64,000 nt of DNA from contig NZ_JANHAV010000009.1 in NCBI RefSeq assembly GCF_024464655.1, positions 62,001-126,000 on the forward strand. Direction: 5' to 3'. The stretch is from Halobellus inordinatus (GTDB lineage: Archaea; Halobacteriota; Halobacteria; Halobacteriales; Haloferacaceae). The notes beneath the pieces are model-generated. The model was not told the DNA's origin. It worked only from the letters and a program-made list of their open reading frames with translations, and searched no databases. Each line of letters starts with the position of its first letter. The stretch's first letter is position 1. A program made the position numbers and the translations under genes. Of this stretch, positions 1 through 64,000 are shown one piece after another.

Positions 1-64
1 TACGCTCCCGGTTTACGTCCTCGGTTCACTGCCGTCCGGTTCACGCTCCCGACACGCTCGCCGC

Positions 65-1045
65 TCAGGTCCACTCGTCGAGGCCGGTCTGGACGAGCGA
101 GGACTCGATGCGCTCGAAGCCGCGTGCGACCTCGTCGGCGGCGACCTCCCACTCCTCGGTGACGTACGCACGCGCGGCCTCGATATCGGGCGAGAGGTCG
201 GTATCGAACGCGTAATCGTCCGTGACAGGCGGGTCGAGAAAGAGGTCTCTGACGCGGTCGGCGTTCTCGATGTACGCCCCGCGGGCGTCGAGCACCGCCC
301 AGAGGTCGCCGTGCTCGCGGATGTCCGACAGCGCCGTCTTCGGCCCGACGCCGGAGATGCCCTCGTTGAAGTCCGTGCCACAGAGGATCGCGACGTCGAC
401 GAGTTGTTCGCGGGCGATCTCGTGTTTGGAAAGCGTCGCTTCGAGGTCCATCAGTTCCGGATTCCCCTTCGAGGTGAGTTGTCGGAGCGTGTACGGCGCA
501 CCGAACAGCAGCGTGTCGTAGTCCTCGCTGCCGACGTAGTCGGCGTCGCCGCGAAGTGCCATATGCGACGCCTGAGCCTCCCCCTCCGCGGGTGCCTCGA
601 CGACCGGAACGTCCAAGAGTTCGAGGAGTTCACGCGTCGTCTCGTGGATGACGTCCGTGAGGCGCTGGGTCCGCGCTTCGAGGCGGGCGGCGGCGACGTC
701 GTCGCCGCGCTCTTCGGCGGCCGCCTTCTGTTCCTCGGCTTTCTCGCGAGCGGCGCGTCGCTCGGCGACTTCGTCGTCTTTCAGTTCCGTCACGCCGCCG
801 TCGAAGACGAACACCGGCACGAGGTCGTGTTCGAAGAACTTCGGCAATCCCTGCACGAGGCCGATCAGGTTCGCCACCTCCTCGCCCGCGTCTGTGGTGT
901 ACGCCTCCTCGCGCGTGAACTTGACCGTCGTCGTCAGATACCGATACAGCCAGTTGTGCGCGTCGACGGCGACGACGCTCCCGGCCACCTCGTCGAAGTC
1001 GACCTCCGAAAGCACCGCCAGACTCCGCAGATCTGCGTTACCCAT
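65..1045 (-). CDS. fen: Flap endonuclease 1 (FEN1)
   Basis: A structure-specific nuclease that removes 5' flaps during Okazaki fragment maturation and base excision repair. The 326-residue protein starts with the family's [10 protein letters not shown]-terminus, where the free N-terminus sits near the active site. It carries the XPG-N acidic site (VFVFDGG, about residues 78-84) and the XPG-I block with EGEAQAS and [11 protein letters not shown] (about 154-182). The helix-hairpin-helix [17 protein letters not shown] follows. The C-terminus QTGLDEWT resembles the haloarchaeal PCNA-interacting peptide. Length is normal for archaeal FEN1. It is transcribed alone towards the left edge; bases 1-64 hold no gene I can see. 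Confidence 0.97.
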
Positions 1046-1108
1046 TGCCTGGAATTCGACCGCACGGCAGTTTAATCGTCCGGGTCCGAGCCGGCTTCTG
1101 GAACGCGA

Positions 1109-1690
1109 TCAGGACTGGCGGTGCGCAGGGAGGACCGCGGGCGGGGCAGCGCCGACGCGGTCGGCCAGAAACGACGCTTCCGGCTCTCCGAGGCCGCGCT
1201 CGCGGTATCGGTCGAGTCCGTCCTGGTACGTCCCCGCATCCGCCGTCGCGAGCACGTCTTCGGACGCGTCGGCCGGCCGTTCGAGAACGAGTTCGGCGAG
1301 GCCCGTTTCCCGGCCGGTCCACTCGAACCCGGCTTTGTACATCGCCTCGTAAGCGAATGGGTTGTTGACGGCGATCCGCAGTCGATCGTAGCCCCGTTCG
1401 GCAGCGCGTGGGGCGACGAAGACCGCGAGTCGGGGGCCGAGGCCCTCGCCCTTCGCGTCCGAGCGGACGGTGACGTAGCGGTACCAGAGCGTGTCCGACT
1501 CGGTCCGGTCGGCGTTGAACGCGAGCGCGGCCAGTACGTCGGTGTCGAACTCCTCGCTGTCACTGCTTCCATCCCGGACGACCGCCTTGCCCGTGTTCGA
1601 CATCACGAACTTCCCGGCGTAGGCGAACCGTCTGTAATCGAGCCTGAGCGTCGGCCCGTCAGACGGCCAGCCCAGCACGACGTACTCCAT
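1109..1690 (-). CDS. GNAT-family N-acetyltransferase
   Basis: A probable acetyl-CoA-dependent N-acyltransferase of 193 residues. The central VTVRSDAKGEGLGPRLAVF (about residues 73-91) fits GNAT motif A, the pyrophosphate-binding (R/Q)xxGxG loop. The following stretch RLRIAVNNPFAYEAMYKAGFEWTG resembles motif B, where the substrate end and Tyr/Phe residues sit. The substrate cannot be told. It sits between FEN1 (same strand) and a divergent methyltransferase. The C-terminal 50 residues are haloarchaeal-like and unassigned. Confidence 0.75.
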   Translation of the reverse strand: MEYVVLGWPSDGPTLRLDYRRFAYAGKFVMSNTGKAVVRDGSSDSEEFDTDVLAALAFNADRTESDTLWYRYVTVRSDAKGEGLGPRLAVFVAPRAAERGYDRLRIAVNNPFAYEAMYKAGFEWTGRETGLAELVLERPADASEDVLATADAGTYQDGLDRYRERGLGEPEASFLADRVGAAPPAVLPAHRQS

Positions 1691-1767
1691 CGTGGAGGGA
1701 GACGGAGGGCACAGAAAAGAGTGCGGCGGTCCGACAGTTCCTTTCCCGCCGCTGCCGTAGCGAGTCT

Positions 1768-2361
1768 ATGTCCTCTCGTTTCGGACCCGGCGATGTCCGA
1801 TTTTTCGACCGTGTCGCTCGACTCTACGACGTCGCGATGCCGCCGGCGCGGGTGGGTCGATTGCGCGACGCCTTCGCCTTCGCCGACCGGCCGATCGACC
1901 GCGTGATCGACCTGGCGGGCGGGACCGGCCGGGCCTCGCGGGGGCTCGCTAGCGTGGGAATCGATCCGGTCGTCGTCGACGTCTCCGCCGGGATGCTCGC
2001 GCGCGCTCGGGCCGCGGGCCACGAGGCCGTCCGCGGCGACGCCGGCGACCTACCGATCGCCGACGACGCGGTCGACGCCGCGGTCGTCGTGGACGCGCTA
2101 CATCATCTCCCGGACCCGATGGCAGGGCTCGCCGAAGCAGCGCGCGTCATCCGTCCCGGCGGCGTGCTCGTCGTCCAGGAGTTCCATCCGCGAGGGGTCC
2201 GCGGCCGTGCGCTCGTCGCCGCCGAGGAACTCGTCGGCTTCGATCCGACGTTCTGGACGCCCGAGGAACTCTGCGAGGCGCTGTCGGAAGCGGGATTCGA
2301 GGCGCGGATCGTCCGCGAGGGGTTCGGATACGTCGTCGTCGGCCGCGTCCCCCGGGAGTAA
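1768..2361 (+). CDS. Class I SAM-dependent methyltransferase
   Basis: A 197-residue Methyltransf_11-type enzyme. Motif I is VIDLAGGTGRASRGLASVG (about residues 45-63), which binds S-adenosylmethionine. The acidic end of strand beta 2 is VVVDVSAGML, and motif II/III is AVDAAVVVDALHHLPDPMAGLAEAARVIRPGGVLVVQEF. The N-terminus FFDRVARLYD is typical of UbiE-like members. The substrate is unknown. It is divergent from the GNAT gene with a 77-bp gap and is followed by a DUF3054 protein. Confidence 0.85.
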   Translation: MSSRFGPGDVRFFDRVARLYDVAMPPARVGRLRDAFAFADRPIDRVIDLAGGTGRASRGLASVGIDPVVVDVSAGMLARARAAGHEAVRGDAGDLPIADDAVDAAVVVDALHHLPDPMAGLAEAARVIRPGGVLVVQEFHPRGVRGRALVAAEELVGFDPTFWTPEELCEALSEAGFEARIVREGFGYVVVGRVPRE

Positions 2362-2445
2362 GTCGGGACGACAGTCGGGATTCGACTGGATCTGCCACGA
2401 GATGGAATCCGAGAGAGCCATTAGGGAGCGTCCAAATCGACGAGT

Positions 2446-2868
2446 ATGGCATCATCCGAGGAGTCGTTCCTCGCACGACGCATCGACGCCGAGGCCTTTC
2501 CCCTCGCAGTCGTCGACGTGTTGGCGCTCTCGGCCGTCCTCACGATCGGCGTGATCAACCACAACGGCGTCGAGTATCTCTCGACGGCCCCCGTCGCGTG
2601 GCTGTTGACGCTCGTCCCGTTCCTCGTCGGCTGGGCGGTCGCGAGCCCGCTCATCGGCGCGTACTCCGCCGGCGCAGCCGAGTCGGCGAAAGCAGCGATC
2701 CCGCTCGCGATCCGGGCGTGGATTCCGGCAGCGGTCATCGGCTTCGTGCTCCGTGCCTCGCCGCTGTTTTCGGGCGGCTTCCAGGTCTCGTTCGGCGTCG
2801 TCGTGCTCCTCGTCGGCGGCGTCGCACTGATCGCGGGTCGCTGGCTGTTCTTCGCCCTACTCCGGTAA
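2446..2868 (+). CDS. DUF3054-family membrane protein
   Basis: A 140-residue integral membrane protein with about four hydrophobic helices (near residues 24-41, 49-70, 82-104 and 114-135). The pattern matches the DUF3054 family of archaea and actinobacteria: a short cytoplasmic N-terminus, then helices with ALSAVLTIGVINHNGV and WAVASPLIGAY. Function is unknown. It lies 84 bp after the methyltransferase on the same strand and converges with the MFS gene, so no operon is proven. Confidence 0.8.
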   Translation: MASSEESFLARRIDAEAFPLAVVDVLALSAVLTIGVINHNGVEYLSTAPVAWLLTLVPFLVGWAVASPLIGAYSAGAAESAKAAIPLAIRAWIPAAVIGFVLRASPLFSGGFQVSFGVVVLLVGGVALIAGRWLFFALLR

Positions 2869-2911
2869 TTGCCGGAAGTTCTTTTTGTCGAACGTCGTCG
2901 CCACGTCGCTG

Positions 2912-4243
2912 TTATCGGCCGCGCCGGGCGAGCACGACGCCGATTCCCGAGCCGACGGCAGCGAATCCTGCGAGCGTCGCAAACAGCGCTGTCGGGGTCG
3001 CATAGGTCAGAATCGCGCCGGCGACAGTACCGCCGAGCGCGCCGACGCCGAACACGCCGAGGTACGTGAAGCCGTACGAGAGGCCGCGCGTGCCGGCCGG
3101 CGAGTACTCCGCAACGGTCGCCTGGTAGAACGGCTGGACGAGAAAGAGCGCACAGCCGAGGATCGCACCGACGGCCAAGAGTGGTGCGAGCCCCGCGTTC
3201 GCGGCGGGAAGGAACACGACCGCGAGGACGGCTAGCAAGCCGAAACCGCCCGCCAATCCGTATTCGACCGGCATCCGATCGGTGAGTTTGCCGCCGAGAT
3301 ACTGGCCGAAGACGCCGACGATCAGCAGTCCAGAGTAGAAGTACCGCTCAGGATTGAGTGAGCGTCCCGATCCGGGGGGAATGCCCAGGGCGTCGGTGAG
3401 GAACGGCGGGAGTAGCGACGTCAGTGGGATTGGTGCGAACGCCGGGAAGGATTCGAGAAGGTTCGGGAGGAAGGTGAGGACGCCGCGGTAGTAGAGTCCC
3501 GACGCCATCACGACGACGAAGACGAGCGCGAACGCCCCTGCGAAGAGCCGCCGCGTCTCGGAGGCGAACTCCGTGAACGAGGCGACGCCGCCTTCGGTTC
3601 TGCTGTCGCCGTCGGATCCCCCTCCACCGTCGGGGGCCGTGGTATCAGATGCGACGGCCGCAGTCTCGTCGAACCGCGCACGGATCGCGTACGCGCCGGC
3701 GACGAGCGCCGGCACGGCGAGAACGACGGCGACGATCGTCCAGTCCACGAACAGGAGGAGAATCGCCGTCAGCAATGGTCCCAAGCCGGTTCCGACGTTC
3801 CCGGCGATTCCGTGGTAGGCGAACCCCGTGCCGCGCTCTTCGACGCCTTTCGAGAGGAGCGTCAGGCCCGCCGGGTGGTAGACGCTCGCGGCCGCGCCCC
3901 ACAGGAGCAGCGCGAGCGTGACCACGAGGAGGTTCGGCGCGACGCCGAGGAGGACGAACGAGCCAGCCATCCCGAACAGACAGAGCGTGATGAGTCGCCG
4001 CGAGCCGATTCGATCGACAAGCACGCCCCCCGGAAGCGCGCCCACGCCGAAGAGACCGTATCCCGCGGTCACGACCAGTCCCAGCGTGGCCGCCGTCACC
4101 TCGAACTCGGCGACGCCGAGCGAGAGCACGTCGAACTCCGTGAGCCAGATCGAGACGAAGATCGGGATCGAAAGCTCGTAGGTGTGGACCATCCCGTGGG
4201 CGAGCATCACCAACGCGACGATCGACCGATCGTTCGAGTTCAC
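2912..4243 (-). CDS. MFS transporter
   Basis: A 443-residue Major Facilitator Superfamily permease, probably a proton-coupled exporter or uptake protein in the cytoplasmic membrane. The first half has the motif-A loop GGVLVDRIGSRR between helices 2 and 3, and the second half has the related GGKLTDRMPVEYG. About 12 helices are split by a hydrophilic loop of about 30 residues (TTAPDGGGGSDGDSRTEGG). The start codon is GTG at 4243; the next in-frame Met (residue 13) would cut into helix 1. The substrate is unknown. Its upstream region contains overlapping inverted repeats (see 4281-4332). Confidence 0.88.
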   Translation of the reverse strand: MNSNDRSIVALVMLAHGMVHTYELSIPIFVSIWLTEFDVLSLGVAEFEVTAATLGLVVTAGYGLFGVGALPGGVLVDRIGSRRLITLCLFGMAGSFVLLGVAPNLLVVTLALLLWGAAASVYHPAGLTLLSKGVEERGTGFAYHGIAGNVGTGLGPLLTAILLLFVDWTIVAVVLAVPALVAGAYAIRARFDETAAVASDTTAPDGGGGSDGDSRTEGGVASFTEFASETRRLFAGAFALVFVVVMASGLYYRGVLTFLPNLLESFPAFAPIPLTSLLPPFLTDALGIPPGSGRSLNPERYFYSGLLIVGVFGQYLGGKLTDRMPVEYGLAGGFGLLAVLAVVFLPAANAGLAPLLAVGAILGCALFLVQPFYQATVAEYSPAGTRGLSYGFTYLGVFGVGALGGTVAGAILTYATPTALFATLAGFAAVGSGIGVVLARRGR

Positions 4244-4280
4244 GTCGTACGTTCCGGGGACCGGTTAGTTCAACGCTCCG

Positions 4281-4332
4281 GTGTGGGACACGCTGCATCG
4301 GTTAGTGTGTTGCTGTGTCACACTAAGACACA
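4281..4332. promoter_or_regulatory. Cluster of overlapping inverted repeats upstream of the MFS gene
   Basis: The stretch has GTGT-GGG-ACAC (4281-4291), AGTGTG-N9-CACACT (4304-4324) and TGTGTC-N7-GACACA (4314-4332). They lie 38-89 bp before the MFS start. Dyads of this size in a promoter region are consistent with operator sites; the role is inferred. The first 11-mer recurs at 47138-47148 before the IclR gene. Confidence 0.4.
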
Positions 4333-4507
4333 GGCAAAAAACGTACGAATCGTACAATCCGGCGACCCCATTATTTTGGTTCTGAGTGCCTCTGCGTCGT
4401 GACTTGCCTTCATAACTTATGTGAAACCATCCAAACAGCGACGACAAATATATCAGTTAGAGATGGGAAACAATTATATTCCCTACTTCCGTAGTATATA
4501 TTGTATT

Positions 4508-4744
4508 ATGACAGGGTACTACGACTACGTTCTCGGACTCATTCCACTCGCACTGTTCGGCCTGACCGGCGGCCTTGTGCAGACCAGCCTCTCTCTCACC
4601 CAAGCAGTGCCCATCGCGGCCGCCGTCGCGGCAGGAATCATCGGACACGCACTCTTCGTCCGCGCGCCGGTTTCCACCGGTGCCCGATCCAGTTTCGACG
4701 GGACCGACACCCGAAAGAACGTTCGGCTGCAGAACGCCGACTGA
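4508..4744 (+). CDS. Small two-helix membrane protein
   Basis: A 78-residue protein with two hydrophobic helices (about residues 7-26 and 34-54) and a short basic, polar tail. I place the start at 4508 (MTGYYDYVLGLIP) because the residues upstream in the same frame are polar, low in GC and include promoter-like A/T-rich DNA. Similar short proteins beginning with MTGYYD are, to my recollection, widespread and unnamed in haloarchaea. Function is unknown. The 80-bp hairpin repeat begins six bases after its stop. Confidence 0.7.
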   Translation: MTGYYDYVLGLIPLALFGLTGGLVQTSLSLTQAVPIAAAVAAGIIGHALFVRAPVSTGARSSFDGTDTRKNVRLQNAD

Positions 4745-4750
4745 ACGTTC

Positions 4751-4830
4751 AGAGGGATTCTCGTAACTGTCCGGATATACTCGCCGTGCCGTCCGGCGAG
4801 AAATCTACGAGGGCTTACGATACTCCCTCT
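4751..4830 (+). repeat. 80-bp hairpin repeat, copy 1
   Basis: An element with 16-bp terminal inverted repeats (AGAGGGATTCTCGTAA at the left, 14/16 matched at the right). Inside are two 9-nt unpaired segments (CTGTCCGGA and TACGAGGGC) and a second, inner stem around the 7-nt loop TGCCGTC. It shares length and layout with the copies at 55814 and 61373. It starts six bases after a stop codon and could act as a terminator-like hairpin as well as a mobile remnant. Confidence 0.75.
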
Positions 4831-4944
4831 CAGTTCCCTGTCGCATCGCCGTTTCTTGTACGATACGTCCCGCGTATTCGTTTCTGAATCCCGCACCTCA
4901 CAGTTTCCCGCACGTTCTTACCGCTGGCCGTCGAACGCGGTCGT

Positions 4945-5943
4945 ATGACTGAGACGCTGTTTCTGGAAAGTTCGGACGTCGACGGCCTCGCGACGCCCGC
5001 GGAGTTCGTCGACGCCGTCCGCGACGCGTACCGACAGCGCGGCGAGGGGGCTCCCGCCGAACCGCGAACGAAACTCGGCAACGCCGATCCACCGGGCTTT
5101 CTCACGACGTATGCGGCGATCCTCCCGGACACCGGCGCGATGGGCGGCTATATGTACACCGCCGGCTTCGGAGCCGAGGACGCGTGGTTCACGACGCCGA
5201 TCTTCGATTCGGAGTCCGGCGAACCGCTCGCGCTGCTCGACGGCGCGAGTATGAATCCCTTCAAGACCGGTGCGACAGGCGCCGTCGCGGCCGACGAACT
5301 GGCACGCGAGGACGCCAGCTCCGCGGCGATCATCGGCAGCGGCGCACAGGCGCGCGGCCAACTCCGTGCGCTGGCGACGGTCCGCGATCTGGAGACCGTC
5401 TGGGTCTACTCGCCGACGAAAGAGCACCGCGAAGCGTTCGCCGGCGAGATGGACCGCCGACTCGACGGCAGCGTCGCCGCCGTCGCCTCGGCCGCCGCGG
5501 CCATCGAGGGCGCCGACATCGTGGTGACTGCGACGAACGCCAGCGGACCGGTCTTCGACGGCGACGCGCTCGAAGAGGGGACCCACGTCACCGCGATGGG
5601 TCAGTACAACCCCGAGAAGCGCGAACTCGACGCCGCGACCATCGAGCGCGCGAAGTACGTGCCCGACCTCCGCGACCGCGCGTTCCAGGACGCCGGCTCG
5701 TTCCTCCACGCACTCGAGGAAGGCGTCGTCGACGAGGACCACGTCCACGCCGAGCTGGGCGACGTCGTCGCCGGCAACGCCCCCGGCCGGGAGTCCGACG
5801 AGGAGATCACCGTCTTCGACAGCGGCGGAACCGGTATCGAGACGGTCGCCGGCGCGTACCTGCTCTACGAGAAGGCGACGGAGGCCGGCCTGGGAGAGAC
5901 GATCGACTTCGCGCCCGGCAGCCAGGCGCTCACTGGCGAATAA
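4945..5943 (+). CDS. Ornithine cyclodeaminase / mu-crystallin family dehydrogenase
   Basis: A 332-residue NAD(P)-dependent enzyme. The N-terminal half has the substrate-binding MNPFKTGATGAVAADEL (about residues 103-119), equivalent to the RTGAxxGVA region of the family. The Rossmann motif is AAIIGSGAQARGQLRAL (about 128-144). Residues after 180 include VVTATNASGPVFDGDALEEGTHVTAMG, also family-typical. Family members are ornithine cyclodeaminase, archaeal alanine dehydrogenase and related imine reductases, and the sequence alone does not separate them. It appears monocistronic. Confidence 0.88.
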   Translation: MTETLFLESSDVDGLATPAEFVDAVRDAYRQRGEGAPAEPRTKLGNADPPGFLTTYAAILPDTGAMGGYMYTAGFGAEDAWFTTPIFDSESGEPLALLDGASMNPFKTGATGAVAADELAREDASSAAIIGSGAQARGQLRALATVRDLETVWVYSPTKEHREAFAGEMDRRLDGSVAAVASAAAAIEGADIVVTATNASGPVFDGDALEEGTHVTAMGQYNPEKRELDAATIERAKYVPDLRDRAFQDAGSFLHALEEGVVDEDHVHAELGDVVAGNAPGRESDEEITVFDSGGTGIETVAGAYLLYEKATEAGLGETIDFAPGSQALTGE

Positions 5944-5963
5944 GTCGGAGGCAAAGCGACACG

Positions 5964-7031
5964 TTACTGCAGCCGATAGCGCAGCAGCGCCGCGATGCCG
6001 CCCAGATTCCGGAGTTGCTGTCCGGGGTCGAACTCGCCGGAGAAGACGGTGACCTCGCCGCCCTGCCGTTCGACCGACTGGATGACGTCGTTGACGTCGA
6101 CGTCCCAGTCGCCGTCGCCCTGCCGTTCCTGTCGGAGGCGGTCGTCGACGACGAGCAGTTCTTCGACGGCGCCGAACTCTGCGGCCTCGGCGACCTCGTC
6201 GATCCCGTAGGCGACTTTCTCGCCGGTCGCGATGCCTTCCATCAGATCGTCGAGGAGTTCGGCCTCCTTCGAGATCCGGGTCTGCGTCTGGACTTCGTCG
6301 ACGGCGCCGCGTTTCAGCACCTCGTGGACGCCGCGGTCGCCGACGCCCGCCGTGTCGACGACGGTGAGCAGGTCGGCGACGTCGGGGTGGTTCTCCTCGA
6401 TGTAATCCCGTGCGTCCTGCTTCGTGAAGCCCGGACCGGCGAGGATGATCGCGTCGACGTCCATCCGCGAGAGCGCCTTCCCCAGCTCGGCGAACAGCTC
6501 CGAGCGCGGGCGGGCGTACTCGCCCTTGCCGGTCGGCGCGGTGAACGAGAAGCGCTCTTCGGTGCCGTACTGTGCGACCGTGTGAATGTGTGCTTCGCCT
6601 TCCTCGACGGTCGCGATGGCGACGTCGGCGTTCTCGGCGGCCTCTTCGGCCTCCTCGATCCGTTCGACCTGGTCCGGCTTGAAGTGCTTCTCGATCGTGA
6701 TCTCGTCGTGTTCCTCGACGTTGAGCGTGTGGTGGTGCCCGAGCTGGTCCTCGCGCGAGCAGTCGACGATCTCGCCGCCGACTCGAAGACGGTTCGCGAA
6801 GCGCGCGAACTCGACGTCGTCGACTTCGATCGTCACGAACAGATGCTCGCGCTGGCCGCCCGTGTCCCGGAGGTTCTCGTCGTCGCGCTGAATACGGCGC
6901 GTGGTGTCGCCGGAGACGAGATCGCCGGATTCGAGGACGTGCGAGAGGTGCCACAGGTCGTCGACGTTCTCGGGGACGAGCGTCATCCGCTCGCGCCCCT
7001 CCTCGCCGCGGCCGCGGCTCGAAATTCGCAT
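5964..7031 (-). CDS. pelA: mRNA surveillance protein pelota (aPelota)
   Basis: A ribosome-rescue factor that resembles eRF1 but lacks the GGQ loop. With aEF1A and ABCE1 it splits ribosomes stalled without a stop codon. The 355 residues have the N-terminal Sm-like domain ([22 protein letters not shown], with the TTRR segment nearby). The central domain is [19 protein letters not shown], and the C-terminal domain is [26 protein letters not shown]. Length is normal for the archaeal family. RqcH, another rescue factor, lies 2.9 kb away on the same strand. Confidence 0.96.
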
Positions 7032-7065
7032 ATCCCCGATTTCGGACGCGGGGAGAAAGATCCTG

Positions 7066-7761
7066 CTATAGCGACCCGCGCTGGGCGTCCGCCAGTCCGT
7101 CGGCGAACCCGCGACCGAACAGGTAGTACGTCACGACCTGCACGTAGAAGAGGGCGAAAATCCCGACGACGACGATACCCAACAGGCTCGCGATAGTCCC
7201 GAGCACGAGCCCGACGACGACGGCGAGCACCCACGCGATCAGGTAATCGGAGGTCGTCGCCGCCGCGAGCACCGTCGAGACGTCGAAGGCGGCCGCCATC
7301 GAGTCCTCGCGGGCGAAGTTCGCGAACATCGCCGGCGCGACGTAGCCGAGCAGCAGCGCGAACGCGACGAAGGCGAAGAACGCGACGACGGTCAAGAGCC
7401 CGCCGAGTCCGCCGAGACCGCCGTCCGATCCGGTTCCGACTACGGGGCCGGCGCCGGACCCGATCGCGGAGCCGAATCCCGTGACGATCCCGACGACGAA
7501 CATCGCCACGACGACGACGAGCGAGACGGCGATGTTGACGCCGATCAGTTTCAGGCCGTCGACGAACAGGTCGCCCCACTCGTCGAAGGCCGGCGGGGTG
7601 GCGTCTCCGCGGGTCGTGCCGCGCAACACGCGAACGTAGTACCCCTGAAGGAGCGGAATCGGGAGAACGAGCACCGAGAGGACGCTCAACAGTCCCCCGA
7701 TGAGTATCGTGCGAAGCCAGTCGTCGCTATCGAGCGGATAGTGGAGGGCATCCGACAGCAT
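7066..7761 (-). CDS. DUF4013 membrane protein (first of two)
   Basis: A 231-residue integral membrane protein of the DUF4013 family. The start at 7761 ([23 protein letters not shown]) is chosen because it aligns with the paralogue at 8979-9692 (MIQDSLQYLRNDENWVTTVLIGG). The longer frame upstream is polar and unlike the family. Conserved features are [32 protein letters not shown], then about four hydrophobic helices separated by Gly-rich loops. Function is unknown. The two paralogues flank the HiPIP-like lipoprotein gene. Confidence 0.85.
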
Positions 7762-7927
7762 CGACTCGGAGGAATCAGTGGAGAAAGGTAAGTTTAGGGA
7801 ATCGTCGGCCTCGTCGAGACTTTCAGAGCGTGACCAGACCCCCACGCTAGCGCCGTGAGCCCAGACCGATTCAGTGCTTTCTGTCAGGGACCGATAGGCC
7901 GAGTGGAGTTCTCCACTCTGGATGGCT

Positions 7928-8710
7928 CTATTCCAGTTCTTCGCTGACAGCTTCCCAGGCCGCACACCAGTCCTCGACAGCGATGTACCCTTCAACCGCT
8001 GCGCACGCGCCCCATCCGTCGCCGTTCTTGTCAGGAATGAACTCCGCACAGTTACCACAGGACATCCCAGGCTGGGCTACGCCGTCGGCGATTTTCTCGA
8101 CGGACTCGCCAAAGCTCACGTTCGCCTGGGCGAGGAGTTCGTCTGGGTCGCGCTCTTCTCCGGCCTGGGAGATCGCCGTCCGGTATTCGGTAGGGACCTC
8201 GGCCGTCGCGAGTTCGTCCTCGCTCATCCCTTCGGGAACCTCGGGTTCCGGTAGCTCCTCCCAGATGGTACACCAATCAGCGCCACCGATATAGCCCTCG
8301 ACCGCGGCACAGGCACCGAACCCGTCGCCGTTCCTGTCAGCGATATATTCACTGCAATTCGCGCAGCACCGCCCGGGTTGGTGGGCCGCGTTCTCTAGCG
8401 CCTCGTCGTACTCCGAGAACTGGACGTCGACCTTGATCTGGAGTTCGTCCGGAGTGCGCGTTTCACCGCCGATCGAGTCCGCCGTCCGATACTCCTGAGG
8501 CACCGGGCCGTGCTCGAACTCGTCCGCCGAGACGCCCTCGGGGAGCTCTTCGTCCGTATCAGTCTCCCGATCCCCGTCCTCGCCATCTGCCGGTTCGGTT
8601 GGAGATGACTCTTGTTCGGGCGTGCCCGCACAGCCAGCGGCACCAACAATCGCTGAGCTTCCTGCCAGCTGTAAAAACCGTCTCCGTGACTCTGATTGAC
8701 GCCCTCTCAT
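7928..8710 (-). CDS. Tat lipoprotein with two HiPIP-like Fe-S domains
   Basis: A 260-residue exported protein. SRRRFLQLAG (residues 8-17) is a Tat signal and GAAGC (Cys27) a lipobox, so it is probably tethered to the outside of the membrane. After an acidic linker come two copies of one domain (about 57-150 and 159-252), each with VPxEYRTAxSxxGxxRxPDEL. Each then has C-x2-C-x14-C-x12-C: Cys116, 119, 134, 147 and Cys218, 221, 236, 249. The end of each (C-x6-I-x3-[DE]-W-C-x2-W) closely resembles the high-potential iron-sulfur protein signature, with an acidic residue in place of the usual Gly. It is inferred to carry two [4Fe-4S] clusters for extracytoplasmic electron transfer. Confidence 0.75.
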   Translation of the reverse strand: MRGRQSESRRRFLQLAGSSAIVGAAGCAGTPEQESSPTEPADGEDGDRETDTDEELPEGVSADEFEHGPVPQEYRTADSIGGETRTPDELQIKVDVQFSEYDEALENAAHQPGRCCANCSEYIADRNGDGFGACAAVEGYIGGADWCTIWEELPEPEVPEGMSEDELATAEVPTEYRTAISQAGEERDPDELLAQANVSFGESVEKIADGVAQPGMSCGNCAEFIPDKNGDGWGACAAVEGYIAVEDWCAAWEAVSEELE

Positions 8711-8978
8711 AATGTGTATTATTAATCATCCAAGTGGTAAAGCAACGAGGGTTGGTATCTCAGGTAGTATATTAAAATAAACTAATTTATGGTGATTGAT
8801 TGGACAATCACAACTAGTCGGGGGAGCCTGAGTCGGTCCGACGGGGCGGAAGAAGTTCGCACCCAAGATACTGCAGCACTCCCGAAAACGACCGCCGGCT
8901 GCGGGTTTCAAGAGCAGATCCGTAGCGAAAGTCAGAACGCGGTGTGAGAGCCGACGTTGGGTGTCGAAGTTCCGGCTC

Positions 8979-9692
8979 TCAGACGGCCGCTTGCTCGTCG
9001 AGGGAGTCGCTCTCGCGCATCTCGACGTCGCGGATCTCGCCCCACGCCTGGCCGATGAGGTAGTACGCAGAGACCGCGGCGTAGAACCCGAGGAATCCGC
9101 CCGCGAGAAGCCCGAGTAGCGGAATCACGTTCAGCGCGCCAGCGACGAGGCTGGCCGCGATGATGAGCGCGAAGCCGTACACCCACGCGGTCGCGTACGT
9201 GCCCGATGTCAGCACGGGACGGAGTTCACTGATCGAGAACGCGGATCCGAGTTGATCGGTCTGCGCGAGGTTCGAGATCGCCGCCGGGACGACGTACGCC
9301 GCCAGCAGGCTCAACACGAGCGCGAGTAGGCTTCCCAGGAGAATCCCTGCCATTCCGAGGCCGACGAGGCCCGCAGAGTCGGATCCGCCGCCCACGACGA
9401 ACGAGAAGATCCCGCCGCCGACGACGACCGCCGCGATGATCCCGGGGATCAGCCCGTAGACGAAGACGACGACGAACGCCTTGAGCCCGTCAGTGAACAG
9501 GTCACCCCACTCGTCGAACACTGGCGGCTGTTCCTCGCCGTGCATCGTCCCGCGGACGACCCGTACCAGATATCCGAGGACCAGAAGCGTCGGGACGATC
9601 AGGACGCCCAGCAGACTGAGGATCCCCCCGATGAGGACAGTCGTAACCCAATTCTCGTCGTTTCTGAGGTACTGCAGTGAGTCTTGTATCAT
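8979..9692 (-). CDS. DUF4013 membrane protein (second of two)
   Basis: A 237-residue paralogue of the protein at 7066-7761, sharing [33 protein letters not shown] and the same order of hydrophobic helices. I use the ATG at 9692 (MIQDSLQYL). A GTG three codons upstream is possible but less like the paralogue. Function is unknown. The 268 bp between it and the HiPIP-like gene (8711-8978) is A/T-rich near 8711-8800 and otherwise featureless, so the genes probably have separate promoters. Confidence 0.83.
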   Translation of the reverse strand: MIQDSLQYLRNDENWVTTVLIGGILSLLGVLIVPTLLVLGYLVRVVRGTMHGEEQPPVFDEWGDLFTDGLKAFVVVFVYGLIPGIIAAVVVGGGIFSFVVGGGSDSAGLVGLGMAGILLGSLLALVLSLLAAYVVPAAISNLAQTDQLGSAFSISELRPVLTSGTYATAWVYGFALIIAASLVAGALNVIPLLGLLAGGFLGFYAAVSAYYLIGQAWGEIRDVEMRESDSLDEQAAV

Positions 9693-9911
9693 AATGATCA
9701 CCGAGCGTGGCTGTATGCTGCGCCGTGACCGTCGACGGGCGTCCCGTCGCGGCTGTGACGCAGAACAGCCGATTTACTCCAAGCGTACAGTACGATGTCA
9801 TCAAAGATAAATATAGACCACGTACGGAGAGTACGCGCGGCTTACCCCCGAGGCCGGTGATAACAACGGTCACAGGGCGGATTCGGGACTGCCTGCCGTA
9901 CGAAAATCGCG

Positions 9912-12020
9912 CTACTCGACGAGTTCGCTCCCGCCGGGGGGCAGGAACTCCTGGATCTTGTCCGGGGTCGCGACCTTTCGGAGGAACTTCTGGTCGGTGA
10001 AGCGTTCGCGGAACTCCCGGTAGAGCATCTTCGCGGCGTCGTTCTGGGCGTAGCGACCGGGCCGGACGCGAATCGACGTCTCGACCTGCTCTTCGATCGC
10101 CGACGGCGGGCCGCCGAGGACCTGGGTGACGCCCTCACACTGGATGCCGATCGCGACCTCGGCAGCGACGTCTCTGAAGTACGTCCGGTCGCCGCGGATG
10201 ACGAACGAGCCCTTCTCGATGTACTCGCCGGACTCGGGCGTCTTCGAGACCTGATCGGGCGTGACCATATACGCCTCACCGGCGTAGCGGCCCTCCTTCC
10301 AGATCGACGAGTACGAGACCGCGAACTGGGCGGCCTCCTGTTTCGTCGATTCCGGGAACTCGACCGCCTCGGATGGCTCCGAGGGCCCGGTCGCCTTCAC
10401 GACCGTCACCGGGCCACCGTGGGCCTGCGTGTGGAAGAACAGGTCGTGTTTGTTCAGATACTTCGTGACGATCTCCTCGTTCTGGTCGGCGTTGCGGCCG
10501 CCGATGACGAGAAAGCCGTCGGAGGTGTGGAACCACCGGAAGCGCTCGTACCACTGCTCGGAGGTGCGGATCGGGATCGACTCCATCTCGAGCCAGTCGC
10601 GGTCTTCGGGTTCGGTTTCCTCCTCGGCTTCGTCTTCGTCCTGGTCGTCGGCTTCCCACTCCTCGCGCCGTTGTTTCACGGCTTCGAGTTCCTCGCGGGT
10701 GTTCTCGATCGCGGCGAGTGCGCCCTCTTTCTTCTCTTCGACGCGCTTGGCTTCGGTGTAGAGCCGGTCGGCGTTCTTCTCGACGCCGGTGTCCACGTTG
10801 ACCTCCACCTCGGTGTCGTCGAGTTGGATCGTGACCGTTCCCTCGGCGCCGTCGACGTCGACGACCGCTTCGGCCGCGGGGATCCCCTGCTCGGCTCCCG
10901 CCGCGAGCGTCTCGCGGATCTCGTCCCAGGGGACGCTGTTCTCGCGAGCCTCACGGACGGTCGAGAGCACCTCGTCGACGAGGTCGTAGTTCGCATACAG
11001 CAACTCGGCGCGACGGCGCTCGGCGTCGGCCTGCTCTTCGAACCCCTCGATCGCGCCCTCCTGCTGGTCGATGATCCGCTTTTTCTTCTCGATCTCCGCC
11101 TCGAAGTCCGGGCGCTCGCGACCCGTCTCCTCCGGCTCGTCGTCCTCCAGTTCGAGCCGGTAGAAGTACTCGTCGAGCGCGTCGTTGAAGGTGTCGTACG
11201 CCTCGCTGTCGAGTCCCTTGCGCTCGTGTTCCTCGAGCGGGAACGGCGTCGCGTCGACGACCGCGCCGTCGTCATCCGTGTAGACGCGGGGGTCGAAGTC
11301 GCCCGAGCGGAGTCGCGTCCGGAGGTCCTCGATCGCGTCGTGGAGCGCGCGGTACTCGTCGTCACCGGCCTCCTCGATCGGGATCGTCTTTTCGACGCCC
11401 GCGCGGGTACAGAGTTCCTCGGCGTAGAGGCCGCCGAGGTTCAACTGCGTCGCGAGCGTCCGCACCACGTCGGTATCGGAGTCCTCCATCCGCCGGGCGA
11501 GCGCGTCGTAACTGACCGTGAGCGGATTGAGGCGCGAGGAGGGGAACTCGTACTGCGAGCCGGGGGCGACCGTGCGTGATTTGAGCCTGACCGTCTCGAG
11601 GCTCTGGACGACTTCGCCCGTCTCGTCGAGGACGGCGACGTTGCCCTGGCCGAACAGTTCGACGACGATGCGCGTGTTCTCGTCGCCGCGCTCGAACTCG
11701 AAGACGAGGATGCGGTCGAACTCGAACTGCTCGACGCCCGCGAAGTCGGCGCCCGACAGTCGGTTCCGCAGCATCATCGCGAAGTTCGGCGGTCGTCCGG
11801 GTGCGTCGGGGACGCGTTCGGGGTCTGCGACGTGTGCCCGCTTGACGTCGCCGACTTCGAGGATGAGTTCCACCCGGCCGCGGTCGAAATCGCGCATCCG
11901 GAAGCGGAGCAGGTCGTCGCCGTAGAGGTAGGCCTTGTCGACCTTCGCTCCCTCGTACCGGTTCAGTTCGGTGACGAGGGCGGCCAGGTCGACGCTCGTG
12001 AGCTCCCGCTTCGGGTCCAT
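9912..12020 (-). CDS. rqcH: Ribosome quality control protein RqcH (NEMF/NFACT family)
   Basis: A 702-residue NFACT protein. It binds 50S subunits that still carry peptidyl-tRNA and, in studied relatives, directs C-terminal tailing of stalled peptides. The N-terminal NFACT domain begins MDPKRELTSVDLAALVTEL and includes FEFDRILVFEFERGDENTRIVVELFGQGNVAVLD. HhH and long charged coiled-coil regions fill about residues 290-480. The C-terminal NFACT-R domain has FLVIGGRNADQNEEIVTKYL and DLFFHTQAHGGPVTVV. The start is at 12020; the extra 12 upstream codons are not family-like. Confidence 0.93.
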   Translation of the reverse strand: MDPKRELTSVDLAALVTELNRYEGAKVDKAYLYGDDLLRFRMRDFDRGRVELILEVGDVKRAHVADPERVPDAPGRPPNFAMMLRNRLSGADFAGVEQFEFDRILVFEFERGDENTRIVVELFGQGNVAVLDETGEVVQSLETVRLKSRTVAPGSQYEFPSSRLNPLTVSYDALARRMEDSDTDVVRTLATQLNLGGLYAEELCTRAGVEKTIPIEEAGDDEYRALHDAIEDLRTRLRSGDFDPRVYTDDDGAVVDATPFPLEEHERKGLDSEAYDTFNDALDEYFYRLELEDDEPEETGRERPDFEAEIEKKKRIIDQQEGAIEGFEEQADAERRRAELLYANYDLVDEVLSTVREARENSVPWDEIRETLAAGAEQGIPAAEAVVDVDGAEGTVTIQLDDTEVEVNVDTGVEKNADRLYTEAKRVEEKKEGALAAIENTREELEAVKQRREEWEADDQDEDEAEEETEPEDRDWLEMESIPIRTSEQWYERFRWFHTSDGFLVIGGRNADQNEEIVTKYLNKHDLFFHTQAHGGPVTVVKATGPSEPSEAVEFPESTKQEAAQFAVSYSSIWKEGRYAGEAYMVTPDQVSKTPESGEYIEKGSFVIRGDRTYFRDVAAEVAIGIQCEGVTQVLGGPPSAIEEQVETSIRVRPGRYAQNDAAKMLYREFRERFTDQKFLRKVATPDKIQEFLPPGGSELVE

Positions 12021-12117
12021 ACCCCTGCGTTCTCGCGGGGGAAGGAAAAGGCGCACGCTCCGAGCGCCGACGGTGAAGCGATTCGCGCATCGGAGAATCG
12101 GCGACCGAGTTCCGTCG

Positions 12118-12621
12118 TCAGTCGCGGATTCGGCGGATCGCTCGCCGCCCGCCCGCTCCGACGAGGAATCCGGCTGTGCCGGCGGCGACGGTGACCGTCG
12201 CGCCGATCGTCAGTCCTTCGAGGACCGTTGCACTGGGATACGTCAACTCGAAGAGCCCGAGGGGGAGATAAAAGCCGAAACTCGGGCCGCCGGCGAGCGA
12301 GAGCGCGACGAAGAAGCCGTCGTTGCGATACGCACCGACCGCGGCCGCGAGGAATGCTGTGCCGACGAGAAGCGGCAGAAAGAGTCCGAACGGGAACGAC
12401 AGCCAGCCGACGAGCCGCGGCGGGAGGTGCAGGACGAACGTGACGGCGAAGAGCGTGCCCGCGACGGCCGACAGGCGAACCGCCGTGTCGGGGTCGCGGC
12501 CGAGGAGCAGCGCCTCCATCCGCGGCGACAGCGGCGACGTGTCGGGATACGAGGACTGCTCGGTGCCGGACCGTGAAGGCGACGACGAAGGTGATGACGA
12601 CGAGGGCTCGTCCGCAGGCAT
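12118..12621 (-). CDS. Membrane protein of unknown function
   Basis: A 167-residue protein with a Ser/Pro-rich N-terminus of about 30 residues, followed by about four hydrophobic helices (near 48-68, 72-92, 102-122 and 135-155) and a basic C-terminal tail (GGRRAIRRIRD). The Met at residue 35 (MEALLLGRDP) is an alternative start that would remove the low-complexity leader. I do not recognise a family. It is divergent from the zinc-finger-like gene at 12737. Confidence 0.6.
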   Translation of the reverse strand: MPADEPSSSSPSSSPSRSGTEQSSYPDTSPLSPRMEALLLGRDPDTAVRLSAVAGTLFAVTFVLHLPPRLVGWLSFPFGLFLPLLVGTAFLAAAVGAYRNDGFFVALSLAGGPSFGFYLPLGLFELTYPSATVLEGLTIGATVTVAAGTAGFLVGAGGRRAIRRIRD

Positions 12622-12736
12622 AGAAGGGCGTTTCCGACGATGCGTCTTGATACTTCCCCCGGAGTCTTCTGCTGGAACGTCACGGCCGAACCCCGAGGCA
12701 CGCTCTTTTTATCCGATCGCACGCTACCGTTCGTCG

Positions 12737-13318
12737 ATGGCCAAAGTCAGCATCGGCCTCCGCGGCTGGCGTTTCGACGAGGAGGAGGTGTTTACCGACG
12801 ACGGCGAGTTCCGGTCGCTCGACGACGTACCGGAGGACACGCGAAAGCGACTCATCCGTCTGACGTACCTGCAGGGCAAACCCTGCGACGCCTGCTATCT
12901 CGTCCACGGCGAGGAGAACAAAAAGCGCTGCAACCAGGCCGAGATCGTCTACGGCGAGCCGATGGAGGAAGTGCTCCTCTGTTCGGAGCACGAGGCCGAC
13001 TTCCTCTACTGGTTCCGTGAGGCGGGCGGGAAGGACGCCGCCGGCACGGAGACGTTCCGCGACGAGTTCCACGAGTGGTTCGTCGCCGGCAACCGCGCTC
13101 CCGAGGGCTACGGCGGCCTCGAACACGTCGACACCGACCCCGACGAACTGCCGACGCCGCCGGACCCGGCGGAGCTCAACCGCCGCCTGAACGAAGAGTA
13201 CGAGGGCGAGCGCAAGCGTATCGACCTGCGGACGGGCGAGATTACGACTGTCGACGACGATGCGGACGACGAACCGCTCGACGACGTCGATCTGGGTCGG
13301 GAGTACCCGACGAAGTAG
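12737..13318 (+). CDS. Conserved haloarchaeal protein with a Cys/His cluster, upstream of trmJ
   Basis: A 193-residue acidic protein. The central part has KPCDACYLVHGEENKKRCNQAEIVYGE and, later, LLCSEHEADFLYWF. These give CxxC...C...CxxH candidates for a structural zinc site, about residues 52-90. The start at 12737 (MAKVSIGLRGWRFDE) is chosen over a longer frame that is Arg/Ser-rich and shadow-like. Its stop codon is directly followed by the trmJ start at 13319, so the two are surely cotranscribed. This suggests, but does not prove, a tRNA- or RNA-related job. Confidence 0.75.
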   Translation: MAKVSIGLRGWRFDEEEVFTDDGEFRSLDDVPEDTRKRLIRLTYLQGKPCDACYLVHGEENKKRCNQAEIVYGEPMEEVLLCSEHEADFLYWFREAGGKDAAGTETFRDEFHEWFVAGNRAPEGYGGLEHVDTDPDELPTPPDPAELNRRLNEEYEGERKRIDLRTGEITTVDDDADDEPLDDVDLGREYPTK

Positions 13319-14182
13319 ATGACGGGACGCAGTCACGACCCCGTCGTCGTCGTCGTCGAACCGAAGACGCCCGGGAACGTCGGCACGATCGCCCGCGCGA
13401 TGAAGAACTTCGGGCTCACGGACCTGAAGCTCGTCGATCCCCCGGAACTCAGCGAGGACGGCGAGGCGTACGGCTTCGCCGGGCACGCTCGCGAGGACGT
13501 CCTCCCGAACGCCGACGAGGTCACCTTCGAGGAGATCGTCGAGAACTACCACACGATCGGGACCACGGCGATCACGAACGAGGACAGCCGAAAGCACGAG
13601 CGGTTCCCGTTCAAAACGCCCGTCGAGGTCCGCGAGAGCCTGGAAACGGTCGACACACAGACCGCGCTCGTCTTCGGGCGCGAGGGGACCGGCCTCGACA
13701 ACGACGAGTTGACCCGACTGGACGAAGTCTGTTCGATCCCCGCCAGCGGCGACTACCCCGTGTTGAACCTCGGGCAGGCGGCCACGATCCTCCTGTACGA
13801 ACTCCGGTCGCTGACCGTCGAGGAGACGCAACTGCCGGACGTCGAGCGCGAACGCGCCGACGAATCCGACATCGACCGCTTTTACGACTTCTTCGAGGAG
13901 TTCCACCGCTCCATCGAGAGCCGCGAGCACAAACGCGAGAAGACGCGGGTGATGATGCGACGGCTGCTCGGCCGCGCGCACCCGACCGAGCGGGAGATCA
14001 CCACGCTCACCGGCATCTTCCGGCGAGCGAACGACCTGCTCGGCGACCGTACCTTCGGCGATCACACGGACGGTGACGCCGCAGACGACCCCGACAACGG
14101 CCAAACCGACCTCGTCGACGCCGACGCTGCCGACTCTGAGCGCGAGAACCGGACAGCAGCGGACAGCGTCCACACCGACTGA
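13319..14182 (+). CDS. trmJ: TrmJ-like tRNA 2'-O-methyltransferase (SpoU/TrmH family)
   Basis: A 287-residue SPOUT methyltransferase. Motif 1 is PGNVGTIARAMKNFGL (about residues 18-33), motif 2 is ALVFGREGTGLDNDEL (about 117-132), and motif 3 is YPVLNLGQAATILLYEL (about 144-160). These form the knotted SAM site of the TrmJ/LasT branch, which methylates position 32 of tRNA in bacteria and archaea. The C-terminal 55 residues are acidic, variable and haloarchaeal in style. The start codon abuts the stop of the upstream gene with no gap. Confidence 0.9.
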   Translation: MTGRSHDPVVVVVEPKTPGNVGTIARAMKNFGLTDLKLVDPPELSEDGEAYGFAGHAREDVLPNADEVTFEEIVENYHTIGTTAITNEDSRKHERFPFKTPVEVRESLETVDTQTALVFGREGTGLDNDELTRLDEVCSIPASGDYPVLNLGQAATILLYELRSLTVEETQLPDVERERADESDIDRFYDFFEEFHRSIESREHKREKTRVMMRRLLGRAHPTEREITTLTGIFRRANDLLGDRTFGDHTDGDAADDPDNGQTDLVDADAADSERENRTAADSVHTD

Positions 14183-14214
14183 ACGAGCGGCCTAACGGAA
14201 CGGTAACGAAACAG

Positions 14215-15207
14215 ATGTCGGCACCCCCGCCTGGAAGTCAGCACCAGGGAGATTCACCCCGGCCGAGTCGCCTCCAGCGAACGGCCGTCGGGGTCGCAGT
14301 GCTGTCGTTTTACGGACTCTTGGCGCTGGGGAGCATCGTCGTTCTCACGACGATCTGGCAGTTCCGTCCCAGTCCGGTCGTACTCGTCCTCGGCGTCGTC
14401 GTCGGGACGCTCGTCGTCGCGTTTCTGAGCCTGCGTCTGGGAACGCGGCAAATCCTCGCTACCGTCGACGCGTGGGAACTGCCAGCGTCGCGTGCGCCGG
14501 TCGTCTACGATCTGCTCGCGGCGGTCGCAGACGAGATGGCTGTCGAGCAACCCCGGCTGTTGGTCGCACGTCTCGGGATGCCAAACGCGCTCGCGCTCCC
14601 GACGCCCGGCCGTGGCACGCTCGTCGTCGACGCCTCGCTGTTTCGCCTGCTCGACGCCGCGGAGTTCGAGTCGCTTTTGGCCCACGAACTCGCGCACCTC
14701 GAACGGCACGACAGTCTCGTCCAGACCACGGCGCTCAGCCTCACTCAGTTCGTCGTCATCACGCTGGAGTTGCTCCTCTCACCGCTCGTGTTCCTCGTGA
14801 CGGGGGCCGCGCTCGGCATCGCGTGGCTCCGCGGCGAGCCTCGGTCGTGGGCCGAGACGGTTCCAGGGCGACTCAGAGCACGGATCGAGATGGGGATCGC
14901 ACTTCTCGGTGTGACGGCGACGCTGTTCCTCAGAGCGCACGCGCGCCGACGGGAGTTCGCGGCCGACGAGCGCGCCGCAGAGGTGACGGGTCGACCGCTC
15001 GCGCTCGCGAGCGCACTCCAGAAACTCGATCGAGCCACGAGGCCCGATTTCGGCTCGGTTTCGCCGCTGTGGACGCACGGCGAGGTGCCTTCCGAGGAGG
15101 AGCGTCGACTGCGCGAGTACTTCTCGACGCATCCACGGATCGAGGACCGCATCGCGCGGCTCCGAGAACGCGCGGCGGAATCGGCGGTACGGGTCCCGAT
15201 CGAATGA
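14215..15207 (+). CDS. htpX: M48-family membrane metalloprotease (HtpX-like)
   Basis: A 330-residue zinc protease for membrane-protein quality control. Two hydrophobic helices lie at about residues 23-43 and 47-68. The catalytic motif [10 protein letters not shown] (about 160-169) supplies two His ligands and the catalytic Glu. Two more helices follow (near 179-202 and 225-242), and [13 protein letters not shown] (about 247-259) gives the third zinc ligand. It lies 32 bp after trmJ. It converges on the transducer gene, with about 40 bp between their stop codons. Confidence 0.9.
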
Positions 15208-15246
15208 GAGCGGCGGGGAATCAGAAAACGGCGACTGTGGGCCGAA

Positions 15247-17153
15247 TCAGCGGCCGCCGTCGCCCAGCGCGACGTCCGACCCCGCTCGCGACGTCGGGCT
15301 CGGGCTCTCGACCGGCGACGGTGCTGCGGAGACCTCGAACTTCGCCAGCAGCGCCTGGAGCTGCTCGGCCTGCTCGGTGAGCGACTCGACGTTGGCGCTG
15401 ACCTGGGTGATCGAGGAGGCCTGCTCTTCTGCGGCCGCGGAGACGTCTGCGGACTCCTCGGCGGTCGTCTGACTGATCTCGGAGACCTCCTCGACCATCG
15501 CGACCGCCTCCTCGGCGCTGACGGCCTGGTCGTCGGTGGCTTCGCTGATCTCCTGGATGCCGCTGTCGGTCTCCTCGGTGTTCGTCGCCACCTGACTGAA
15601 CGCGTCGAGCACGTCTTGGACGGCCTCGACGCCCTCCTGCATCTGCTGGTCGGCCGCGGAGCCTCCGTGACCGTGCGCTCGGTCTGCGCTTGCGTCTCCT
15701 CGATGAGTTGCTCGATGTCGTTCGCCGACTCCTGAGTCTCCTCGGCCAACTGCTTGACCTCGTCGGCGACGACCGCAAAGCCGTCCCCGCTGCCGGAGCC
15801 ACTCCCGCCGCTGAAGCGCGCGGCTTCGATGTTCGCGTTCAGCGCCAGCATATTCGTCTGTTCTGCGATGTCGCTGATGAGTTCGACGATCTCGCCGATC
15901 TCGGCCATCTGGCGTTCGAGGCGTTCGACGTGCTCGACAGTCGAGTCGATCGACGACTGGGCGCCCTGCGCGTCGTCGATCGCCTGTCGTGCGGTCTCCT
16001 CGCCGGCGTCGGCGATGGTCGCCGTCTCGTGTGAGGTTTCTGCGACCCCTTCGGCAGACGACGCCACTTCCTGGACGGTCGCCGAGAGGTCAGTCATCTC
16101 CGCGTACACCTCTTCGAGCATCTCACGCTGTTCGTCGGTCCCCCCCGAAATCGTCTGAACCGACTCGCTCACGTCCGCGCTCGCCTGTTTGACTTCCTCG
16201 GCGCCGACGTAGGCTTCCTCGCTCGCTGCCGTCACCTCCTGTGCGAACGCCTGGATGTCTTGGACCGCCGTCTCCATCTCGTCCATCATCTCGTTGTAGC
16301 CCTCGGCGATCTGAACCATCGCCTCACTCTCGCTTTCGGCGTCGAGTCGAGCGCCGAGGTCGCCGTCGGCGGCGCGGGCCATCGTCGCGCTGTAGGCGTC
16401 TGCCTTGGCTTCGAGATGTTCGTTCAGGCGTTCGACCTCCCGCTGTTTCGCCTCGACCTCGGCTTTAGCTTCCTCGGCCGCTTCCGTCTCGGCTAACCGC
16501 TGTCTGGCCTGCTCGCGGGAGCGTTCGATCGAGTACCAGTTCGTCATCAGCGCGGCCGCGAGCGCCAGCACGAACGCCGCGTGGATGAACGCCCACACGA
16601 ACGGATTTGCGATCGCCGCGGTGTGATTGTAGACGGCCTCCGGTGCCGTCATCCCGAAGTAGCCGTGTTGGATCGCAACGTAGACGATACCGACGAGGAA
16701 CGGCAGCCAGTCCTCGTAGACGGCGACGACGCCCATCACGACGAAGAAGTGAAAGTGCGCCTCGATCAGGCCGCCAGAGAAGTACACGAGGACGGCAGAT
16801 CCCGTCGCCAGCCCGATCGTCGCCAGCGACGTCCGGGCGCGGCGGCCGAGTCGAGGCCAACTCGCGAGGAGGGCGAACCCAAACAGGACGCCCAGCCGCA
16901 GAAAGATTTCTGGCAGCGAGTACGCCGGGAACGTCGCCCCACTGATCGATTCGGTCCCCTCGTACACCCCGAGTGCGAACAGAAACGGGATGTGCGCAAG
17001 TAACAGCAGGACGATATTTCTGTGCCGACCGCGCCAGGTGTCTTCCGGAATCGAATGACCGCTCGGGGTGTACTTGGTGAGTTTTTCGAAAATCCCCTCG
17101 TGTCCGTCCCCGCTCCCCGCAGTATTTTCCCATTCGTTCGTGGTATCCGCCAT
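15247..17153 (-). pseudogene. HtrVIII-like methyl-accepting transducer, broken by a 1-nt frameshift
   Basis: A halobacterial transducer whose N-terminus holds about six helices (residues 44-200) with the His-rich [15 protein letters not shown]. That resembles the membrane sensor of HtrVIII, the Halobacterium aerotaxis transducer. A HAMP-like region and the methyl-accepting domain follow, with the hairpin tip [27 protein letters not shown]. Near 15660 the frame is lost: after ERTVTEA the expected [18 protein letters not shown] continues only in another frame, which runs to the stop at 15247. One deleted base explains it. It is a recent mutation or a sequence error; the 3' part is otherwise intact. 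Confidence 0.8.
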
Positions 17154-17316
17154 ATTCCGTCAGATATCACCACGGTGAAAAGAGTTGCCACCAGATATCA
17201 CATCTGGTATTGGGGATTGGTAGCACGGATATAGTAGCGTTTGCAACTGATTGCGCACCGAGCAGTCGGTGAAAACGGTACGCAGAGGTATACAGTCCTG
17301 TCGGTCGCGTCGGCGC

Positions 17317-19185
17317 TCAGGCCCGCTTTTGGATCTCCTCGCGCAGCACGTCGCTGACGATCTCGCCGTCGGCTTTCCCGCGGAGCGCGCCCATCGCTTC
17401 GCCCATCAACGCCGAGAACGCGCCCATTCCCTCGGCTTCCACCTGGTCTGCGTTGCGGTCGACGACCTCCGAGACGGCCTCGCGGACTTCGTCCTCGGAG
17501 ACGCCGGAGAGGCCGGCTTCCTCGACGGCTTCCTCGGCCGAGAGCGAGGGGTTCTCGGCCAGCGTCGCGAGGACGTCCTGGACGCCCTCTTTCGCGAGGT
17601 CGCCGTCCTCGACGAGGTGCATCACGGCGAGGAGGTGCTCGTCGGTCAGTTCCGCGACGGCGACGTCGTCGCGGCGGAGTTCGGTCAGCGTCGACTCCAA
17701 GAGTCCGGCCGCGAACGTCGCGTCGATGCCCTCCTCGACCGCCTGCTCGAACAGCGGCATCCGCCGTCCGTAGGCGACCTGCTCGGCGAGTCCCGCGTCG
17801 AGGTCGAACTCGGACTGGTAGCGCTCGACCTTCTCGGTGAGGAGTTCCGGCGTCTCGACTTCCGAGGGGTCGAGTTCGACCGGCGGCACGTCCGTCTCGG
17901 GGTACATCCGCGCCGCGCCGGGGAGCGGCCGGAGGTAGCGCGTCGTCCCGTCGTCGTTGGCGCCGCGCGTCTCCTCGGGCACGCCCTCGATGGCCGTTTC
18001 CGCGCGCTCGGCGGCCGCCTCGATGGCGAGTTCGGCGGTTTGGGTGTCGGCCGCGACGATAGCGACCGCGTCGTCGTCGCCGGCGTCGACCGCCGCCCGC
18101 AGCGCGTCGACTTCGTCTTCGGTCACGCCGTACGCGGGCAGTTCGTCGGTGTGGAAGATGCCACCCGCGCCGTGCCGCTTGGCGTGATCGGAGAGTTCGG
18201 TTCCGAGCCGGCGGTCGGGCTGGATCTCGCGCCCGACGAGTCCGTCGAAGCCGTACAGTGGGACGGCCATCACGGAGCCGCCGTCCGAGAGCGCCCCGCC
18301 GATCACGCCCGAGTCGGTGTCGGCGAACACGTCAGAGACGTCGGTTACGTCTCCGACGGACGCGTCGCGCTCGCGCAGTTGCTCGCGGATGTCCAGCAGT
18401 TCGACCTGGCGGCCGACCTCCTGGCGGACGATCTCGTCGATCTGGTCGAGCGCCTGCACGCCTTTGATTTCGACGCGGGCACCCTCCGCGATCGAGACGT
18501 TCACGTCCTGGCGGATCGTCCCGAGACCGCGCTTGACCGCGCCGGTCGAGCGGAGGAGCATCCCGATCGTCTCGGCGGCCTCTTGGGCCTGCTCCGGGGA
18601 GTCGATGTCGGGGCGCGTCCCGATCTCGACGAGCGGAACGCCGAGGCGATCAAGCGAGAACGTGACGTCGTCGCCGCGCTCTTCGACGCGCTGGGCGGAC
18701 TCCTCTTCGAGCATCAGGTCTTCGACGCCGACGGGGCCGTCGCTGGTCTCGATTGCGCCGTCCTGAGCGATGAGCGACGTCCGCTGGAAGCCCGAGGTGT
18801 TCGAGCCGTCGATGACGAGCTTTCGCATCACGTGGGCCTGATCGACCGGTTCCATATCGAGGAGTTCGGCGATCTGCAGCACCACGTCTCGTGCTTCGTC
18901 GTCGAGTCGGTGCGGCGGCTCCTCGTCTTCCTCGACGAGACAGGTCGTGTCGTAGGCGAGGTACTCGAACTCCCGTTCGACGCGGCTCTCTTCGAGCGCC
19001 GCCTCGTCGAGTTCGCCGAGTTCGCTCTTCGTCGGGTGCAGGTAGCGCGTGAACGAGCGCGTCGCCGCGTCCGGGTCGCGCTCCTCGGTCGGGCACCCAC
19101 AGAACAGCTTCGTCGCGGTATCGAGTTGCTGGTGGATCTCCAGGCCCGCGACGAGGCCGAGATCGTCGTAGTCGTACGCGGTCAT
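17317..19185 (-). CDS. gatE: Glutamyl-tRNA(Gln) amidotransferase subunit E
   Basis: The tRNA-binding and kinase subunit of the archaeal GatDE complex, which turns Glu-tRNA(Gln) into Gln-tRNA(Gln). The 622 residues start with MTAYDYDDLGLVAGLEIHQQLDTATKLFCGCP, the GatB/GatE cradle hallmark. VPLVEIGTRPDIDSPEQA and KRGLGTIRQDVNVSI, also hallmarks, follow. A GatE-specific insertion resembling the AspRS GAD domain spans about 290-400, and the C-terminal YqeY-like tail domain begins near 470. Length fits the family. The GatD partner is not in the window. Confidence 0.97.
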   Translation of the reverse strand: MTAYDYDDLGLVAGLEIHQQLDTATKLFCGCPTEERDPDAATRSFTRYLHPTKSELGELDEAALEESRVEREFEYLAYDTTCLVEEDEEPPHRLDDEARDVVLQIAELLDMEPVDQAHVMRKLVIDGSNTSGFQRTSLIAQDGAIETSDGPVGVEDLMLEEESAQRVEERGDDVTFSLDRLGVPLVEIGTRPDIDSPEQAQEAAETIGMLLRSTGAVKRGLGTIRQDVNVSIAEGARVEIKGVQALDQIDEIVRQEVGRQVELLDIREQLRERDASVGDVTDVSDVFADTDSGVIGGALSDGGSVMAVPLYGFDGLVGREIQPDRRLGTELSDHAKRHGAGGIFHTDELPAYGVTEDEVDALRAAVDAGDDDAVAIVAADTQTAELAIEAAAERAETAIEGVPEETRGANDDGTTRYLRPLPGAARMYPETDVPPVELDPSEVETPELLTEKVERYQSEFDLDAGLAEQVAYGRRMPLFEQAVEEGIDATFAAGLLESTLTELRRDDVAVAELTDEHLLAVMHLVEDGDLAKEGVQDVLATLAENPSLSAEEAVEEAGLSGVSEDEVREAVSEVVDRNADQVEAEGMGAFSALMGEAMGALRGKADGEIVSDVLREEIQKRA

Positions 19186-19318
19186 TACGAATGAGTGCGA
19201 ACCCCCGGCGTAAAAAATGATTCAGTCCGCGCCGGCGGGTACGGCGGGGCTCGCGTTCACGGGTGGCGCGTTTATTGGTAGCGCACCTACACCGCAACGG
19301 GCGATCGGTCGGCGTCGA

Positions 19319-19483
19319 CTACAGCCGGCGCAGTCCGTCGCCGATGCCGCGTCCTTCCTCGCACTCGGGGCAGGCGTAGTGCCAGCCGTCGGTCGTCGCC
19401 TTTCCCTCCGGGAACGTCGCGCCGCAGTGTCGGCATTCGAGGAGATCCCGACCGCTGTCGCGACTGTACTGGAGACCCTGCAT
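19319..19483 (-). CDS. Small CPxCG-type zinc-finger protein (54 aa)
   Basis: A 54-residue frame, too short for ordinary gene calling: it begins MQGLQYSRDSGRDLLECRHC and ends GRGIGDGLRRL. Two Cys pairs, CRHCG (residues 17-21) and CPECE (38-42), form a zinc-ribbon-like site. Haloarchaea are known to encode many such small CPxCG-related zinc-finger proteins, some linked to stress or motility, with no known reaction. It stands alone, downstream of gatE's start region on the same strand. The clean Cys spacing and stop-to-start fit make it likely real. Confidence 0.75.
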   Translation of the reverse strand: MQGLQYSRDSGRDLLECRHCGATFPEGKATTDGWHYACPECEEGRGIGDGLRRL

Positions 19484-19598
19484 ACCTGAAAATCGACGGG
19501 TTCTGGTATCAACGTATCGATCTTTTCGCGGGGACGAGAAACGGTATGCCGCGATACGAACTGGTGCGGTACCGCGTCGGTGTCGCGTTCGCGACAGG

Positions 19599-20309
19599 TT
19601 ACTCTCGGGCGCTGTGTTCGGGGCTTCTGCGGCCGGCGTTCACCGCGATGGTCCCGAAAACGTACTCCTCGGAGGCGACCTCGTCCATACAGTCGACGAG
19701 CGCGCGTCGCGAGTCGGCCGTCCGCTCGTCGAGGAGGGAAAGCGCGTCCGCGCTCTCGACGTCGAACAGTCGGCCGTTGAGCCGAACGAACAGATCGAGT
19801 GCCGCGTTCGCGGGTCGGCTTCCCCGGGGGACGAAGTTCGCCACGACGACGCTGTCGGCGAGGCCGCACCACCGACTCACGACCCCGTAAGGATCATCGA
19901 ACAGCGACGTCACGAACGTCGCGAGGACGCCGTCGACCGCGCTGATCGGCGGCGTAGTGGCGTCGCCCCGCACGAGCGAGACGTTCTCCCAGCCGTGTCG
20001 GGCCACGCGCGACCGGGCTCGGTCGAGCATCGGCCCCGTGATGTCGACGCCGACGACGTGCCCAGTGGGGCCGACGGCCTCACGCAGCGCGGGGAGGTTG
20101 ACACCGGGACCACAGCCGAACTCGACGACCGTGTCTCCGGGGTCGAGATCGAGCGCCGCCACGCACCCGGCGCGGACGCCGCCGATCGAGGACGTCGCTC
20201 GCGCGAACCAGTCGTAGAGCGGCGCCCAGGTCCCATAGCTGCGCTGGATGCGCCGAACGCTCTCCAGATCGAATCCGGCGCCGTCGCGGGAGCGCTCGCT
20301 TCGGGTCAC
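19599..20309 (-). CDS. SAM-dependent methyltransferase, coupled to the upstream gene
   Basis: A 236-residue class I methyltransferase. RIQRSYGTWAPLYDWF precedes motif I, VVEFGCGPGVNLPALREAVG (about residues 56-75), then GHVVGVDITGPMLDRAR and ISAVDGVLATFVTSLFDDP. The pattern is UbiE/phosphatidylethanolamine-methyltransferase-like. The start is GTG at 20309 because GTGA overlaps the stop of the upstream gene (20306), a translational-coupling arrangement. The upstream reading in this frame is shadow. The substrate is unknown; the coupled partner suggests a shared pathway. Confidence 0.82.
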   Translation of the reverse strand: MTRSERSRDGAGFDLESVRRIQRSYGTWAPLYDWFARATSSIGGVRAGCVAALDLDPGDTVVEFGCGPGVNLPALREAVGPTGHVVGVDITGPMLDRARSRVARHGWENVSLVRGDATTPPISAVDGVLATFVTSLFDDPYGVVSRWCGLADSVVVANFVPRGSRPANAALDLFVRLNGRLFDVESADALSLLDERTADSRRALVDCMDEVASEEYVFGTIAVNAGRRSPEHSARE

Positions 20310-21079
20310 GGGCCGGCGTTTTCCCTTACCGCCGCGGGCGACGTACGCGGCCACCACTGCCGCGGACCGTCTCTCGCGACCGTCGAGTAGCACTGCTCGG
20401 AGTCGGGACAGCCTCGCGGCCGCTGGTAGTCGATCCCGCGCTCTCGCAGGTACGTCACGTAGCCGTCGTCGACGCGGTCCAGTTTCTCGTGACACACCCA
20501 CCGCTCGCCGTAGCGACCGGCCGCGACGGTGCGATACGGGCAGGTGAACGTCGTCCGCTCGCACCCGGCGTCGGAGCCGGTTTCGTCGATTCGGACGCCG
20601 ACCGAGCGGTAGGCCACGCGGAGCCGTCGGACTACCTGTTCGGGCGACGACACGCCCAGAAACAGCCCGTGCGCCAGGGCGTACCCGAAGTCGTGAAGGA
20701 GGCGTTCGAAGCGCGTCAACTCCTCGGGTCGGTCCGAAACCACCGCCCGCAGATCCGCGTACCACGCCGAGACGGCCGCGATCTCGTCGAGAGTATCAGC
20801 CGCCTGTCGGAGCGCGTCTCGACGGTCACGCAGCGGCGTCGCCCCGTCGGACAGTCGGAACGACGGCACCGACTCGACGTGTTCGAGCACCGTCTCCCGG
20901 AGGATGTCGCCGTCTGCGTAGGCGTCGGCGCGGCGTTGCAACTCGGGGTACCACGACCGCGCCATCGCGCTGTAGACGCCGTCGAGGAGTTCGTCGGCGC
21001 GGTCGAACGGTTCGGAGTCGGGCGGCGTCGGGAACTGCTCGACGACGTGGCGCAATTCCTGGGGTGGTGGACCCGCCAT
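20306..21079 (-). CDS. Uncharacterised haloarchaeal protein with a C-terminal Cys cluster
   Basis: A 257-residue, mainly helical protein. The C-terminal third has five Cys: GCERTTFTCPYR, RWVCHEKLD and GCPDSEQC (about residues 171-235). In related-looking proteins such C...C...C...C sets bind a metal or Fe-S cluster; here that is inference. I do not recognise a family. The N-terminal two thirds have FERLLHDFGYALAHGLFLGVSSPEQVVRRLRVAYRSVG, amphipathic helices without membrane segments. It is cotranscribed and overlapped (GTGA) with the methyltransferase at 19599-20309. Confidence 0.7.
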   Translation of the reverse strand: MAGPPPQELRHVVEQFPTPPDSEPFDRADELLDGVYSAMARSWYPELQRRADAYADGDILRETVLEHVESVPSFRLSDGATPLRDRRDALRQAADTLDEIAAVSAWYADLRAVVSDRPEELTRFERLLHDFGYALAHGLFLGVSSPEQVVRRLRVAYRSVGVRIDETGSDAGCERTTFTCPYRTVAAGRYGERWVCHEKLDRVDDGYVTYLRERGIDYQRPRGCPDSEQCYSTVARDGPRQWWPRTSPAAVRENAGP

Positions 21080-21168
21080 AGCACCCGATACGACGGCGAG
21101 CGTAAAAATTCTGGACGTGGTCGGGGGGAAACGGCGCGTGAATCGAAATCGTCGATTCCGATCGACCC

Positions 21169-22578
21169 TCAGTCGTCGCCGAGAATCCCGCGATGCGTCA
21201 TCGTCTCGGGGTCGAGCACCTCGTCGGCCTCGTCTTCCGTGAGGTAGCCCTTCTCGATCACGACTTCGCGGACGGTCTTGTCCTCTTTCAGCGCGGTCTT
21301 TGCGACCTCGCTGGCCTTGTCGTAGCCGATCGTCGGATTCAGCGCCGTCGCCAGCGCCATCGAGCGCTCGACCTGCTCCTCACAGACCTCCTCGTTGGCT
21401 TCCAGTTTGGCGACGAAGCGCTCGGCGAAGACCTCCGAGGCGTTCGAGAGGAGTTCGCTCGACTGCAGGAAGTTGTGGGCGATGACCGGCTTGTAGAGGT
21501 TCAGATCGATCTGACCCTCGGCGGCCCCGGCCGAGACGGCGGCGTCGTTGCCGACGACCTGTTTGTGGACCTGATTCACCGCTTCGGCGACGACGGGGTT
21601 GATCTTGCCGGGCATAATCGAACTGCCGGGCTGATTCTCCGGCTGTTCGACCTCGCCGAGGCCGTTGCGCGGACCCGACGCCAGCAGTCGGAGGTCGTTC
21701 GCGATCTTGTTGAGCGAGCCTGCGACCGTCCGCAGCGCGCCGTGGGCCTCGTTCATCGCGTCGTGGGCGGCCTGCGCCTCGAAGTGGCTGTCGGCCGGGC
21801 GGAACTCGAGACCGGTCTCCTCGGAGATGTACTCCGCGGCGCGCTCGGGGAACTCCGGATGGGTGTTGAGGCCAGTCCCGACGGCGGTGCCGCCGAGCGC
21901 GAGTTCACCGAGATGGTCGCTGACGTTCTCAGCGCGCGTGATTCCCTTCTCGACCTGCGTCCGGTAGCCGGCGAACTCCTGGCCGAGTCGGATCGGCGTC
22001 GCGTCCTGGAGGTGCGTGCGGCCGGTCTTGACGACGCCGTCGAACTCCGCTTCTTTCGCTTCGAGTGCCTCCGCGAGCGTCTCTAGCGCCGGCACCAAGT
22101 CCTTCTGGACCGCTTCGAGCGCGGCGACGTGCATCGCCGTCGGAATTACGTCGTTCGAGGACTGCCCGTAGTTGACGTGGTCGTTCGGGTGGACCACGCG
22201 GTCGCCGATGGACTCACCGCGGAGTTCCGCGGCGCGGTTGGCGATGACCTCGTTGGCGTTCATATTCGAGGACGTTCCCGACCCCGTCTGGAAGACGTCG
22301 ACGGGGAACTGTTCGTCGTGCTCGCCGGCGATGACCTCGTCGGCCGCCTCGACGATGGCGTCGGCAGTCTCCGCTTCGAGGAGGCCGAGGTCGCGGTTCG
22401 CCTGCGCGGCGGCCTTCTTGACGACGCCGAGCGCCCGGACGAAGCGCCGGCCGAAGCCGATCCCCGAGATCGGGAAGTTCTCGACCGCCCGCTGGGTCTG
22501 TGCGCCCCAGTAGGCGTCCGCCGGCACTTGCATCTCTCCGAGGCTGTCCCGCTCGATGCGATACTCGTCGTCGGACAT
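21169..22578 (-). CDS. fumC: Fumarate hydratase, class II
   Basis: A cytosolic TCA-cycle enzyme that interconverts fumarate and malate. The 469 residues have the family layout: GSGTSSNMNANEVIANRA (about residues 97-114), HPNDHVNYGQSSNDVIPTAMH (about 127-147) and TGRTHLQDATPIRLGQEF. The superfamily signature is GSSIMPGKINPVVAEA (about 317-332), whose Ser is the catalytic base. The length and lack of Fe-S ligands match class II. It appears monocistronic with a 197-bp upstream gap to the potassium-channel gene. Confidence 0.95.
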   Translation of the reverse strand: MSDDEYRIERDSLGEMQVPADAYWGAQTQRAVENFPISGIGFGRRFVRALGVVKKAAAQANRDLGLLEAETADAIVEAADEVIAGEHDEQFPVDVFQTGSGTSSNMNANEVIANRAAELRGESIGDRVVHPNDHVNYGQSSNDVIPTAMHVAALEAVQKDLVPALETLAEALEAKEAEFDGVVKTGRTHLQDATPIRLGQEFAGYRTQVEKGITRAENVSDHLGELALGGTAVGTGLNTHPEFPERAAEYISEETGLEFRPADSHFEAQAAHDAMNEAHGALRTVAGSLNKIANDLRLLASGPRNGLGEVEQPENQPGSSIMPGKINPVVAEAVNQVHKQVVGNDAAVSAGAAEGQIDLNLYKPVIAHNFLQSSELLSNASEVFAERFVAKLEANEEVCEEQVERSMALATALNPTIGYDKASEVAKTALKEDKTVREVVIEKGYLTEDEADEVLDPETMTHRGILGDD

Positions 22579-22775
22579 ACTCGGAGCGACGACCGGCCGG
22601 CGCGTAAAACCCGTCGGTTCGATTCTCCTGTGTCCCGACAGGGTCGTACCGACGCGCCCGACGTACCCGATGTACCAGACGCTCCCGGCGCTCCCGACGT
22701 TTCTGATCCTCCCGACGCGTCGCCGTCCCGGCTCGCGTCCGACAGTATAACTATCGGTGCCCTGTACGCGCAGAT

Positions 22776-24413
22776 ATGGCGTTCCGTACCCGTCGGGGGG
22801 TCTACTACCTCGCGTTAGTCGTCCTGACGACGCTCGTCTTCACCGCCGTGTACAACGCCGGGATGGCCCACTGGGAGAACCGGCCACAGCCGCTGTATCG
22901 ATCGCTCGAAGTCGTCATCCAGACCTTCACGACGACGGGCTACGGCGAGGACGCCCCCTGGCAGACGTTCCGGATGAACGCCTTAGCGATCGTGATGCAA
23001 CTCACCGGCATCGGTCTCATCCTCACTGCAGTCGACGTGCTCGCCGTGCCGTGGCTCCGCGACGTGCTCACCCCCTCCGCGCCCGAGTCGATGGCGGATC
23101 TTCGAGACCACGTCGTCATCTGCGGACACACGCCACACACGGACACGTTCATCACGGAACTGGACGCCCGCGACCGCGAGTACGTCCTCGTGGAAGCCGA
23201 CGCCGACACGGCGCGGGAGTTACACGAAGACGACTATCAGGTCATCCACGGCGACCCGGAGTCGACGCAGACGCTCGAAAACGCGCAGGTGCAGTCGGCG
23301 GTCGCCGTCGTCGCCGACGTCGCCGACGACACCAACGCGAGCATCGCGCTTGCGGCGCGCGATGCCGCTCCCGAAGTACGAATCATCACGCTCGTCCAAG
23401 ACACAGATCTCGCGCAGTACCACCGCGTCGCCGGCGCCGAGAGCGTCCTCTCGCCGCGGCAGTTGCTCGGCGAGAGCCTGGCCGAGGAGGTGCCGACGAC
23501 CGTCAGGACGAACCTCGACGCAGGCGTCGCCATCGACGAGGACTTCGAGGTAATCGAGGTGACGGTCGCAGCCGACAGCGACCTCGCGGACCAGACGTTC
23601 GCCGAAGCGCGACTGCGCGAACGCTTCGGCGTGAACGTCATCGGCGTCTGGTTCGACGGCCAGTTCGAGACGCCGATCGAGCCCGGGGACGTGCTGGAGG
23701 ACGGCACGCGATTGCTGGTGGCCGGGGAGTACTCGCAGGTGGAGGAACTTCGCGAGGCGACGACCTCGGCCGTCCGGCGGTTCTCCTCACAGGACATCGT
23801 CCTCGCCGGCTACGGAGACTCCGGGAAAGCGGCCTACGAGGCACTGGCACGAACCAGCTCTCGGCTGACCGTCCTCGACATCGAGGCCGCGAAGAACGTC
23901 GACGTGATCGGTGACGCGCGCGACCCGGACGTGTTGCGAGAAGCGGGCATCGAAGACGCGTCGGCACTGGTCCTCACGGTCGCCGACGACACGACCGCGA
24001 TTTTCACGACGCTCATCGCCCGCGAACTGAATCCCGACCTCCAGATCGTCGTCAGAGCCAACGAGGAAGAAGACGTGCAGAAACTGTACCGCGCGGGCGC
24101 AGACTACGTTCAATCGCTCGCCACCGTCAGCGGTCGGATGCTGGCGTCGACCGCGTTCGAGGACGAGGAGGTGCTCGCGTACGACAAACAGATCAGCGTC
24201 GTCCGGATGCCGGCAGCGGACCTCGCCGGTGAGACGCTCGTCGAGGCGGACGTCAGAGCCGAAACCGGAAGTACAGTCGTCGCGATCATCAGAGACGAAG
24301 CGACGATCACCGAGTTCGAGCCGGCCGAGTTCACCTTCCGGGCCGACGACGAGGTCGTCGTCGCCGGCACCGACGACGCCATCACGCGGTTCGAGCGGCA
24401 GTTCAGCGGATGA
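22776..24413 (+). CDS. Potassium channel with two RCK/TrkA-N domains
   Basis: A 545-residue ion-channel-like protein. Helices lie at about residues 10-28 and 68-92, with the pore loop TFTTTGYGED between them; TGYG is the selectivity-filter core. Two cytoplasmic regulatory halves follow. The first TrkA-N begins DLRDHVVICGHTPHTDTFI (about 108) and the second SQDIVLAGYGDSGKAAYEAL (about 336). Each is followed by a TrkA-C-like domain, the last ending near TFRADDEVVVAGTDDAITRF. Ligand gating by NAD(H), ATP or Ca2+ is typical of the family. Potassium control is central to salt-in haloarchaea. Confidence 0.88.
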   Translation: MAFRTRRGVYYLALVVLTTLVFTAVYNAGMAHWENRPQPLYRSLEVVIQTFTTTGYGEDAPWQTFRMNALAIVMQLTGIGLILTAVDVLAVPWLRDVLTPSAPESMADLRDHVVICGHTPHTDTFITELDARDREYVLVEADADTARELHEDDYQVIHGDPESTQTLENAQVQSAVAVVADVADDTNASIALAARDAAPEVRIITLVQDTDLAQYHRVAGAESVLSPRQLLGESLAEEVPTTVRTNLDAGVAIDEDFEVIEVTVAADSDLADQTFAEARLRERFGVNVIGVWFDGQFETPIEPGDVLEDGTRLLVAGEYSQVEELREATTSAVRRFSSQDIVLAGYGDSGKAAYEALARTSSRLTVLDIEAAKNVDVIGDARDPDVLREAGIEDASALVLTVADDTTAIFTTLIARELNPDLQIVVRANEEEDVQKLYRAGADYVQSLATVSGRMLASTAFEDEEVLAYDKQISVVRMPAADLAGETLVEADVRAETGSTVVAIIRDEATITEFEPAEFTFRADDEVVVAGTDDAITRFERQFSG

Positions 24414-24458
24414 CGCTGTCGAGACAAACGTGAGAGCCGTTTCGCGATCGCCTGGCGA

Positions 24459-24731
24459 TCAGGCCGCGTCGCCCGCGAACTCCTCGTACTCCGCGGGCGT
24501 GTAGGTCTTCATCTCCAGTGCGTGGATCTCGGTCGTCATCGCGTCGCCGAGCGCGTCGTAGACCATCTGGTGCTGTTCGACGAGTGACTTCCCCTCGAAC
24601 GCGGGCGAGACGACGACGGCGGCGAAGTGCGCGTCCTCGTGGTCCTCGTCGGGGACGCGCGGGAGCGTGACCTGTGCGTCCGCGTCTTCGATCCCCGCTT
24701 CGATCCGTCGTTCGACTTCGTCGGTGTCCAT
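24459..24731 (-). CDS. BolA-family protein
   Basis: A 90-residue BolA/IbaG-like protein. FEGKSLVEQHQMVYDALGDAM (about residues 46-66) is the nucleic-acid-like helix-turn-helix with the conserved H of QHQMVY, and EIHALEMKTYTPAEY is the C-terminal strand. BolA proteins, with monothiol glutaredoxins, handle Fe-S cluster transfer or redox response, and no glutaredoxin is adjacent. The start is the ATG at 24731 (MDTDEVERRIEAGIED); a longer frame upstream is shadow. Confidence 0.9.
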   Translation of the reverse strand: MDTDEVERRIEAGIEDADAQVTLPRVPDEDHEDAHFAAVVVSPAFEGKSLVEQHQMVYDALGDAMTTEIHALEMKTYTPAEYEEFAGDAA

Positions 24732-24799
24732 ACCGGGTTTCGTCGGCGAGTCGGGATAAAGTTCTCCGCTTCGACAGCGCCGCCTGCCGACGGCGGACG

Positions 24800-25123
24800 C
24801 TACATCTGATAGCGGCGTTCGTCGTCGCGCTGCGGGTACTGGTTCTGCCCGGTCATCTCCTCGAAGGTCATCCCCGAGAGATACTCGTCGTAGGTCACGT
24901 CGTAGTCCTGTCGGAGATGGAAATCGAGCGTCCCGCGGTCGACGGTCGTCTGAAAGAGCAGATGGACCGCGCGCCGGAGCAGTTCGTCTGTCTCCTCGGT
25001 GCCGAACGCCGCCGCGAGCATCGCGAGTTCGTGGCGCGTCTCCCGGTCCAGCGAGACGGACTGCTCCTCGTCGAGGTCGCCGTAGGCCGACTCCACGTCC
25101 GCGGTGAGTTCGTCGAGACTCAT
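24800..25123 (-). CDS. Conserved haloarchaeal protein (107 aa)
   Basis: A soluble, acidic 107-residue protein with several amphipathic helices. The middle part LDRETRHELAMLAAAFGTEETDELLRRAVHLLFQTTVDRG is helical. The C-terminus LSGMTFEEMTGQNQYPQRDDERRYQM is distinctive. I recognise no named domain. The start at 25123 avoids a Trp/Arg-rich extension. It is divergent from mutY, with a 112-bp intergenic region that should contain both promoters. Confidence 0.65.
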   Translation of the reverse strand: MSLDELTADVESAYGDLDEEQSVSLDRETRHELAMLAAAFGTEETDELLRRAVHLLFQTTVDRGTLDFHLRQDYDVTYDEYLSGMTFEEMTGQNQYPQRDDERRYQM

Positions 25124-25235
25124 ACCCCAGGTTCTGGGGTGGCGCGGCCAAACGGCTTTCGTCTCGGTGCGCTCTCGATGGGGTTCGCGCGCGCCGATCA
25201 GAATCCACAAGCCCCGCCGGTTCCAGACTCCGACG

Positions 25236-26174
25236 ATGACGGACGGCGAGGCGCTCCGGATCGACGAAGAAACCCTATCGAGCGTCCGCGAGGCGCTCGT
25301 GTCGTGGTACGAGGCCGACCACCGCGCGTTCCCCTGGCGCGAGACCGACGACCCCTACGAGATTCTCGTCTCGGAGGTGATGAGCCAGCAGACGCAACTC
25401 GACCGCATCGTCGACGCCTGGGAGGATTTCCTCGACCGGTGGCCGACCGCGGCCGACCTCGCGGCCGCCGACCGCGCCGACGTCGTCGCATTCTGGAGCG
25501 ATCACTCGCTCGGCTACAACAACCGCGCGAAGTACCTCCACGAGGCGGCACAGCAGGTCAGAGACGAGTACGACGGATCGTTCCCGCGGACGCCCGGCGA
25601 ACTCTCCGAACTGATGGGCGTCGGCCCGTACACGGCGAACGCGGTCGCGTCGTTCGCGTTCAACAACGGCGACGCCGTCGTCGACACGAACGTCAAGCGA
25701 GTGCTGTACCGCGCCTTCGACCTCCCCGACGACGACGCGGCGTTCGAACGCGGGGCCGAACGACTGATGCCCGACGGCCGATCTCGCGTCTGGAACAACG
25801 CGATAATGGAACTCGGCGGCGTCGCCTGCGAGAAGGTGCCAAAGTGCGACGAGGCCGGCTGCCCGTGGCGCGAGTGGTGTCACGCCTACGAGACGGGCGA
25901 TTTCACCGCGCCCGACGTGCCCACACAACCCGAGTTCGAGGGAAGCCGTCGACAGATGCGCGGGCGGGTCGTCTCGACGCTCAAAGAGTACGACGAACTC
26001 GCGCTGGACGAGTTGGGGCCGCGGGTGCGAGTCGACTACTCGCCCGACGGAACGTACGGGAGAGAGTGGCTCCGGGGGCTGCTCGACGATCTCGTCGACG
26101 ACGGGCTGGTCGAGTTACAGGAGGACCCCGACGCGACAGACGACGCCGGCGCGATCGCTCGGCTCCGGCGGTAA
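25236..26174 (+). CDS. mutY: A/G-specific adenine DNA glycosylase (MutY)
   Basis: Removes adenine mispaired with 8-oxoguanine. The 312-residue protein has PYEILVSEVMSQQTQ (about residues 40-54, with the catalytic Glu). The HhH-GPD segment is LMGVGPYTANAVASFAFNNGDAVVDTNVKRVLYR, with the Asp of VVDTNV. Then comes an Fe-S motif, CEKVPKCDEAGCPWREWC. Its spacing is C-x5-C-x4-C-x5-C, not the bacterial C-x6-C-x2-C-x5-C. The C-terminal MutT-like region is shorter and winged-helix-like. The start is the ATG at 25236, after a 112-bp divergent promoter. Confidence 0.92.
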   Translation: MTDGEALRIDEETLSSVREALVSWYEADHRAFPWRETDDPYEILVSEVMSQQTQLDRIVDAWEDFLDRWPTAADLAAADRADVVAFWSDHSLGYNNRAKYLHEAAQQVRDEYDGSFPRTPGELSELMGVGPYTANAVASFAFNNGDAVVDTNVKRVLYRAFDLPDDDAAFERGAERLMPDGRSRVWNNAIMELGGVACEKVPKCDEAGCPWREWCHAYETGDFTAPDVPTQPEFEGSRRQMRGRVVSTLKEYDELALDELGPRVRVDYSPDGTYGREWLRGLLDDLVDDGLVELQEDPDATDDAGAIARLRR

Positions 26175-26236
26175 CGCGAGTCGTAGCGGATAGAGAACGC
26201 CGTAAACGAGGATCGAAACCGGAACCTGGGTAGAGA

Positions 26237-27610
26237 TCAGTACTTCGGTTCCGCGCCGGTGACCGCGTAGATGTCGTCCATCAGGCGGTCGCGCTCTTCC
26301 TGCCAGACGTCGAGCGCCTCTGGACGACCCGGATACCGGCCGTAGTGCTGCATCAGGTCGTCTGCGAGGTTCTTCGTCTTGTAGAAGTGCAGGATCTGCC
26401 CCCAGTAGCCGTACGAATCCTTGACGGTCTTCGCGAGCAGCGTCGGGCCGAAAGAGGTCGTGCCGGAGTACAGCGCCTCGGCGAGCTTTTCGCCGGGGAG
26501 CGACGCGAGAAGGCCCATCAGGTCGTCGACGTCGACCGCAGTAGAGAGGATGTTGTAGACGTCGAGGCCGGCGTAACGCGCGCCGAAGTGGTCCATCACG
26601 CGCTCGTTGTAGCGCCAGAGGTTCTCCTCGCCGACGTCGCCCTCGGAGATCGCTTTGACCGCCTGCTCGCCGGCGTAGGTGCCCGCGTAAGCCGCGCCGG
26701 CGATGCCGCCGCCGGTCGTGGGGTTGACGTGGCCCGCCGAGTCGCCAGCGGCGAGGAAGCCGGGGGCGACCGCGGAGTCGTAGGGGCGGCGCGTCGGCAG
26801 CGCCGCGCCGAGTTTGTCCGTGACCGTCGCACCCTCGAACTCGGGGCGGTGCCGGAGGTCGCGGCGCAAGTCGTCGACGAGCTTCATCGGCTCTTCGTTC
26901 ATCTGGAAGCCCAATCCGGCGTTGATCGTGGTCTCGGTGCGCGGGAAGTACCAGAGGTAGCCCGCGGCGCGCTCGGTGGGCTTGAACACGAGCGCGTCGT
27001 CCCACTCGACGGGTTCGGGGACTTCGACGATCTCCCGATACGCAGAGCAGAACTGCGAGTACGAGACGTTCGTATCGAAGGTGGCGTTCGAGAAGTCGGT
27101 CTTGTCCTGCAGGAGCGACAGCGAGCCCGCACCGTCGACGACGACGTCGGCGTCGTAGGTGACGACGTCGCCTTTGTGCGTCCCGCGGATGCCGGTGACA
27201 GTTCCGCCGTCGTCCTGGGTGACGTCCTGAACCACCGTGTCGTAGTGGAAGTCGACGCCGGCGGACTCTGCGCCCTCGATGAGCAGACGACCGTACTCCC
27301 AGCGGTCGATGACCGCGAGTTCACCCGGAACGGGGATATCGAGGACGGTGTCTTCCTGTGGGATCTCGAAGCGCCCGTGGTCGACGCCCGTGTTCGTGAA
27401 GGCGCCCTCGATCTGGGACTTCGGAATCGCCTCCGGGAACGCGTCCGCGCCCTTCAGCGCGTCACCGCACGCGATGTGTCCGGCTTCCTCGGCTGTCTTC
27501 CGCTCGACGATGGCGACGTCGAGGCCCTCTCTGGCGACGGTGGCCGCCGCGTAGCAGCCAGCCGTCCCCGCACCGACGACCACGACGTCGTACTCGTGGG
27601 AGGTACTCAT
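26237..27610 (-). CDS. Geranylgeranyl reductase family (archaeal lipid saturation)
   Basis: A 457-residue FAD oxidoreductase that probably saturates the geranylgeranyl chains of archaeal phospholipids (digeranylgeranylglycerophospholipid reductase). The FAD-binding N-terminus is DVVVVGAGTAGCYAAATVA, with the second dinucleotide segment APGFLAAGDSAGHVNPTTGGGIAGAAYAG (about residues 283-311) near the middle. IACGDALKGA (about 48-57) and YLWYFPRTETTINAGLGF are family-typical. A paralogue may exist elsewhere. It lies directly before the BMP-type importer but has its own A/T-rich upstream stretch. Confidence 0.88.
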   Translation of the reverse strand: MSTSHEYDVVVVGAGTAGCYAAATVAREGLDVAIVERKTAEEAGHIACGDALKGADAFPEAIPKSQIEGAFTNTGVDHGRFEIPQEDTVLDIPVPGELAVIDRWEYGRLLIEGAESAGVDFHYDTVVQDVTQDDGGTVTGIRGTHKGDVVTYDADVVVDGAGSLSLLQDKTDFSNATFDTNVSYSQFCSAYREIVEVPEPVEWDDALVFKPTERAAGYLWYFPRTETTINAGLGFQMNEEPMKLVDDLRRDLRHRPEFEGATVTDKLGAALPTRRPYDSAVAPGFLAAGDSAGHVNPTTGGGIAGAAYAGTYAGEQAVKAISEGDVGEENLWRYNERVMDHFGARYAGLDVYNILSTAVDVDDLMGLLASLPGEKLAEALYSGTTSFGPTLLAKTVKDSYGYWGQILHFYKTKNLADDLMQHYGRYPGRPEALDVWQEERDRLMDDIYAVTGAEPKY

Positions 27611-27680
27611 CGTTCCGTCTCTCGCGTGCGAGCGGAAAACTCTTTATCTGTGCGACGGCCCGAGTGGGCCGGTCGCAGCC

Positions 27681-28775
27681 TCACTCCTCGCCGGATTCGT
27701 AGTACTCGCCGGCCGCCTCGGGCGTCCGCGTCCGGCCGACCAGCGCGAGGATGACGATCACGATCACGAACGGCGTGATCCGGATGAGCTGTCGGGGGAC
27801 GCCGATGCCCTGCAGCTGGAGTGCGGTCTGTATCGCGTCCAGGCCCGCAAACAGCATCGTCGAGAGGAACGCGCCGATCGGATTGTAGTTGCCGAACAGG
27901 TACGCGACGATGGCGATGAATCCCTTGCCGTTGACCATCGTCGGACCGTTTCCGGTGAACTGCCCGAGGTCGAGCGACAGCGCCGCGCCACCCATCCCAG
28001 AGAGCACACCGGAGAGAAGGACCGCGGCGTACCGGACGTGTGCGACGTTCACCCCGGCGGTGTCGAGCGCCTTCGGGTTCTCGCCGCTGGCGCGGATCCA
28101 CCGACCGAACGACGTGCGCTCGAAGACGTACCACGAGAGTGCGACCGCCAGAAAGAGCAGATACACCGACGGCGACGCCGAAAAGAGCGCTCCGAAGAAC
28201 GGGATCTCTGAGAGGACCGGCACCGAAATGGCGCCGATCGTCGGAACGGTCGACGTGTTCGGCCCGCCGTAGATGACCTGCGAGGCGAACGGCGCGAGAC
28301 CGAGCGCGATCAGCCACACCGCGAGCCCGGCGATGATCTGATCGGCCCGGAACCGGATCGTGACGACCGCAAAGAGCGCCGCGAGAAGCGTGCTCGCGAT
28401 GATTCCGCCACCGAAGCCGAGCCAGACGCCGCCCGTGACGTCGGTCACGTAGACGGCGGTGAACGCCGAGATGATGAGCAGGCCTTCGAGTCCGATGTTG
28501 ATCACGCCGGACTTCTCGGCGAATATGCCGCCGAGCGCGGCAAAGGCGATCGGAACCGAGAGCCGCAGCGCCGACGCGAGCGTGTTGCGGCTGGTGATGA
28601 CGTCCGAGAGCGTGCCGGCGAGCGAGTCCGGAAAGAGCGCGCCGGCCGCGAGCAGGACGGCCAGTCCGCCGACCGTGGCCCACGCCACGATCTTCCGCGG
28701 CGAGTGCGTATCGAGCAGGCCGTCCGATTCGTCGCGTCGGGGCTCCTCCGGCGCGCTGCCCGTCGCGTCACTCAT
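27681..28775 (-). CDS. ABC importer permease 2 (BMP/nucleoside type)
   Basis: A 364-residue permease of the branched-chain/nucleoside type, with about eight to ten hydrophobic helices and FAEKSGVINIGLEGLLIISAF (about residues 86-106), the conserved loop of the family. The start at 28775 (MSDATGSAPEE) overlaps the end of the upstream permease by eight bases; a GTG three codons earlier is possible. It is last in the four-gene order BMP lipoprotein-ATPase-permease-permease. Confidence 0.9.
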   Translation of the reverse strand: MSDATGSAPEEPRRDESDGLLDTHSPRKIVAWATVGGLAVLLAAGALFPDSLAGTLSDVITSRNTLASALRLSVPIAFAALGGIFAEKSGVINIGLEGLLIISAFTAVYVTDVTGGVWLGFGGGIIASTLLAALFAVVTIRFRADQIIAGLAVWLIALGLAPFASQVIYGGPNTSTVPTIGAISVPVLSEIPFFGALFSASPSVYLLFLAVALSWYVFERTSFGRWIRASGENPKALDTAGVNVAHVRYAAVLLSGVLSGMGGAALSLDLGQFTGNGPTMVNGKGFIAIVAYLFGNYNPIGAFLSTMLFAGLDAIQTALQLQGIGVPRQLIRITPFVIVIVILALVGRTRTPEAAGEYYESGEE

Positions 28776-30039
28776 CGGATTCACCCCCGTCGTCGCCGGA
28801 CGTGCCAGAACTTCCGGCGGCCGGCTCCGGTCGTCCGCCGTCGGTTGCGACCGCGCGAGATCCGGTGTCTGTGATGCGCTTGCCGACGAGCCGGAAGAAC
28901 TCCGGCATCGCGACGAAGAGGATGATGAGCCCGCGGAGCACGCCGACCAACTGCGGCGGGACGTCGGTCGCGAACTGCACGACGGTCGTCCCGCTCTTGA
29001 GCACGCCGAAGAGGAGCGCGGCGATACCGACCCCGAGCGGGTTGTTGCCGGCGAGGATCGAGACCGTGATGCCGTCGAATCCGTAGGAGGGCACGCCCGT
29101 CTGGAACGTCCCGAGGATCATCATCACGTACATCGCCCCGGCGACGCCGCCGAGTGCACCCGACAGCGTCAGACTCGCGACGACCGTCCGCGGGGCGTCG
29201 ACGCCGCTGTACTCGGCGGCCTCGGGCTGAATCCCGCTGGTGCGGACGTCGTATCCGAACGCCGTGTGTTCGAGGAGGTAGTACAGCCCGGCGATCGCGA
29301 GAAGTCCGAAGAACAGCGCCACGAGCGAGAAGTCCTGGCGACCGCCGAAGAGCACCGTCGGGAACTGCGCGTACTCCGGCAACGGGACGGTCTGATTCGC
29401 CGCGCTCTCGGGGTCTTTGAACACACCGCTGACCAGATACAGCGTCACTCCGGTCGCGATGAAGTTGAGCATAATCGTGGTGATGACCTCGTTGGCGTCG
29501 GCGTACGCCTTCAGGAACCCGGGGATGGCGCCGTAGAGGCCGCCGAAGACCGCGCCGACGAGGATCCCGAACGGGACCAACACGACGGTTCCGAGGACGC
29601 CCGAGACGAGCGTCGCGCCCCAGAGGACGGCGACCGCCGTCGCCAGCGCGCCGACGACCATCTGGCCCTGCGTCCCGATGTTGAAGATGCCGGCGCGGAA
29701 CGCGAGCGCGACTGACAGCCCAGCGAAGATCAGGAGCGTCGTCTCGCGGAGCGTGACCGAGAACTGCCCGTCGGGCGACCAGCCACCGCTGAGGGGGTCA
29801 CCCAGTGCGCCGAGGAAGAGCCGATCGAAGACGAGGATCGGGTCGTAACAGAAGCCGGTGCCGAAGTAGTAGACCGCCTCGTTCGGCGTACACGCCGTCA
29901 TCCGACCGGCGACGAGCACTAAGACGGCACCGACGAGGATCGAGAGCAGGAGCGCCGCCGTGCTGATGAGGATCCGCTCGGTCGCCGAGGCGTTGGCCAG
30001 GCGGGCGAGCACGTCGCGGGCGCGGTCGCCGACGCTCAC
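28768..30039 (-). CDS. ABC importer permease 1 (BMP/nucleoside type)
   Basis: A 423-residue permease, partner of the one at 27681. It has about nine to ten helices and the family loop LAFRAGIFNIGTQGQMVVGAL (about residues 115-135). The C-terminal 40 residues are polar and disordered. The start is GTG at 30039, overlapping the ATPase stop (GTGA), so translation is coupled. It is cytoplasmic-membrane located and likely imports purine nucleosides or similar, as for related BmpA systems. Confidence 0.9.
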   Translation of the reverse strand: MSVGDRARDVLARLANASATERILISTAALLLSILVGAVLVLVAGRMTACTPNEAVYYFGTGFCYDPILVFDRLFLGALGDPLSGGWSPDGQFSVTLRETTLLIFAGLSVALAFRAGIFNIGTQGQMVVGALATAVAVLWGATLVSGVLGTVVLVPFGILVGAVFGGLYGAIPGFLKAYADANEVITTIMLNFIATGVTLYLVSGVFKDPESAANQTVPLPEYAQFPTVLFGGRQDFSLVALFFGLLAIAGLYYLLEHTAFGYDVRTSGIQPEAAEYSGVDAPRTVVASLTLSGALGGVAGAMYVMMILGTFQTGVPSYGFDGITVSILAGNNPLGVGIAALLFGVLKSGTTVVQFATDVPPQLVGVLRGLIILFVAMPEFFRLVGKRITDTGSRAVATDGGRPEPAAGSSGTSGDDGGESDE

Positions 30040-31628
30040 GGGCGGTCACCGCCCGTGGCTGCCTCGGCCGAACCGCTCTCTGTCGCGTCGGTCGATGCGT
30101 CCGCGTCGTCTTCGTCCGGGTGCTCTCCGGCCATCAGTAATCCGAGCTCCTCTTCTGTCGTCTCGTCGGGGTCGACCACGTCGATGAACTCGCCCTCGTA
30201 AATCACGCCGAGTCGATCCGAGAGCCCCTGTACCTCCTCTAACTTCGAGGAGACGAGCAGGACCGCGACGCCCTGCTGGCGGAGTTCCAAGAGCCGCTCG
30301 TGAATGAACTCGATCGAGCCGACGTCGACGCCGCGAGTGGGATGTGAGGCGACGACGAGTTCGGGGTCGCGCTCGAACTCGCGGCCGACGATGAACTTCT
30401 GTTGGTTCCCGCCCGACAGCGACTCCGAGATTGCGTCGGCGTCCGGCGGTCGAACGTCGTACTCGTCGATGATCGCCTCGGCGTGGGTTCTGGTCGCCGG
30501 CCAGTCGATGCGGCCGTTCGGACCGAACTCTTTGCTATGCTGACTCCCCAACAGCGCGTTCTCGGTGAGGTCGAAGTCCATCACGAGGCCGCGTTCCTGT
30601 CTGTCTTCGGGGATGTATGCCATCCCCTCCTCGATCCGCTGTCGGCGGGAGTCGGCGGTGACGTCGTCGCCCAGAAATTCGATCCGGCCGTGTTGGGGGC
30701 GTCGAAGTCCCGTCAGTGCCTCGACGAGTTCGGACTGTCCGTTGCCGTCCACCCCGGCGATTCCGAACACTTCGCCCGCCCGAACGTCGAACGAGACGTC
30801 GTCGACGGCGCGAACGCCCCGGTCGTCGTCGACGACGACGTTCGAGACGGAGGCGACGACGTCGCCCGTCTCCGCGGGTGGGCGATCGACGTCGAGTAAG
30901 ACCTCGCGGCCGACCATCAACTCCGCGAGGTCCTCGCGGGTCGTCTCGTCGGCTTTGACGCTGCCGACGTTGCGACCGTCCCGGAGGACGGTGATATCGT
31001 CGGCTGCGCGCATCGCTTCGCCCAGTTTGTGCGTGATGAAGATGATCGTCTTGCCCTGAGCGGTCAGTTCTTCGAGGACGCCGAACAGTTCCTCGACTTC
31101 CTGCGGCGTCAGGACGGCCGTCGGTTCGTCGAGAATGAGTACGTCGGCGCCGCGATACAGTGCTTTGAGGATCTCGACGCGCTGTTGCTCGCCGACTGAG
31201 ATGTCCTCGACTCGGGCGTCGGGATCGACGTCGAAACCGTAGCGATCCGAGAGTTCGACGACCGCTTCGCGGGCGGCCGCGCGGTCGACAGCGAGGCCGC
31301 CCCACTTCCGCGGTTCGTTGCCGAGGGTGATGTTCTCGGTGACCGTCATCGGATCCACGAGCATGAAGTGCTGGTGGATCATCCCGACGCCGGCGTCGAT
31401 CGCGTCTCTCGGCGAGTCGAACGAGCGGACCTCCTCGTCGACGAGTACGCGACCAGAGGTGGGTTCGTAGAGTCCGTAGAGGACGTTCATAAGCGTCGTC
31501 TTCCCGGCCCCGTTCTCTCCTAAGAGTGCGTGTACGGTCCCGCGCTCGACGGCGAGGTCCACGTCGTCGTTCGCCACGACCCCGGGGAACCGCTTCGTGA
31601 TTCCGTCGAGGTGGACGGCTGTGGCCAT
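30036..31628 (-). CDS. Double ABC ATPase of the nucleoside-type importer
   Basis: A 530-residue ATPase with two fused ABC domains. Domain 1 has Walker A GENGAGKTTL (about 36-45), signature SVGEQQRVEILKAL and Walker B VLILDEPTAVL. Domain 2 (from about residue 260) has a degenerate P-loop GVDGNGQSEL, signature LSGGNQQKFIVGRE and PELVVASHPTRGVD. This is the usual asymmetry of sugar/nucleoside ABC ATPases. A polar acidic tail of about 40 residues ends the protein. It lies 75 bp downstream of the lipoprotein gene. Confidence 0.94.
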   Translation of the reverse strand: MATAVHLDGITKRFPGVVANDDVDLAVERGTVHALLGENGAGKTTLMNVLYGLYEPTSGRVLVDEEVRSFDSPRDAIDAGVGMIHQHFMLVDPMTVTENITLGNEPRKWGGLAVDRAAAREAVVELSDRYGFDVDPDARVEDISVGEQQRVEILKALYRGADVLILDEPTAVLTPQEVEELFGVLEELTAQGKTIIFITHKLGEAMRAADDITVLRDGRNVGSVKADETTREDLAELMVGREVLLDVDRPPAETGDVVASVSNVVVDDDRGVRAVDDVSFDVRAGEVFGIAGVDGNGQSELVEALTGLRRPQHGRIEFLGDDVTADSRRQRIEEGMAYIPEDRQERGLVMDFDLTENALLGSQHSKEFGPNGRIDWPATRTHAEAIIDEYDVRPPDADAISESLSGGNQQKFIVGREFERDPELVVASHPTRGVDVGSIEFIHERLLELRQQGVAVLLVSSKLEEVQGLSDRLGVIYEGEFIDVVDPDETTEEELGLLMAGEHPDEDDADASTDATESGSAEAATGGDRP

Positions 31629-31703
31629 AGATCTGTTTCTCCGTGGTTCGGTGATAAACGAATAGGTTTGGATGTGTAGTGGCTCGAACTCCGCTGCGTC
31701 GGC

Positions 31704-32840
31704 CTACTGCGGGGTCGAGGGGACCGAGATGTCGCCCGCGATGATGCTCTCACGTGCGCTGGCGACCTCGTCTGTGACGTCCTGCGGAAGCTCCGAGCCG
31801 AGCTGGTCGCCTTCGATCAGCGCGACGCCGTCCTGTTCGAGGCCGAGGGAGACGACGCTACCGCCCTGGAAGTTGTCGTTTACGATCGACTCGATCGCGT
31901 TGTACACGGCCGTGTCGACCCGCTTGACCATACTCCCGAGGATGACGTCGGCGTAGGAGGGCTTCGTGATCGACTGGTCGCGGTCGACGCCGATCGCGAA
32001 CTTGCCCTGCTCTTGGGCGGCCTGGAAGACGCCCGTTCCGGTGTTCCCCGCGGCGTGATAGACGATGTCGGCACCGCTGTTGTACATCGCCGTCGCGGCC
32101 TCTTTGCCACCGGCCACGTCGTTGAAGCCGCCGACGTAGTTCGTCAGGACGTCGACGTCGCCGCTGCCGGCGTTCACGCCCGCCTCGAATCCGGCCTGGA
32201 ACTTCTTGATCAGGTCGGACTCGACGCCGCCGACGAAGCCGACGCTCGTCGAGTCGCCGGCGGTTGATCCCGCGCCGGCCGAGAAGTCTCGCGTGGTGAG
32301 GAGACTCGCCATCAGGCCCGCGAGGTACGAGCCCTCGTGTTCCTTGAACGTGTAGCTCGCGACGTTCGGCGCGTCGACGACGCTGTCGACCAGCATAAAG
32401 TTCTGGTCCGGATAGCTCTCGGACGTCTGCGAGAGCGCGTCAGCCTGCAGGAACCCGATCGCACAGATCAGGTCGTAGTTCGGGTCCGTCGACTGCGCGA
32501 ACTGCTGCTGGAACGTCTTGAACTGGGCCACCTCGTCGGGCTGTGCCTCGTTGAACGAGATGCTGAGCTCCTCTTCGGCCTGGAGCGCGCCCTGCTGGGC
32601 CTGATCGTTGAACGAGCCGTCGCCGAGGCCGCCAGTCGCGTAGACCATCCCGACGTTGGCCGCCACGTTGCTCTCGGTCGTCTCCGCAGCGGTCGTCTCG
32701 CCGCCTTCGCCGCTGCTGTCAGAACCGCCCGACTCGGTCGTCGGTTCGGCCGTGGATCCCCCAGAGGGACCGCCGCTACAGCCGGCTAGTCCAGCGATTC
32801 CCGCGACACCAGTGGCCTTGACAAACGTACGTCTATCCAT
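31704..32840 (-). CDS. BMP-family substrate-binding lipoprotein
   Basis: A 378-residue exported receptor. The N-terminus MDRRTFVKATGVAGIAGLAGC has a Tat-like RRTFVK and a lipobox Cys at residue 21. A Ser/Thr/Glu-rich linker follows, then the BMP (PF02608) fold with VGMVYATGGLGDGSFNDQAQQGAL (about 60-83) and GADIVYHAAGNTGTGVFQAAQEQGKFAIGVDRDQS. The family binds purine nucleosides or similar ligands. The start is the ATG at 32840. It heads the operon and is the likely most abundant product. Confidence 0.93.
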   Translation of the reverse strand: MDRRTFVKATGVAGIAGLAGCSGGPSGGSTAEPTTESGGSDSSGEGGETTAAETTESNVAANVGMVYATGGLGDGSFNDQAQQGALQAEEELSISFNEAQPDEVAQFKTFQQQFAQSTDPNYDLICAIGFLQADALSQTSESYPDQNFMLVDSVVDAPNVASYTFKEHEGSYLAGLMASLLTTRDFSAGAGSTAGDSTSVGFVGGVESDLIKKFQAGFEAGVNAGSGDVDVLTNYVGGFNDVAGGKEAATAMYNSGADIVYHAAGNTGTGVFQAAQEQGKFAIGVDRDQSITKPSYADVILGSMVKRVDTAVYNAIESIVNDNFQGGSVVSLGLEQDGVALIEGDQLGSELPQDVTDEVASARESIIAGDISVPSTPQ

Positions 32841-33028
32841 ATTATGTACTCCTATTGAACACTGGGAAGCGAGATGTGCATAAATTCGTCGTTTCCGCGT
32901 CTGCACACGTCTCTGTGTGGACGAAAAACTGGACACGCATCCGAGAGTTTGCGGAGCCGAGGTATGCGTCGGGTAGCGAGGTGTGCGTCGGCCAGCGAGT
33001 GCGTGTCGAGCAGCCCGGAAGACGCAGA

Positions 33029-34396
33029 TCAGGCGTCCGCCCGGTCGACGGCGGCCGCGACGACGTCAGTCACCTCGCCGACGAGCGCGTCCACGTCGTC
33101 GGCTTCCGCGTACACACGGACGTACGGTTCCGTCCCCGAGGGTCGCACGAGCGTCCACGACGCGTCGGGGAACTCCAGTCGGACGCCGTATTCGGTGTCG
33201 ACGCCGGCGTCGGGGAACGCCTCCGGAAGCGCCGTCTCGAGTCGCTCCATCACAGTCGATTTCAGGTCGTCGGGGCAGTCGACGCTCGCTTTCCGGTAGG
33301 GCCGTTCCGTCACGGGTGCGCGGAGGCCGTCGAGGCCTTTGGACGCGACGAGGCGCGTCAAGACGGCCGCGGAGGCGACACCGTCGATCCAGCCGCCGTG
33401 TCGCGGGTGAATGTGCTTCCACGGCTCGGCGGCGAAGACCACGTCGCCGCCCTCGGCGCGGGCCGCAGCGATGCCCTCGTGGAGCGCCCCGAGTCGGACG
33501 CGTTCGACGCGCCCGCCGGCGTCGCGCACCCGCTCGTCGATCCGACCGGAGGCGTTCGGCGTCGTCACGACGACCGGGTCGGCCGCGTCGCTGGCGCGAA
33601 CGAAGTGTGCGGCCAGAATCGCCACGATCGTATCCTCGTGGACGACCTCCCCGTCGGCACCGACGATCACGATCCGGTCGGCGTCGCCGTCGTGCCCGAT
33701 TCCGAAGTCGAACGCGCCCTCGCGGACGAACTCCCGGAGGTCGGCGAGCGACTCCGGCGTCGGCTTCGACTCCCGACCGGGGAAGTGGCCGTCGACCTGT
33801 CCGTTCAGCGTGACGACGCGAGCGCCGAGTTCCCGGAGGACCTGCGGCGTTCCGAGCGCGGCCATTCCGTTCCCGCTGTCCACCGCGACGTCGAGACCGT
33901 CGGCGGCCGCGCCGTAGTCGCGGGCGTACTCGACGACCGCCTGTCGGTAGTCTTCGAGGACAGCGAGATCCTCGGACGCCCCCCACTCGTCCCACGCGGT
34001 GGGCGGGTGATCGCTCGCGACCCGCGCTTCGATCGTCTGTTCGAGCGTCCGATCGTACTCCTCCCCGTCGACGAACAGTTTGATTCCGTTGTCGGTCGGT
34101 GGGTTGTGCGACGCAGTCAGCATCACGCCGTGTCGTCCCTGTGAGGCATATGCGAGTGCCGGCGTCGGGAGGACACCGACCAGTCTGACGTCCGCCCCGG
34201 CTGATTCGAGTCCCGCCTCGACGGCCGCCGCAAGCGCCGGGCCGGTCGTCCGTCCGTCGCGACCGACGACGACCGTCGGTGGGCCCGCAGATTCGACGGC
34301 GTCGGCGCCGACCGCCCGTCCCACGTCGAGTGCGAGTTCAGGCGTCACCCGCTCTGTGGCCGATCCGCGAATCCCGGCGGTCCCGAAAAGTTCCAT
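33029..34396 (-). CDS. Phosphomannomutase / phosphoglucosamine mutase family
   Basis: A 455-residue phosphohexomutase. The phosphoserine loop is GVMLTASHNPPTDNGIK (about residues 91-107), where Ser is phosphorylated, and Mg2+ is bound by HDGDADRIVIVG (about 224-235). The sugar-binding loop FAAEPWKHIHPRHGGWIDG and the C-terminal phosphate loop RPSGTEPYVRVYAEA are present. Mannose, glucose or glucosamine specificity cannot be told by eye. It appears monocistronic. Confidence 0.93.
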   Translation of the reverse strand: MELFGTAGIRGSATERVTPELALDVGRAVGADAVESAGPPTVVVGRDGRTTGPALAAAVEAGLESAGADVRLVGVLPTPALAYASQGRHGVMLTASHNPPTDNGIKLFVDGEEYDRTLEQTIEARVASDHPPTAWDEWGASEDLAVLEDYRQAVVEYARDYGAAADGLDVAVDSGNGMAALGTPQVLRELGARVVTLNGQVDGHFPGRESKPTPESLADLREFVREGAFDFGIGHDGDADRIVIVGADGEVVHEDTIVAILAAHFVRASDAADPVVVTTPNASGRIDERVRDAGGRVERVRLGALHEGIAAARAEGGDVVFAAEPWKHIHPRHGGWIDGVASAAVLTRLVASKGLDGLRAPVTERPYRKASVDCPDDLKSTVMERLETALPEAFPDAGVDTEYGVRLEFPDASWTLVRPSGTEPYVRVYAEADDVDALVGEVTDVVAAAVDRADA

Positions 34397-34600
34397 ACGC
34401 TATCTGGCCCGCCGATCGCCTATAAACTCACGCTTGCGTTCCGAATCGCGTCGGTCTCACGTCGCCTTAACAGTGGACTGGAGGCGTCGCCCGCGGTCCG
34501 CGACGATCGTACACCCGCATTTTATGTATTGTACAATATTGAAAATATAGTGTACATATTTACGGCGTATTCTGGATTTAGATTCGATTTGGGCACATAC

Positions 34601-34608
34601 ATTTAATA
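34601..34608 (+). promoter_or_regulatory. TATA-like box of the DoxX gene
   Basis: ATTTAATA lies 24-31 bp before the ATG at 34632, in A/T-rich DNA and preceded by further A/T runs. This spacing places transcription start at or near the ATG, giving a leaderless mRNA as is common in haloarchaea. Confidence 0.5.
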
Positions 34609-34631
34609 GCCACCTTCGAGATGCTTCAACG

Positions 34632-35186
34632 ATGTCTGTACAAGAAGTTCAACTCCGCAGTACACTGGCAGGGTTCACAGCGGAAGGCAAACTACACTCG
34701 CTGAGCGTCTGGTTCATCCTCGCGCTCAGGTTAATGATGGGCTTGGCGTTCTTCCAGAGCGGCTTCGACAAGGTGCTCTCGGGGAGTTTCAGCGCGGCGG
34801 GCTACCTCCAGAACGCACCGCCGGCGAACGGCAGCCCAGTGGCTGGACTGTTCGTCGCGATGGGGCAGACGCCCTGGTTCGTCGACTTCGTGAACGTCGC
34901 CGTCCCGTGGGGAGAGGTACTCATCGGTTTAGGGCTGATTTTCGGCGCGCTGACCCGCCTCGCGGCGTTCTTCGGCGCGTTTATGATGCTTATGTTCTAC
35001 CTCGGGAATTGGAGCGTCTCCCACGGGTACATCAACGGCGACTTCGCGTATATGCTCGTGTTCCTCTCGGTGGCGGCGTTCGGTGCCGGTCGGATCCTCG
35101 GCCTGGATGCGTACATCGAACAGTACGATCTCGGCGGTGAGACGCTCGTCGAACGGTACCCCTGGGCGCGATATCTACTCGGGTAA
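34632..35186 (+). CDS. DoxX/DoxD-like membrane protein
   Basis: A 184-residue membrane protein with about four helices. LRLMMGLAFFQSGFDKVLSG (about residues 32-51) is the DoxX/DoxD signature, and LIGLGLIFGALTRLAAFFGAFMMLMFYLGNW (about 97-127) is the second core. In Acidianus, DoxD is a subunit of thiosulfate:quinone oxidoreductase. In most haloarchaea the role is unknown, and no DoxA partner is nearby. A second, shorter DoxX protein lies at 43441. Confidence 0.85.
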   Translation: MSVQEVQLRSTLAGFTAEGKLHSLSVWFILALRLMMGLAFFQSGFDKVLSGSFSAAGYLQNAPPANGSPVAGLFVAMGQTPWFVDFVNVAVPWGEVLIGLGLIFGALTRLAAFFGAFMMLMFYLGNWSVSHGYINGDFAYMLVFLSVAAFGAGRILGLDAYIEQYDLGGETLVERYPWARYLLG

Positions 35187-35280
35187 CACCGGATCCCATC
35201 TAGAGCACGTCGTCACACGTACGATCGGCGACGAGATATATTTATCACAATCGACCCTGTAATTTCAAACAGTGGTATGT

Positions 35281-35556
35281 ATGTTCACACCAGACACCAC
35301 GGAAGCGGAGCACCATAGTCGCCGGGAGCCAGAGCCCAGTGCGGACTGCATCACGCTTTCGACGTACCTCGAATTCCTCGCAGGTGGGGCTACGGTCGCG
35401 GTCGTCTTTCTGTTCGCGATGCCGATCTTGGTCGAGTTGGCGAACCCTCTCGGAGTGCTGTCGACCACCGCGCTCGTCTTCCTGTTCATCTTCGCGTGGT
35501 TCTCGGTGTGGGTGATGATCCGGGTCACACAGGAGCAGATGCCGTCGCATAGCTGA
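35281..35556 (+). CDS. Small two-helix membrane protein
   Basis: A 91-residue protein with a polar, acidic N-terminus (MFTPDTTEAEHHSRREPEPS) and two hydrophobic helices (about residues 36-55 and 62-82). I choose the ATG at 35281 over a GTG three codons upstream. A TATATTTAT box lies about 40 bp upstream (35236-35244). No family is recognised. It could be an accessory to a quinol or transport protein, but nothing adjacent supports that. Confidence 0.65.
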   Translation: MFTPDTTEAEHHSRREPEPSADCITLSTYLEFLAGGATVAVVFLFAMPILVELANPLGVLSTTALVFLFIFAWFSVWVMIRVTQEQMPSHS

Positions 35557-35756
35557 GACAGACCGCCGAGCGCGAGCGCGAGGAGCACGCCGAGGACAAC
35601 GACCGTCGGGTCGGACTCGTACGCCAGCGAGACCCACTCGTGACAGCCGCTCAGCCGTGAGTTCGAGCGAGGGGTCGCATCTGCGCCTTCGAGGTGGTTC
35701 CGACAGGCCACCTGACGACAGCCTCTTTTTGTCCGCCGCCGCAATCGTCGAGCGGG

Positions 35757-36038
35757 ATGAGCGACGATCGAACCAGAGCGCACGTCTTCGTCAGCGGAAC
35801 CGTCCAGGGGGTCTACTACCGCGCGTCGACACGCGATGCGGCCCGCGAGCGCGACGTCGACGGATGGGTGAAGAATCTCGACGATGGCCGCGTCGAGGCC
35901 GTCTTCGAGGGTCCCGAGTCCGCGGTCGAAGAGATGATCGATTGGTGCCACACCGGCAGTTCGGCCGCTTCAGTCGACGACGTCGAGGTCGAGTACGAAG
36001 CACCAGCGGGTGCGTCAGGCTTCAAGGTCCGCTGGTGA
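35757..36038 (+). CDS. acyP: Acylphosphatase
   Basis: A 93-residue enzyme that hydrolyses acyl phosphates such as 1,3-bisphosphoglycerate. HVFVSGTVQGVYYRASTRDAARER contains the catalytic Arg (YYR) and phosphate loop (VSGTVQGVYYR), and VDGWVKNLDDGRVEAVFEGPESAV is the conserved Asn region. The length is classic. The start at 35757 follows an upstream in-frame stretch without family features. It stands alone. Confidence 0.95.
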   Translation: MSDDRTRAHVFVSGTVQGVYYRASTRDAARERDVDGWVKNLDDGRVEAVFEGPESAVEEMIDWCHTGSSAASVDDVEVEYEAPAGASGFKVRW

Positions 36039-36212
36039 GAACGCGGCACGCAACGGGCAGGGATGACCGGAACCGCGGCTTCGACGACCGGGACCGCGGT
36101 AACGATAGGCATTAATGGGAGACCGAGAGGATACTCCGAACACGGCGGAGTGCGACCGTCGGTTTCCGACACCGACCGTGCGCGCCACCCGCAATCACAC
36201 AACTGACCCACG

Positions 36213-36605
36213 ATGAAAACGATACTACTCTGCATCGACACGGACGTCGAACGGGCGAACGAACAGGTTTCAGCGATCACCGCGCTGCCGATGGATACCG
36301 AGCAGGTCCGGGTCGTGATTTATCACGTCTTCCGGACCGACGACGAGGGGGCGAACGCCGAAGACCTCAAATCGGTGCAAGCGGCCACCGAGAGTCTCGA
36401 AGCGGCCGGGTTCCCCGTGGAAGTGAGTCAATCCAGCGGCGACGCCGTCCAGCACATCATAGAGAAGGCAGAGGAAGTCGACGCCGCGATGCTCTGTCTC
36501 GCCGGGCGAAAACGGTCGCCCGCCGGCAAAGCGCTCTTCGGGAGCGTCACCCAGGACGTCAGCCTCAAATCCGACCGCCCGGTGATCCTCAGTACGGCTG
36601 AGTGA
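36213..36605 (+). CDS. Universal stress protein (UspA), short form
   Basis: A 130-residue UspA-fold protein. ILLCIDTDVERANEQVSAI is the N-terminal strand-loop. The C-terminal nucleotide loop is AMLCLAGRKRSPAGKALFGSVTQDVSLKSDRPVIL (about residues 92-126), with G-x2-(6-9 x)-G-(S/T)-(V/T) elements. It probably binds ATP or AMP. A stem TGTCCCG...CGGGACA followed by six A (36631-36653) lies after the stop and may terminate transcription. Confidence 0.88.
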   Translation: MKTILLCIDTDVERANEQVSAITALPMDTEQVRVVIYHVFRTDDEGANAEDLKSVQAATESLEAAGFPVEVSQSSGDAVQHIIEKAEEVDAAMLCLAGRKRSPAGKALFGSVTQDVSLKSDRPVILSTAE

Positions 36606-36630
36606 CGCCGGCGCCAACGCCACTGAACGG

Positions 36631-36654
36631 TGTCCCGGGATACGGGACAAAAAA
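36631..36654 (+). terminator. Possible hairpin terminator after the UspA gene
   Basis: TGTCCCG (36631-36637) and CGGGACA (36643-36649) form a perfect 7-bp stem with a 5-nt loop, 26 bp after the stop of the UspA gene, followed by an A-run. Archaeal terminators usually need a U-run on the RNA, which the opposite strand would supply. The direction and function are therefore uncertain. Confidence 0.3.
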
Positions 36655-36746
36655 CTGGGTGGATAAGGTATTGTTACGTATTGTAACACAATTCACCCGT
36701 ATTGTTCATAAATAATGTAGTCGTTGCTCACAGAAGATCGGAGTAT

Positions 36747-36754
36747 TTTTTTAT
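36747..36754 (+). promoter_or_regulatory. TATA box of the YjiH gene
   Basis: TTTTTATA lies 22-29 bp before the ATG at 36776, in an A/T-rich tract that contrasts with the GC-rich surroundings. The spacing fits a leaderless transcript from this start. Confidence 0.55.
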
Positions 36755-36775
36755 AGCATTATTTTTTGGCAACCT

Positions 36776-38233
36776 ATGATAGGTGGCCAGAGCTGGGAAA
36801 ACAGCGACCACATCTCGGGCGAGTCAGTTCAGCCCGAACAGAAGTCCATAGACGACGTAACGATCGAATGGCGGACGCGACCGCTACTGAAATTCCTCAT
36901 TTCGTTCATCACGGGCGGGTTCTTCTTCCTCTTCCCGGTCCAGTGGGAGGGACAGACGACGATCCCGCTCGACATCCTGATGTCGTTCATCACGGACTTC
37001 TCTTTCTTCGCGGTCGAGGTCTTCGTGCTCTTGATCCTGTTCGCCGGCGGGATCCTGACGACGATCTCGATGCTGCATTATCAGGGTATGATCTCGCTGA
37101 ACGACCGGACGCAACGACTGCTCCAGATCGGCTACTGGAAGACGTCGAAGCCGTTCTGGGCGTTCCGCGTCATCGCGATCTTCCTCGGCGTACCGATGTT
37201 CTTCGGGTTCGGTCCCGAACTGATCCTCGCCGACGGGATCGCCGGGATCGTCTGGGACGTCCTGATGATCACGATCGTCCTCGTGATCCCGCTGGGCGGG
37301 ATCTTCGTCAACCTGCTCGCTGAACTCGGCGGGCTCCAGTTCATCGGGACGCTCGCACAGCCGATTATGAAACCGCTGTTCAATCTGCCCGGGCGGGCGG
37401 CCCTCGACAGTGCCGCCTCTTGGCTCGGATCGTTCAGCGTCGGGTACTACCTCACGCGGAACGTCTTTGATCGGGGCGGCTACGACAAGCGCGAGGTGTT
37501 CGTGATCTGTACCTGCTTCGCGACGGCAAATCTCGGGACGGTCGGTGCGGTCGCCGCCGTGCTGGAACTGCTCCACATCTTCCCGCTGCTCGTCGCGCTC
37601 TATATGATCGCGACGCTCATCGTCGCCGCGATCCTCGTCCGCGTGCCGCCGCTCTCGAACGTCCCACAGGAGTACGTCGCCGAGCCCAACCCCGAGCCGG
37701 CCTTCACCGGGACGGTCGGTGAGTACTTCACGTTCGCCCTCAATCAGGCGATGCAGACGGCCGAAGACGGCGACCCGATCCACCGCGCCGCGATCGACGG
37801 CTTCGTCGACGGGACGAAGCTCACGGCGATGATCCTCGGAACGGTCCTGACGATCGCGACGACCGTGCTCCTGCTGGAAGCACACACCCCGGTCTTCGAG
37901 TATCTCGCGGCCCCGCTCGTGCCTGTGATGTCGGCGCTCGCGATTCCGGATCCGCAGATGGCCGCGACGGCCATCATCGGCGGCGCGGCCGAGTACTTCA
38001 TCGGCGCGACGCTCGCCGTCGGGACGGACATCGCTACGAAGGTGTTCGTCGTCATCATCACGAGCGCGCAGGCAATCTTCTTCGCCGCGTCGGCCCCGAT
38101 GATGGTCGATATGTTCGACGACGTCCCGATGCGGTTCCGTGATCTCACCCTCATCCTGGTGCTCCGGACCGCGCTCTTGATCCCGATCGCCGCCGCCCTG
38201 ACGCACGGCGTGGCGGCCCTCGGCCTCATCTAG
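36776..38233 (+). CDS. YjiH family transporter-like protein (nucleoside-recognition/Gate domain)
   Basis: A 485-residue integral membrane protein. The first helix region is LLKFLISFITGGFFFLFPVQWEGQTTIPLDILMSFI, typical of YjiH. Further helices run to ALTHGVAALGLI. Gate-like repeats are seen in LGSFSVGYYLTRNVFDRGGYDKREVFVICTCFATANLGTV and AIIGGAAEYFIGATLAVGTDIATKVFVVIITSAQAIFFA. The substrate is not known. It converges on the TrmB gene; their stop ends overlap by eight bases (38226-38233). Confidence 0.88.
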   Translation: MIGGQSWENSDHISGESVQPEQKSIDDVTIEWRTRPLLKFLISFITGGFFFLFPVQWEGQTTIPLDILMSFITDFSFFAVEVFVLLILFAGGILTTISMLHYQGMISLNDRTQRLLQIGYWKTSKPFWAFRVIAIFLGVPMFFGFGPELILADGIAGIVWDVLMITIVLVIPLGGIFVNLLAELGGLQFIGTLAQPIMKPLFNLPGRAALDSAASWLGSFSVGYYLTRNVFDRGGYDKREVFVICTCFATANLGTVGAVAAVLELLHIFPLLVALYMIATLIVAAILVRVPPLSNVPQEYVAEPNPEPAFTGTVGEYFTFALNQAMQTAEDGDPIHRAAIDGFVDGTKLTAMILGTVLTIATTVLLLEAHTPVFEYLAAPLVPVMSALAIPDPQMAATAIIGGAAEYFIGATLAVGTDIATKVFVVIITSAQAIFFAASAPMMVDMFDDVPMRFRDLTLILVLRTALLIPIAAALTHGVAALGLI

Positions 38234-39023
38234 AACCGCGAACGAGCGAATCGATACTCCCCGAGATCGCGCCGGCGAGGATCTCGGCCATCGCGGTATC
38301 GGCCGACCAGATCGCGGTCTCCTCCGACGGGTCGTCCGCAGAGACGGCCGAGAGAAGAACGGCGCGTTCGTCGATTCGGAGGACGCGGCCGATGTGATTC
38401 ATCCCCTCCGTTTGGACGGGCGTATCCACTTCGATCCCTTCGACCTCCGCGAACATCTCGCGGACAGTCGGACTCTCACTGACGATCCGGACAGCGACGC
38501 CGGCGTCACGACGCTCCTCGACGATCTCGACGAATTCCTCGGGGACGAACTCGGGGGCTGGGGCGCCGAACAACAGGGTCTCGGTGGCCTGCCGGGCCAG
38601 TTCGACGACCCGCCTGTTCACCGGCTCTCGACCGCGGACCGTCCAGACGTCGTCGCGCGTCTCCTCTTCGGTTCGGGCCGCGCGCTGGGCTTCTAAAAAG
38701 GCGAAAGCGCGATCGGCTTCCCGTTTCAACGACTCGGCGAGTTGCCGCCGCGCCGTGTCGAGGCTCACCGGACGGTAGCGTTTCGGCGTGGACTGCTGGA
38801 GTTCCACGAGGCCGAGATCCGCGAGTTCCTCGGCCGCACCATACACCTGCGAGCGCGGGACGTCCGTCTCCTCGTGGATCTGCTTGGCCGTGCCGACGCC
38901 GAGTCGCTGCAGCGCGATGAACACCCGCGCGGCGTAGTTCGACAGGCCGAGGCGTTCGAGCGACGAAACCGCCTCGTGCTCGGAGAGATTCTGGTTCGTA
39001 TCGGAGCCGGGTCCAGCGTTCAT
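38226..39023 (-). CDS. TrmB-family transcriptional regulator
   Basis: A 265-residue regulator. The winged-helix part is LERLGLSNYAARVFIALQRLGVGTAKQIHEETDVPRSQVYGAAEELADLGLVEL (about residues 23-76). A linker helix and a phospholipase-D-like effector domain with VVELARQATETLLFGAPAPEFVPEE follow, without a clear C-terminal sugar-binding domain. Its ATG at 39023 overlaps the stop of the MMPL gene (ATGA), so it is the last gene of the COG1361-MMPL-TrmB unit and may autoregulate it. Confidence 0.87.
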   Translation of the reverse strand: MNAGPGSDTNQNLSEHEAVSSLERLGLSNYAARVFIALQRLGVGTAKQIHEETDVPRSQVYGAAEELADLGLVELQQSTPKRYRPVSLDTARRQLAESLKREADRAFAFLEAQRAARTEEETRDDVWTVRGREPVNRRVVELARQATETLLFGAPAPEFVPEEFVEIVEERRDAGVAVRIVSESPTVREMFAEVEGIEVDTPVQTEGMNHIGRVLRIDERAVLLSAVSADDPSEETAIWSADTAMAEILAGAISGSIDSLVRGSR

Positions 39024-41578
39024 AACGGGTCTCCGTCGATGCCGTTGGATTCGTCGAGCGATGGCTCGGCGACGGTTTCCTCGGGTGTTTCGCCCGTTGG
39101 ATGCCCCATCGGCACGTCGGGGTCGTCGTTGACGATCCGATCCCACACGACGAGCGCCGAGGGGAGCACGAGCAGGGACGTGAGGAACGAGTAAATGATC
39201 GAAATCGCCGTCAACACGCCGAACTGTCCGAGCACCGAGAGGACGGCGAGGACGAGGACGCCGATTCCGAAGGCCGTGGTCGCCATACTACTCAGGAGTG
39301 CGCCACCGGTCCCGATGACGGTCCGTCTGAGAGCCGGGATGAGCGCCCGCTCGCGACGCTCGTCGATGAACCGGTGGACGACGTGCACCGAGTAGTCGAT
39401 CCCCAACCCGATCGTGAGCGAGAGGATCGTCGCCGTGAACGCGTTGAACGAGATGCCGAGCGCTCGCATCGTCCCGGCGACGGCCGCGACGGAGACGACG
39501 ATCGGGGCCAGGTTCGCGACGCCAAGCGATGGGAGCCCTTCGAGCACCCAGTAGATGACCACGAGGAAGACGACCGTGGCCCCGAGTGCGAGTCCGAGGC
39601 TCGTCACCGCGGACTCGAAGATGAGATCGGAGACCTCCTGGAAGACGATGGTGTTGCCAGTCGCCGTCGCGTCCCCGCGGAACCGCTCTGCGACCTCTCT
39701 CGCGGCCACGGTCGCTTCGTCGTCGGACACGTCAGCGGAGACCGAGTAGACGATTCGCGCGCTCCGGCGATCCTCAGAGAGGTACTCGGACGCGCGGTCG
39801 CCGACCGGTGAGGTCTCCAGTTCCCGGTAGATCGTCGGGAGGTTGTCGTCCGGAACGCCGTTGTCGTTGCGGTCGTTCCGCTCGACCAGCGCGGCGAACT
39901 CGGGGTTCTGCTCCGCGTAGTCCTGGATGATGGTGACGATGCTCGTGGCCTCGGCGCGCCGGTCGTCCGCGCTGACGAACTCCTCGGGCGGGTCTTGTCC
40001 GGCGCGATAGATCTGTTCGAGCGCGGCGTCGTTCTCCATCCGCGTCTCGACGTATATGGTCACTGACCCTCCCTGCGTCCTCGTGAATTTGTCTTCGAGG
40101 AAGTTCAGCGTCCCGACGACGCCGTAGTCGCTGGGTGCAAACGGTTCTGGAAGCGACTTCAACAGCGGTGAGACCTCCTCCGGCGGGAGGAAATCCTCCT
40201 GGGTGAACGAGGTGTCGACGCCGGTGGCATACGCGCCGGCGCCGGCACTGAAGACCAGCGCGAAGACGAGGACGACGATCGGCACGTACCGCGCGAGCGT
40301 GACGCCGACCGAGAGGACCTCGCCGAGCGCCGACCCCTCCTCACCGATCGGGCTCTGGCTGAACGTCGGGATGGGCCAGTCGTAGCGGCGGCGGTCGAGC
40401 CACACCTTCGCGGCGGGGAGGAAGATGCCGAAGATCAGGAACGTGAAGATGATGCCGACGCCGGCGACGATCCCGAAGTCGCGGATCGGCGGCAGGTCCG
40501 AGGCGAGATTCGAGAGGAAACCGATGACGGTAGTGCCGGTGACGATGAAGAAGGCGACGAGCAACTGATCGGTCGCGACGGTCATCGCCTCCTCGACGTC
40601 GAGGCCGGTCGCTCTGTCCTCCCGATAGCGGTTGATCGCGTGGATTCCGAAGTCGATCCCGACCGCCAGAAGCAACGGCGGGACCGAGATCATAATCTGG
40701 TTGAACGGGATGCCTGCAAGTCCAAGGAAGCCGAACGTCCAGATTACGGCCATCCCGAGCGAAATGACGCCCAACAGCAGGTCTAGCAGGTCGCGGTAGG
40801 CGACGACGAGGAAGCCGACGATGAGGAGGACGGCCGCGGGCGTGACGATGAGCAGTGAATCGGTAACGACAGTCCCGAACTCGTCGGCGATGATCCCGCT
40901 CCCGAAGACGGTGATGTCAGCATCCAGTTCGGCGTCGATGATCCGCTGGGCCTGGTTCTGGATCGGAGTCATCGGGCTATCGCCAGACTGTCCGGACCCA
41001 CCGCCGCCGACGTCCTGCGGCAGATCGTGCGTGACAACGCCGATCGTCGACGACGCCGACGCCGCCTTCCGGTTGAAGTCGTTGCTCAGTGTGCCCGTGA
41101 AGCCGGGGTTGTCCGCGTTCTCACGCACGGCCCGGCGGACGTCGGTCTGGGTCGCTCGTTCCAGCGCGATGATCTGCTCTTCGAGCGTCGTCGCCGACGG
41201 GTCGATCGTCTGGGCGACGACAGACGCCGCCGAAGAGGTCTCGGAGACGTACATATCGTTTCGATCTTCGAGCGCCTCCTGTGCCCTGAGCATCGCGAGC
41301 AACGACTGCTTCGAGAGGACGTTGGCGTCCTTCTGGACGAGCTGTGTGCTACCGGGGCTGGGCGAGAACACCGGCAGGAACTCGTTTTCGATCCGTTCGA
41401 GCGCGTTCGCTGCCGGGATGTCTTCGGCGAACTGCTGGGTCCCCGCCTCGGTCGAAACGCCACCCAGACCGACCGCGAAGACCGCCGTGACGAGCAAGAA
41501 CGTCAGAATCACCCGCGTGGAGTAGTTGACGATCTTGTCGTCGGCCCAGTCGACGAACCGCTGGTAGTCGAGCCGCAT
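39020..41578 (-). CDS. MMPL/RND-superfamily membrane transporter
   Basis: An 852-residue, roughly 12-helix transporter built from two matching halves. Half 1 has DFGIHAINRYREDRATGLD and half 2 has GLGIDYSVHVVHRFIDERRER (sterol-sensing/MMPL-like GIDY-SVH). Two large external loops, about residues 40-210 and 460-640, probably handle lipids or hydrophobic molecules. The Asp/Gly-rich acidic external parts are haloarchaeal. It begins three bases after the COG1361 protein's stop and is coupled to the TrmB gene. Confidence 0.9.
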   Translation of the reverse strand: MRLDYQRFVDWADDKIVNYSTRVILTFLLVTAVFAVGLGGVSTEAGTQQFAEDIPAANALERIENEFLPVFSPSPGSTQLVQKDANVLSKQSLLAMLRAQEALEDRNDMYVSETSSAASVVAQTIDPSATTLEEQIIALERATQTDVRRAVRENADNPGFTGTLSNDFNRKAASASSTIGVVTHDLPQDVGGGGSGQSGDSPMTPIQNQAQRIIDAELDADITVFGSGIIADEFGTVVTDSLLIVTPAAVLLIVGFLVVAYRDLLDLLLGVISLGMAVIWTFGFLGLAGIPFNQIMISVPPLLLAVGIDFGIHAINRYREDRATGLDVEEAMTVATDQLLVAFFIVTGTTVIGFLSNLASDLPPIRDFGIVAGVGIIFTFLIFGIFLPAAKVWLDRRRYDWPIPTFSQSPIGEEGSALGEVLSVGVTLARYVPIVVLVFALVFSAGAGAYATGVDTSFTQEDFLPPEEVSPLLKSLPEPFAPSDYGVVGTLNFLEDKFTRTQGGSVTIYVETRMENDAALEQIYRAGQDPPEEFVSADDRRAEATSIVTIIQDYAEQNPEFAALVERNDRNDNGVPDDNLPTIYRELETSPVGDRASEYLSEDRRSARIVYSVSADVSDDEATVAAREVAERFRGDATATGNTIVFQEVSDLIFESAVTSLGLALGATVVFLVVIYWVLEGLPSLGVANLAPIVVSVAAVAGTMRALGISFNAFTATILSLTIGLGIDYSVHVVHRFIDERRERALIPALRRTVIGTGGALLSSMATTAFGIGVLVLAVLSVLGQFGVLTAISIIYSFLTSLLVLPSALVVWDRIVNDDPDVPMGHPTGETPEETVAEPSLDESNGIDGDPL

Positions 41579-41581
41579 CGG

Positions 41582-43120
41582 TCAGCCCTGCCGGCGGTAG
41601 TAGAGATACCCGCCGGCGACGACGACGAGCGCCACCACGACGAGGATCGGGACGATCGGAAGCCCGCCGCCGGAACTAGCGGTCACGTCGACGGGGATCT
41701 GGTACGTGTCGGAGATGATCGTGTCACCGTCCTCGTCGTCGTACTGGAAGTCCATCTTGACCGGGTAGGTCTTCGCCGTCGCGCCGCCGCCGGCGCTGAG
41801 TTGGAAGACGATCGTCTCCGACTCGCCGGGTTCGAGGCGGTCGACGAACGCCTCGTCGTCGTCCGACGACAGCGGCGAGTCCATATAGATCTTCGCGGAG
41901 ACGTCCGAGACCGCGTAGTCGCGGGTGTTCGTCACAGTCACCTCGAACTCACCGTCGGAGCCCGCGCTGAGCGTCCCGTTGACCGGTTCGACGTCGAACT
42001 CGGGCGTCTGGGGACCGACCTCGACGCGCGTGGGAATGTCGTCGGCCTGTCGCGAGGAGCCGTCCTGATCGCGGTAGTCGACGGCGAGGTCGAACTGTCG
42101 CGGGCCTGCGGACCCACTGCTCGTCACTTCGACGTCGAACTCGAACGGCGCGGACTCACCCGGTTCGAGCGACCCGACGGCGACCGACGTTTCGATCGGC
42201 GTGACTGTCGGACCCGGATCGGGGAACGTAACGACCGCGTTGTTTGCGGCCTTCGGACCCGTGTTGGTGACCGTCCCGGAGAGCGTTCCGGTCTCACCGA
42301 CGCGGAGCGAACTGCTCACGTCGGCCACCGAGAACGTCATCTCGGGGAGTGCCCGCAACGGTACGGTGAGGGAGGGCGTCGATCCGGTCGTGCCGCTGGG
42401 CTTCTCGAAGTCGATCTGCGCGCCGAGCGAGTAGTTGCCGACGGTTGCGCTGTCACCGAGCGTCGTTTCGAACTCGAAGGTCCGGTTCGCGCCGCGTTCC
42501 CAGGTGTCGACGAAGCGCGTGCTCGATTGGCTGGCACCGAGTTGCACGTCCGGGGCCGACGACGAGAGCGTGAACGTCGAGTCGTACGCCGCGGAGTCGC
42601 CGACGTTCTTGACCGTCACTTCGAGGGTTCCCTGTCCGCTCACGGTCGCCGTCGAACTGGTGTCGACGACGTCGAATCGGGGGCCGGACTCGACGCGAAC
42701 GGGGAGGTAGATGGTGGTCTTCCGTTCGACGTCGTTGCCCGCGCCGCTGTCGTACTCATACGAGAGTCGGAGGGGAATCCGGTAGGTGCCGCTCTCGATG
42801 TCTGAAGGGACGTTCAGTTTCAGCGAGAGACCGGCGGGCGTGCCGTCGGGCAGTTGTTCGACGTAGAGGTGTCTGGTCTCGACGTCGATCCGGCCGACGT
42901 CACGCGGACGAATGTGGACGTTGTGCGCCGAGCGAGTTTCGTCTTCGGCACCCTCGCCGTCGTTCACCAACTGGAAGGAGAGTTCGTTCACGCCGCCGGG
43001 TTGGAGCGAGGGATCGGGCGTGATTGTCTGGATGTTCGGATTGGAGGTGAGCGCGGCAGCAGGAACCGTACTTACGAGGAGCGATGCGACGATCAGGACT
43101 GCCAGTGCCTTGCGTGTCAT
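41582..43120 (-). CDS. Exported CARDB/COG1361-type surface protein with C-terminal anchor
   Basis: A 512-residue envelope protein. A Sec signal peptide is MTRKALAVLIVASLLVSTVPAAAL. Several Ig-like CARDB/NEW3-type repeats follow, recognised by VTVKNVGDSAAYDSTFTLSSSAP, GTVTNTGPKAANNAVVTFPDP and VTVTNTRDYAVSDVSAKIYM. The C-terminal helix GGLPIVPILVVVALVVVAGGYLYY with RRQG at the cytoplasmic end anchors it. It is the first gene of the operon. I infer that it hands substrate to, or holds, the MMPL transporter outside the cell. Confidence 0.85.
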   Translation of the reverse strand: MTRKALAVLIVASLLVSTVPAAALTSNPNIQTITPDPSLQPGGVNELSFQLVNDGEGAEDETRSAHNVHIRPRDVGRIDVETRHLYVEQLPDGTPAGLSLKLNVPSDIESGTYRIPLRLSYEYDSGAGNDVERKTTIYLPVRVESGPRFDVVDTSSTATVSGQGTLEVTVKNVGDSAAYDSTFTLSSSAPDVQLGASQSSTRFVDTWERGANRTFEFETTLGDSATVGNYSLGAQIDFEKPSGTTGSTPSLTVPLRALPEMTFSVADVSSSLRVGETGTLSGTVTNTGPKAANNAVVTFPDPGPTVTPIETSVAVGSLEPGESAPFEFDVEVTSSGSAGPRQFDLAVDYRDQDGSSRQADDIPTRVEVGPQTPEFDVEPVNGTLSAGSDGEFEVTVTNTRDYAVSDVSAKIYMDSPLSSDDDEAFVDRLEPGESETIVFQLSAGGGATAKTYPVKMDFQYDDEDGDTIISDTYQIPVDVTASSGGGLPIVPILVVVALVVVAGGYLYYRRQG

Positions 43121-43405
43121 AGGTGGGGACCCGCTCGCGTCGCCGGCGTAGTCGGCGTGCTACCACTACAGTCCACCGACTGTCGACGCGAATTACGGTC
43201 GATACCACACTATCGACCGCCTGCTATATAAGGTATTGTAAATTTCTACAAACAGTGTTCGTGTTCTCGACGCCGGAACGCGAAAATGCTCTCTCGGGCC
43301 CGTAGTGGCTATTTCCCATTCTACTTCTCGCCGTCAGAACAAGAAAGCGTTGGCCGTTTCAGCACGTTACAGTGACGTCACCAGGTATCATTAAAGTCAG
43401 GAAAA

Positions 43406-43414
43406 TTATATATC
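43406..43414 (+). promoter_or_regulatory. TATA box of the second DoxX gene
   Basis: TTATATATC lies 27-35 bp upstream of the ATG at 43441, in an A/T-rich patch (43380-43414). It supports the shorter DoxX start at 43441 instead of the in-frame ATG at 43372, which lies upstream of this box. Confidence 0.55.
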
Positions 43415-43440
43415 GGTTCGTCTCCGAACTACATACTGTG

Positions 43441-43884
43441 ATGATACCTGATATCTCATCGGTTGTACTGCAACTCGACGCAGGCTCCGAAGGAATCGCG
43501 TTCCTCCTGGCACGCGTTCTGTTCGGCGTCGTACTGGCGTTTATGGGACTGAATCACTTCCAGGGAGTCGGCCAGATGGCCGGGTACGCCGAGTCGAAGG
43601 GCATCCCGGCCGGGCGCCTGGCTGTCGTCTTCAGCGGCGGGATGTTGCTCTTCGGCGGCCTCGGAATCGCGATCGGCGCGTTCCCGGCGCTGGCTGCGGG
43701 CGCAGTCGCGCTGTTCCTGCTCGTCTCGACCCCGGCGATGCACGACTTCTGGGCCGTACCTCAAGAGCAGCAGCAGGCGGAGATGACGAACTTCCTGAAG
43801 AACGTCGCGCTTCTCGGCGGCGCGCTCGTCTTTCTCGCGCTCTCCGGGGCCCCGTGGCCGTACGCGGTCGGTGTCGGGCTGTAA
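43441..43884 (+). CDS. DoxX-family membrane protein
   Basis: A 147-residue membrane protein with about four helices. LARVLFGVVLAFMGLNHFQGVGQMAGYAESKGIPAGRLAVVFSGGMLLFGGLGIAIG (about residues 22-78) is the DoxX core. The C-terminus NFLKNVALLGGALVFLALSGAPWPYAVGV is also typical. The start at 43441 follows the promoter; an upstream in-frame Met at 43372 is less likely. The reaction is unknown. Confidence 0.85.
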   Translation: MIPDISSVVLQLDAGSEGIAFLLARVLFGVVLAFMGLNHFQGVGQMAGYAESKGIPAGRLAVVFSGGMLLFGGLGIAIGAFPALAAGAVALFLLVSTPAMHDFWAVPQEQQQAEMTNFLKNVALLGGALVFLALSGAPWPYAVGVGL

Positions 43885-43964
43885 GTACTCGCTGAACGGA
43901 CCGTTTCTACCCACCCGATCGAGTCATCGGGACGTTTAACCCGCCGTCCCTCCCGCGTAGGGGT

Positions 43965-44939
43965 ATGAAGGCGACCGCCAAGGCGCACCCGATCCAGGGA
44001 CTGATCAAGTATCACGGGATGCGCGACGAGGAGCTTCGCCTCCCGTACCACGACAGCATCAGCGTCTGCACCGCACCGAGCGCCACGACGACGACGGTCG
44101 AATTTCAGCCGGACGCCGAGGAGGACGTCTACCTGATCGGCGGCGACCGCGTCGAGGGCCGCGGAGCCGAGCGCATCGACGCCGTCGTCGAGCACGTCCG
44201 CGACCTCGCCGATATCGAGCACCCGGTCCGACTCGAATCCGAGAACTCCTTCCCCTCGAACATCGGCTTCGGCTCCTCGTCCTCGGGCTTTGCCGCGGCC
44301 GCTATGGCCCTCGCAGAAGCTGCCGGCCTCGATATGACTCGCCCCGAGGTCTCGACGATCGCACGTCGGGGTTCGTCGTCGGCTGCCCGCGCCGTCACCG
44401 GCGCGTTCTCGCACCTCTACTCGGGGATGAACGATCGGGACTGCCGGTCCGAACGGATCGAGACGGACCTCGAAGACGATCTTCGGATCGTCGCCGCGCA
44501 CGTCCCCGCCTACAAGGAGACCGAGCAGGCCCACCGCGAGGCCGCCGAGAGCCATATGTTCCAGGCGCGAATGGCGCACGTCCACCACCAGATCGACGAG
44601 ATGCGCGACGCACTCTACGACGCCGACTTCGACCGCGCGTTCGAGTTGGCCGAACACGACTCGCTGTCGCTGACGGCGACGACGATGACCGGACCCGCGG
44701 GCTGGGTCTACTGGCAGCCGGACACGATCGCCGTGTTCAACGCCGTCCGCGAGCTGCGCGAGGACGAGGATGTCCCGGTCTTCTTCTCGACCGACACGGG
44801 CGCGAGCGTCTACGTCAACACGACCGCCGAGCACGTCGAAGCCGTCAAGAACCGGATCGCAGCGGTCGGCGTCGACACCGACGTCTGGGAGGTCGGCGGC
44901 CCCGCACAGATCCTCCCGGAGTCCGACGCCCTGTTCTGA
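43965..44939 (+). CDS. mvaD: Phosphomevalonate decarboxylase-type mevalonate decarboxylase
   Basis: A 324-residue GHMP-superfamily enzyme. The opening is ATAKAHPIQGLIKYHGMRDEELRLPYHDSISV, and the phosphate loop is FPSNIGFGSSSSGFAAAAMALAEAAGLD (about residues 89-116), followed by SSAARAVTGAFSHL. It belongs to the mevalonate diphosphate decarboxylase family. In Haloferax volcanii the homologue is known to decarboxylate mevalonate 5-phosphate, leaving isopentenyl phosphate for a kinase. The same is inferred here. It feeds archaeal lipid synthesis. Confidence 0.92.
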   Translation: MKATAKAHPIQGLIKYHGMRDEELRLPYHDSISVCTAPSATTTTVEFQPDAEEDVYLIGGDRVEGRGAERIDAVVEHVRDLADIEHPVRLESENSFPSNIGFGSSSSGFAAAAMALAEAAGLDMTRPEVSTIARRGSSSAARAVTGAFSHLYSGMNDRDCRSERIETDLEDDLRIVAAHVPAYKETEQAHREAAESHMFQARMAHVHHQIDEMRDALYDADFDRAFELAEHDSLSLTATTMTGPAGWVYWQPDTIAVFNAVRELREDEDVPVFFSTDTGASVYVNTTAEHVEAVKNRIAAVGVDTDVWEVGGPAQILPESDALF

Positions 44940-45070
44940 CCGCGCTCGCGCCGTCACAGCCGCTCGCGTCGTCTCTGCCCCTCGTACGTCGCCCCGTCTC
45001 GACCCGCGTTTCTCGTCGTCGCCGCGAAACGGCCGTTCGCCCTTTTGCCCTCCGGTCCGAACGACAGGCT

Positions 45071-46225
45071 ATGCGAGTCGTGATCCTCGGAGCCGGCTAC
45101 GCCGGCGTGACGCTGGCGCGCCGTCTCGAATCGACACTCCCGCCATCGGTCGACCTCGTCGTCGTCGACGAATCTGACACGCACCTGGTCAAACACGAAG
45201 TCCACCGCGTCATCCGACGCCCGAGCGTCGCCGACGCGATTCAGGTCCCGCTGTCGGAGCTTTTCGATCGGGCGACAGTCCGAACCGACCACGTAACCGA
45301 AGTGGATCGCGACGAACGGAGGGTCCACCTCGCCAGCGGCGATGTGCTTGCGTACGACTACGCGGCCGTCTGTCTCGGATCGACGACCGCCGACTACGGT
45401 ATCCCGGGCGTCGCAGAACACGGACTCCCCCTGACGTCCGTCGACGACGCGCTCGCGATCCGGGAGGCCTTCTTCGACGCGCTCGGAGCAGATTCGGCCG
45501 ATGGCGGAAGTGAGGCGGTGCACGTCGTGGTCGGTGGCGCAGGCCTGTCGGGCGTCCAGACCGCGGGCGAACTGGCCGCGCTGGCACGCGAGGAAGGCGT
45601 CGACGCCGAGGTCACGCTTCTCGAACAACTGGACGACGTCGCGCCGAACTTCCCGCCGAACTTCCGGGAGGCGGTTCGCGAGGAACTCCAACCCCGTGGG
45701 GTGTCGATCTCGACCGGAACGACGGTAGAGCGCGCGACGGCGGACGCTGTCGAGACCGACCGCGGAAGGTTCGACGCCGACGTGTTCGTCTGGACCGGCG
45801 GAATCCGAGGCACGGACGCGATGGCTGGGGACCGCCCGATCGTTCGCAAGGACCTGCGGCTCGACACGCACACGTTCGTTGTCGGCGACGCCGCCCGCGC
45901 CGTCGACGCCGACGGCGAGCCCGTGCCCGCCTCTGCGTCCGCCGCGCTCCGTGAGGCGCGAACGGTCGCTGCAAACATCGCCCGCCTCGTCGACTACGAG
46001 AGTGCCAACGGTGACGATTTCGCGCCCAGACTCGATCCCTACCGCTTCGAGGTCCCGGGCTGGATCGTGACAGTCGGTGAAGGGACGGTAGCTCAACTCG
46101 GTCCGGAGGTCGTGACCGGCGCGGCAGCGAAAGCGATGAAGACGGCCGTCGGTGCGGGACACCTGGGCTCGGTGGGCGCGGTCCGAGATGCCGTCGAGCT
46201 CGTCGAAGCGGAGTTACGGGCCTGA
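45071..46225 (+). CDS. NDH-2-like FAD-dependent NAD(P)H oxidoreductase
   Basis: A 384-residue pyridine-nucleotide disulfide reductase-fold enzyme without a redox Cys pair. FAD binding is MRVVILGAGYAGVTLARRL. The second Rossmann motif is HVVVGGAGLSGVQTAGELAALA (about residues 155-176), and TGGIRGTDAMAG with HTFVVGDAARAVDADGEPVPASASAALREA close the fold. It resembles type II NADH dehydrogenases that feed electrons to menaquinone. No transmembrane segment is seen. It appears monocistronic. 46226-46615 after it is A/T-rich noncoding. Confidence 0.88.
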   Translation: MRVVILGAGYAGVTLARRLESTLPPSVDLVVVDESDTHLVKHEVHRVIRRPSVADAIQVPLSELFDRATVRTDHVTEVDRDERRVHLASGDVLAYDYAAVCLGSTTADYGIPGVAEHGLPLTSVDDALAIREAFFDALGADSADGGSEAVHVVVGGAGLSGVQTAGELAALAREEGVDAEVTLLEQLDDVAPNFPPNFREAVREELQPRGVSISTGTTVERATADAVETDRGRFDADVFVWTGGIRGTDAMAGDRPIVRKDLRLDTHTFVVGDAARAVDADGEPVPASASAALREARTVAANIARLVDYESANGDDFAPRLDPYRFEVPGWIVTVGEGTVAQLGPEVVTGAAAKAMKTAVGAGHLGSVGAVRDAVELVEAELRA

Positions 46226-46615
46226 CGGGGGTCGGCCCGCCGAGCCGAACGCCGTCGTTCCGTTCGAGTCGGAGCTAGTGAGTCGACGAGACTGATCGGG
46301 GCTTTTGCATCCGAGTACAATCTGTTCAGTGTTATTTACGGTGTTATACCATATACCATATAATAAATTCAGTCCTCTATATCTGTTAGAACTCGGTTAT
46401 TCAATGTCATTAAGTAAATTTACAAATGTTCTAATAGAGATTCAAAATATAGATTATATACTACTTGTACCGTAATGTTTAGATTTCACTTGGCGGCGAA
46501 AGTACATTAAGATAACACTGGTACATATGTTATACCCGCCGCCGGAGATGGATTGACGGACGGCGGATCGAGTTTCACGCGCAACGATTATGTATATTGG
46601 AGGTACAGGGAGAAT
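46226..46615. other. A/T-rich intergenic region
   Basis: About 390 bp with far lower GC than neighbours, especially 46320-46545, and no credible gene on either strand. It holds several TATA-like runs and probably contains the promoter of the DUF3237 gene. Such low-GC patches can mark insertion scars, but I see no terminal inverted repeats. Confidence 0.5.
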
Positions 46616-47104
46616 ATGGCAGACGATACCTGGCAGACCGACGATCCGAACTTGGAACTGGGCCTCGAACGCGTGATGGAACTGGAGATCGACGTCGAGT
46701 CGCCGATCGAGATCGGTCAAACCGGCGACGGACAGCGGCGGATCATCCCCATCCTGGGCGGGACTGTGTCGGGGCGTATCGAAGGGACTGTTCTCGAAGC
46801 GGGTGCGGACTACCAACTCTACCGGGAGCGGCGACCGACGGAACTCGTCGCCAAGTACGCGTTCGAGACGACCGACGGCGAGCGAGTGTACGTCGAGAAC
46901 CGCGGGATGCGACTCGCCGATCCGGAGACGAGCCAGCGATTGCGCGACGGACTCCCGGTCGAACCCGACGACGTCTACTTCGCGTCCGTCCCGGAGTTCG
47001 AGACGGCCGCCCCCGATCTGGAGTGGCTCACCGAGAGCGTCTTCGTCGCCGCCGGGACTCGCCAGCCGAACGGCGTGCGACTGGCCGTCTACCGGGTCCG
47101 CTAG
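46616..47104 (+). CDS. DUF3237-domain protein
   Basis: A 162-residue protein of the DUF3237 family: LGLERVMELEIDVESPIEIGQT, then RRIIPILGGTVSGRIEGTVLEAGADYQL (about residues 41-68), then YVENRGMRLAD and a C-terminal barrel strand. The family is a small beta-barrel of unknown reaction, often found in catabolic clusters. The start at 46616 is the first ATG consistent with the family. The IclR gene begins 157 bp after it, with a dyad site in between. Confidence 0.85.
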   Translation: MADDTWQTDDPNLELGLERVMELEIDVESPIEIGQTGDGQRRIIPILGGTVSGRIEGTVLEAGADYQLYRERRPTELVAKYAFETTDGERVYVENRGMRLADPETSQRLRDGLPVEPDDVYFASVPEFETAAPDLEWLTESVFVAAGTRQPNGVRLAVYRVR

Positions 47105-47131
47105 CCCGATTCGAGACACGGCAGTCGGTAT

Positions 47132-47154
47132 CCCAGTGTGTGGGACACCCTGGG
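47132..47154. promoter_or_regulatory. 23-bp dyad before the IclR gene (possible operator)
   Basis: Outer arms CCCAG/CTGGG (47132-47136 and 47150-47154) and inner arms GTGT/ACAC (47138-47141 and 47145-47148) share one centre at 47143, so nine of ten base pairs match. It lies 28 bp after the DUF3237 stop and 108 bp before the IclR start. IclR regulators bind palindromes of similar length. No T-run follows, so a terminator is less likely. Confidence 0.5.
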
Positions 47155-47230
47155 TGGTGCTCGGCGTGGGGAGCAATCATAGCGCGATACGCCGATCTTC
47201 GAACGGGCGTACACGAGAAACGAACGACAA

Positions 47231-47240
47231 CTATTATATT
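47231..47240 (+). promoter_or_regulatory. TATA box of the IclR gene
   Basis: CTATTATATT lies 22-31 bp before the ATG at 47262, again fitting a leaderless transcript. The dyad at 47132 is upstream of this box, where an activator or a repressor loop could act. Confidence 0.5.
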
Positions 47241-47261
47241 CTGAACGATGATGCACATCGT

Positions 47262-48032
47262 ATGGATGGAACAAGCGGGGAGCCGAAAACGCCCGTGAAG
47301 ACGGCGCAGACGACGTTTCGGATCGTCGAGGCGCTCAAGTCCCACGACGGCGCGACCGTCACCGAACTCGCGACTCATCTCGACATCCCGAAGAGCAGCG
47401 CCCACAACTACCTCCGGACCCTCGAACACGAAGGCTACGTCGTTCAGCACGGCCAACAGTACGAGGTCGGGCTTCAGTTCCTCGACCTCGGCGGCTACGC
47501 ACGGTCCAGAGAGCGCCTCTACACGGTTGCCACCCCGGAGATGGAGCGCCTCGCGGCGGCCACCGGCGAGTACGCCAACCTGCTGGTCGAAGAGCACGGC
47601 CTCGGGGTGTTTCTGGCCCGCGAGCGCGGAGAGAACGCCGTCAGCCTCGACTCGTACACGGGACAGTCCGTCCGACTGCACACGACCGCGCTCGGAAAGA
47701 CGGTTCTCGCGTATCTCCCGCGCGACCGCGTCGATGCGATCATCGAGCGCCACGGCCTCCCGGCGAAAACCGACCGAACGATCACCGACCGGGCGGAACT
47801 GTTCGAGGCACTGGCCGAGATCAGACAGCGCGAGTGCGCGTACGACCGCGAAGAGCGTATCAAGGGACTCAACTGCGTGGCCGTGCCGATCCTGAGCGAC
47901 GGCGACATCACCGGCGCGCTGAGCGTGTCGGGCCCCGTCAGTCGAATGGATCAAGAGCGAATCGACGAGGAAATCCTCCCGGAACTTCGGCGGGCCGCGA
48001 ACATCATCGAACTCAACCAGACACATTCGTAG
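47262..48032 (+). CDS. IclR-family transcriptional regulator
   Basis: A 256-residue regulator. The winged-helix N-terminus is TAQTTFRIVEALKSHDGATVTELATHLDIPKSSAHNYLRTLEHEGYVV (about residues 14-61). The GAF-like ligand domain has SVRLHTTALGKTVLAYLPRDRVDAII (about 136-161) and AYDREERIKGLNCVAVPILSDGDITGALSVSGPVSRM. Many IclR members control uptake and breakdown of aromatic or other organic acids. The ATG at 47262 follows a TATA box. 48033-48475 after it has no gene, only a decayed hairpin repeat. Confidence 0.92.
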   Translation: MDGTSGEPKTPVKTAQTTFRIVEALKSHDGATVTELATHLDIPKSSAHNYLRTLEHEGYVVQHGQQYEVGLQFLDLGGYARSRERLYTVATPEMERLAAATGEYANLLVEEHGLGVFLARERGENAVSLDSYTGQSVRLHTTALGKTVLAYLPRDRVDAIIERHGLPAKTDRTITDRAELFEALAEIRQRECAYDREERIKGLNCVAVPILSDGDITGALSVSGPVSRMDQERIDEEILPELRRAANIIELNQTHS

Positions 48033-48350
48033 TCCCCGTCGGCCGCTTTTGTTGGCGGAACGTATCGAACAGTGACGCGCGTCGGCATCTGGATCGCGTC
48101 GGACCACGCCTTCGGACGAACCCATTTGCACCGAGAGACTACTCGGTCCAAACTAAATACGAATAGTTGTTCGTAAGAAAAGAACGACTCTGTGAGAATT
48201 TTCCCGCTCGAACCACGGAGAGAATCGTCAATTGGGTGATAACGTACACGAAGTGTGAGGAGTCCGGATCGTGGGAGCCGCTCTTAGCTAGCAGATTTCG
48301 CGAGATCAGAACGAGACTACGTCGTAGGCGAAAATTGTCCAGCCACTCGT

Positions 48351-48425
48351 AGAGATTGTCGTCAGTCTCGTGAACTTCACGTCGTATCGTCCGGCGAGAA
48401 TCTATGAACGGTTCCGATGGCCCGG
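48351..48425 (+). repeat. Degenerate copy of the 80-bp hairpin repeat
   Basis: The right half matches the family well: loop TATCGTC, then CGGCGAGAATC, then TATGAACGG followed by TTCCGAT. The left half (AGAGATTGTCGTCA onwards) is much changed and no longer pairs. Same orientation as the copy at 61373. It may be a dead remnant. Confidence 0.4.
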
Positions 48426-48475
48426 ATCGGAAGCGACGAGCGATGGAGTGGAAAGACGTCCGCGCGCGCTTCGGC

Positions 48476-49423
48476 TCACACGATCTCGTTCCACGGCGTC
48501 GCGCTCTCGTTGAGTCGGCCGATGTTCGTTTCGACGAGGTCGGCGATCCGATCGCCGTAGGTGTTCGCTTGGGCGGCGGCGTGCGGCGTCACGACGACTT
48601 CGTCCATCTCCCAGAGCGGGGAGTCTCCGGGAAGTGGCTCTGGATCGAAGACGTCGAGGGCTGCGCCCGCGATGTCGTCGTTTTCGAGGGCGTCGACGAG
48701 CGCGTGTTGCTCGACGATCGGTCCGCGGCTGACGTTGATCAGATATGCGTCCTCGCGCATCGCGTCGAGGACGTCTCCATCGACGAGTCCGCGGGTCGCG
48801 TCCGTCAGTGGGGTCGTGAGGACGACGAAACGAGCATCGGCGACGGCCTCCTCGATGCGCGACACGTCGTGGACGCGGTCGAGTCCGAGGCCCGAGACCG
48901 GACGGATGTCGACGCCCTCGACGTTCATTCCAAGCACGCCGAGTCGGGTCGCGACGCTGCCCCCGAGTTCGCCGAGACCGACGACGCAGGCGTTCGCACC
49001 GCTTATCTCGAAGGGCCGCTGCCAGGGGAGTCGCTCCCACTCGCCGTCGTTCTGTCGGTCGCGGAAGCGGTGGAGTCCCTTCGCCAGCGTCAGGACCAAA
49101 CCGGTGACCGTCTCGGCGACGAGGTCGCCCGCGACGCCGGTGCTGTTGGTCATCGTCACGCCGGCCTCGCGGTAGTCGTCGAGTGGGAAATCGTTGTACC
49201 CCGATCGGATGTTGTGCACCCACTCGACAGCCCCGACGAACTCGTCGTGATGAAAGAGAGTGACGACGCCGTCGAAGTCGCTCACGTCGTCGGTGTCACA
49301 CACCGCGAACTCGCAGTCGAGTCCGTCCATCTCCCGCAGAAGGTCGCGGAGATGTGCGGGTGGAACCGGATGCGTTCCCCACTCGTGGATACCGACGCGC
49401 TGGATCGCTCGATCGTTCGGCAT
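48476..49423 (-). CDS. D-2-hydroxyacid dehydrogenase family protein
   Basis: A 315-residue NAD-dependent dehydrogenase. The Rossmann fingerprint is ANACVVGLGELGGSVATRLG (about residues 143-162), and RFVVLTTPLTDATRGLVDGDVLDAMREDAYLINVSRGPIVEQHALVDAL carries the catalytic Arg of VSRGP. Near the end, EMDEVVVTPHAAAQ supplies the catalytic His. The Glu lies in DVFDPEPLP. It could act on 2-hydroxy- or 2-oxoacids, fitting the nearby 2-oxoacid dehydrogenase operon. It is not in its operon. Confidence 0.9.
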   Translation of the reverse strand: MPNDRAIQRVGIHEWGTHPVPPAHLRDLLREMDGLDCEFAVCDTDDVSDFDGVVTLFHHDEFVGAVEWVHNIRSGYNDFPLDDYREAGVTMTNSTGVAGDLVAETVTGLVLTLAKGLHRFRDRQNDGEWERLPWQRPFEISGANACVVGLGELGGSVATRLGVLGMNVEGVDIRPVSGLGLDRVHDVSRIEEAVADARFVVLTTPLTDATRGLVDGDVLDAMREDAYLINVSRGPIVEQHALVDALENDDIAGAALDVFDPEPLPGDSPLWEMDEVVVTPHAAAQANTYGDRIADLVETNIGRLNESATPWNEIV

Positions 49424-49508
49424 ACCCGATCCACCGACTGCGGAGGGAAAGTTCCTTGGGTGAAACCGAATTGATTGCAGCGTGACGCGAGCGGTGACTG
49501 CCCCCAGA

Positions 49509-50933
49509 TCAGCGATTCAGCGTGTGAATCGCCTGTCCCTGCGCGTTTTCGGCCGCTTCCATCACGGCCTCGGCGAGCGTCGGATGCGTGTGCACCGTGC
49601 CGGCGACGTCTTCGAGCGTCGCGCTCATCTCGACTGCGAGTGCGACCTCGGCGACGATCTCGGAGGCGTTCGGGCCGACAATCTGCCCGCCGAGGACGAT
49701 TTCGCTCGCCTCGTCGGCGACGATTCGGACGAACCCGTCGGACTCGCCCATCGAGAGCGCGCGCCCGCTAGCCCGGAGCGGCATCTCCCCGACGACGGGG
49801 TCGAAGCCGGCGTCTGCGGCATCGTCCTCGGTCAGACCCACCGTGGCGATTTCAGGATCGGTGAACACCGCGGCGGGGATCGCCTGCTGGTCGAGCGCGG
49901 CCGGTTCGCCGGCGGCGACTTCGGCGGCGACGATTCCCTCGGCGCTCGCTTTGTGCGCGAGCATCGGTTCGCCCGCGACGTCCCCGACCGCGAAGACGTT
50001 CTCGACGTCCGTTCGCGCACGGTCGTCCGTCTCGATGAATCCGGCGTCGTTCGGTTCGAGGCCGATCGCGTCAAGTTCCATCGTGTCGGTGACAGGCTGT
50101 CGCCCGACTGCGACGAGGACGGCGTCGCCCTCGTACTGTGACACGTCTCCGGCTTCGGTTTCGGTCGAGACGAGCACGCCGTCGGCCGTCTCCTCCCAGC
50201 CGGTCGCGCCCTCACCGAAGTGGAAGTCGATGCCGAGTTCCTCGGCGCGCTTGCGGACGATTCGCTTGACGTCGGCCTCGTACGCCGGGAGCACGTCGTC
50301 GAGCATTTCGACGACGGTCACCTCGGTGCCGAGTTTCGTGAGCATCGTCGAGAGTTCCATCCCGATGTAGCCCGCGCCGACGACGACGAGGCGATCCGGG
50401 ACGGACTCCATCTGGAGGAGCTGAGAGGAGGAGAGCACGGGGTCGTCCGCGAAGTCGAACCCGGGAATCTGAATCGGTCGCGAGCCTGTCGCGATCACCG
50501 CGTGCTCGAACTCGACGGTCTCCATCCCCTGTCCCTCCCCGCCGTGGGCGATGCGGGCGGTGTGTTCGTCCTCGAACGCGGCCGTCCCTTCGAGCAGCGA
50601 GACGCCGTTTGCCTTACAGAGCTTCTCGACGCCGCTCGTGAGCTGGTCGACGACGTCGGACTTCCACTCCTGCATCTGCAGCATATCGATCGCCGGATCG
50701 GCGTGGATCCCCATCTCCTCGGCGTTGCCCGCCTCGTGGGCGACGTCGGCGCCGTGGATGAAGGCTTTCGATGGGATACAGCCGCGGTTCAGACAGGCGC
50801 CGCCGTAGGCGTCTTTCTCGACGAGCGTCGTGTCCAATCCCAACTGTGCGCCTCTGATCGCAGCGACGTAGCCCCCAGGCCCCGCACCGATCACGAGAAG
50901 ATCCGTCGCCGTCGCGATATCGCCCATTACCAT
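49509..50933 (-). CDS. lpdA: Dihydrolipoyl dehydrogenase (E3)
   Basis: The FAD enzyme that reoxidises dihydrolipoamide in the 2-oxoacid dehydrogenase complex. Its 474 residues start MVMGDIATATDLLVIGAGPGGYVAAI. The redox pair is in GGACLNRGCIPSKA (about residues 47-60, Cys-x4-Cys). The NAD motif is RLVVVGAGYIGMELSTMLTKLG, and AVGDVAGEPMLAHKASAEGI and the C-terminal HTHPTLAEAV (catalytic His) close it. It is last of the four-gene operon, 83 bp after E2. Confidence 0.96.
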   Translation of the reverse strand: MVMGDIATATDLLVIGAGPGGYVAAIRGAQLGLDTTLVEKDAYGGACLNRGCIPSKAFIHGADVAHEAGNAEEMGIHADPAIDMLQMQEWKSDVVDQLTSGVEKLCKANGVSLLEGTAAFEDEHTARIAHGGEGQGMETVEFEHAVIATGSRPIQIPGFDFADDPVLSSSQLLQMESVPDRLVVVGAGYIGMELSTMLTKLGTEVTVVEMLDDVLPAYEADVKRIVRKRAEELGIDFHFGEGATGWEETADGVLVSTETEAGDVSQYEGDAVLVAVGRQPVTDTMELDAIGLEPNDAGFIETDDRARTDVENVFAVGDVAGEPMLAHKASAEGIVAAEVAAGEPAALDQQAIPAAVFTDPEIATVGLTEDDAADAGFDPVVGEMPLRASGRALSMGESDGFVRIVADEASEIVLGGQIVGPNASEIVAEVALAVEMSATLEDVAGTVHTHPTLAEAVMEAAENAQGQAIHTLNR

Positions 50934-51016
50934 ACACCTCCCGTCTCGCTCCCCAGTCAAAAAGTCATCCGTCCGCGTCGGCGGGACGAATCCGCAGATG
51001 GAACCGAGACTGTGCG

Positions 51017-52720
51017 TTACTCCAGGAGGAGTCGCGAGGGTTCTGCAAGCAGTTCCTTCACGCGGTTTGAGAACCGCGCGGCGTCTGCGCCGTCGACGAG
51101 GCGGTGATCGACCGACATCGAGAAGCGCATCGTGTTTCGGGCGACGACCTCGTCGTCGACGACCCACGGGCGCTTCTTGATCGGCCCCATCGCGAAGATG
51201 GCGGCCTCGGGGTGGTTGATGATCGGCGAGGAGAACTCACCGCCGATGACCCCGATGTTCGTGATGGTGAACGTGCCGCCCTGCATCTCTTCGGGCTTGA
51301 TCTGTCGGTTCCGCGCCCGCTCGGCCAGATCGCGGATCTCCTCGGCCAGTTGCTTCAGCCCCTTCTCGTCGGCGTTCTTGACGACCGGCACCATCAGTCC
51401 CGCGTCGGTCGCAACGGCGATCCCGACGTTGTACTCGTCGTGGAGGACGATTTCCCCGGCCGACTCGTCGAGGCTCGCGTTCAGGTACGGGAACTCCGCG
51501 AGCGCGGTCGTGATCGCTTTCACGACGAACGGGAGATAGGTCAGTTTCACGCCCTCTGTCTCGGCGACGGCCGCCAGTTCCTCCTGCAACTCGACCAGTT
51601 CGGTCGCGTCGAACTCGTCGTGGTGGGAGACGTGCGGGGCGGTGTACTTCGACTCCGCCATCTGTTCCCCGATCGTGCGCCGAACGCCGCGGTACGGGAC
51701 CCGCTCGCCCGGTCTGTCGGCGAGATCGCCGGCTGCTGCGCCCTCGCCAGGCGTTTCGGCCGCGGACCGCTCGTCTGCCGTCGTCACCGGTTCAGTGGCC
51801 GACTTCGCCTCCTCGGTGGTCGTCGCACCGGCGACGCCGGACGCGACACCGCTGGCCCCGTCACTACCCTCCGCCGCGAACGCTCGAACGTCGTCCGGCG
51901 TCACGAACGGTTCCCCCTCCCGCTCCTCGCTCGCGGGGACGGCGTTCAGATCGACGCCGAGGTCCGCCGCGAGTTGTCGCGTCGCCGGCATCGCGAGCGT
52001 GCGATCCCGCTCGGCAGCAGCGGCGCCGACGCCACTCTCTCGCTGCTCGACGGCCTCGGCCGTGCCGTTTCCGACTGCGGCCACCGCTTCGGAGTCGGCA
52101 GTCGTCGTCGCCGCAGTTTCGGCGGCTGCGGCACTTGCGGTCGCTGCCCCAGCAGCGGGTTCCTCGCCGGCGGGAGTTCCGGCACCCTGTGCGTGGGCGC
52201 GGACGTCAGCGCCGGCCACGCGGCCGCCCGGACCGCTGCCCTCGACAGCGCCGATGTCGACGCCGAGTTCCCGCGCGAGCGCTCTGGTGCTCGGCGACGC
52301 GAACACGCGACCCGACGGGACGGGTGACTCGCCCGGGCTAGCGTCTGCGGCCGCGTCGGCGGGTGTGCCTGCGGCCGCCGCGTCGGTGTCGGCTGCGTCG
52401 GCGGCTGTCTCTCCGGGACTCCCTTCGGCGTCGGCACTGGAGCTCGACGAGTCGCGCTCGGTCGCCGCTTCTTCGTCGCCCTCGACCTCGAACGTGGCGA
52501 TGACGGCGTCGACCGGAACGATCTCGCCCTCGTCGTGGTGAAGTCGGGTGACGCTCCCGTCGTAGGGGCTCGGAATCTCGACGAGCGCTTTGTCGGTCTC
52601 TACCTCGGCGATGACCTGATCTTCTTCCACAGTATCGCCCGCTGCGACGAGCCACGAGACGAGTTCGCCCTCGGCGATACCCTCCCCGAGGTCCGGCAGC
52701 TCGAAAGTTCGCTCAACCAT
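51017..52720 (-). CDS. pdhC: Dihydrolipoamide acyltransferase (E2)
   Basis: The core acyltransferase. An N-terminal lipoyl domain has the modified Lys in EVETDKALVEIPSPYDG (about residues 38-54). A long Ala/Asp-rich linker and two peripheral-subunit-binding-like segments follow: SPSTRALARELGVDIGAVEGSG (about 149-170) and MPATRQLAADLGVDLNAV (about 241-258). The catalytic domain ends MSVDHRLVDGADAARF, with the active His. Two such binding domains in one chain is more than the usual one. It begins 157 bp after the E1beta stop. Confidence 0.93.
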   Translation of the reverse strand: MVERTFELPDLGEGIAEGELVSWLVAAGDTVEEDQVIAEVETDKALVEIPSPYDGSVTRLHHDEGEIVPVDAVIATFEVEGDEEAATERDSSSSSADAEGSPGETAADAADTDAAAAGTPADAAADASPGESPVPSGRVFASPSTRALARELGVDIGAVEGSGPGGRVAGADVRAHAQGAGTPAGEEPAAGAATASAAAAETAATTTADSEAVAAVGNGTAEAVEQRESGVGAAAAERDRTLAMPATRQLAADLGVDLNAVPASEEREGEPFVTPDDVRAFAAEGSDGASGVASGVAGATTTEEAKSATEPVTTADERSAAETPGEGAAAGDLADRPGERVPYRGVRRTIGEQMAESKYTAPHVSHHDEFDATELVELQEELAAVAETEGVKLTYLPFVVKAITTALAEFPYLNASLDESAGEIVLHDEYNVGIAVATDAGLMVPVVKNADEKGLKQLAEEIRDLAERARNRQIKPEEMQGGTFTITNIGVIGGEFSSPIINHPEAAIFAMGPIKKRPWVVDDEVVARNTMRFSMSVDHRLVDGADAARFSNRVKELLAEPSRLLLE

Positions 52721-52877
52721 ACGCTTCGGTCGACGCACTACCCTTTCAGTATTTCCCTGCGATCACGGGTTTCGGACTCCGGCGAAACGAAAATAAAAAC
52801 GCTGTGGTCGATACGTCGAATCCGGACCGCAGGATGATTCGAGCCGAGGAGTCCGGAGTTAGATTGTGACGGCGTTG

Positions 52878-53849
52878 TCAGACAGACAGCGCGCGCTCGA
52901 TGCCTTCGACGATCCGCGGTGGGTGCGGGAAGTAGAAGTCTTCCATCGACAGCAGCGGGACGGGCGTGTCGAATCCGGTCACGCGCTCGACCGGGGCTTC
53001 GAGGTACATCAGCGCCTCGTCGTTGATCCGGGCGATGATCTCGCTGCCGACGCCGAGCGTTCGCGGTCCTTCGTGGACGACACAGCAGCGGCCGGTCTTC
53101 TTGACCGATTCGACGATCGTCTCGGCGTCCATCGGCGAGATGGTGCGGAGGTCGATCACCTCGGCGTCGACGCCGCTCTGCTCGACCGCCTCGAGCGTCG
53201 CCGGCATCATCGCGCCCCAGGCGACGACCGTCAACTCCGAGCCCTCACGACGGACGGCCGCTTCGCCGAGCGGAACTTCGTGCTCGCCCTCGGGCACCTC
53301 GTCGCGGATGGAGCGGTAGATCCGCTTCGGTTCCATAAATAGCACCGGATCGGGGTCCCGGATCGCCGCGGTGAGCAGTCCCTTCGTGTCCGCGGGCGTG
53401 CTCGGCACCGCGACCTTGAGGCCAGGAATGTGACCGTAGGCTCCTTCGAGGCTCTCGGAGTGGTGTTCGAGCGCGCGGACGCCGGCGCCGTAAGGCATCC
53501 GGACGACCATCGGCGCGCTCAGTTCGCCGCGCGTGCGCCAGCGGATCCGACTCGCGTTCGTGACCAGTTGGTCGAACGCCGGGGGGAGAAAGCCCGAGAA
53601 CTGAATCTCGGCGACGGGGCGGTAGCCGTACATCGCCATTCCCGCCGCGCCGCCGACGATCGCGATCTCCGAGAGCGGCGTATCGACGACGCGGTCGGTT
53701 CCGAACTCCTCGAGGAGTTCGTCGGTGGCGCGGAAGACGCCCCCGCTCTCGGCGACGTCCTCGCCGAAGACGACGACTCGGTCGTCGCGTTCCATCTCCG
53801 TGTGTAGTGCGTCGTTGACCGCCTGTACGATAGTAGCCTGCATAGTCAT
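52878..53849 (-). CDS. pdhB: 2-oxoacid dehydrogenase E1 beta subunit
   Basis: A 323-residue TPP-dependent E1 beta chain: DDRVVVFGEDVAESGGVFRATDELLEEFG (about residues 20-48), DTPLSEIAIVGGAAGMAMYGYRPVAEIQF and the C-terminal DLRTISPMDAETIVESVKKTGRCCVVHEG. The start (MTMQATIVQ, ATG at 53849) overlaps the E1 alpha stop (ATGA). The acyl specificity (pyruvate versus branched-chain or other oxoacids) cannot be read from this sequence. Confidence 0.95.
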   Translation of the reverse strand: MTMQATIVQAVNDALHTEMERDDRVVVFGEDVAESGGVFRATDELLEEFGTDRVVDTPLSEIAIVGGAAGMAMYGYRPVAEIQFSGFLPPAFDQLVTNASRIRWRTRGELSAPMVVRMPYGAGVRALEHHSESLEGAYGHIPGLKVAVPSTPADTKGLLTAAIRDPDPVLFMEPKRIYRSIRDEVPEGEHEVPLGEAAVRREGSELTVVAWGAMMPATLEAVEQSGVDAEVIDLRTISPMDAETIVESVKKTGRCCVVHEGPRTLGVGSEIIARINDEALMYLEAPVERVTGFDTPVPLLSMEDFYFPHPPRIVEGIERALSV

Positions 53850-55015
53850 CCCTTGGGTCGCTGTTCGATGTAGTCGTACATCTCGGGTCGGCGTTCGAGC
53901 AGTTCCTCGAATTCGTCCAGTTGGCGCGCGAGTTCGGGCGGCAGGTCGTCGTAGACGTACGCGAACATCTCTGCGACGCCGCGCTCTTCGAACTCGTTCG
54001 CGGCAGCGAGCGCCTCGTCGAATTCGGCTTCGATGTCCTCGACGATGGCGTCGTGGTCGATGTCGGACCAGAGGCCCTCGGACTTCAGGAACGTCCGGTA
54101 GCGCTCGATCGGATCGTTTTCTTCCCACTGCTGGACTTCCTCGTCGTCGCGGTACCGGGTGGGATCGTCGCTCGTCGTGTGCGCGTCGAGACGGTACGTG
54201 ACCGATTCGACGAACACCGGATCGCCGTTCTTGACGCGTTCGCGCGCGCTCTGGACCGCGTCGTACACCGCGAGCACGTCTTGGCCGTCGACGCGAATGG
54301 CGTCGATGCCGTACGCGAGCGCCTTCTGCGCGATGGTGTTCGCACCGCTCTGTTGCTCGAAGGGCATCGAGATGGCGTACTGGTTGTTCTGACAGAAGAA
54401 CAGCGCCGGCAGTCCGAGCGAGCCCGCGAGGTTGATGCCCTCGTGGGCCGCGCCGGTACTGGTCGCGCCGTCGCCGAGATAAGCGGTCGAGACCGCGTCG
54501 GCGTCGTCGAGTTGCATTCCCCACGCGATGCCCGCGACGAGCGGGAGGTGTGAACCGATCGAGATCGCGATCTGGGAGTTCTGACGCGCGAAGGCCTGTT
54601 GGCCCTCCTCGATGCCGCGCCAGAACAGGATCATATCCCTCATCGACGCGCCGCGCATAAACATCGGCGTCCACGCGCGCCCGACGTACAGCCAGTCTTG
54701 GGGCTGAAGCGTGAACGCGCTGCCGATGATACTCGCCTCTTGACCGCGGGTCGACCCGAAGGTTCCGAGTTCGCCACGCCGCTGGATGTTCACCATCCGC
54801 CGTGAGAACACCCGATCAGTTACCATCCACCGGTACAGGTCGCACAACTCCTCGTCGTCGAGGTCCGGGATCGCCCCCTCGTCGTAAGAACCGTCCGGGG
54901 AGACGATCTGATGGGTGGGTACCTCCAGATTTCGCTGGGAGAGATACCGCACCTCGCCACCGCCGTCGTCGCCGACAGCTGGAGATGCACGTATGTCTGA
55001 CTCTCTATCGCTCAT
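53846..55015 (-). CDS. pdhA: 2-oxoacid dehydrogenase E1 alpha subunit
   Basis: A 389-residue E1 alpha chain. The TPP/Mg2+ motif is YLGDGATSTGAAHEGINLAGSLGLPALFFCQNNQYAIS (about residues 188-225), and RFMGTFGSTRGQEASIIG-like LGTFGSTRGQEAS precedes it. The later SVTYRLDAHTTSDDPTRYRDDEE carries the conserved substrate loop. It is the first gene of pdhA-pdhB-pdhC-lpdA. The start is the ATG at 55015 and an upstream extension is rejected. The ratio of one E1 heterodimer per E2 fits the family. Confidence 0.94.
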   Translation of the reverse strand: MSDRESDIRASPAVGDDGGGEVRYLSQRNLEVPTHQIVSPDGSYDEGAIPDLDDEELCDLYRWMVTDRVFSRRMVNIQRRGELGTFGSTRGQEASIIGSAFTLQPQDWLYVGRAWTPMFMRGASMRDMILFWRGIEEGQQAFARQNSQIAISIGSHLPLVAGIAWGMQLDDADAVSTAYLGDGATSTGAAHEGINLAGSLGLPALFFCQNNQYAISMPFEQQSGANTIAQKALAYGIDAIRVDGQDVLAVYDAVQSARERVKNGDPVFVESVTYRLDAHTTSDDPTRYRDDEEVQQWEENDPIERYRTFLKSEGLWSDIDHDAIVEDIEAEFDEALAAANEFEERGVAEMFAYVYDDLPPELARQLDEFEELLERRPEMYDYIEQRPKG

Positions 55016-55188
55016 TCGACGAGCGATGTGTTTCGTGGGCCCGGTAATAAAATCGCGGGTGGTGACGTTCGGTGATTCTATCGGACGTGACGAGGTGGCG
55101 ATTCTCGACCCTGGGTGTTGAATGTCTCTCAGAGTGCGAGCAACCGCCCGATGGCGACAGGCCGAGAGGTGTAGAATCGGCACCACGA

Positions 55189-55196
55189 TTTATTAG
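55189..55196 (+). promoter_or_regulatory. TATA box of the second UspA gene
   Basis: TTTATTAG lies 22-29 bp before the ATG at 55218 and fits a leaderless transcript. The 202-bp divergent region between pdhA and this gene probably holds both promoters. Confidence 0.5.
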
Positions 55197-55217
55197 CTCC
55201 CACTTAGAGTATCGTGT

Positions 55218-55718
55218 ATGACGATACTCACAGCGGTCGACGGCGAGACGATCCCCAGCCACGCCGTCGAACGCGGTGCTGAGTTGGCCGAGGCGTTCGA
55301 CGTCGAGCACGTGGTACTGCACGTAATGCCGCAGGACGTCTTCGAGGAGTTCCGGAGCGCCGCCGGCGGCGGCTCGTCGCGGACGATCACGACGCCGGCC
55401 TCGTACGGCGGCGCCGACCAGCACCCCCACGAGGAGACCGAGGAGTACACCGTCGACGACGGCGAACGCCACGCCACCGGTGTCGCACGCGACGTCGTCC
55501 GTGGCACACTCGACGACCCGTCCAATACGGTCCTGAAAGGGCGCGTGGGCGAACCGGTCGAGGAAATCCTGGCTGAGGCCGACAGACGAAACGCGAAGTA
55601 TCTCGTCATCGGCGGGCGACAGCGCACCCCGGTCGGCAAGGCTGTCTTCGGGAGCAAGACGCAGTCGATCCTCTTGGAGGCGGACCGCCCCGTCGTGACG
55701 GTGATGTCGCAGGAGTGA
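55218..55718 (+). CDS. Universal stress protein (UspA), long form
   Basis: A 166-residue UspA-like protein. The N-terminus MTILTAVDGETIPSHAVERGAELAEAF is typical. A Gly/Ser/Thr-rich loop (about residues 53-75) is inserted. The C-terminal nucleotide loop is LVIGGRQRTPVGKAVFGSKTQSILLEADRPVVTVM (about 129-163). It is unlike the short UspA at 36213 in loop length. The pairing with the 2-oxoacid dehydrogenase is by position only. Confidence 0.87.
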   Translation: MTILTAVDGETIPSHAVERGAELAEAFDVEHVVLHVMPQDVFEEFRSAAGGGSSRTITTPASYGGADQHPHEETEEYTVDDGERHATGVARDVVRGTLDDPSNTVLKGRVGEPVEEILAEADRRNAKYLVIGGRQRTPVGKAVFGSKTQSILLEADRPVVTVMSQE

Positions 55719-55775
55719 GGTGAACAGAGGCTGCCCCTTGTTCGCGGTGGCGGGACACCTCGACGTACTGGGACA

Positions 55776-55797
55776 GTCCCGTTCGATTTTACGGGAC
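55776..55797. repeat. Short hairpin after the second UspA gene
   Basis: GTCCCGT (55776-55782) and ACGGGAC (55791-55797) make a perfect 7-bp stem with an 8-nt, T-rich loop, 58 bp after the stop codon. The stem motif GTCCCG/CGGGAC is also used after the first UspA gene (36631). It may be a transcript end. Confidence 0.4.
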
Positions 55798-55813
55798 GGC
55801 GAGCGATTGTCAT

Positions 55814-55893
55814 AGGGACTATCGTAAGTCCTCGTAGATTTCTCGCCGGACGGTGCGGCGAGAATCTCCGAACAGTTACGATAATCCCTATCA
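55814..55893 (-). repeat. 80-bp hairpin repeat, copy 2 (reverse orientation)
   Basis: Read on the minus strand, the layout is ATAGGGATTATCGTAA, loop CTGTTCGGA, inner stem GATTCTCGCCG, apical CACCGTC, stem CGGCGAGAAATC, loop TACGAGGAC, then TTACGATAGTCCCTAT. The outer arms pair 15/16 with a G-T at the odd position. It sits 95 bp after the UspA stop and 113 bp before the lipoprotein gene. Confidence 0.75.
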
Positions 55894-55976
55894 GCAGCGC
55901 GTGTACGCTGGCGCCGAAACAGAGCAGTGCGTCTGGCCGCAGTATGACGATTGCATCCCTCCAGGGAGACAGGTGA

Positions 55977-55985
55977 TTTTATATA
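55977..55985 (+). promoter_or_regulatory. TATA box of the solute-binding lipoprotein gene
   Basis: TTTTATATA lies 22-30 bp before the ATG at 56007. This is the clearest TATA box in the window and marks a leaderless, probably strong promoter just downstream of hairpin repeat copy 2. Confidence 0.6.
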
Positions 55986-56006
55986 CTCCCGTATCTATCC
56001 CATTCG

Positions 56007-57038
56007 ATGATGGCATTCGATAACATTCGGCGCCGGTCGTTCCTGAAGTCCGGTGCGGCGGCTGGTACAATTGGATTAGCGGGTCTCGCTGGCTGTTCCG
56101 GCATCACGGGCGGCGGCGGCACCCCCGAGCTGGGACTCGCCTTTACCGTCCCGGTCGAGAACCTGGGTTCGCTCTTCGCGATTCCGGAGATCCAAGATCA
56201 ACTCACGAATCTGGGTTCGGAGTACGAACTCAGCGTGACGCGTAACGAGAGTACGCCCGACTCGCTGAACGGGATGGCCGCCGGCGAGGTGGATATGGCG
56301 CTTTTGACCACGGTGAGTTACGCCTCCGCAGTCCGCCAGGAAGCCGTTCCGGGCAACATCACGATGATCTCGACTGACTTCTGGGACGCCCACCCCGAAT
56401 GGTACGGGTTCACCATCTTCTCGGGCCCGGACTCCGACATCACCGAGATCGCCGATCTCGAAGGGAAGAACGTCGGCGTCAACGCACAGGGGACGGGGAC
56501 GCACGCGATTCTCGAGAAGGGGATCCGGCAGGCAGATCTGAGCTTCGGGAGCGACGCGCAGATCGTCGAACTGCCGTTCCCAACGTTCGTCTCGGCGATC
56601 AACGACGGCCGGATCGACGCGGGTATCTTCCCCGCCCTGTTCGCGGTGTCGGCCCGCGCTGAAGGCTTCACCGAGGTCTACCGCAGTCAGGATCTCTGGG
56701 ACGAGGCGTACCCGTTCGCGTACACGGTCGCGTCGAACAACGCCATCGACCAGAAGTCCGACGCGATCAGCGCGTGGGGCGAAGACCTCGACGAACTCGT
56801 CAACTACTGCTACGACAACCGCTCGGAAGTCGTCTCGCTGGCGGCCGAACACTTCGAGCTGCCCGAGTCGCTGGTCGACGGGTTCTTCCTCACGAACCAG
56901 GACTACTACCGACAGGACATCGGGATCGACATCGAACGGCTCCAGTTCGCGATCGACGAACTGGTCGACCTCGGCTTCGTCGAAGAGAGCTTCGACGTGG
57001 GCGAGTACGCGACCAACGAGTTCGTCCCGTCGAACTAA
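56007..57038 (+). CDS. Tat lipoprotein, periplasmic-binding protein of a SsuA/NMT1-like family
   Basis: A 343-residue exported receptor. MMAFDNIRRRSFLKSGAAAG has the Tat RRRSFLK, and GLAGC a lipobox Cys near residue 29. The fold resembles NMT1/SsuA-like substrate-binding proteins: LNGMAAGEVDMALLTTVSYASAV (about 88-110), then DLEGKNVGVNAQGTGTHAILEKGIR. That is the normal partner type for the SsuBC/TauBC-like ABC genes at 61645-63997, but they lie 4.6 kb away. The ligand is unknown. Two Met codons in a row leave the start ambiguous by one residue. Confidence 0.85.
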   Translation: MMAFDNIRRRSFLKSGAAAGTIGLAGLAGCSGITGGGGTPELGLAFTVPVENLGSLFAIPEIQDQLTNLGSEYELSVTRNESTPDSLNGMAAGEVDMALLTTVSYASAVRQEAVPGNITMISTDFWDAHPEWYGFTIFSGPDSDITEIADLEGKNVGVNAQGTGTHAILEKGIRQADLSFGSDAQIVELPFPTFVSAINDGRIDAGIFPALFAVSARAEGFTEVYRSQDLWDEAYPFAYTVASNNAIDQKSDAISAWGEDLDELVNYCYDNRSEVVSLAAEHFELPESLVDGFFLTNQDYYRQDIGIDIERLQFAIDELVDLGFVEESFDVGEYATNEFVPSN

Positions 57039-57427
57039 CGCAACTCCAGAGACGTCCGTTCCGATTGGCAGAACGACACCAGGACAAACGTTTTGTAATA
57101 TGGGACAGAAGGGTCGCACGGGGATCCACGGAACCGGAGGTCAGAGGCACTCGTGGCACGTGCTCGCAGGACGCTCGAGAGGCACCACTGACAGAGGCAC
57201 CCAGCGGCCTAGCGACGCCGATACCCCACCATATCCACACAGCGAACGCACTATCGCCTCGCGACCACAGCACCCCAGCCGCGGTCGACGCCATCGACCG
57301 GACGACGTTTCGCTCGGTCACGCCATCTCGGCGGTCAGCAGCACGCCGACCGACGACGACTGCGTGATCGGCCCGCAGGTTGTCGGGGTCTCTTTTTCAT
57401 AGCGAGAGAGCGGTCCTGAAGAGAATC
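57039..57427. other. Noncoding gap between the lipoprotein and dehydrogenase genes
   Basis: About 390 bp. The frames that cross it (for example one starting at 57100) are Arg/Pro/Ser-rich without recognisable domains and look like shadows. A poly-T run (57391-57396) lies near the convergent ends and could serve as a terminator for either gene. I see nothing else. Confidence 0.4.
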
Positions 57428-58411
57428 CTACGCGAGATCCGCACGGACGGCGTCGTACGCGTCGGTGAGCTGTTCGGTTTCCTCGTCGGTGAGCTCCCAC
57501 TCGTGGATCGCCGCAACGCCGCCGGCATCGATGTCGACGGGGACGCTGAGCGCGACGTTCTCGAACCCGTACTCGCCCGCGAGCGGTGTCGACAGACAGA
57601 ACGGGCCGGTCCCGTCGCTATCGAGCGTAGCCTGTTCGTCTGCGGCTAGCATCGTACGAACCACGCGGGTGACGCCGGCGCTCGTGACCCAGCGGGAGGT
57701 CTCGTCGACGCCGCGCTTCTTCGCGATCTCGAATGGCACGTCGCGCACGAACTCGCGGACGTCCGCGCGCTCGTCGGCGGATATCTCGACCGGTTCGCCA
57801 TCGACGCGGGCCCGCGAGAAGACGGGCACCACGTTCTCCCCGTGCTCGCCCATCATCGGACAGTAGACGTCGTTCCGGTGGACGCCGAGTCCGTCGGCGA
57901 GAGCGTCCGCGGCCCGCGCCGTCTCCGAGAGCGAGTAGCCGAGGAAGCAGCGTCGAGGCCACTCGAGGAGCGAGTAGAAGTGATAGACGAGGCGGTCGAT
58001 CGGGTTCGTGACGACGAGGAGCGGCGTCGGATCCAGCGCAGTGAGGTTCCCCGCGACGTCCTTGACGATCTCGCGGTTGCGTTCCAGTTCGGCCTCGCGC
58101 GCACCGCGGTCGGTGGCGTCTTCCGGCTGGGGGGCGGCGGCGTTGAAGATCAGGAGGTCGGGGTCGAGCGCGGGCAACTCCCCGGGCGTCGCAGAGTCGA
58201 TCGTCCCCACGGAGTCCGGGTCGTACCTCTCGGAGGCACCCGGGGCGTTCGCGAAGTGATAGCCCGCGTGGGAGACGTCGGTCGCGTGCGCCCAGGCCGC
58301 CCCTTCGTCGATGTCGACGAGCGAGACGTCGACGGTCGGTGCCAGCCCGGCGAGCGTGTAGGCGACCGTCGATCCGATGGTGCTCGCGCCGCCGATGATC
58401 GCGACGTGCAT
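57428..58411 (-). CDS. Malate/lactate dehydrogenase family protein with altered active-site dyad
   Basis: A 327-residue NAD-dependent 2-hydroxyacid dehydrogenase. The NAD motif is MHVAIIGGASTIGSTVAYTLAG, and the loop VVTNPIDRLVYHF (about residues 132-144) and the His motif PMMGEHGENVVPVF (about 183-196) are family-typical. At the Asp of the His-Asp dyad, the family's LDxxR reads LSETAR, which puts Glu at the Asp position if aligned by the Arg. This is a conservative but unusual change. The substrate could be a 2-hydroxyacid other than malate. It is directly left of the TnpB insertion. Confidence 0.82.
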   Translation of the reverse strand: MHVAIIGGASTIGSTVAYTLAGLAPTVDVSLVDIDEGAAWAHATDVSHAGYHFANAPGASERYDPDSVGTIDSATPGELPALDPDLLIFNAAAPQPEDATDRGAREAELERNREIVKDVAGNLTALDPTPLLVVTNPIDRLVYHFYSLLEWPRRCFLGYSLSETARAADALADGLGVHRNDVYCPMMGEHGENVVPVFSRARVDGEPVEISADERADVREFVRDVPFEIAKKRGVDETSRWVTSAGVTRVVRTMLAADEQATLDSDGTGPFCLSTPLAGEYGFENVALSVPVDIDAGGVAAIHEWELTDEETEQLTDAYDAVRADLA

Positions 58412-58479
58412 ACGATCACCTCACCGCTGAGACACAAGTAGATTGCCCCGTGCGGTTCATAATGACTGCAAGGCGGAAA

Positions 58480-58499
58480 CCCGCGACTGTAGGCGCGGG
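58480..58499 (+). repeat. Left-end hairpin of the tnpB element
   Basis: CCCGCG (58480-58485) and CGCGGG (58494-58499) with an 8-nt loop. Subterminal hairpins are recognised by TnpA transposases in this family. It precedes tnpB by about 100 bp. Confidence 0.5.
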
Positions 58500-58601
58500 A
58501 GGAAGCCGACAACACTGACACCATCCACGCTCGATGGCAGGACGACTCCCCTACGCCAATCCAAACTAATATAAATACTCTCTTCTACATATGAAATACA
58601 G

Positions 58602-59840
58602 ATGGTGGAAGACTCACGCACTCGAACCGTTCCCATCAAGCTCGATGTGGACGAGAGTGCCGCTAACCTCCTCCACCAGACAACCGACCACTTCCTTGAC
58701 TCCGCTAACTACGTCGTAAACGTAGCGTGGGAACCAGACTGGAAAATCACCAGCAAGCAAAAACTCCACGACCTCACGTACTACGATGTTCGAGACGACT
58801 CACCGCTCCCAGCCAATCTCGTGCAAGCCGCACGAAACCGCGCCGCAGAAGCCGTCAAGGGCTGTGTCGAACGTTGGAAGGAAGGCAAGAAAGCTTCGAA
58901 GCCAAACTTCACGTCACGGTTCGCCAGCTACGACGCCCGAACCGTCACCGTCAACGACGACCACGCCACACTCGCCACCATCGACGGGCGAGTAACCGCA
59001 GAGTTCGTCCTCCCAGACAAACAGCGTGACACGCCGCACTCAGCGTACCTGTTCAACGAGGACTACGACGTGAAAGGAGCTACGCTTCACTACGACAAGG
59101 TTGAGGACTGCTTCTACCTTCACGTGCGGACAAAGCCCGCCGTGGAGAACGATGATGCCGATTCAGGCGATGCCAAGCACGTTTCCGTCCTTGGTGTTGA
59201 CCTCGGCATCACAAACATCGCAACCACCTCAACTGGACGCTTCTGGAGCGGTGGCGAACTCAACCACTGGCATCGAGAATACGAGACGCGTCAAGGCGAC
59301 CTCCAACAGACCGGGACTCGGTGGGCACACGAGAACGTCCAGCGAGTCGGTCAAAAGCAAACCGGGCGGTTCGAGCAAATGCTTCACATCATCTCGAACG
59401 AACTCGTAGAGGAAGCTCTCGAAAACGACTGTACGCATATCGTGTTTGAGCAACTCAAAGGCATCCGCGAACGCTTGCCGTACGCGAAGGCGGTTCACAA
59501 GTGGGCGTTCCACCGGTTGTTCGAGTACGTCACGTACAAAGCCGAGTCTGAAGGGCTTGTCGTGAAGCAGATTAATCCGGCGCACACGAGTCAGCGGTGT
59601 TCGAAGTGTGGGTTCACTCACGAGGATAATCGTCCACAGGACAATGGGCAGGACGAGTTTGAGTGTTTGAAGTGTGGGTATGATGTTCACGCGGATTATA
59701 ATGCGGCGAAGAATATCGGTTTGAAGTATCTCCGCGACCAGCAAAAGTCTGGGCGTGGAGGCGCACCCGTAGGCGTGCGCTTGAACAGCGGGATGATGAA
59801 CGTGAATGGCGAGTATTCGCCTACTGTGTTACACAGTTAG
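58602..59840 (+). CDS. tnpB: TnpB RNA-guided nuclease (IS605/IS1341 type)
   Basis: A 412-residue TnpB with RuvC residues intact: SVLGVDLGITNIATTS (Asp, about residue 200), HIVFEQLKGIRERLPYAK (Glu, about 286) and GYDVHADYNAAKNIG (Asp, about 371). The zinc ribbon is CSKCGFTHEDN...FECLKCG. Such proteins cut DNA guided by an omega-RNA made from the element's 3' end. GC is lower than in neighbouring genes, as expected for a mobile gene. A TATA-like ATATAAATA lies about 26-34 bp upstream (58568-58576). Confidence 0.9.
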   Translation: MVEDSRTRTVPIKLDVDESAANLLHQTTDHFLDSANYVVNVAWEPDWKITSKQKLHDLTYYDVRDDSPLPANLVQAARNRAAEAVKGCVERWKEGKKASKPNFTSRFASYDARTVTVNDDHATLATIDGRVTAEFVLPDKQRDTPHSAYLFNEDYDVKGATLHYDKVEDCFYLHVRTKPAVENDDADSGDAKHVSVLGVDLGITNIATTSTGRFWSGGELNHWHREYETRQGDLQQTGTRWAHENVQRVGQKQTGRFEQMLHIISNELVEEALENDCTHIVFEQLKGIRERLPYAKAVHKWAFHRLFEYVTYKAESEGLVVKQINPAHTSQRCSKCGFTHEDNRPQDNGQDEFECLKCGYDVHADYNAAKNIGLKYLRDQQKSGRGGAPVGVRLNSGMMNVNGEYSPTVLHS

Positions 59841-59861
59841 AACGGGAGTCCACGCTGAATG

Positions 59862-59881
59862 CCACGCCCTGAGGGGCGTGG
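59862..59881 (+). repeat. Right-end hairpin of the tnpB element (omega-RNA 3' end candidate)
   Basis: CCACGCCC (59862-59869), loop TGAG, GGGCGTGG (59874-59881): a perfect 8-bp stem, 21 bp after the tnpB stop. In this family the 3' end of tnpB plus the right end is transcribed as the guide scaffold, and the guide is the DNA beyond the end. Here that DNA is the tail of the Rieske gene. Confidence 0.55.
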
Positions 59882-59885
59882 TAGC

Positions 59886-60260
59886 TTACTCGCCGGTGTC
59901 GACGTAGACGATCCCGTCCTCGACGACGACGTCGTACATCGGTAGTTGGATGCGTTCGTCGCCGATATGTGTACCCGTCTCCAACTCGAACGACCAGCCG
60001 TGCCAGGGGCAGGAGATGATGCACTCCTCGCCGTAGTACTGCTCGACGCGTTCGCCCGTGCCGGTGAACTCGCCGAGGAGTTCGCGCTGGACAATGCCCT
60101 TACAGACGGGGCCGCCGTCGTGCGGACACTGGTTTCTGAGGGCGTAGAACTCCCCGTCGGCGCGGACGACGCCGACTTCCGCGCGGCCGACCTCGACGAT
60201 GGCGTGGTCGCCGTCCTCGAACTCGGTCGCAGGACCGACCTCGACGAGGCCGTCGCTCAT
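59886..60260 (-). CDS. Rieske-type [2Fe-2S] ferredoxin
   Basis: A 124-residue soluble Rieske ferredoxin. The cluster ligands lie in CPHDGGPVCKG (Cys-x-His) and CIISCPWHGWSFELETG (Cys-x2-His). No membrane anchor is seen, so it is a ferredoxin of the oxygenase-donor type, not a bc1 subunit. Its ATG at 60260 overlaps the amidohydrolase stop (ATGA), so the two are made together. Its stop codon is five bases from the hairpin at the tnpB element's right end. No oxygenase partner is in the window. Confidence 0.9.
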   Translation of the reverse strand: MSDGLVEVGPATEFEDGDHAIVEVGRAEVGVVRADGEFYALRNQCPHDGGPVCKGIVQRELLGEFTGTGERVEQYYGEECIISCPWHGWSFELETGTHIGDERIQLPMYDVVVEDGIVYVDTGE

Positions 60261-61345
60261 AGTCCGAACACCCCCTCGGCGTTGCCCGCCAGAATCGCGC
60301 GTCGGTCGTCGTCGTCGAGCATCGGCAGATCGTTGATGATGGACGGGCTATCGAAGTCCCAGTGGGGGTAATCGGAGGCGTACAGGAGTCGGTCGGTCCC
60401 GATCATATCGAAGCAGAGTTCGAGCAGTTCGTTCCGTGCGGAGATTTCGAGCGGTTGCGTGCCGAAGTAGAAGTCCGTGATGTACTCGCTGGGGCGCGTA
60501 TCGAGTAGCGGTGCCTCCTCGGGACGCTTGAGGTACTCCTCGTCGAGACGGCTGATGAGGCCCGGAATGTACGTCACGCCGGACTCCATAAACACGATGT
60601 CGAGGTCGGGGTACTTCTCGGGGATACCTTGACAGGCGACACTGACGATCTGAGACATATTGGATTCGAGGAACCCGAGCGTGTGGGTCTCGATCATCTC
60701 CTGGTATCCCGCGCGGACGTACTCGTCGAGTCCGGAGCCGCCGGTGTGATACACGACCGGGAGGTCGAGATCCTCACACCGCTCGTAGATCGGGTCGTAC
60801 TTGCGGCTCCCGAGCGGTGGGCTCGCACCCGCGGTGACGAAGCACGCACCCACGTAGGCCTCCTCGTCCTCGATTCGGTCGAGAATGTCGAGAGAGGCCT
60901 CAACGTCGCTGTACGGCATCGGTGCGAGTCCGTAAACGCCGTCGTCGGGGTCGAGCACTTCTTCGAGCATATACTCGACGTAACCCTTCGTGAACGCCTG
61001 GACGCGCTTGTCGTCGGCGTTGACGCCGCCCATCGCGAGGATGAGGTGTGAGATCTGTAGCGACACGTCGATGTCGAGGAAGTCCATCCCCTCCCTGACG
61101 CGTTCGGGCTCTTCGGGTTCGTCGGGGTAGTTCGAGTGCTCGCGGACGACTTTCCCGTAGTTCTGCCTGTCGCCCGTCGACGTCGGGAAGAACGAACTGA
61201 GGTTCTGCTTCACGCCCGCGTCGTCCCAGTTGCTGTGTTTGTACTTCGTGCGCCACGGCTCGGGCATATACGCCGCGACTTCTTTGAAGGAGTCCTGATA
61301 GTGCCAATCGCAGTCGATGATCCGCTCTCGTGCCGCGTCGATCAT
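60257..61345 (-). CDS. Amidohydrolase-2 family protein (decarboxylase/hydrolase)
   Basis: A 362-residue metal-dependent TIM-barrel enzyme of the ACMSD/gamma-resorcylate decarboxylase branch. Metal ligands are suggested by IIDCDWHYQD near the N-terminus (usual DxHxH, here D-W-H), VVYHTGGSGLDEY (His, about residue 193), and YASDYPHWDFDSP (Asp, about 332). Relatives decarboxylate aromatic acids or hydrolyse lactones. The substrate is unknown. It is coupled to the Rieske ferredoxin. Hairpin repeat copy 3 begins 28 bp upstream, so it may affect its promoter. Confidence 0.87.
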   Translation of the reverse strand: MIDAARERIIDCDWHYQDSFKEVAAYMPEPWRTKYKHSNWDDAGVKQNLSSFFPTSTGDRQNYGKVVREHSNYPDEPEEPERVREGMDFLDIDVSLQISHLILAMGGVNADDKRVQAFTKGYVEYMLEEVLDPDDGVYGLAPMPYSDVEASLDILDRIEDEEAYVGACFVTAGASPPLGSRKYDPIYERCEDLDLPVVYHTGGSGLDEYVRAGYQEMIETHTLGFLESNMSQIVSVACQGIPEKYPDLDIVFMESGVTYIPGLISRLDEEYLKRPEEAPLLDTRPSEYITDFYFGTQPLEISARNELLELCFDMIGTDRLLYASDYPHWDFDSPSIINDLPMLDDDDRRAILAGNAEGVFGL

Positions 61346-61372
61346 CGTATTCCCTCCGCGTGAGCGATACTG

Positions 61373-61452
61373 ATAGGGGTTATCGTAACTGTTCGGAGAT
61401 TCTCGCCGTACCGTCCGGTGAGAAATCTATGGAGACTTACGATAACCCCTAT
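61373..61452 (+). repeat. 80-bp hairpin repeat, copy 3 (perfect outer arms)
   Basis: Outer arms ATAGGGGTTATCGTAA (61373-61388) and TTACGATAACCCCTAT (61437-61452) are perfectly complementary. Inner arms GATTCTCGCCG (61398-61408) and CGGTGAGAAATC (61416-61427) pair too. Two 9-nt internal loops remain (CTGTTCGGA and TATGGAGAC). It lies 28 bp upstream of the amidohydrolase start, with about 190 bp to the next gene. Confidence 0.8.
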
Positions 61453-61644
61453 GAGTACAGTGGCCCGCCCCGCCGAGCGTCTGCCCGCCGCAGCGTGACC
61501 GTGTGTGGTTGTCTCTGACATACTAGAGAATCTTTGATGGACAACCATTTAGATTTTTACGCTAGCGCGAAGCCAAACAGCCGCGAACTGTCTAGTAGCG
61601 AGTTCAAACGGACGAAACGGGATCGAAGAAAACGGTGCCGAAGT
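61453..61644. other. Noncoding region between hairpin repeat and permease
   Basis: About 190 bp without a credible gene: the one frame reading across it (61534 on) is basic, lacks a domain and overlaps the permease end. It separates the amidohydrolase operon from the ABC permease operon, which is on the same strand and ends here. Confidence 0.4.
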
Positions 61645-62430
61645 TCAGGTCCAGTGAAGCAGTCGGCCGCGGACGAAGCGAAGGATACGGTCGAGACCGA
61701 TGCCGATGAGCATAATCGCGATGATCGCCGCGTACACCTGGGCGGACTCGAAGGACCGGACGCCCTGGATCTCTAAGGCTCCGAGGCCGCCACCGCCGGC
61801 CACCATCTCGAAGACGAACGTGATGATCAGCGAGAGCGGCATCGCGATCTGGAACCCGGTCAGGATACCCGGCAGCGCTGCGGGCATCACGACGCGCCAG
61901 AGGAGTCGCCGATCGCTCGTGCCCATCATTTGCGCCGACCAGATGAGGTTGGTCTCGACCTGTCGGGTGCTCTCGCGGGCGTTGACGGCGACGGGCCAGA
62001 ACGTCCCGACGGCGACCATAATGATCTTCGAGATGTCGCCGATGCCGAACCAGAGCATAAACACCGGGATGAGCGAGATGATCGGGACTGGGTAGCCGAT
62101 CTTGATGATCGGGTCGAAGAACCAATCGACGATGTCGTTCCGCGCCGAGAGGACGCCGACGATCACGCCGAGCACCGAGGCGATGGCGAGGCCGATGAGC
62201 GCTCGCTGTAGCGTCAGGTACGCGTTGAACAGCATCTCGCCGCTCAGCGTGAGTTCGGCGAATCGGATGAGGATGTCAGACAGCGGCGGGAGGAAGTAAT
62301 AGTGGATCAAGCCGAGTTGCCCGACGACCTCCCAGAGCACGAGTAAGATCACGAGCGAGTACACTGACTTACCGAACTCGACGAGTCGGGAGAGATCCAG
62401 CCCACGGGAGGCGTCGGCGGTTACGTCCAT
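61645..62430 (-). CDS. SsuC/TauC-like ABC permease (second)
   Basis: A 261-residue permease with about six helices. The EAA-like cytoplasmic loop WSAQMMGTSDRRLLWRVVMPAALPGILTGFQIAMPLSLI (about residues 164-202) binds the ATPase. The N-terminal helix SLVILLVLWEVVGQLGLIHYYFLPPLSDI is typical. It begins at 62430 and overlaps the first permease's end by 10 bases. Together with that gene it forms a heterodimeric pore for nitrate-, sulfonate- or aromatic-like anions. Confidence 0.93.
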   Translation of the reverse strand: MDVTADASRGLDLSRLVEFGKSVYSLVILLVLWEVVGQLGLIHYYFLPPLSDILIRFAELTLSGEMLFNAYLTLQRALIGLAIASVLGVIVGVLSARNDIVDWFFDPIIKIGYPVPIISLIPVFMLWFGIGDISKIIMVAVGTFWPVAVNARESTRQVETNLIWSAQMMGTSDRRLLWRVVMPAALPGILTGFQIAMPLSLIITFVFEMVAGGGGLGALEIQGVRSFESAQVYAAIIAIMLIGIGLDRILRFVRGRLLHWT

Positions 62431-63212
62431 ACTAACAACCTCCCACGCGCCTCCTCGAAGGCACGGACGGCCACGAACGCGACCGCCGAGATGATGACGA
62501 TGTTCGCGAACATCGTCGGGTAGTTCCCGATCTGTCCGGAGGTGAGGATCAGATAGCCCATCCCTGCGTTCGAGGCGATGAGTTCAGCGCTCACGAGCGC
62601 GATGAAAGCGATCGGCACCGCCTGACGGACTCCGGTCATAATCTCGGGGATCGTTGCGGGAAAGACGATCTTATAGAGGATCGACCGTTCGTCGGTCCCC
62701 ATCATCTGGGCCGCCCAGACGAGGTTCTGATCGACGTTCTCTGCGGCGTTGTTGGCGTTCAGCACGATCGGAAGCAGACACGCGAGGAAGACGATGAGGA
62801 TCGCCGTCTTCGTCCCGACGCCGAGCCAAAGGATGGCGAGGGGGACGAGAGCGGTCTTGGGGATCGGATACGTCATCGAGAGGAAGATGTCGAAGAAGTT
62901 CTCGACTGGATCGGACCTGGCCATCCCGACACCGAGGAGGACCCCGACGAGGATGCTCAATCCGAGTCCGACGCCGACGCGGAACAGCGAAATAAACAGG
63001 TGAGAGAACACCTCGCCGGAGACGAAGAGGCCCACGATTTCGGCTCCGACGGTCGCTGGGGCGGGGAGGACGTCGGTCGCAACGATCCCGCCACTCACCA
63101 GCTCCCAGACGAGGACCACGATGCCGAGCGGGATCCAATCGACAATCGTGTTGACGACGCCCTGAACCGGGGTCGGAAGCACCTCGATGCTTCGCGACGT
63201 CGCGTATCGCAC
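62421..63212 (-). CDS. SsuC/TauC-like ABC permease (first)
   Basis: A 263-residue permease with about six helices, paralogous to the gene at 61645. Its EAA-like loop is VWAAQMMGTDERSILYKIVFPATIPEIMTGVRQAVPIAFIALVSAE (about residues 165-210). VDWIPLGIVVLVWELVSGGIVATDVLPAP is the first helix region. The start is GTG at 63212, only two bases beyond the ATPase stop. Such two-permease systems of the SsuB-type ABC family are less common than single-permease ones. Confidence 0.93.
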   Translation of the reverse strand: MRYATSRSIEVLPTPVQGVVNTIVDWIPLGIVVLVWELVSGGIVATDVLPAPATVGAEIVGLFVSGEVFSHLFISLFRVGVGLGLSILVGVLLGVGMARSDPVENFFDIFLSMTYPIPKTALVPLAILWLGVGTKTAILIVFLACLLPIVLNANNAAENVDQNLVWAAQMMGTDERSILYKIVFPATIPEIMTGVRQAVPIAFIALVSAELIASNAGMGYLILTSGQIGNYPTMFANIVIISAVAFVAVRAFEEARGRLLVWT

Positions 63213-63214
63213 GG

Positions 63215-63997
63215 TTACAGTGTCACCTCTGTTTGCGTCTCCTCGTGGAGCGACTTCCAGACGTCGTTCTTGAAGTGAGCGAAGTCGTCCGACGTGACGA
63301 TCTCCTCACGCGATCCCGAGCGGTCCAGATCGATCTCGGCGACGGTCTTTTTCGTCCCCGGGTGTCGCGTCATAATCAGCACACGCTCGGAGAGGTACAC
63401 CGCCTCCTCGACGTCGTGAGTGATGAACAGGGCGGTCTTCCCGAGGTCGCTCCAGATGTCCAGCAACTGGTCCTGCAGCGATTCCCGAAGCGGCTGGTCG
63501 AGCGCGCCGAACGGCTCGTCCATCAGGAGGATCTTCGGCTCGTACGCCAGCGTACGGGCGATGCCGACGCGCTGTTTCATCCCACCAGAAAGCTCTTTGG
63601 GATACTTGTCCTCGAACCCGTCGAGGTCGACCATATCGATGTACTTCTGGGCGATGTTCTGGCGTTCGTCCTTCGGAACGCCGTCTTCTTCGAGTCCGTA
63701 CGTGACGTTCTCGTAGACGGTCCGCCAGGGGAATAGCGCGTAGTCCTGGAACACGACGCCGCGGTCCGTGCCCGGTCCGTTGATCGGGTCGCCGTCGACC
63801 GAAATCGTTCCCTCGGTAGCGTCCAGAAAGCCAGCGATGAGATACAGGAGGGTACTCTTTCCGCAACCGCTCGGTCCGACGACGCTGACGAATTCGCCGC
63901 CGTCGACCTCGAAGTTGAGGTCTTCGATCGCTTTCGTTCGCTCTGCGCCTTGGCCGTATACTTTCTCTAGTCCAGATATGGTGACTCGTCCATCCAT
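63215..63997 (-). CDS. SsuB/TauB-like ABC importer ATPase
   Basis: A 260-residue ATPase. Walker A is [15 protein letters not shown] (about residues 40-54), Q-loop [18 protein letters not shown], signature [21 protein letters not shown] (about 135-155), Walker [18 protein letters not shown] and H-loop [14 protein letters not shown]. It heads an ATPase-permease-permease unit that probably pairs with the lipoprotein at 56007 or with one beyond the right edge. The start is the ATG at 63997, three bases from the window end, so its promoter is outside. Confidence 0.95.
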
Positions 63998-64000
63998 TAT

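Follow-up and report, generated by a model that had tools for sequence, protein, structure and literature searches.

The window, by which we mean the whole 64,000-nucleotide stretch of Halobellus inordinatus DNA analysed here, carries on its minus strand a gene for a 260-residue protein with two high-potential iron-sulfur protein (HiPIP) domains, termed D1 and D2, behind a predicted Tat lipoprotein signal. The gene, its parts, and its surroundings are as follows, in window coordinates.

About 7767 to 8978, no strand: inserted segment that is missing in congeners and comprises the HiPIP gene and an AT-rich region upstream of it (comparison with the empty site in L161 and other congeners; GC3)
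8979 to 9701, minus strand: DUF4013 gene, upstream flank of the insertion, given as context (PF13197, 135.5 bits)
7066 to 7758, minus strand: DUF4013 gene, downstream flank of the insertion, given as context (PF13197, 118.9 bits)
7928 to 8710, minus strand: tandem HiPIP Tat lipoprotein gene, 260 amino acids (open reading frame; PF01355 above the gathering score in each half)
8630 to 8710, minus strand: predicted Tat signal and lipobox (SRRRFLQLAGSSAIVGAAGC), residues 1-27, lipid attachment at Cys27 (direct sequence reading; lipobox in relatives)
8510 to 8629, minus strand: acidic linker, residues 28-67, of variable length among relatives (distance from lipid Cys to first ligand, against the constant inter-domain spacing)
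8255 to 8509, minus strand: HiPIP domain 1 (D1), residues 68-152, ligands C116, C119, C134, and C147 (PF01355, 23.1 bits; D1 clade support 100/99)
8366 to 8368, minus strand: extra Cys115, adjoining the first D1 ligand (conserved in 28 of 29 D1 domains, with Ser at this position in all 29 D2 domains)
7949 to 8203, minus strand: HiPIP domain 2 (D2), residues 170-254, ligands C218, C221, C236, and C249 (PF01355, 28.3 bits; D2 clade support 100/99)

The open reading frame starts with ATG, and its reading confirms the two identically spaced four-cysteine units of the preliminary description, with C-x2-C-x14-C-x12-C in D1 and D2 alike. Both units terminate in C-x6-I-x3-D-W-C-x2-W. The ending had earlier been given as Asp or Glu before Trp-Cys; the motif stands, but both copies have Asp and neither has Glu. 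The Tat/lipobox signal proposed at the same time is likewise borne out by the N-terminus, which contains a twin-arginine motif, a hydrophobic stretch, and a lipobox Cys closing G-A-A-G-C, with Cys27 as the predicted lipid site. The lipobox of the window protein is weak, having Ala at position -3. A stronger form, L/V-[SATG]-GC, occurs in 27 of the 28 other proteins of the main tandem clade, which comprises 29 proteins with three Haloferax-type two-domain cases counted apart. Most of them have L-S-G-C, and in the one remaining protein, L041, the reading frame used showed no lipobox. From these motifs, the protein is predicted to be a Tat lipoprotein. Its architecture of two domains plus a lipobox differs from the usual single soluble HiPIP domain.

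The HiPIP domain is a well-known electron carrier of purple bacteria, and its defining chemistry is a [4Fe-4S] cluster that uses the 3+/2+ couple at +50 to +500 mV. When the halves are scored alone against PF01355, D1 reaches 23.1 bits and D2 28.3 bits, both above the curated gathering cut-off of 22 bits, and the whole protein scores 39.4 bits; all 16 aligned relatives match the family as well. The two halves share 55% identity over 99 residues (E = 2e-38). A single-sequence search of solved structures matches HiPIPs only. When a profile built from 46 domains is compared with the PDB, HiPIPs top the list, with Rhodothermus marinus (R. marinus) 3h31 as the best match (E = 2.4e-6, cysteines aligned) and the halophilic 2hip and 1pih at E = 1.4e-5. 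The four cluster cysteines are invariant in 29 of 29 D1 and 29 of 29 D2 domains and align with the ligands of solved HiPIPs. Since each half passes PF01355, the halves align with each other at E = 2e-38, and the architecture recurs in 28 other proteins, the match lies far beyond chance. The HMM comparison that the preliminary description had proposed as a check thus came out positive for each half, as did the match of the domain profile to solved HiPIPs. By their sequences, both halves are true HiPIP domains with all eight ligand cysteines.

PROSITE-type HiPIP patterns have Gly before the aromatic residue that precedes the fourth Cys, as a detection signature rather than a definition of the family. 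This Gly is absent from both window copies, which have Asp. Since 43 of 78 haloarchaeal PF01355 proteins with one domain lack it too, the Gly criterion does not decide HiPIP membership. The AlphaFold model of the full-length protein is poor (pLDDT 46.8). With D2 modelled alone (pLDDT 66.9), Foldseek ranks two HiPIPs first, both as weak matches (E 2.7 and 3.4), and the only chain with a VIA Z of at least 2 is the R. marinus HiPIP 3h31, again weak at Z 2.3. The NCBIfam model of the iron oxidase Iro does not match the tandem protein, and its matches to single-domain HiPIPs all stay below the cut-off. No RNA families were found in the HiPIP gene region. A [4+2]-cyclase iron-sulfur protein was set aside as a comparison, HiPIP being named in that paper only in a reference (PMC11236979).

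HiPIPs had been described at the outset as single-domain proteins of purple bacteria, which proves too narrow, since 84 of 391 genomes of the haloarchaeal class (about a fifth) carry PF01355. In a phylum-wide sample it occurs in 7 of 295 genomes, and only one of these, with a broken frame, falls outside the haloarchaeal order. Every PF01355 match was fetched and rescanned with a haloarchaeal domain model, resulting in 121 distinct HiPIP proteins: 89 with one domain, 32 with two, and none with three. The tandem form is present in 21 of the 84 genomes, representing three families, and its carriers include Natrinema limicola, N. hispanicum, Natronomonas gomsonensis, Halolamina pelagica, and Salinigranum salinum. 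The 28 other distinct haloarchaeal proteins with this architecture show orthologue identity of about 60-65%. The tandem HiPIP architecture is conserved yet scattered among haloarchaea. A single-domain HiPIP is co-resident in 11 of 21 tandem genomes vs 60 of 370 others (p = 0.0003, kinship ignored). Single-domain plasmid copies carry the RefSeq-type annotation "high-potential iron-sulfur protein."

A full-text literature search returned nothing on haloarchaeal HiPIP function, and a search for tandem or fused HiPIPs, as judged from titles and abstracts, nothing on natural tandem ones; subscription papers lie mostly outside the coverage of both searches, which makes these absences only suggestive. 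The two-domain, lipid-anchored, fixed-spacing HiPIP architecture is apparently undescribed. A transcript study of Haloferax mediterranei includes the HiPIP gene HFX_6278 among the regulated genes (PMC10779274).

A tree built from 151 domains separates the 29 D1 and the 29 D2 domains into a clade each, both with support of 100/99. Because D1 and D2 are separately monophyletic, the duplication is old and preceded the spread of the protein through three families. The two-domain proteins of Haloferax (L049, L137, and L143) have near-identical halves with a longer and variable spacing of 114-119 residues, and their domains group with single-domain Haloferax relatives in the tree. These relationships suggest that the Haloferax tandem probably arose by an independent and recent duplication. 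A tree constrained to one duplication shared by the main clade and Haloferax is 9.1 log-likelihood units worse, which does not amount to rejection (p-AU 0.25).

In all 29 main-clade proteins, the first ligands of D1 and D2 stand exactly 102 residues apart, whereas the stretch from the lipid Cys to the first ligand of D1 ranges from 80 to 102 residues among those with a recognisable lipobox. The two domains also differ from each other in fixed ways. The residue before the first ligand is Cys in 28 of 29 D1 and Ser in every D2; in the window protein this extra Cys (C115) had been overlooked in the preliminary description. At the positions of Tyr19 and Trp60 in Allochromatium vinosum (A. vinosum) HiPIP numbering, aromatic residues shield the HiPIP cluster. 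The Trp60 equivalent is Phe in 29 of 29 D1 domains and Trp in 29 of 29 D2 domains. The Tyr19 equivalent is Phe in all 29 D1 domains, and in D2 it is Leu in 23, Phe in five, and Val in one. The pattern is reversed in the single-domain haloarchaeal HiPIPs: 75 of 78 keep Tyr as the Tyr19 equivalent, and the residue at the Trp60 position is mostly aliphatic. Judged by these residues, the oxidised cluster might be less stable in D2 copies that have no aromatic at the Tyr19 position.

Asp precedes Trp-Cys in 57 of 58 tandem domains. It had been taken earlier for the mark of an acidified haloarchaeal branch, which is overstated. Among 78 single-domain haloarchaeal HiPIPs, the residue before the aromatic is Gly in 35, Asp in 22, and Ala in 21, and since Asp is found there too, it is a subfamily trait rather than a mark of acidification as such. 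The window protein has a pI of 4.05, and low pI is typical of salt-in proteins generally. Between ligands 2 and 3 lies a D-x-N-x-D loop, whose three defined positions are kept in 58, 57, and 58 of the 58 tandem domains and which is also common in single-domain HiPIPs. This loop resembles partial Ca-binding loops, and its role is perhaps cation binding.

The history of the gene in H. inordinatus can be read from its surroundings. In this genus, a pair of DUF4013 membrane-protein genes is flanked by the ribosome-rescue genes Pelota and RqcH/NFACT, found in the window at 5964-7031 and 9912-12056. In 8 of 12 congeners the DUF4013 genes are adjacent, separated by 84-190 bp, with RqcH (NFACT) on one side and Pelota on the other; in the window the gap between them is 1.22 kb. 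The insertion, bounded by alignment with the nearest congener (L161), measures about 1.2 kb. None of the 12 congeners has a HiPIP gene at the DUF4013 site, and the congeners of the class sample yield no PF01355 match at all. The GC3 of the HiPIP gene is 0.70 vs 0.84-0.89 for its neighbours. The insertion ends contain no repeats and no mobility genes. The simplest reading of these comparisons is a single-gene acquisition by lateral transfer.

At 25 tandem loci, clustering of the neighbours showed that only common genes of the CBS, ABC, and universal-stress types recur in more than one genus. In Halolamina, a cysteine-desulfurase-like gene (Fe-S assembly, identified by reading) adjoins the tandem HiPIP gene (L038, 6474-7778; L041, 6312-7616; L046, 6543-7730), and it was not seen at the tandem loci of other genera. 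A bypass of complex III is not supported. Across 391 genomes, 23 of 84 with a HiPIP have no cytochrome b (PF13631) vs 76 of 307 others (p = 0.67), and the figures for the tandem form are 8 of 21 vs 91 of 370 (p = 0.20). A link to nitrous oxide respiration is not supported either, as NosZ (PF18764) occurs in 5 of 21 tandem genomes vs 113 of 391 overall and is absent from the window genome. With no conserved neighbour and no association with complex III absence or NosZ, no partner is indicated.

Single-domain HiPIPs occur in several other contexts. Eight lipoproteins (L004, L019, L023, L027, L062, L064, L093, and L122) combine one HiPIP domain with a C-terminal NosL-type copper-chaperone domain, which scores 48.1 bits against PF05573 in L023 and has its Cys motif in all eight fusions. 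NosZ is absent from seven of the eight genomes, and several of the fusion genes lie near a SCO-family gene (identified by reading). This points to a role of the fusions in oxidase copper-site assembly rather than in N2O reductase. One genome has a NosZ gene (G172:C1:2247568) at a distance of about 1.5 kb from the gene for a divergent single-domain HiPIP (L130, G172:C1:2245999). In the Natrialbaceae-like clade f4 (L061, L068, L080, L082, L094, L095, L099-L101, L108, L110, L112, L115, and L119), the single-domain HiPIP gene adjoins a gene for a conserved protein of about 448 residues with a Ferredoxin_N domain and several 4Fe-4S dicluster domains. At L101, for example, the HiPIP gene (4685-5110, plus strand) is divergent from the multi-cluster ferredoxin gene (3078-4424, minus strand), and a cupredoxin gene is next. 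The gene pair is a possible electron-transfer module. At L110 (4637 onward, plus strand), HiPIP and a cupredoxin-like domain form one fused protein; the cupredoxin-like part has the copper-site motif C-x2-H-x4-M and scores 19.2 bits against Copper-bind (PF00127), below the cut-off of 21.2.

We consider it likely that the tandem protein acts as a lipid-tethered two-cluster HiPIP electron carrier or relay on the cell surface. Tat would export the protein folded, and the lipid on Cys27 would anchor it to the outer face of the membrane. Each HiPIP domain displayed there would hold one high-potential [4Fe-4S] cluster, and the two clusters may differ in potential and exchange electrons. On this tether the protein would pass single electrons, as a carrier or relay, between membrane complexes, halocyanin-type copper carriers under the S-layer, or both. 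The carrier role is suggested by association, as single-domain relatives are fused to a cupredoxin-like domain (L110) or located beside a multi-cluster ferredoxin. In R. marinus, a HiPIP is the periplasmic electron acceptor of alternative complex III (PMC5928083). At the level of sequence, the earlier description of a membrane-tethered two-cluster protein is supported, and the "short electron wire" that accompanied it is plausible, given the invariant inter-cluster spacing of 102 residues in 29 proteins. A more specific proposal, which we put slightly below even, is that a conserved and subfunctionalised HiPIP module with two clusters in fixed geometry complements or replaces halocyanin as an extracellular iron-sulfur relay of haloarchaea and moves from lineage to lineage as a cassette of one gene.

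Alternatively, the two domains could be independent carriers on one tether with no electron exchange, so that duplication would double capacity or raise the local concentration near the membrane. Tandem duplication within the same subfamily has seemingly been repeated in Haloferax with a spacing of 114-119, suggesting that copy number alone can be selected. However, constant spacing and fixed D1/D2 differences in 29 proteins from three families would be unexpected for interchangeable beads; they argue instead for a defined two-cluster unit and hence for inter-cluster electron exchange, which leaves independence rather unlikely. It is improbable that the HiPIP fold was recruited to a non-carrier role, for example in sensing redox state or metals, in supplying reductant for the assembly of copper sites, or in the structure of the cell surface. 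The HiPIP-NosL-like fusions, mostly in genomes without NosZ, do show metal-delivery contexts, and the tandem gene has no respiratory neighbours, but the tandem protein contains no extra domain and retains all cluster ligands in both halves of 29 proteins. Least of all would we expect the cysteines to bind zinc or form disulfides in place of an Fe-S cluster, for although Cys115 is an extra cysteine in D1, disulfides are frequent in exported proteins, and one marginal zinc-finger match lies below its cut-off, PF01355 is the only family above its cut-off in the protein and the top PDB matches of the profile are HiPIPs.

What is known here is the HiPIP domain; what is apparently new is the combination of two such domains, a lipid anchor, and fixed spacing in one haloarchaeal protein. 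Such a natural two-HiPIP fusion would offer a simple system for measuring inter-cluster electron transfer in molar salt. Halocyanin is the accepted one-electron carrier of haloarchaea, and the passage of electrons in haloarchaea that lack complex III is listed as unresolved in an account whose main text does not contain the word HiPIP (PMC8305020). Because the presence of HiPIP is not associated with the loss of complex III, the tandem HiPIP alone does not solve that question.

Compared with known systems, the tandem protein has the four-Cys pattern in common with the HiPIPs of PF01355 (A. vinosum 1cku, Halorhodospira halophila 2hip, and R. marinus 3h31), as well as Gly-x-Cys at the third ligand and the aromatic cage positions. 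It differs from them in having two domains per chain, a lipid anchor, Asp rather than Gly before Trp-Cys, a D-x-N-x-D loop between ligands 2 and 3, and Phe or Leu as the Tyr19 equivalent. The single-domain haloarchaeal HiPIPs, including a paralogue in the window genome (L001), resemble it as predicted Tat lipoproteins with a D-x-N-G-D-G loop and a PF01355 match over the cut-off, but have one domain, retain Tyr at the Tyr19 position, and are mostly aliphatic at the Trp60 position. Nearest in the tree is the subfamily of the Haloferax chromosomal HiPIP, which shares the x-D-W-C and x-E-G-Y motifs; unlike the main clade, its members are mostly single, and its tandem copies (L049, L137, and L143) are near-identical with a longer linker. 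Halocyanin is likewise an exported, membrane-anchored one-electron carrier, the role predicted for the tandem HiPIP, but it is a copper cupredoxin of unrelated fold.
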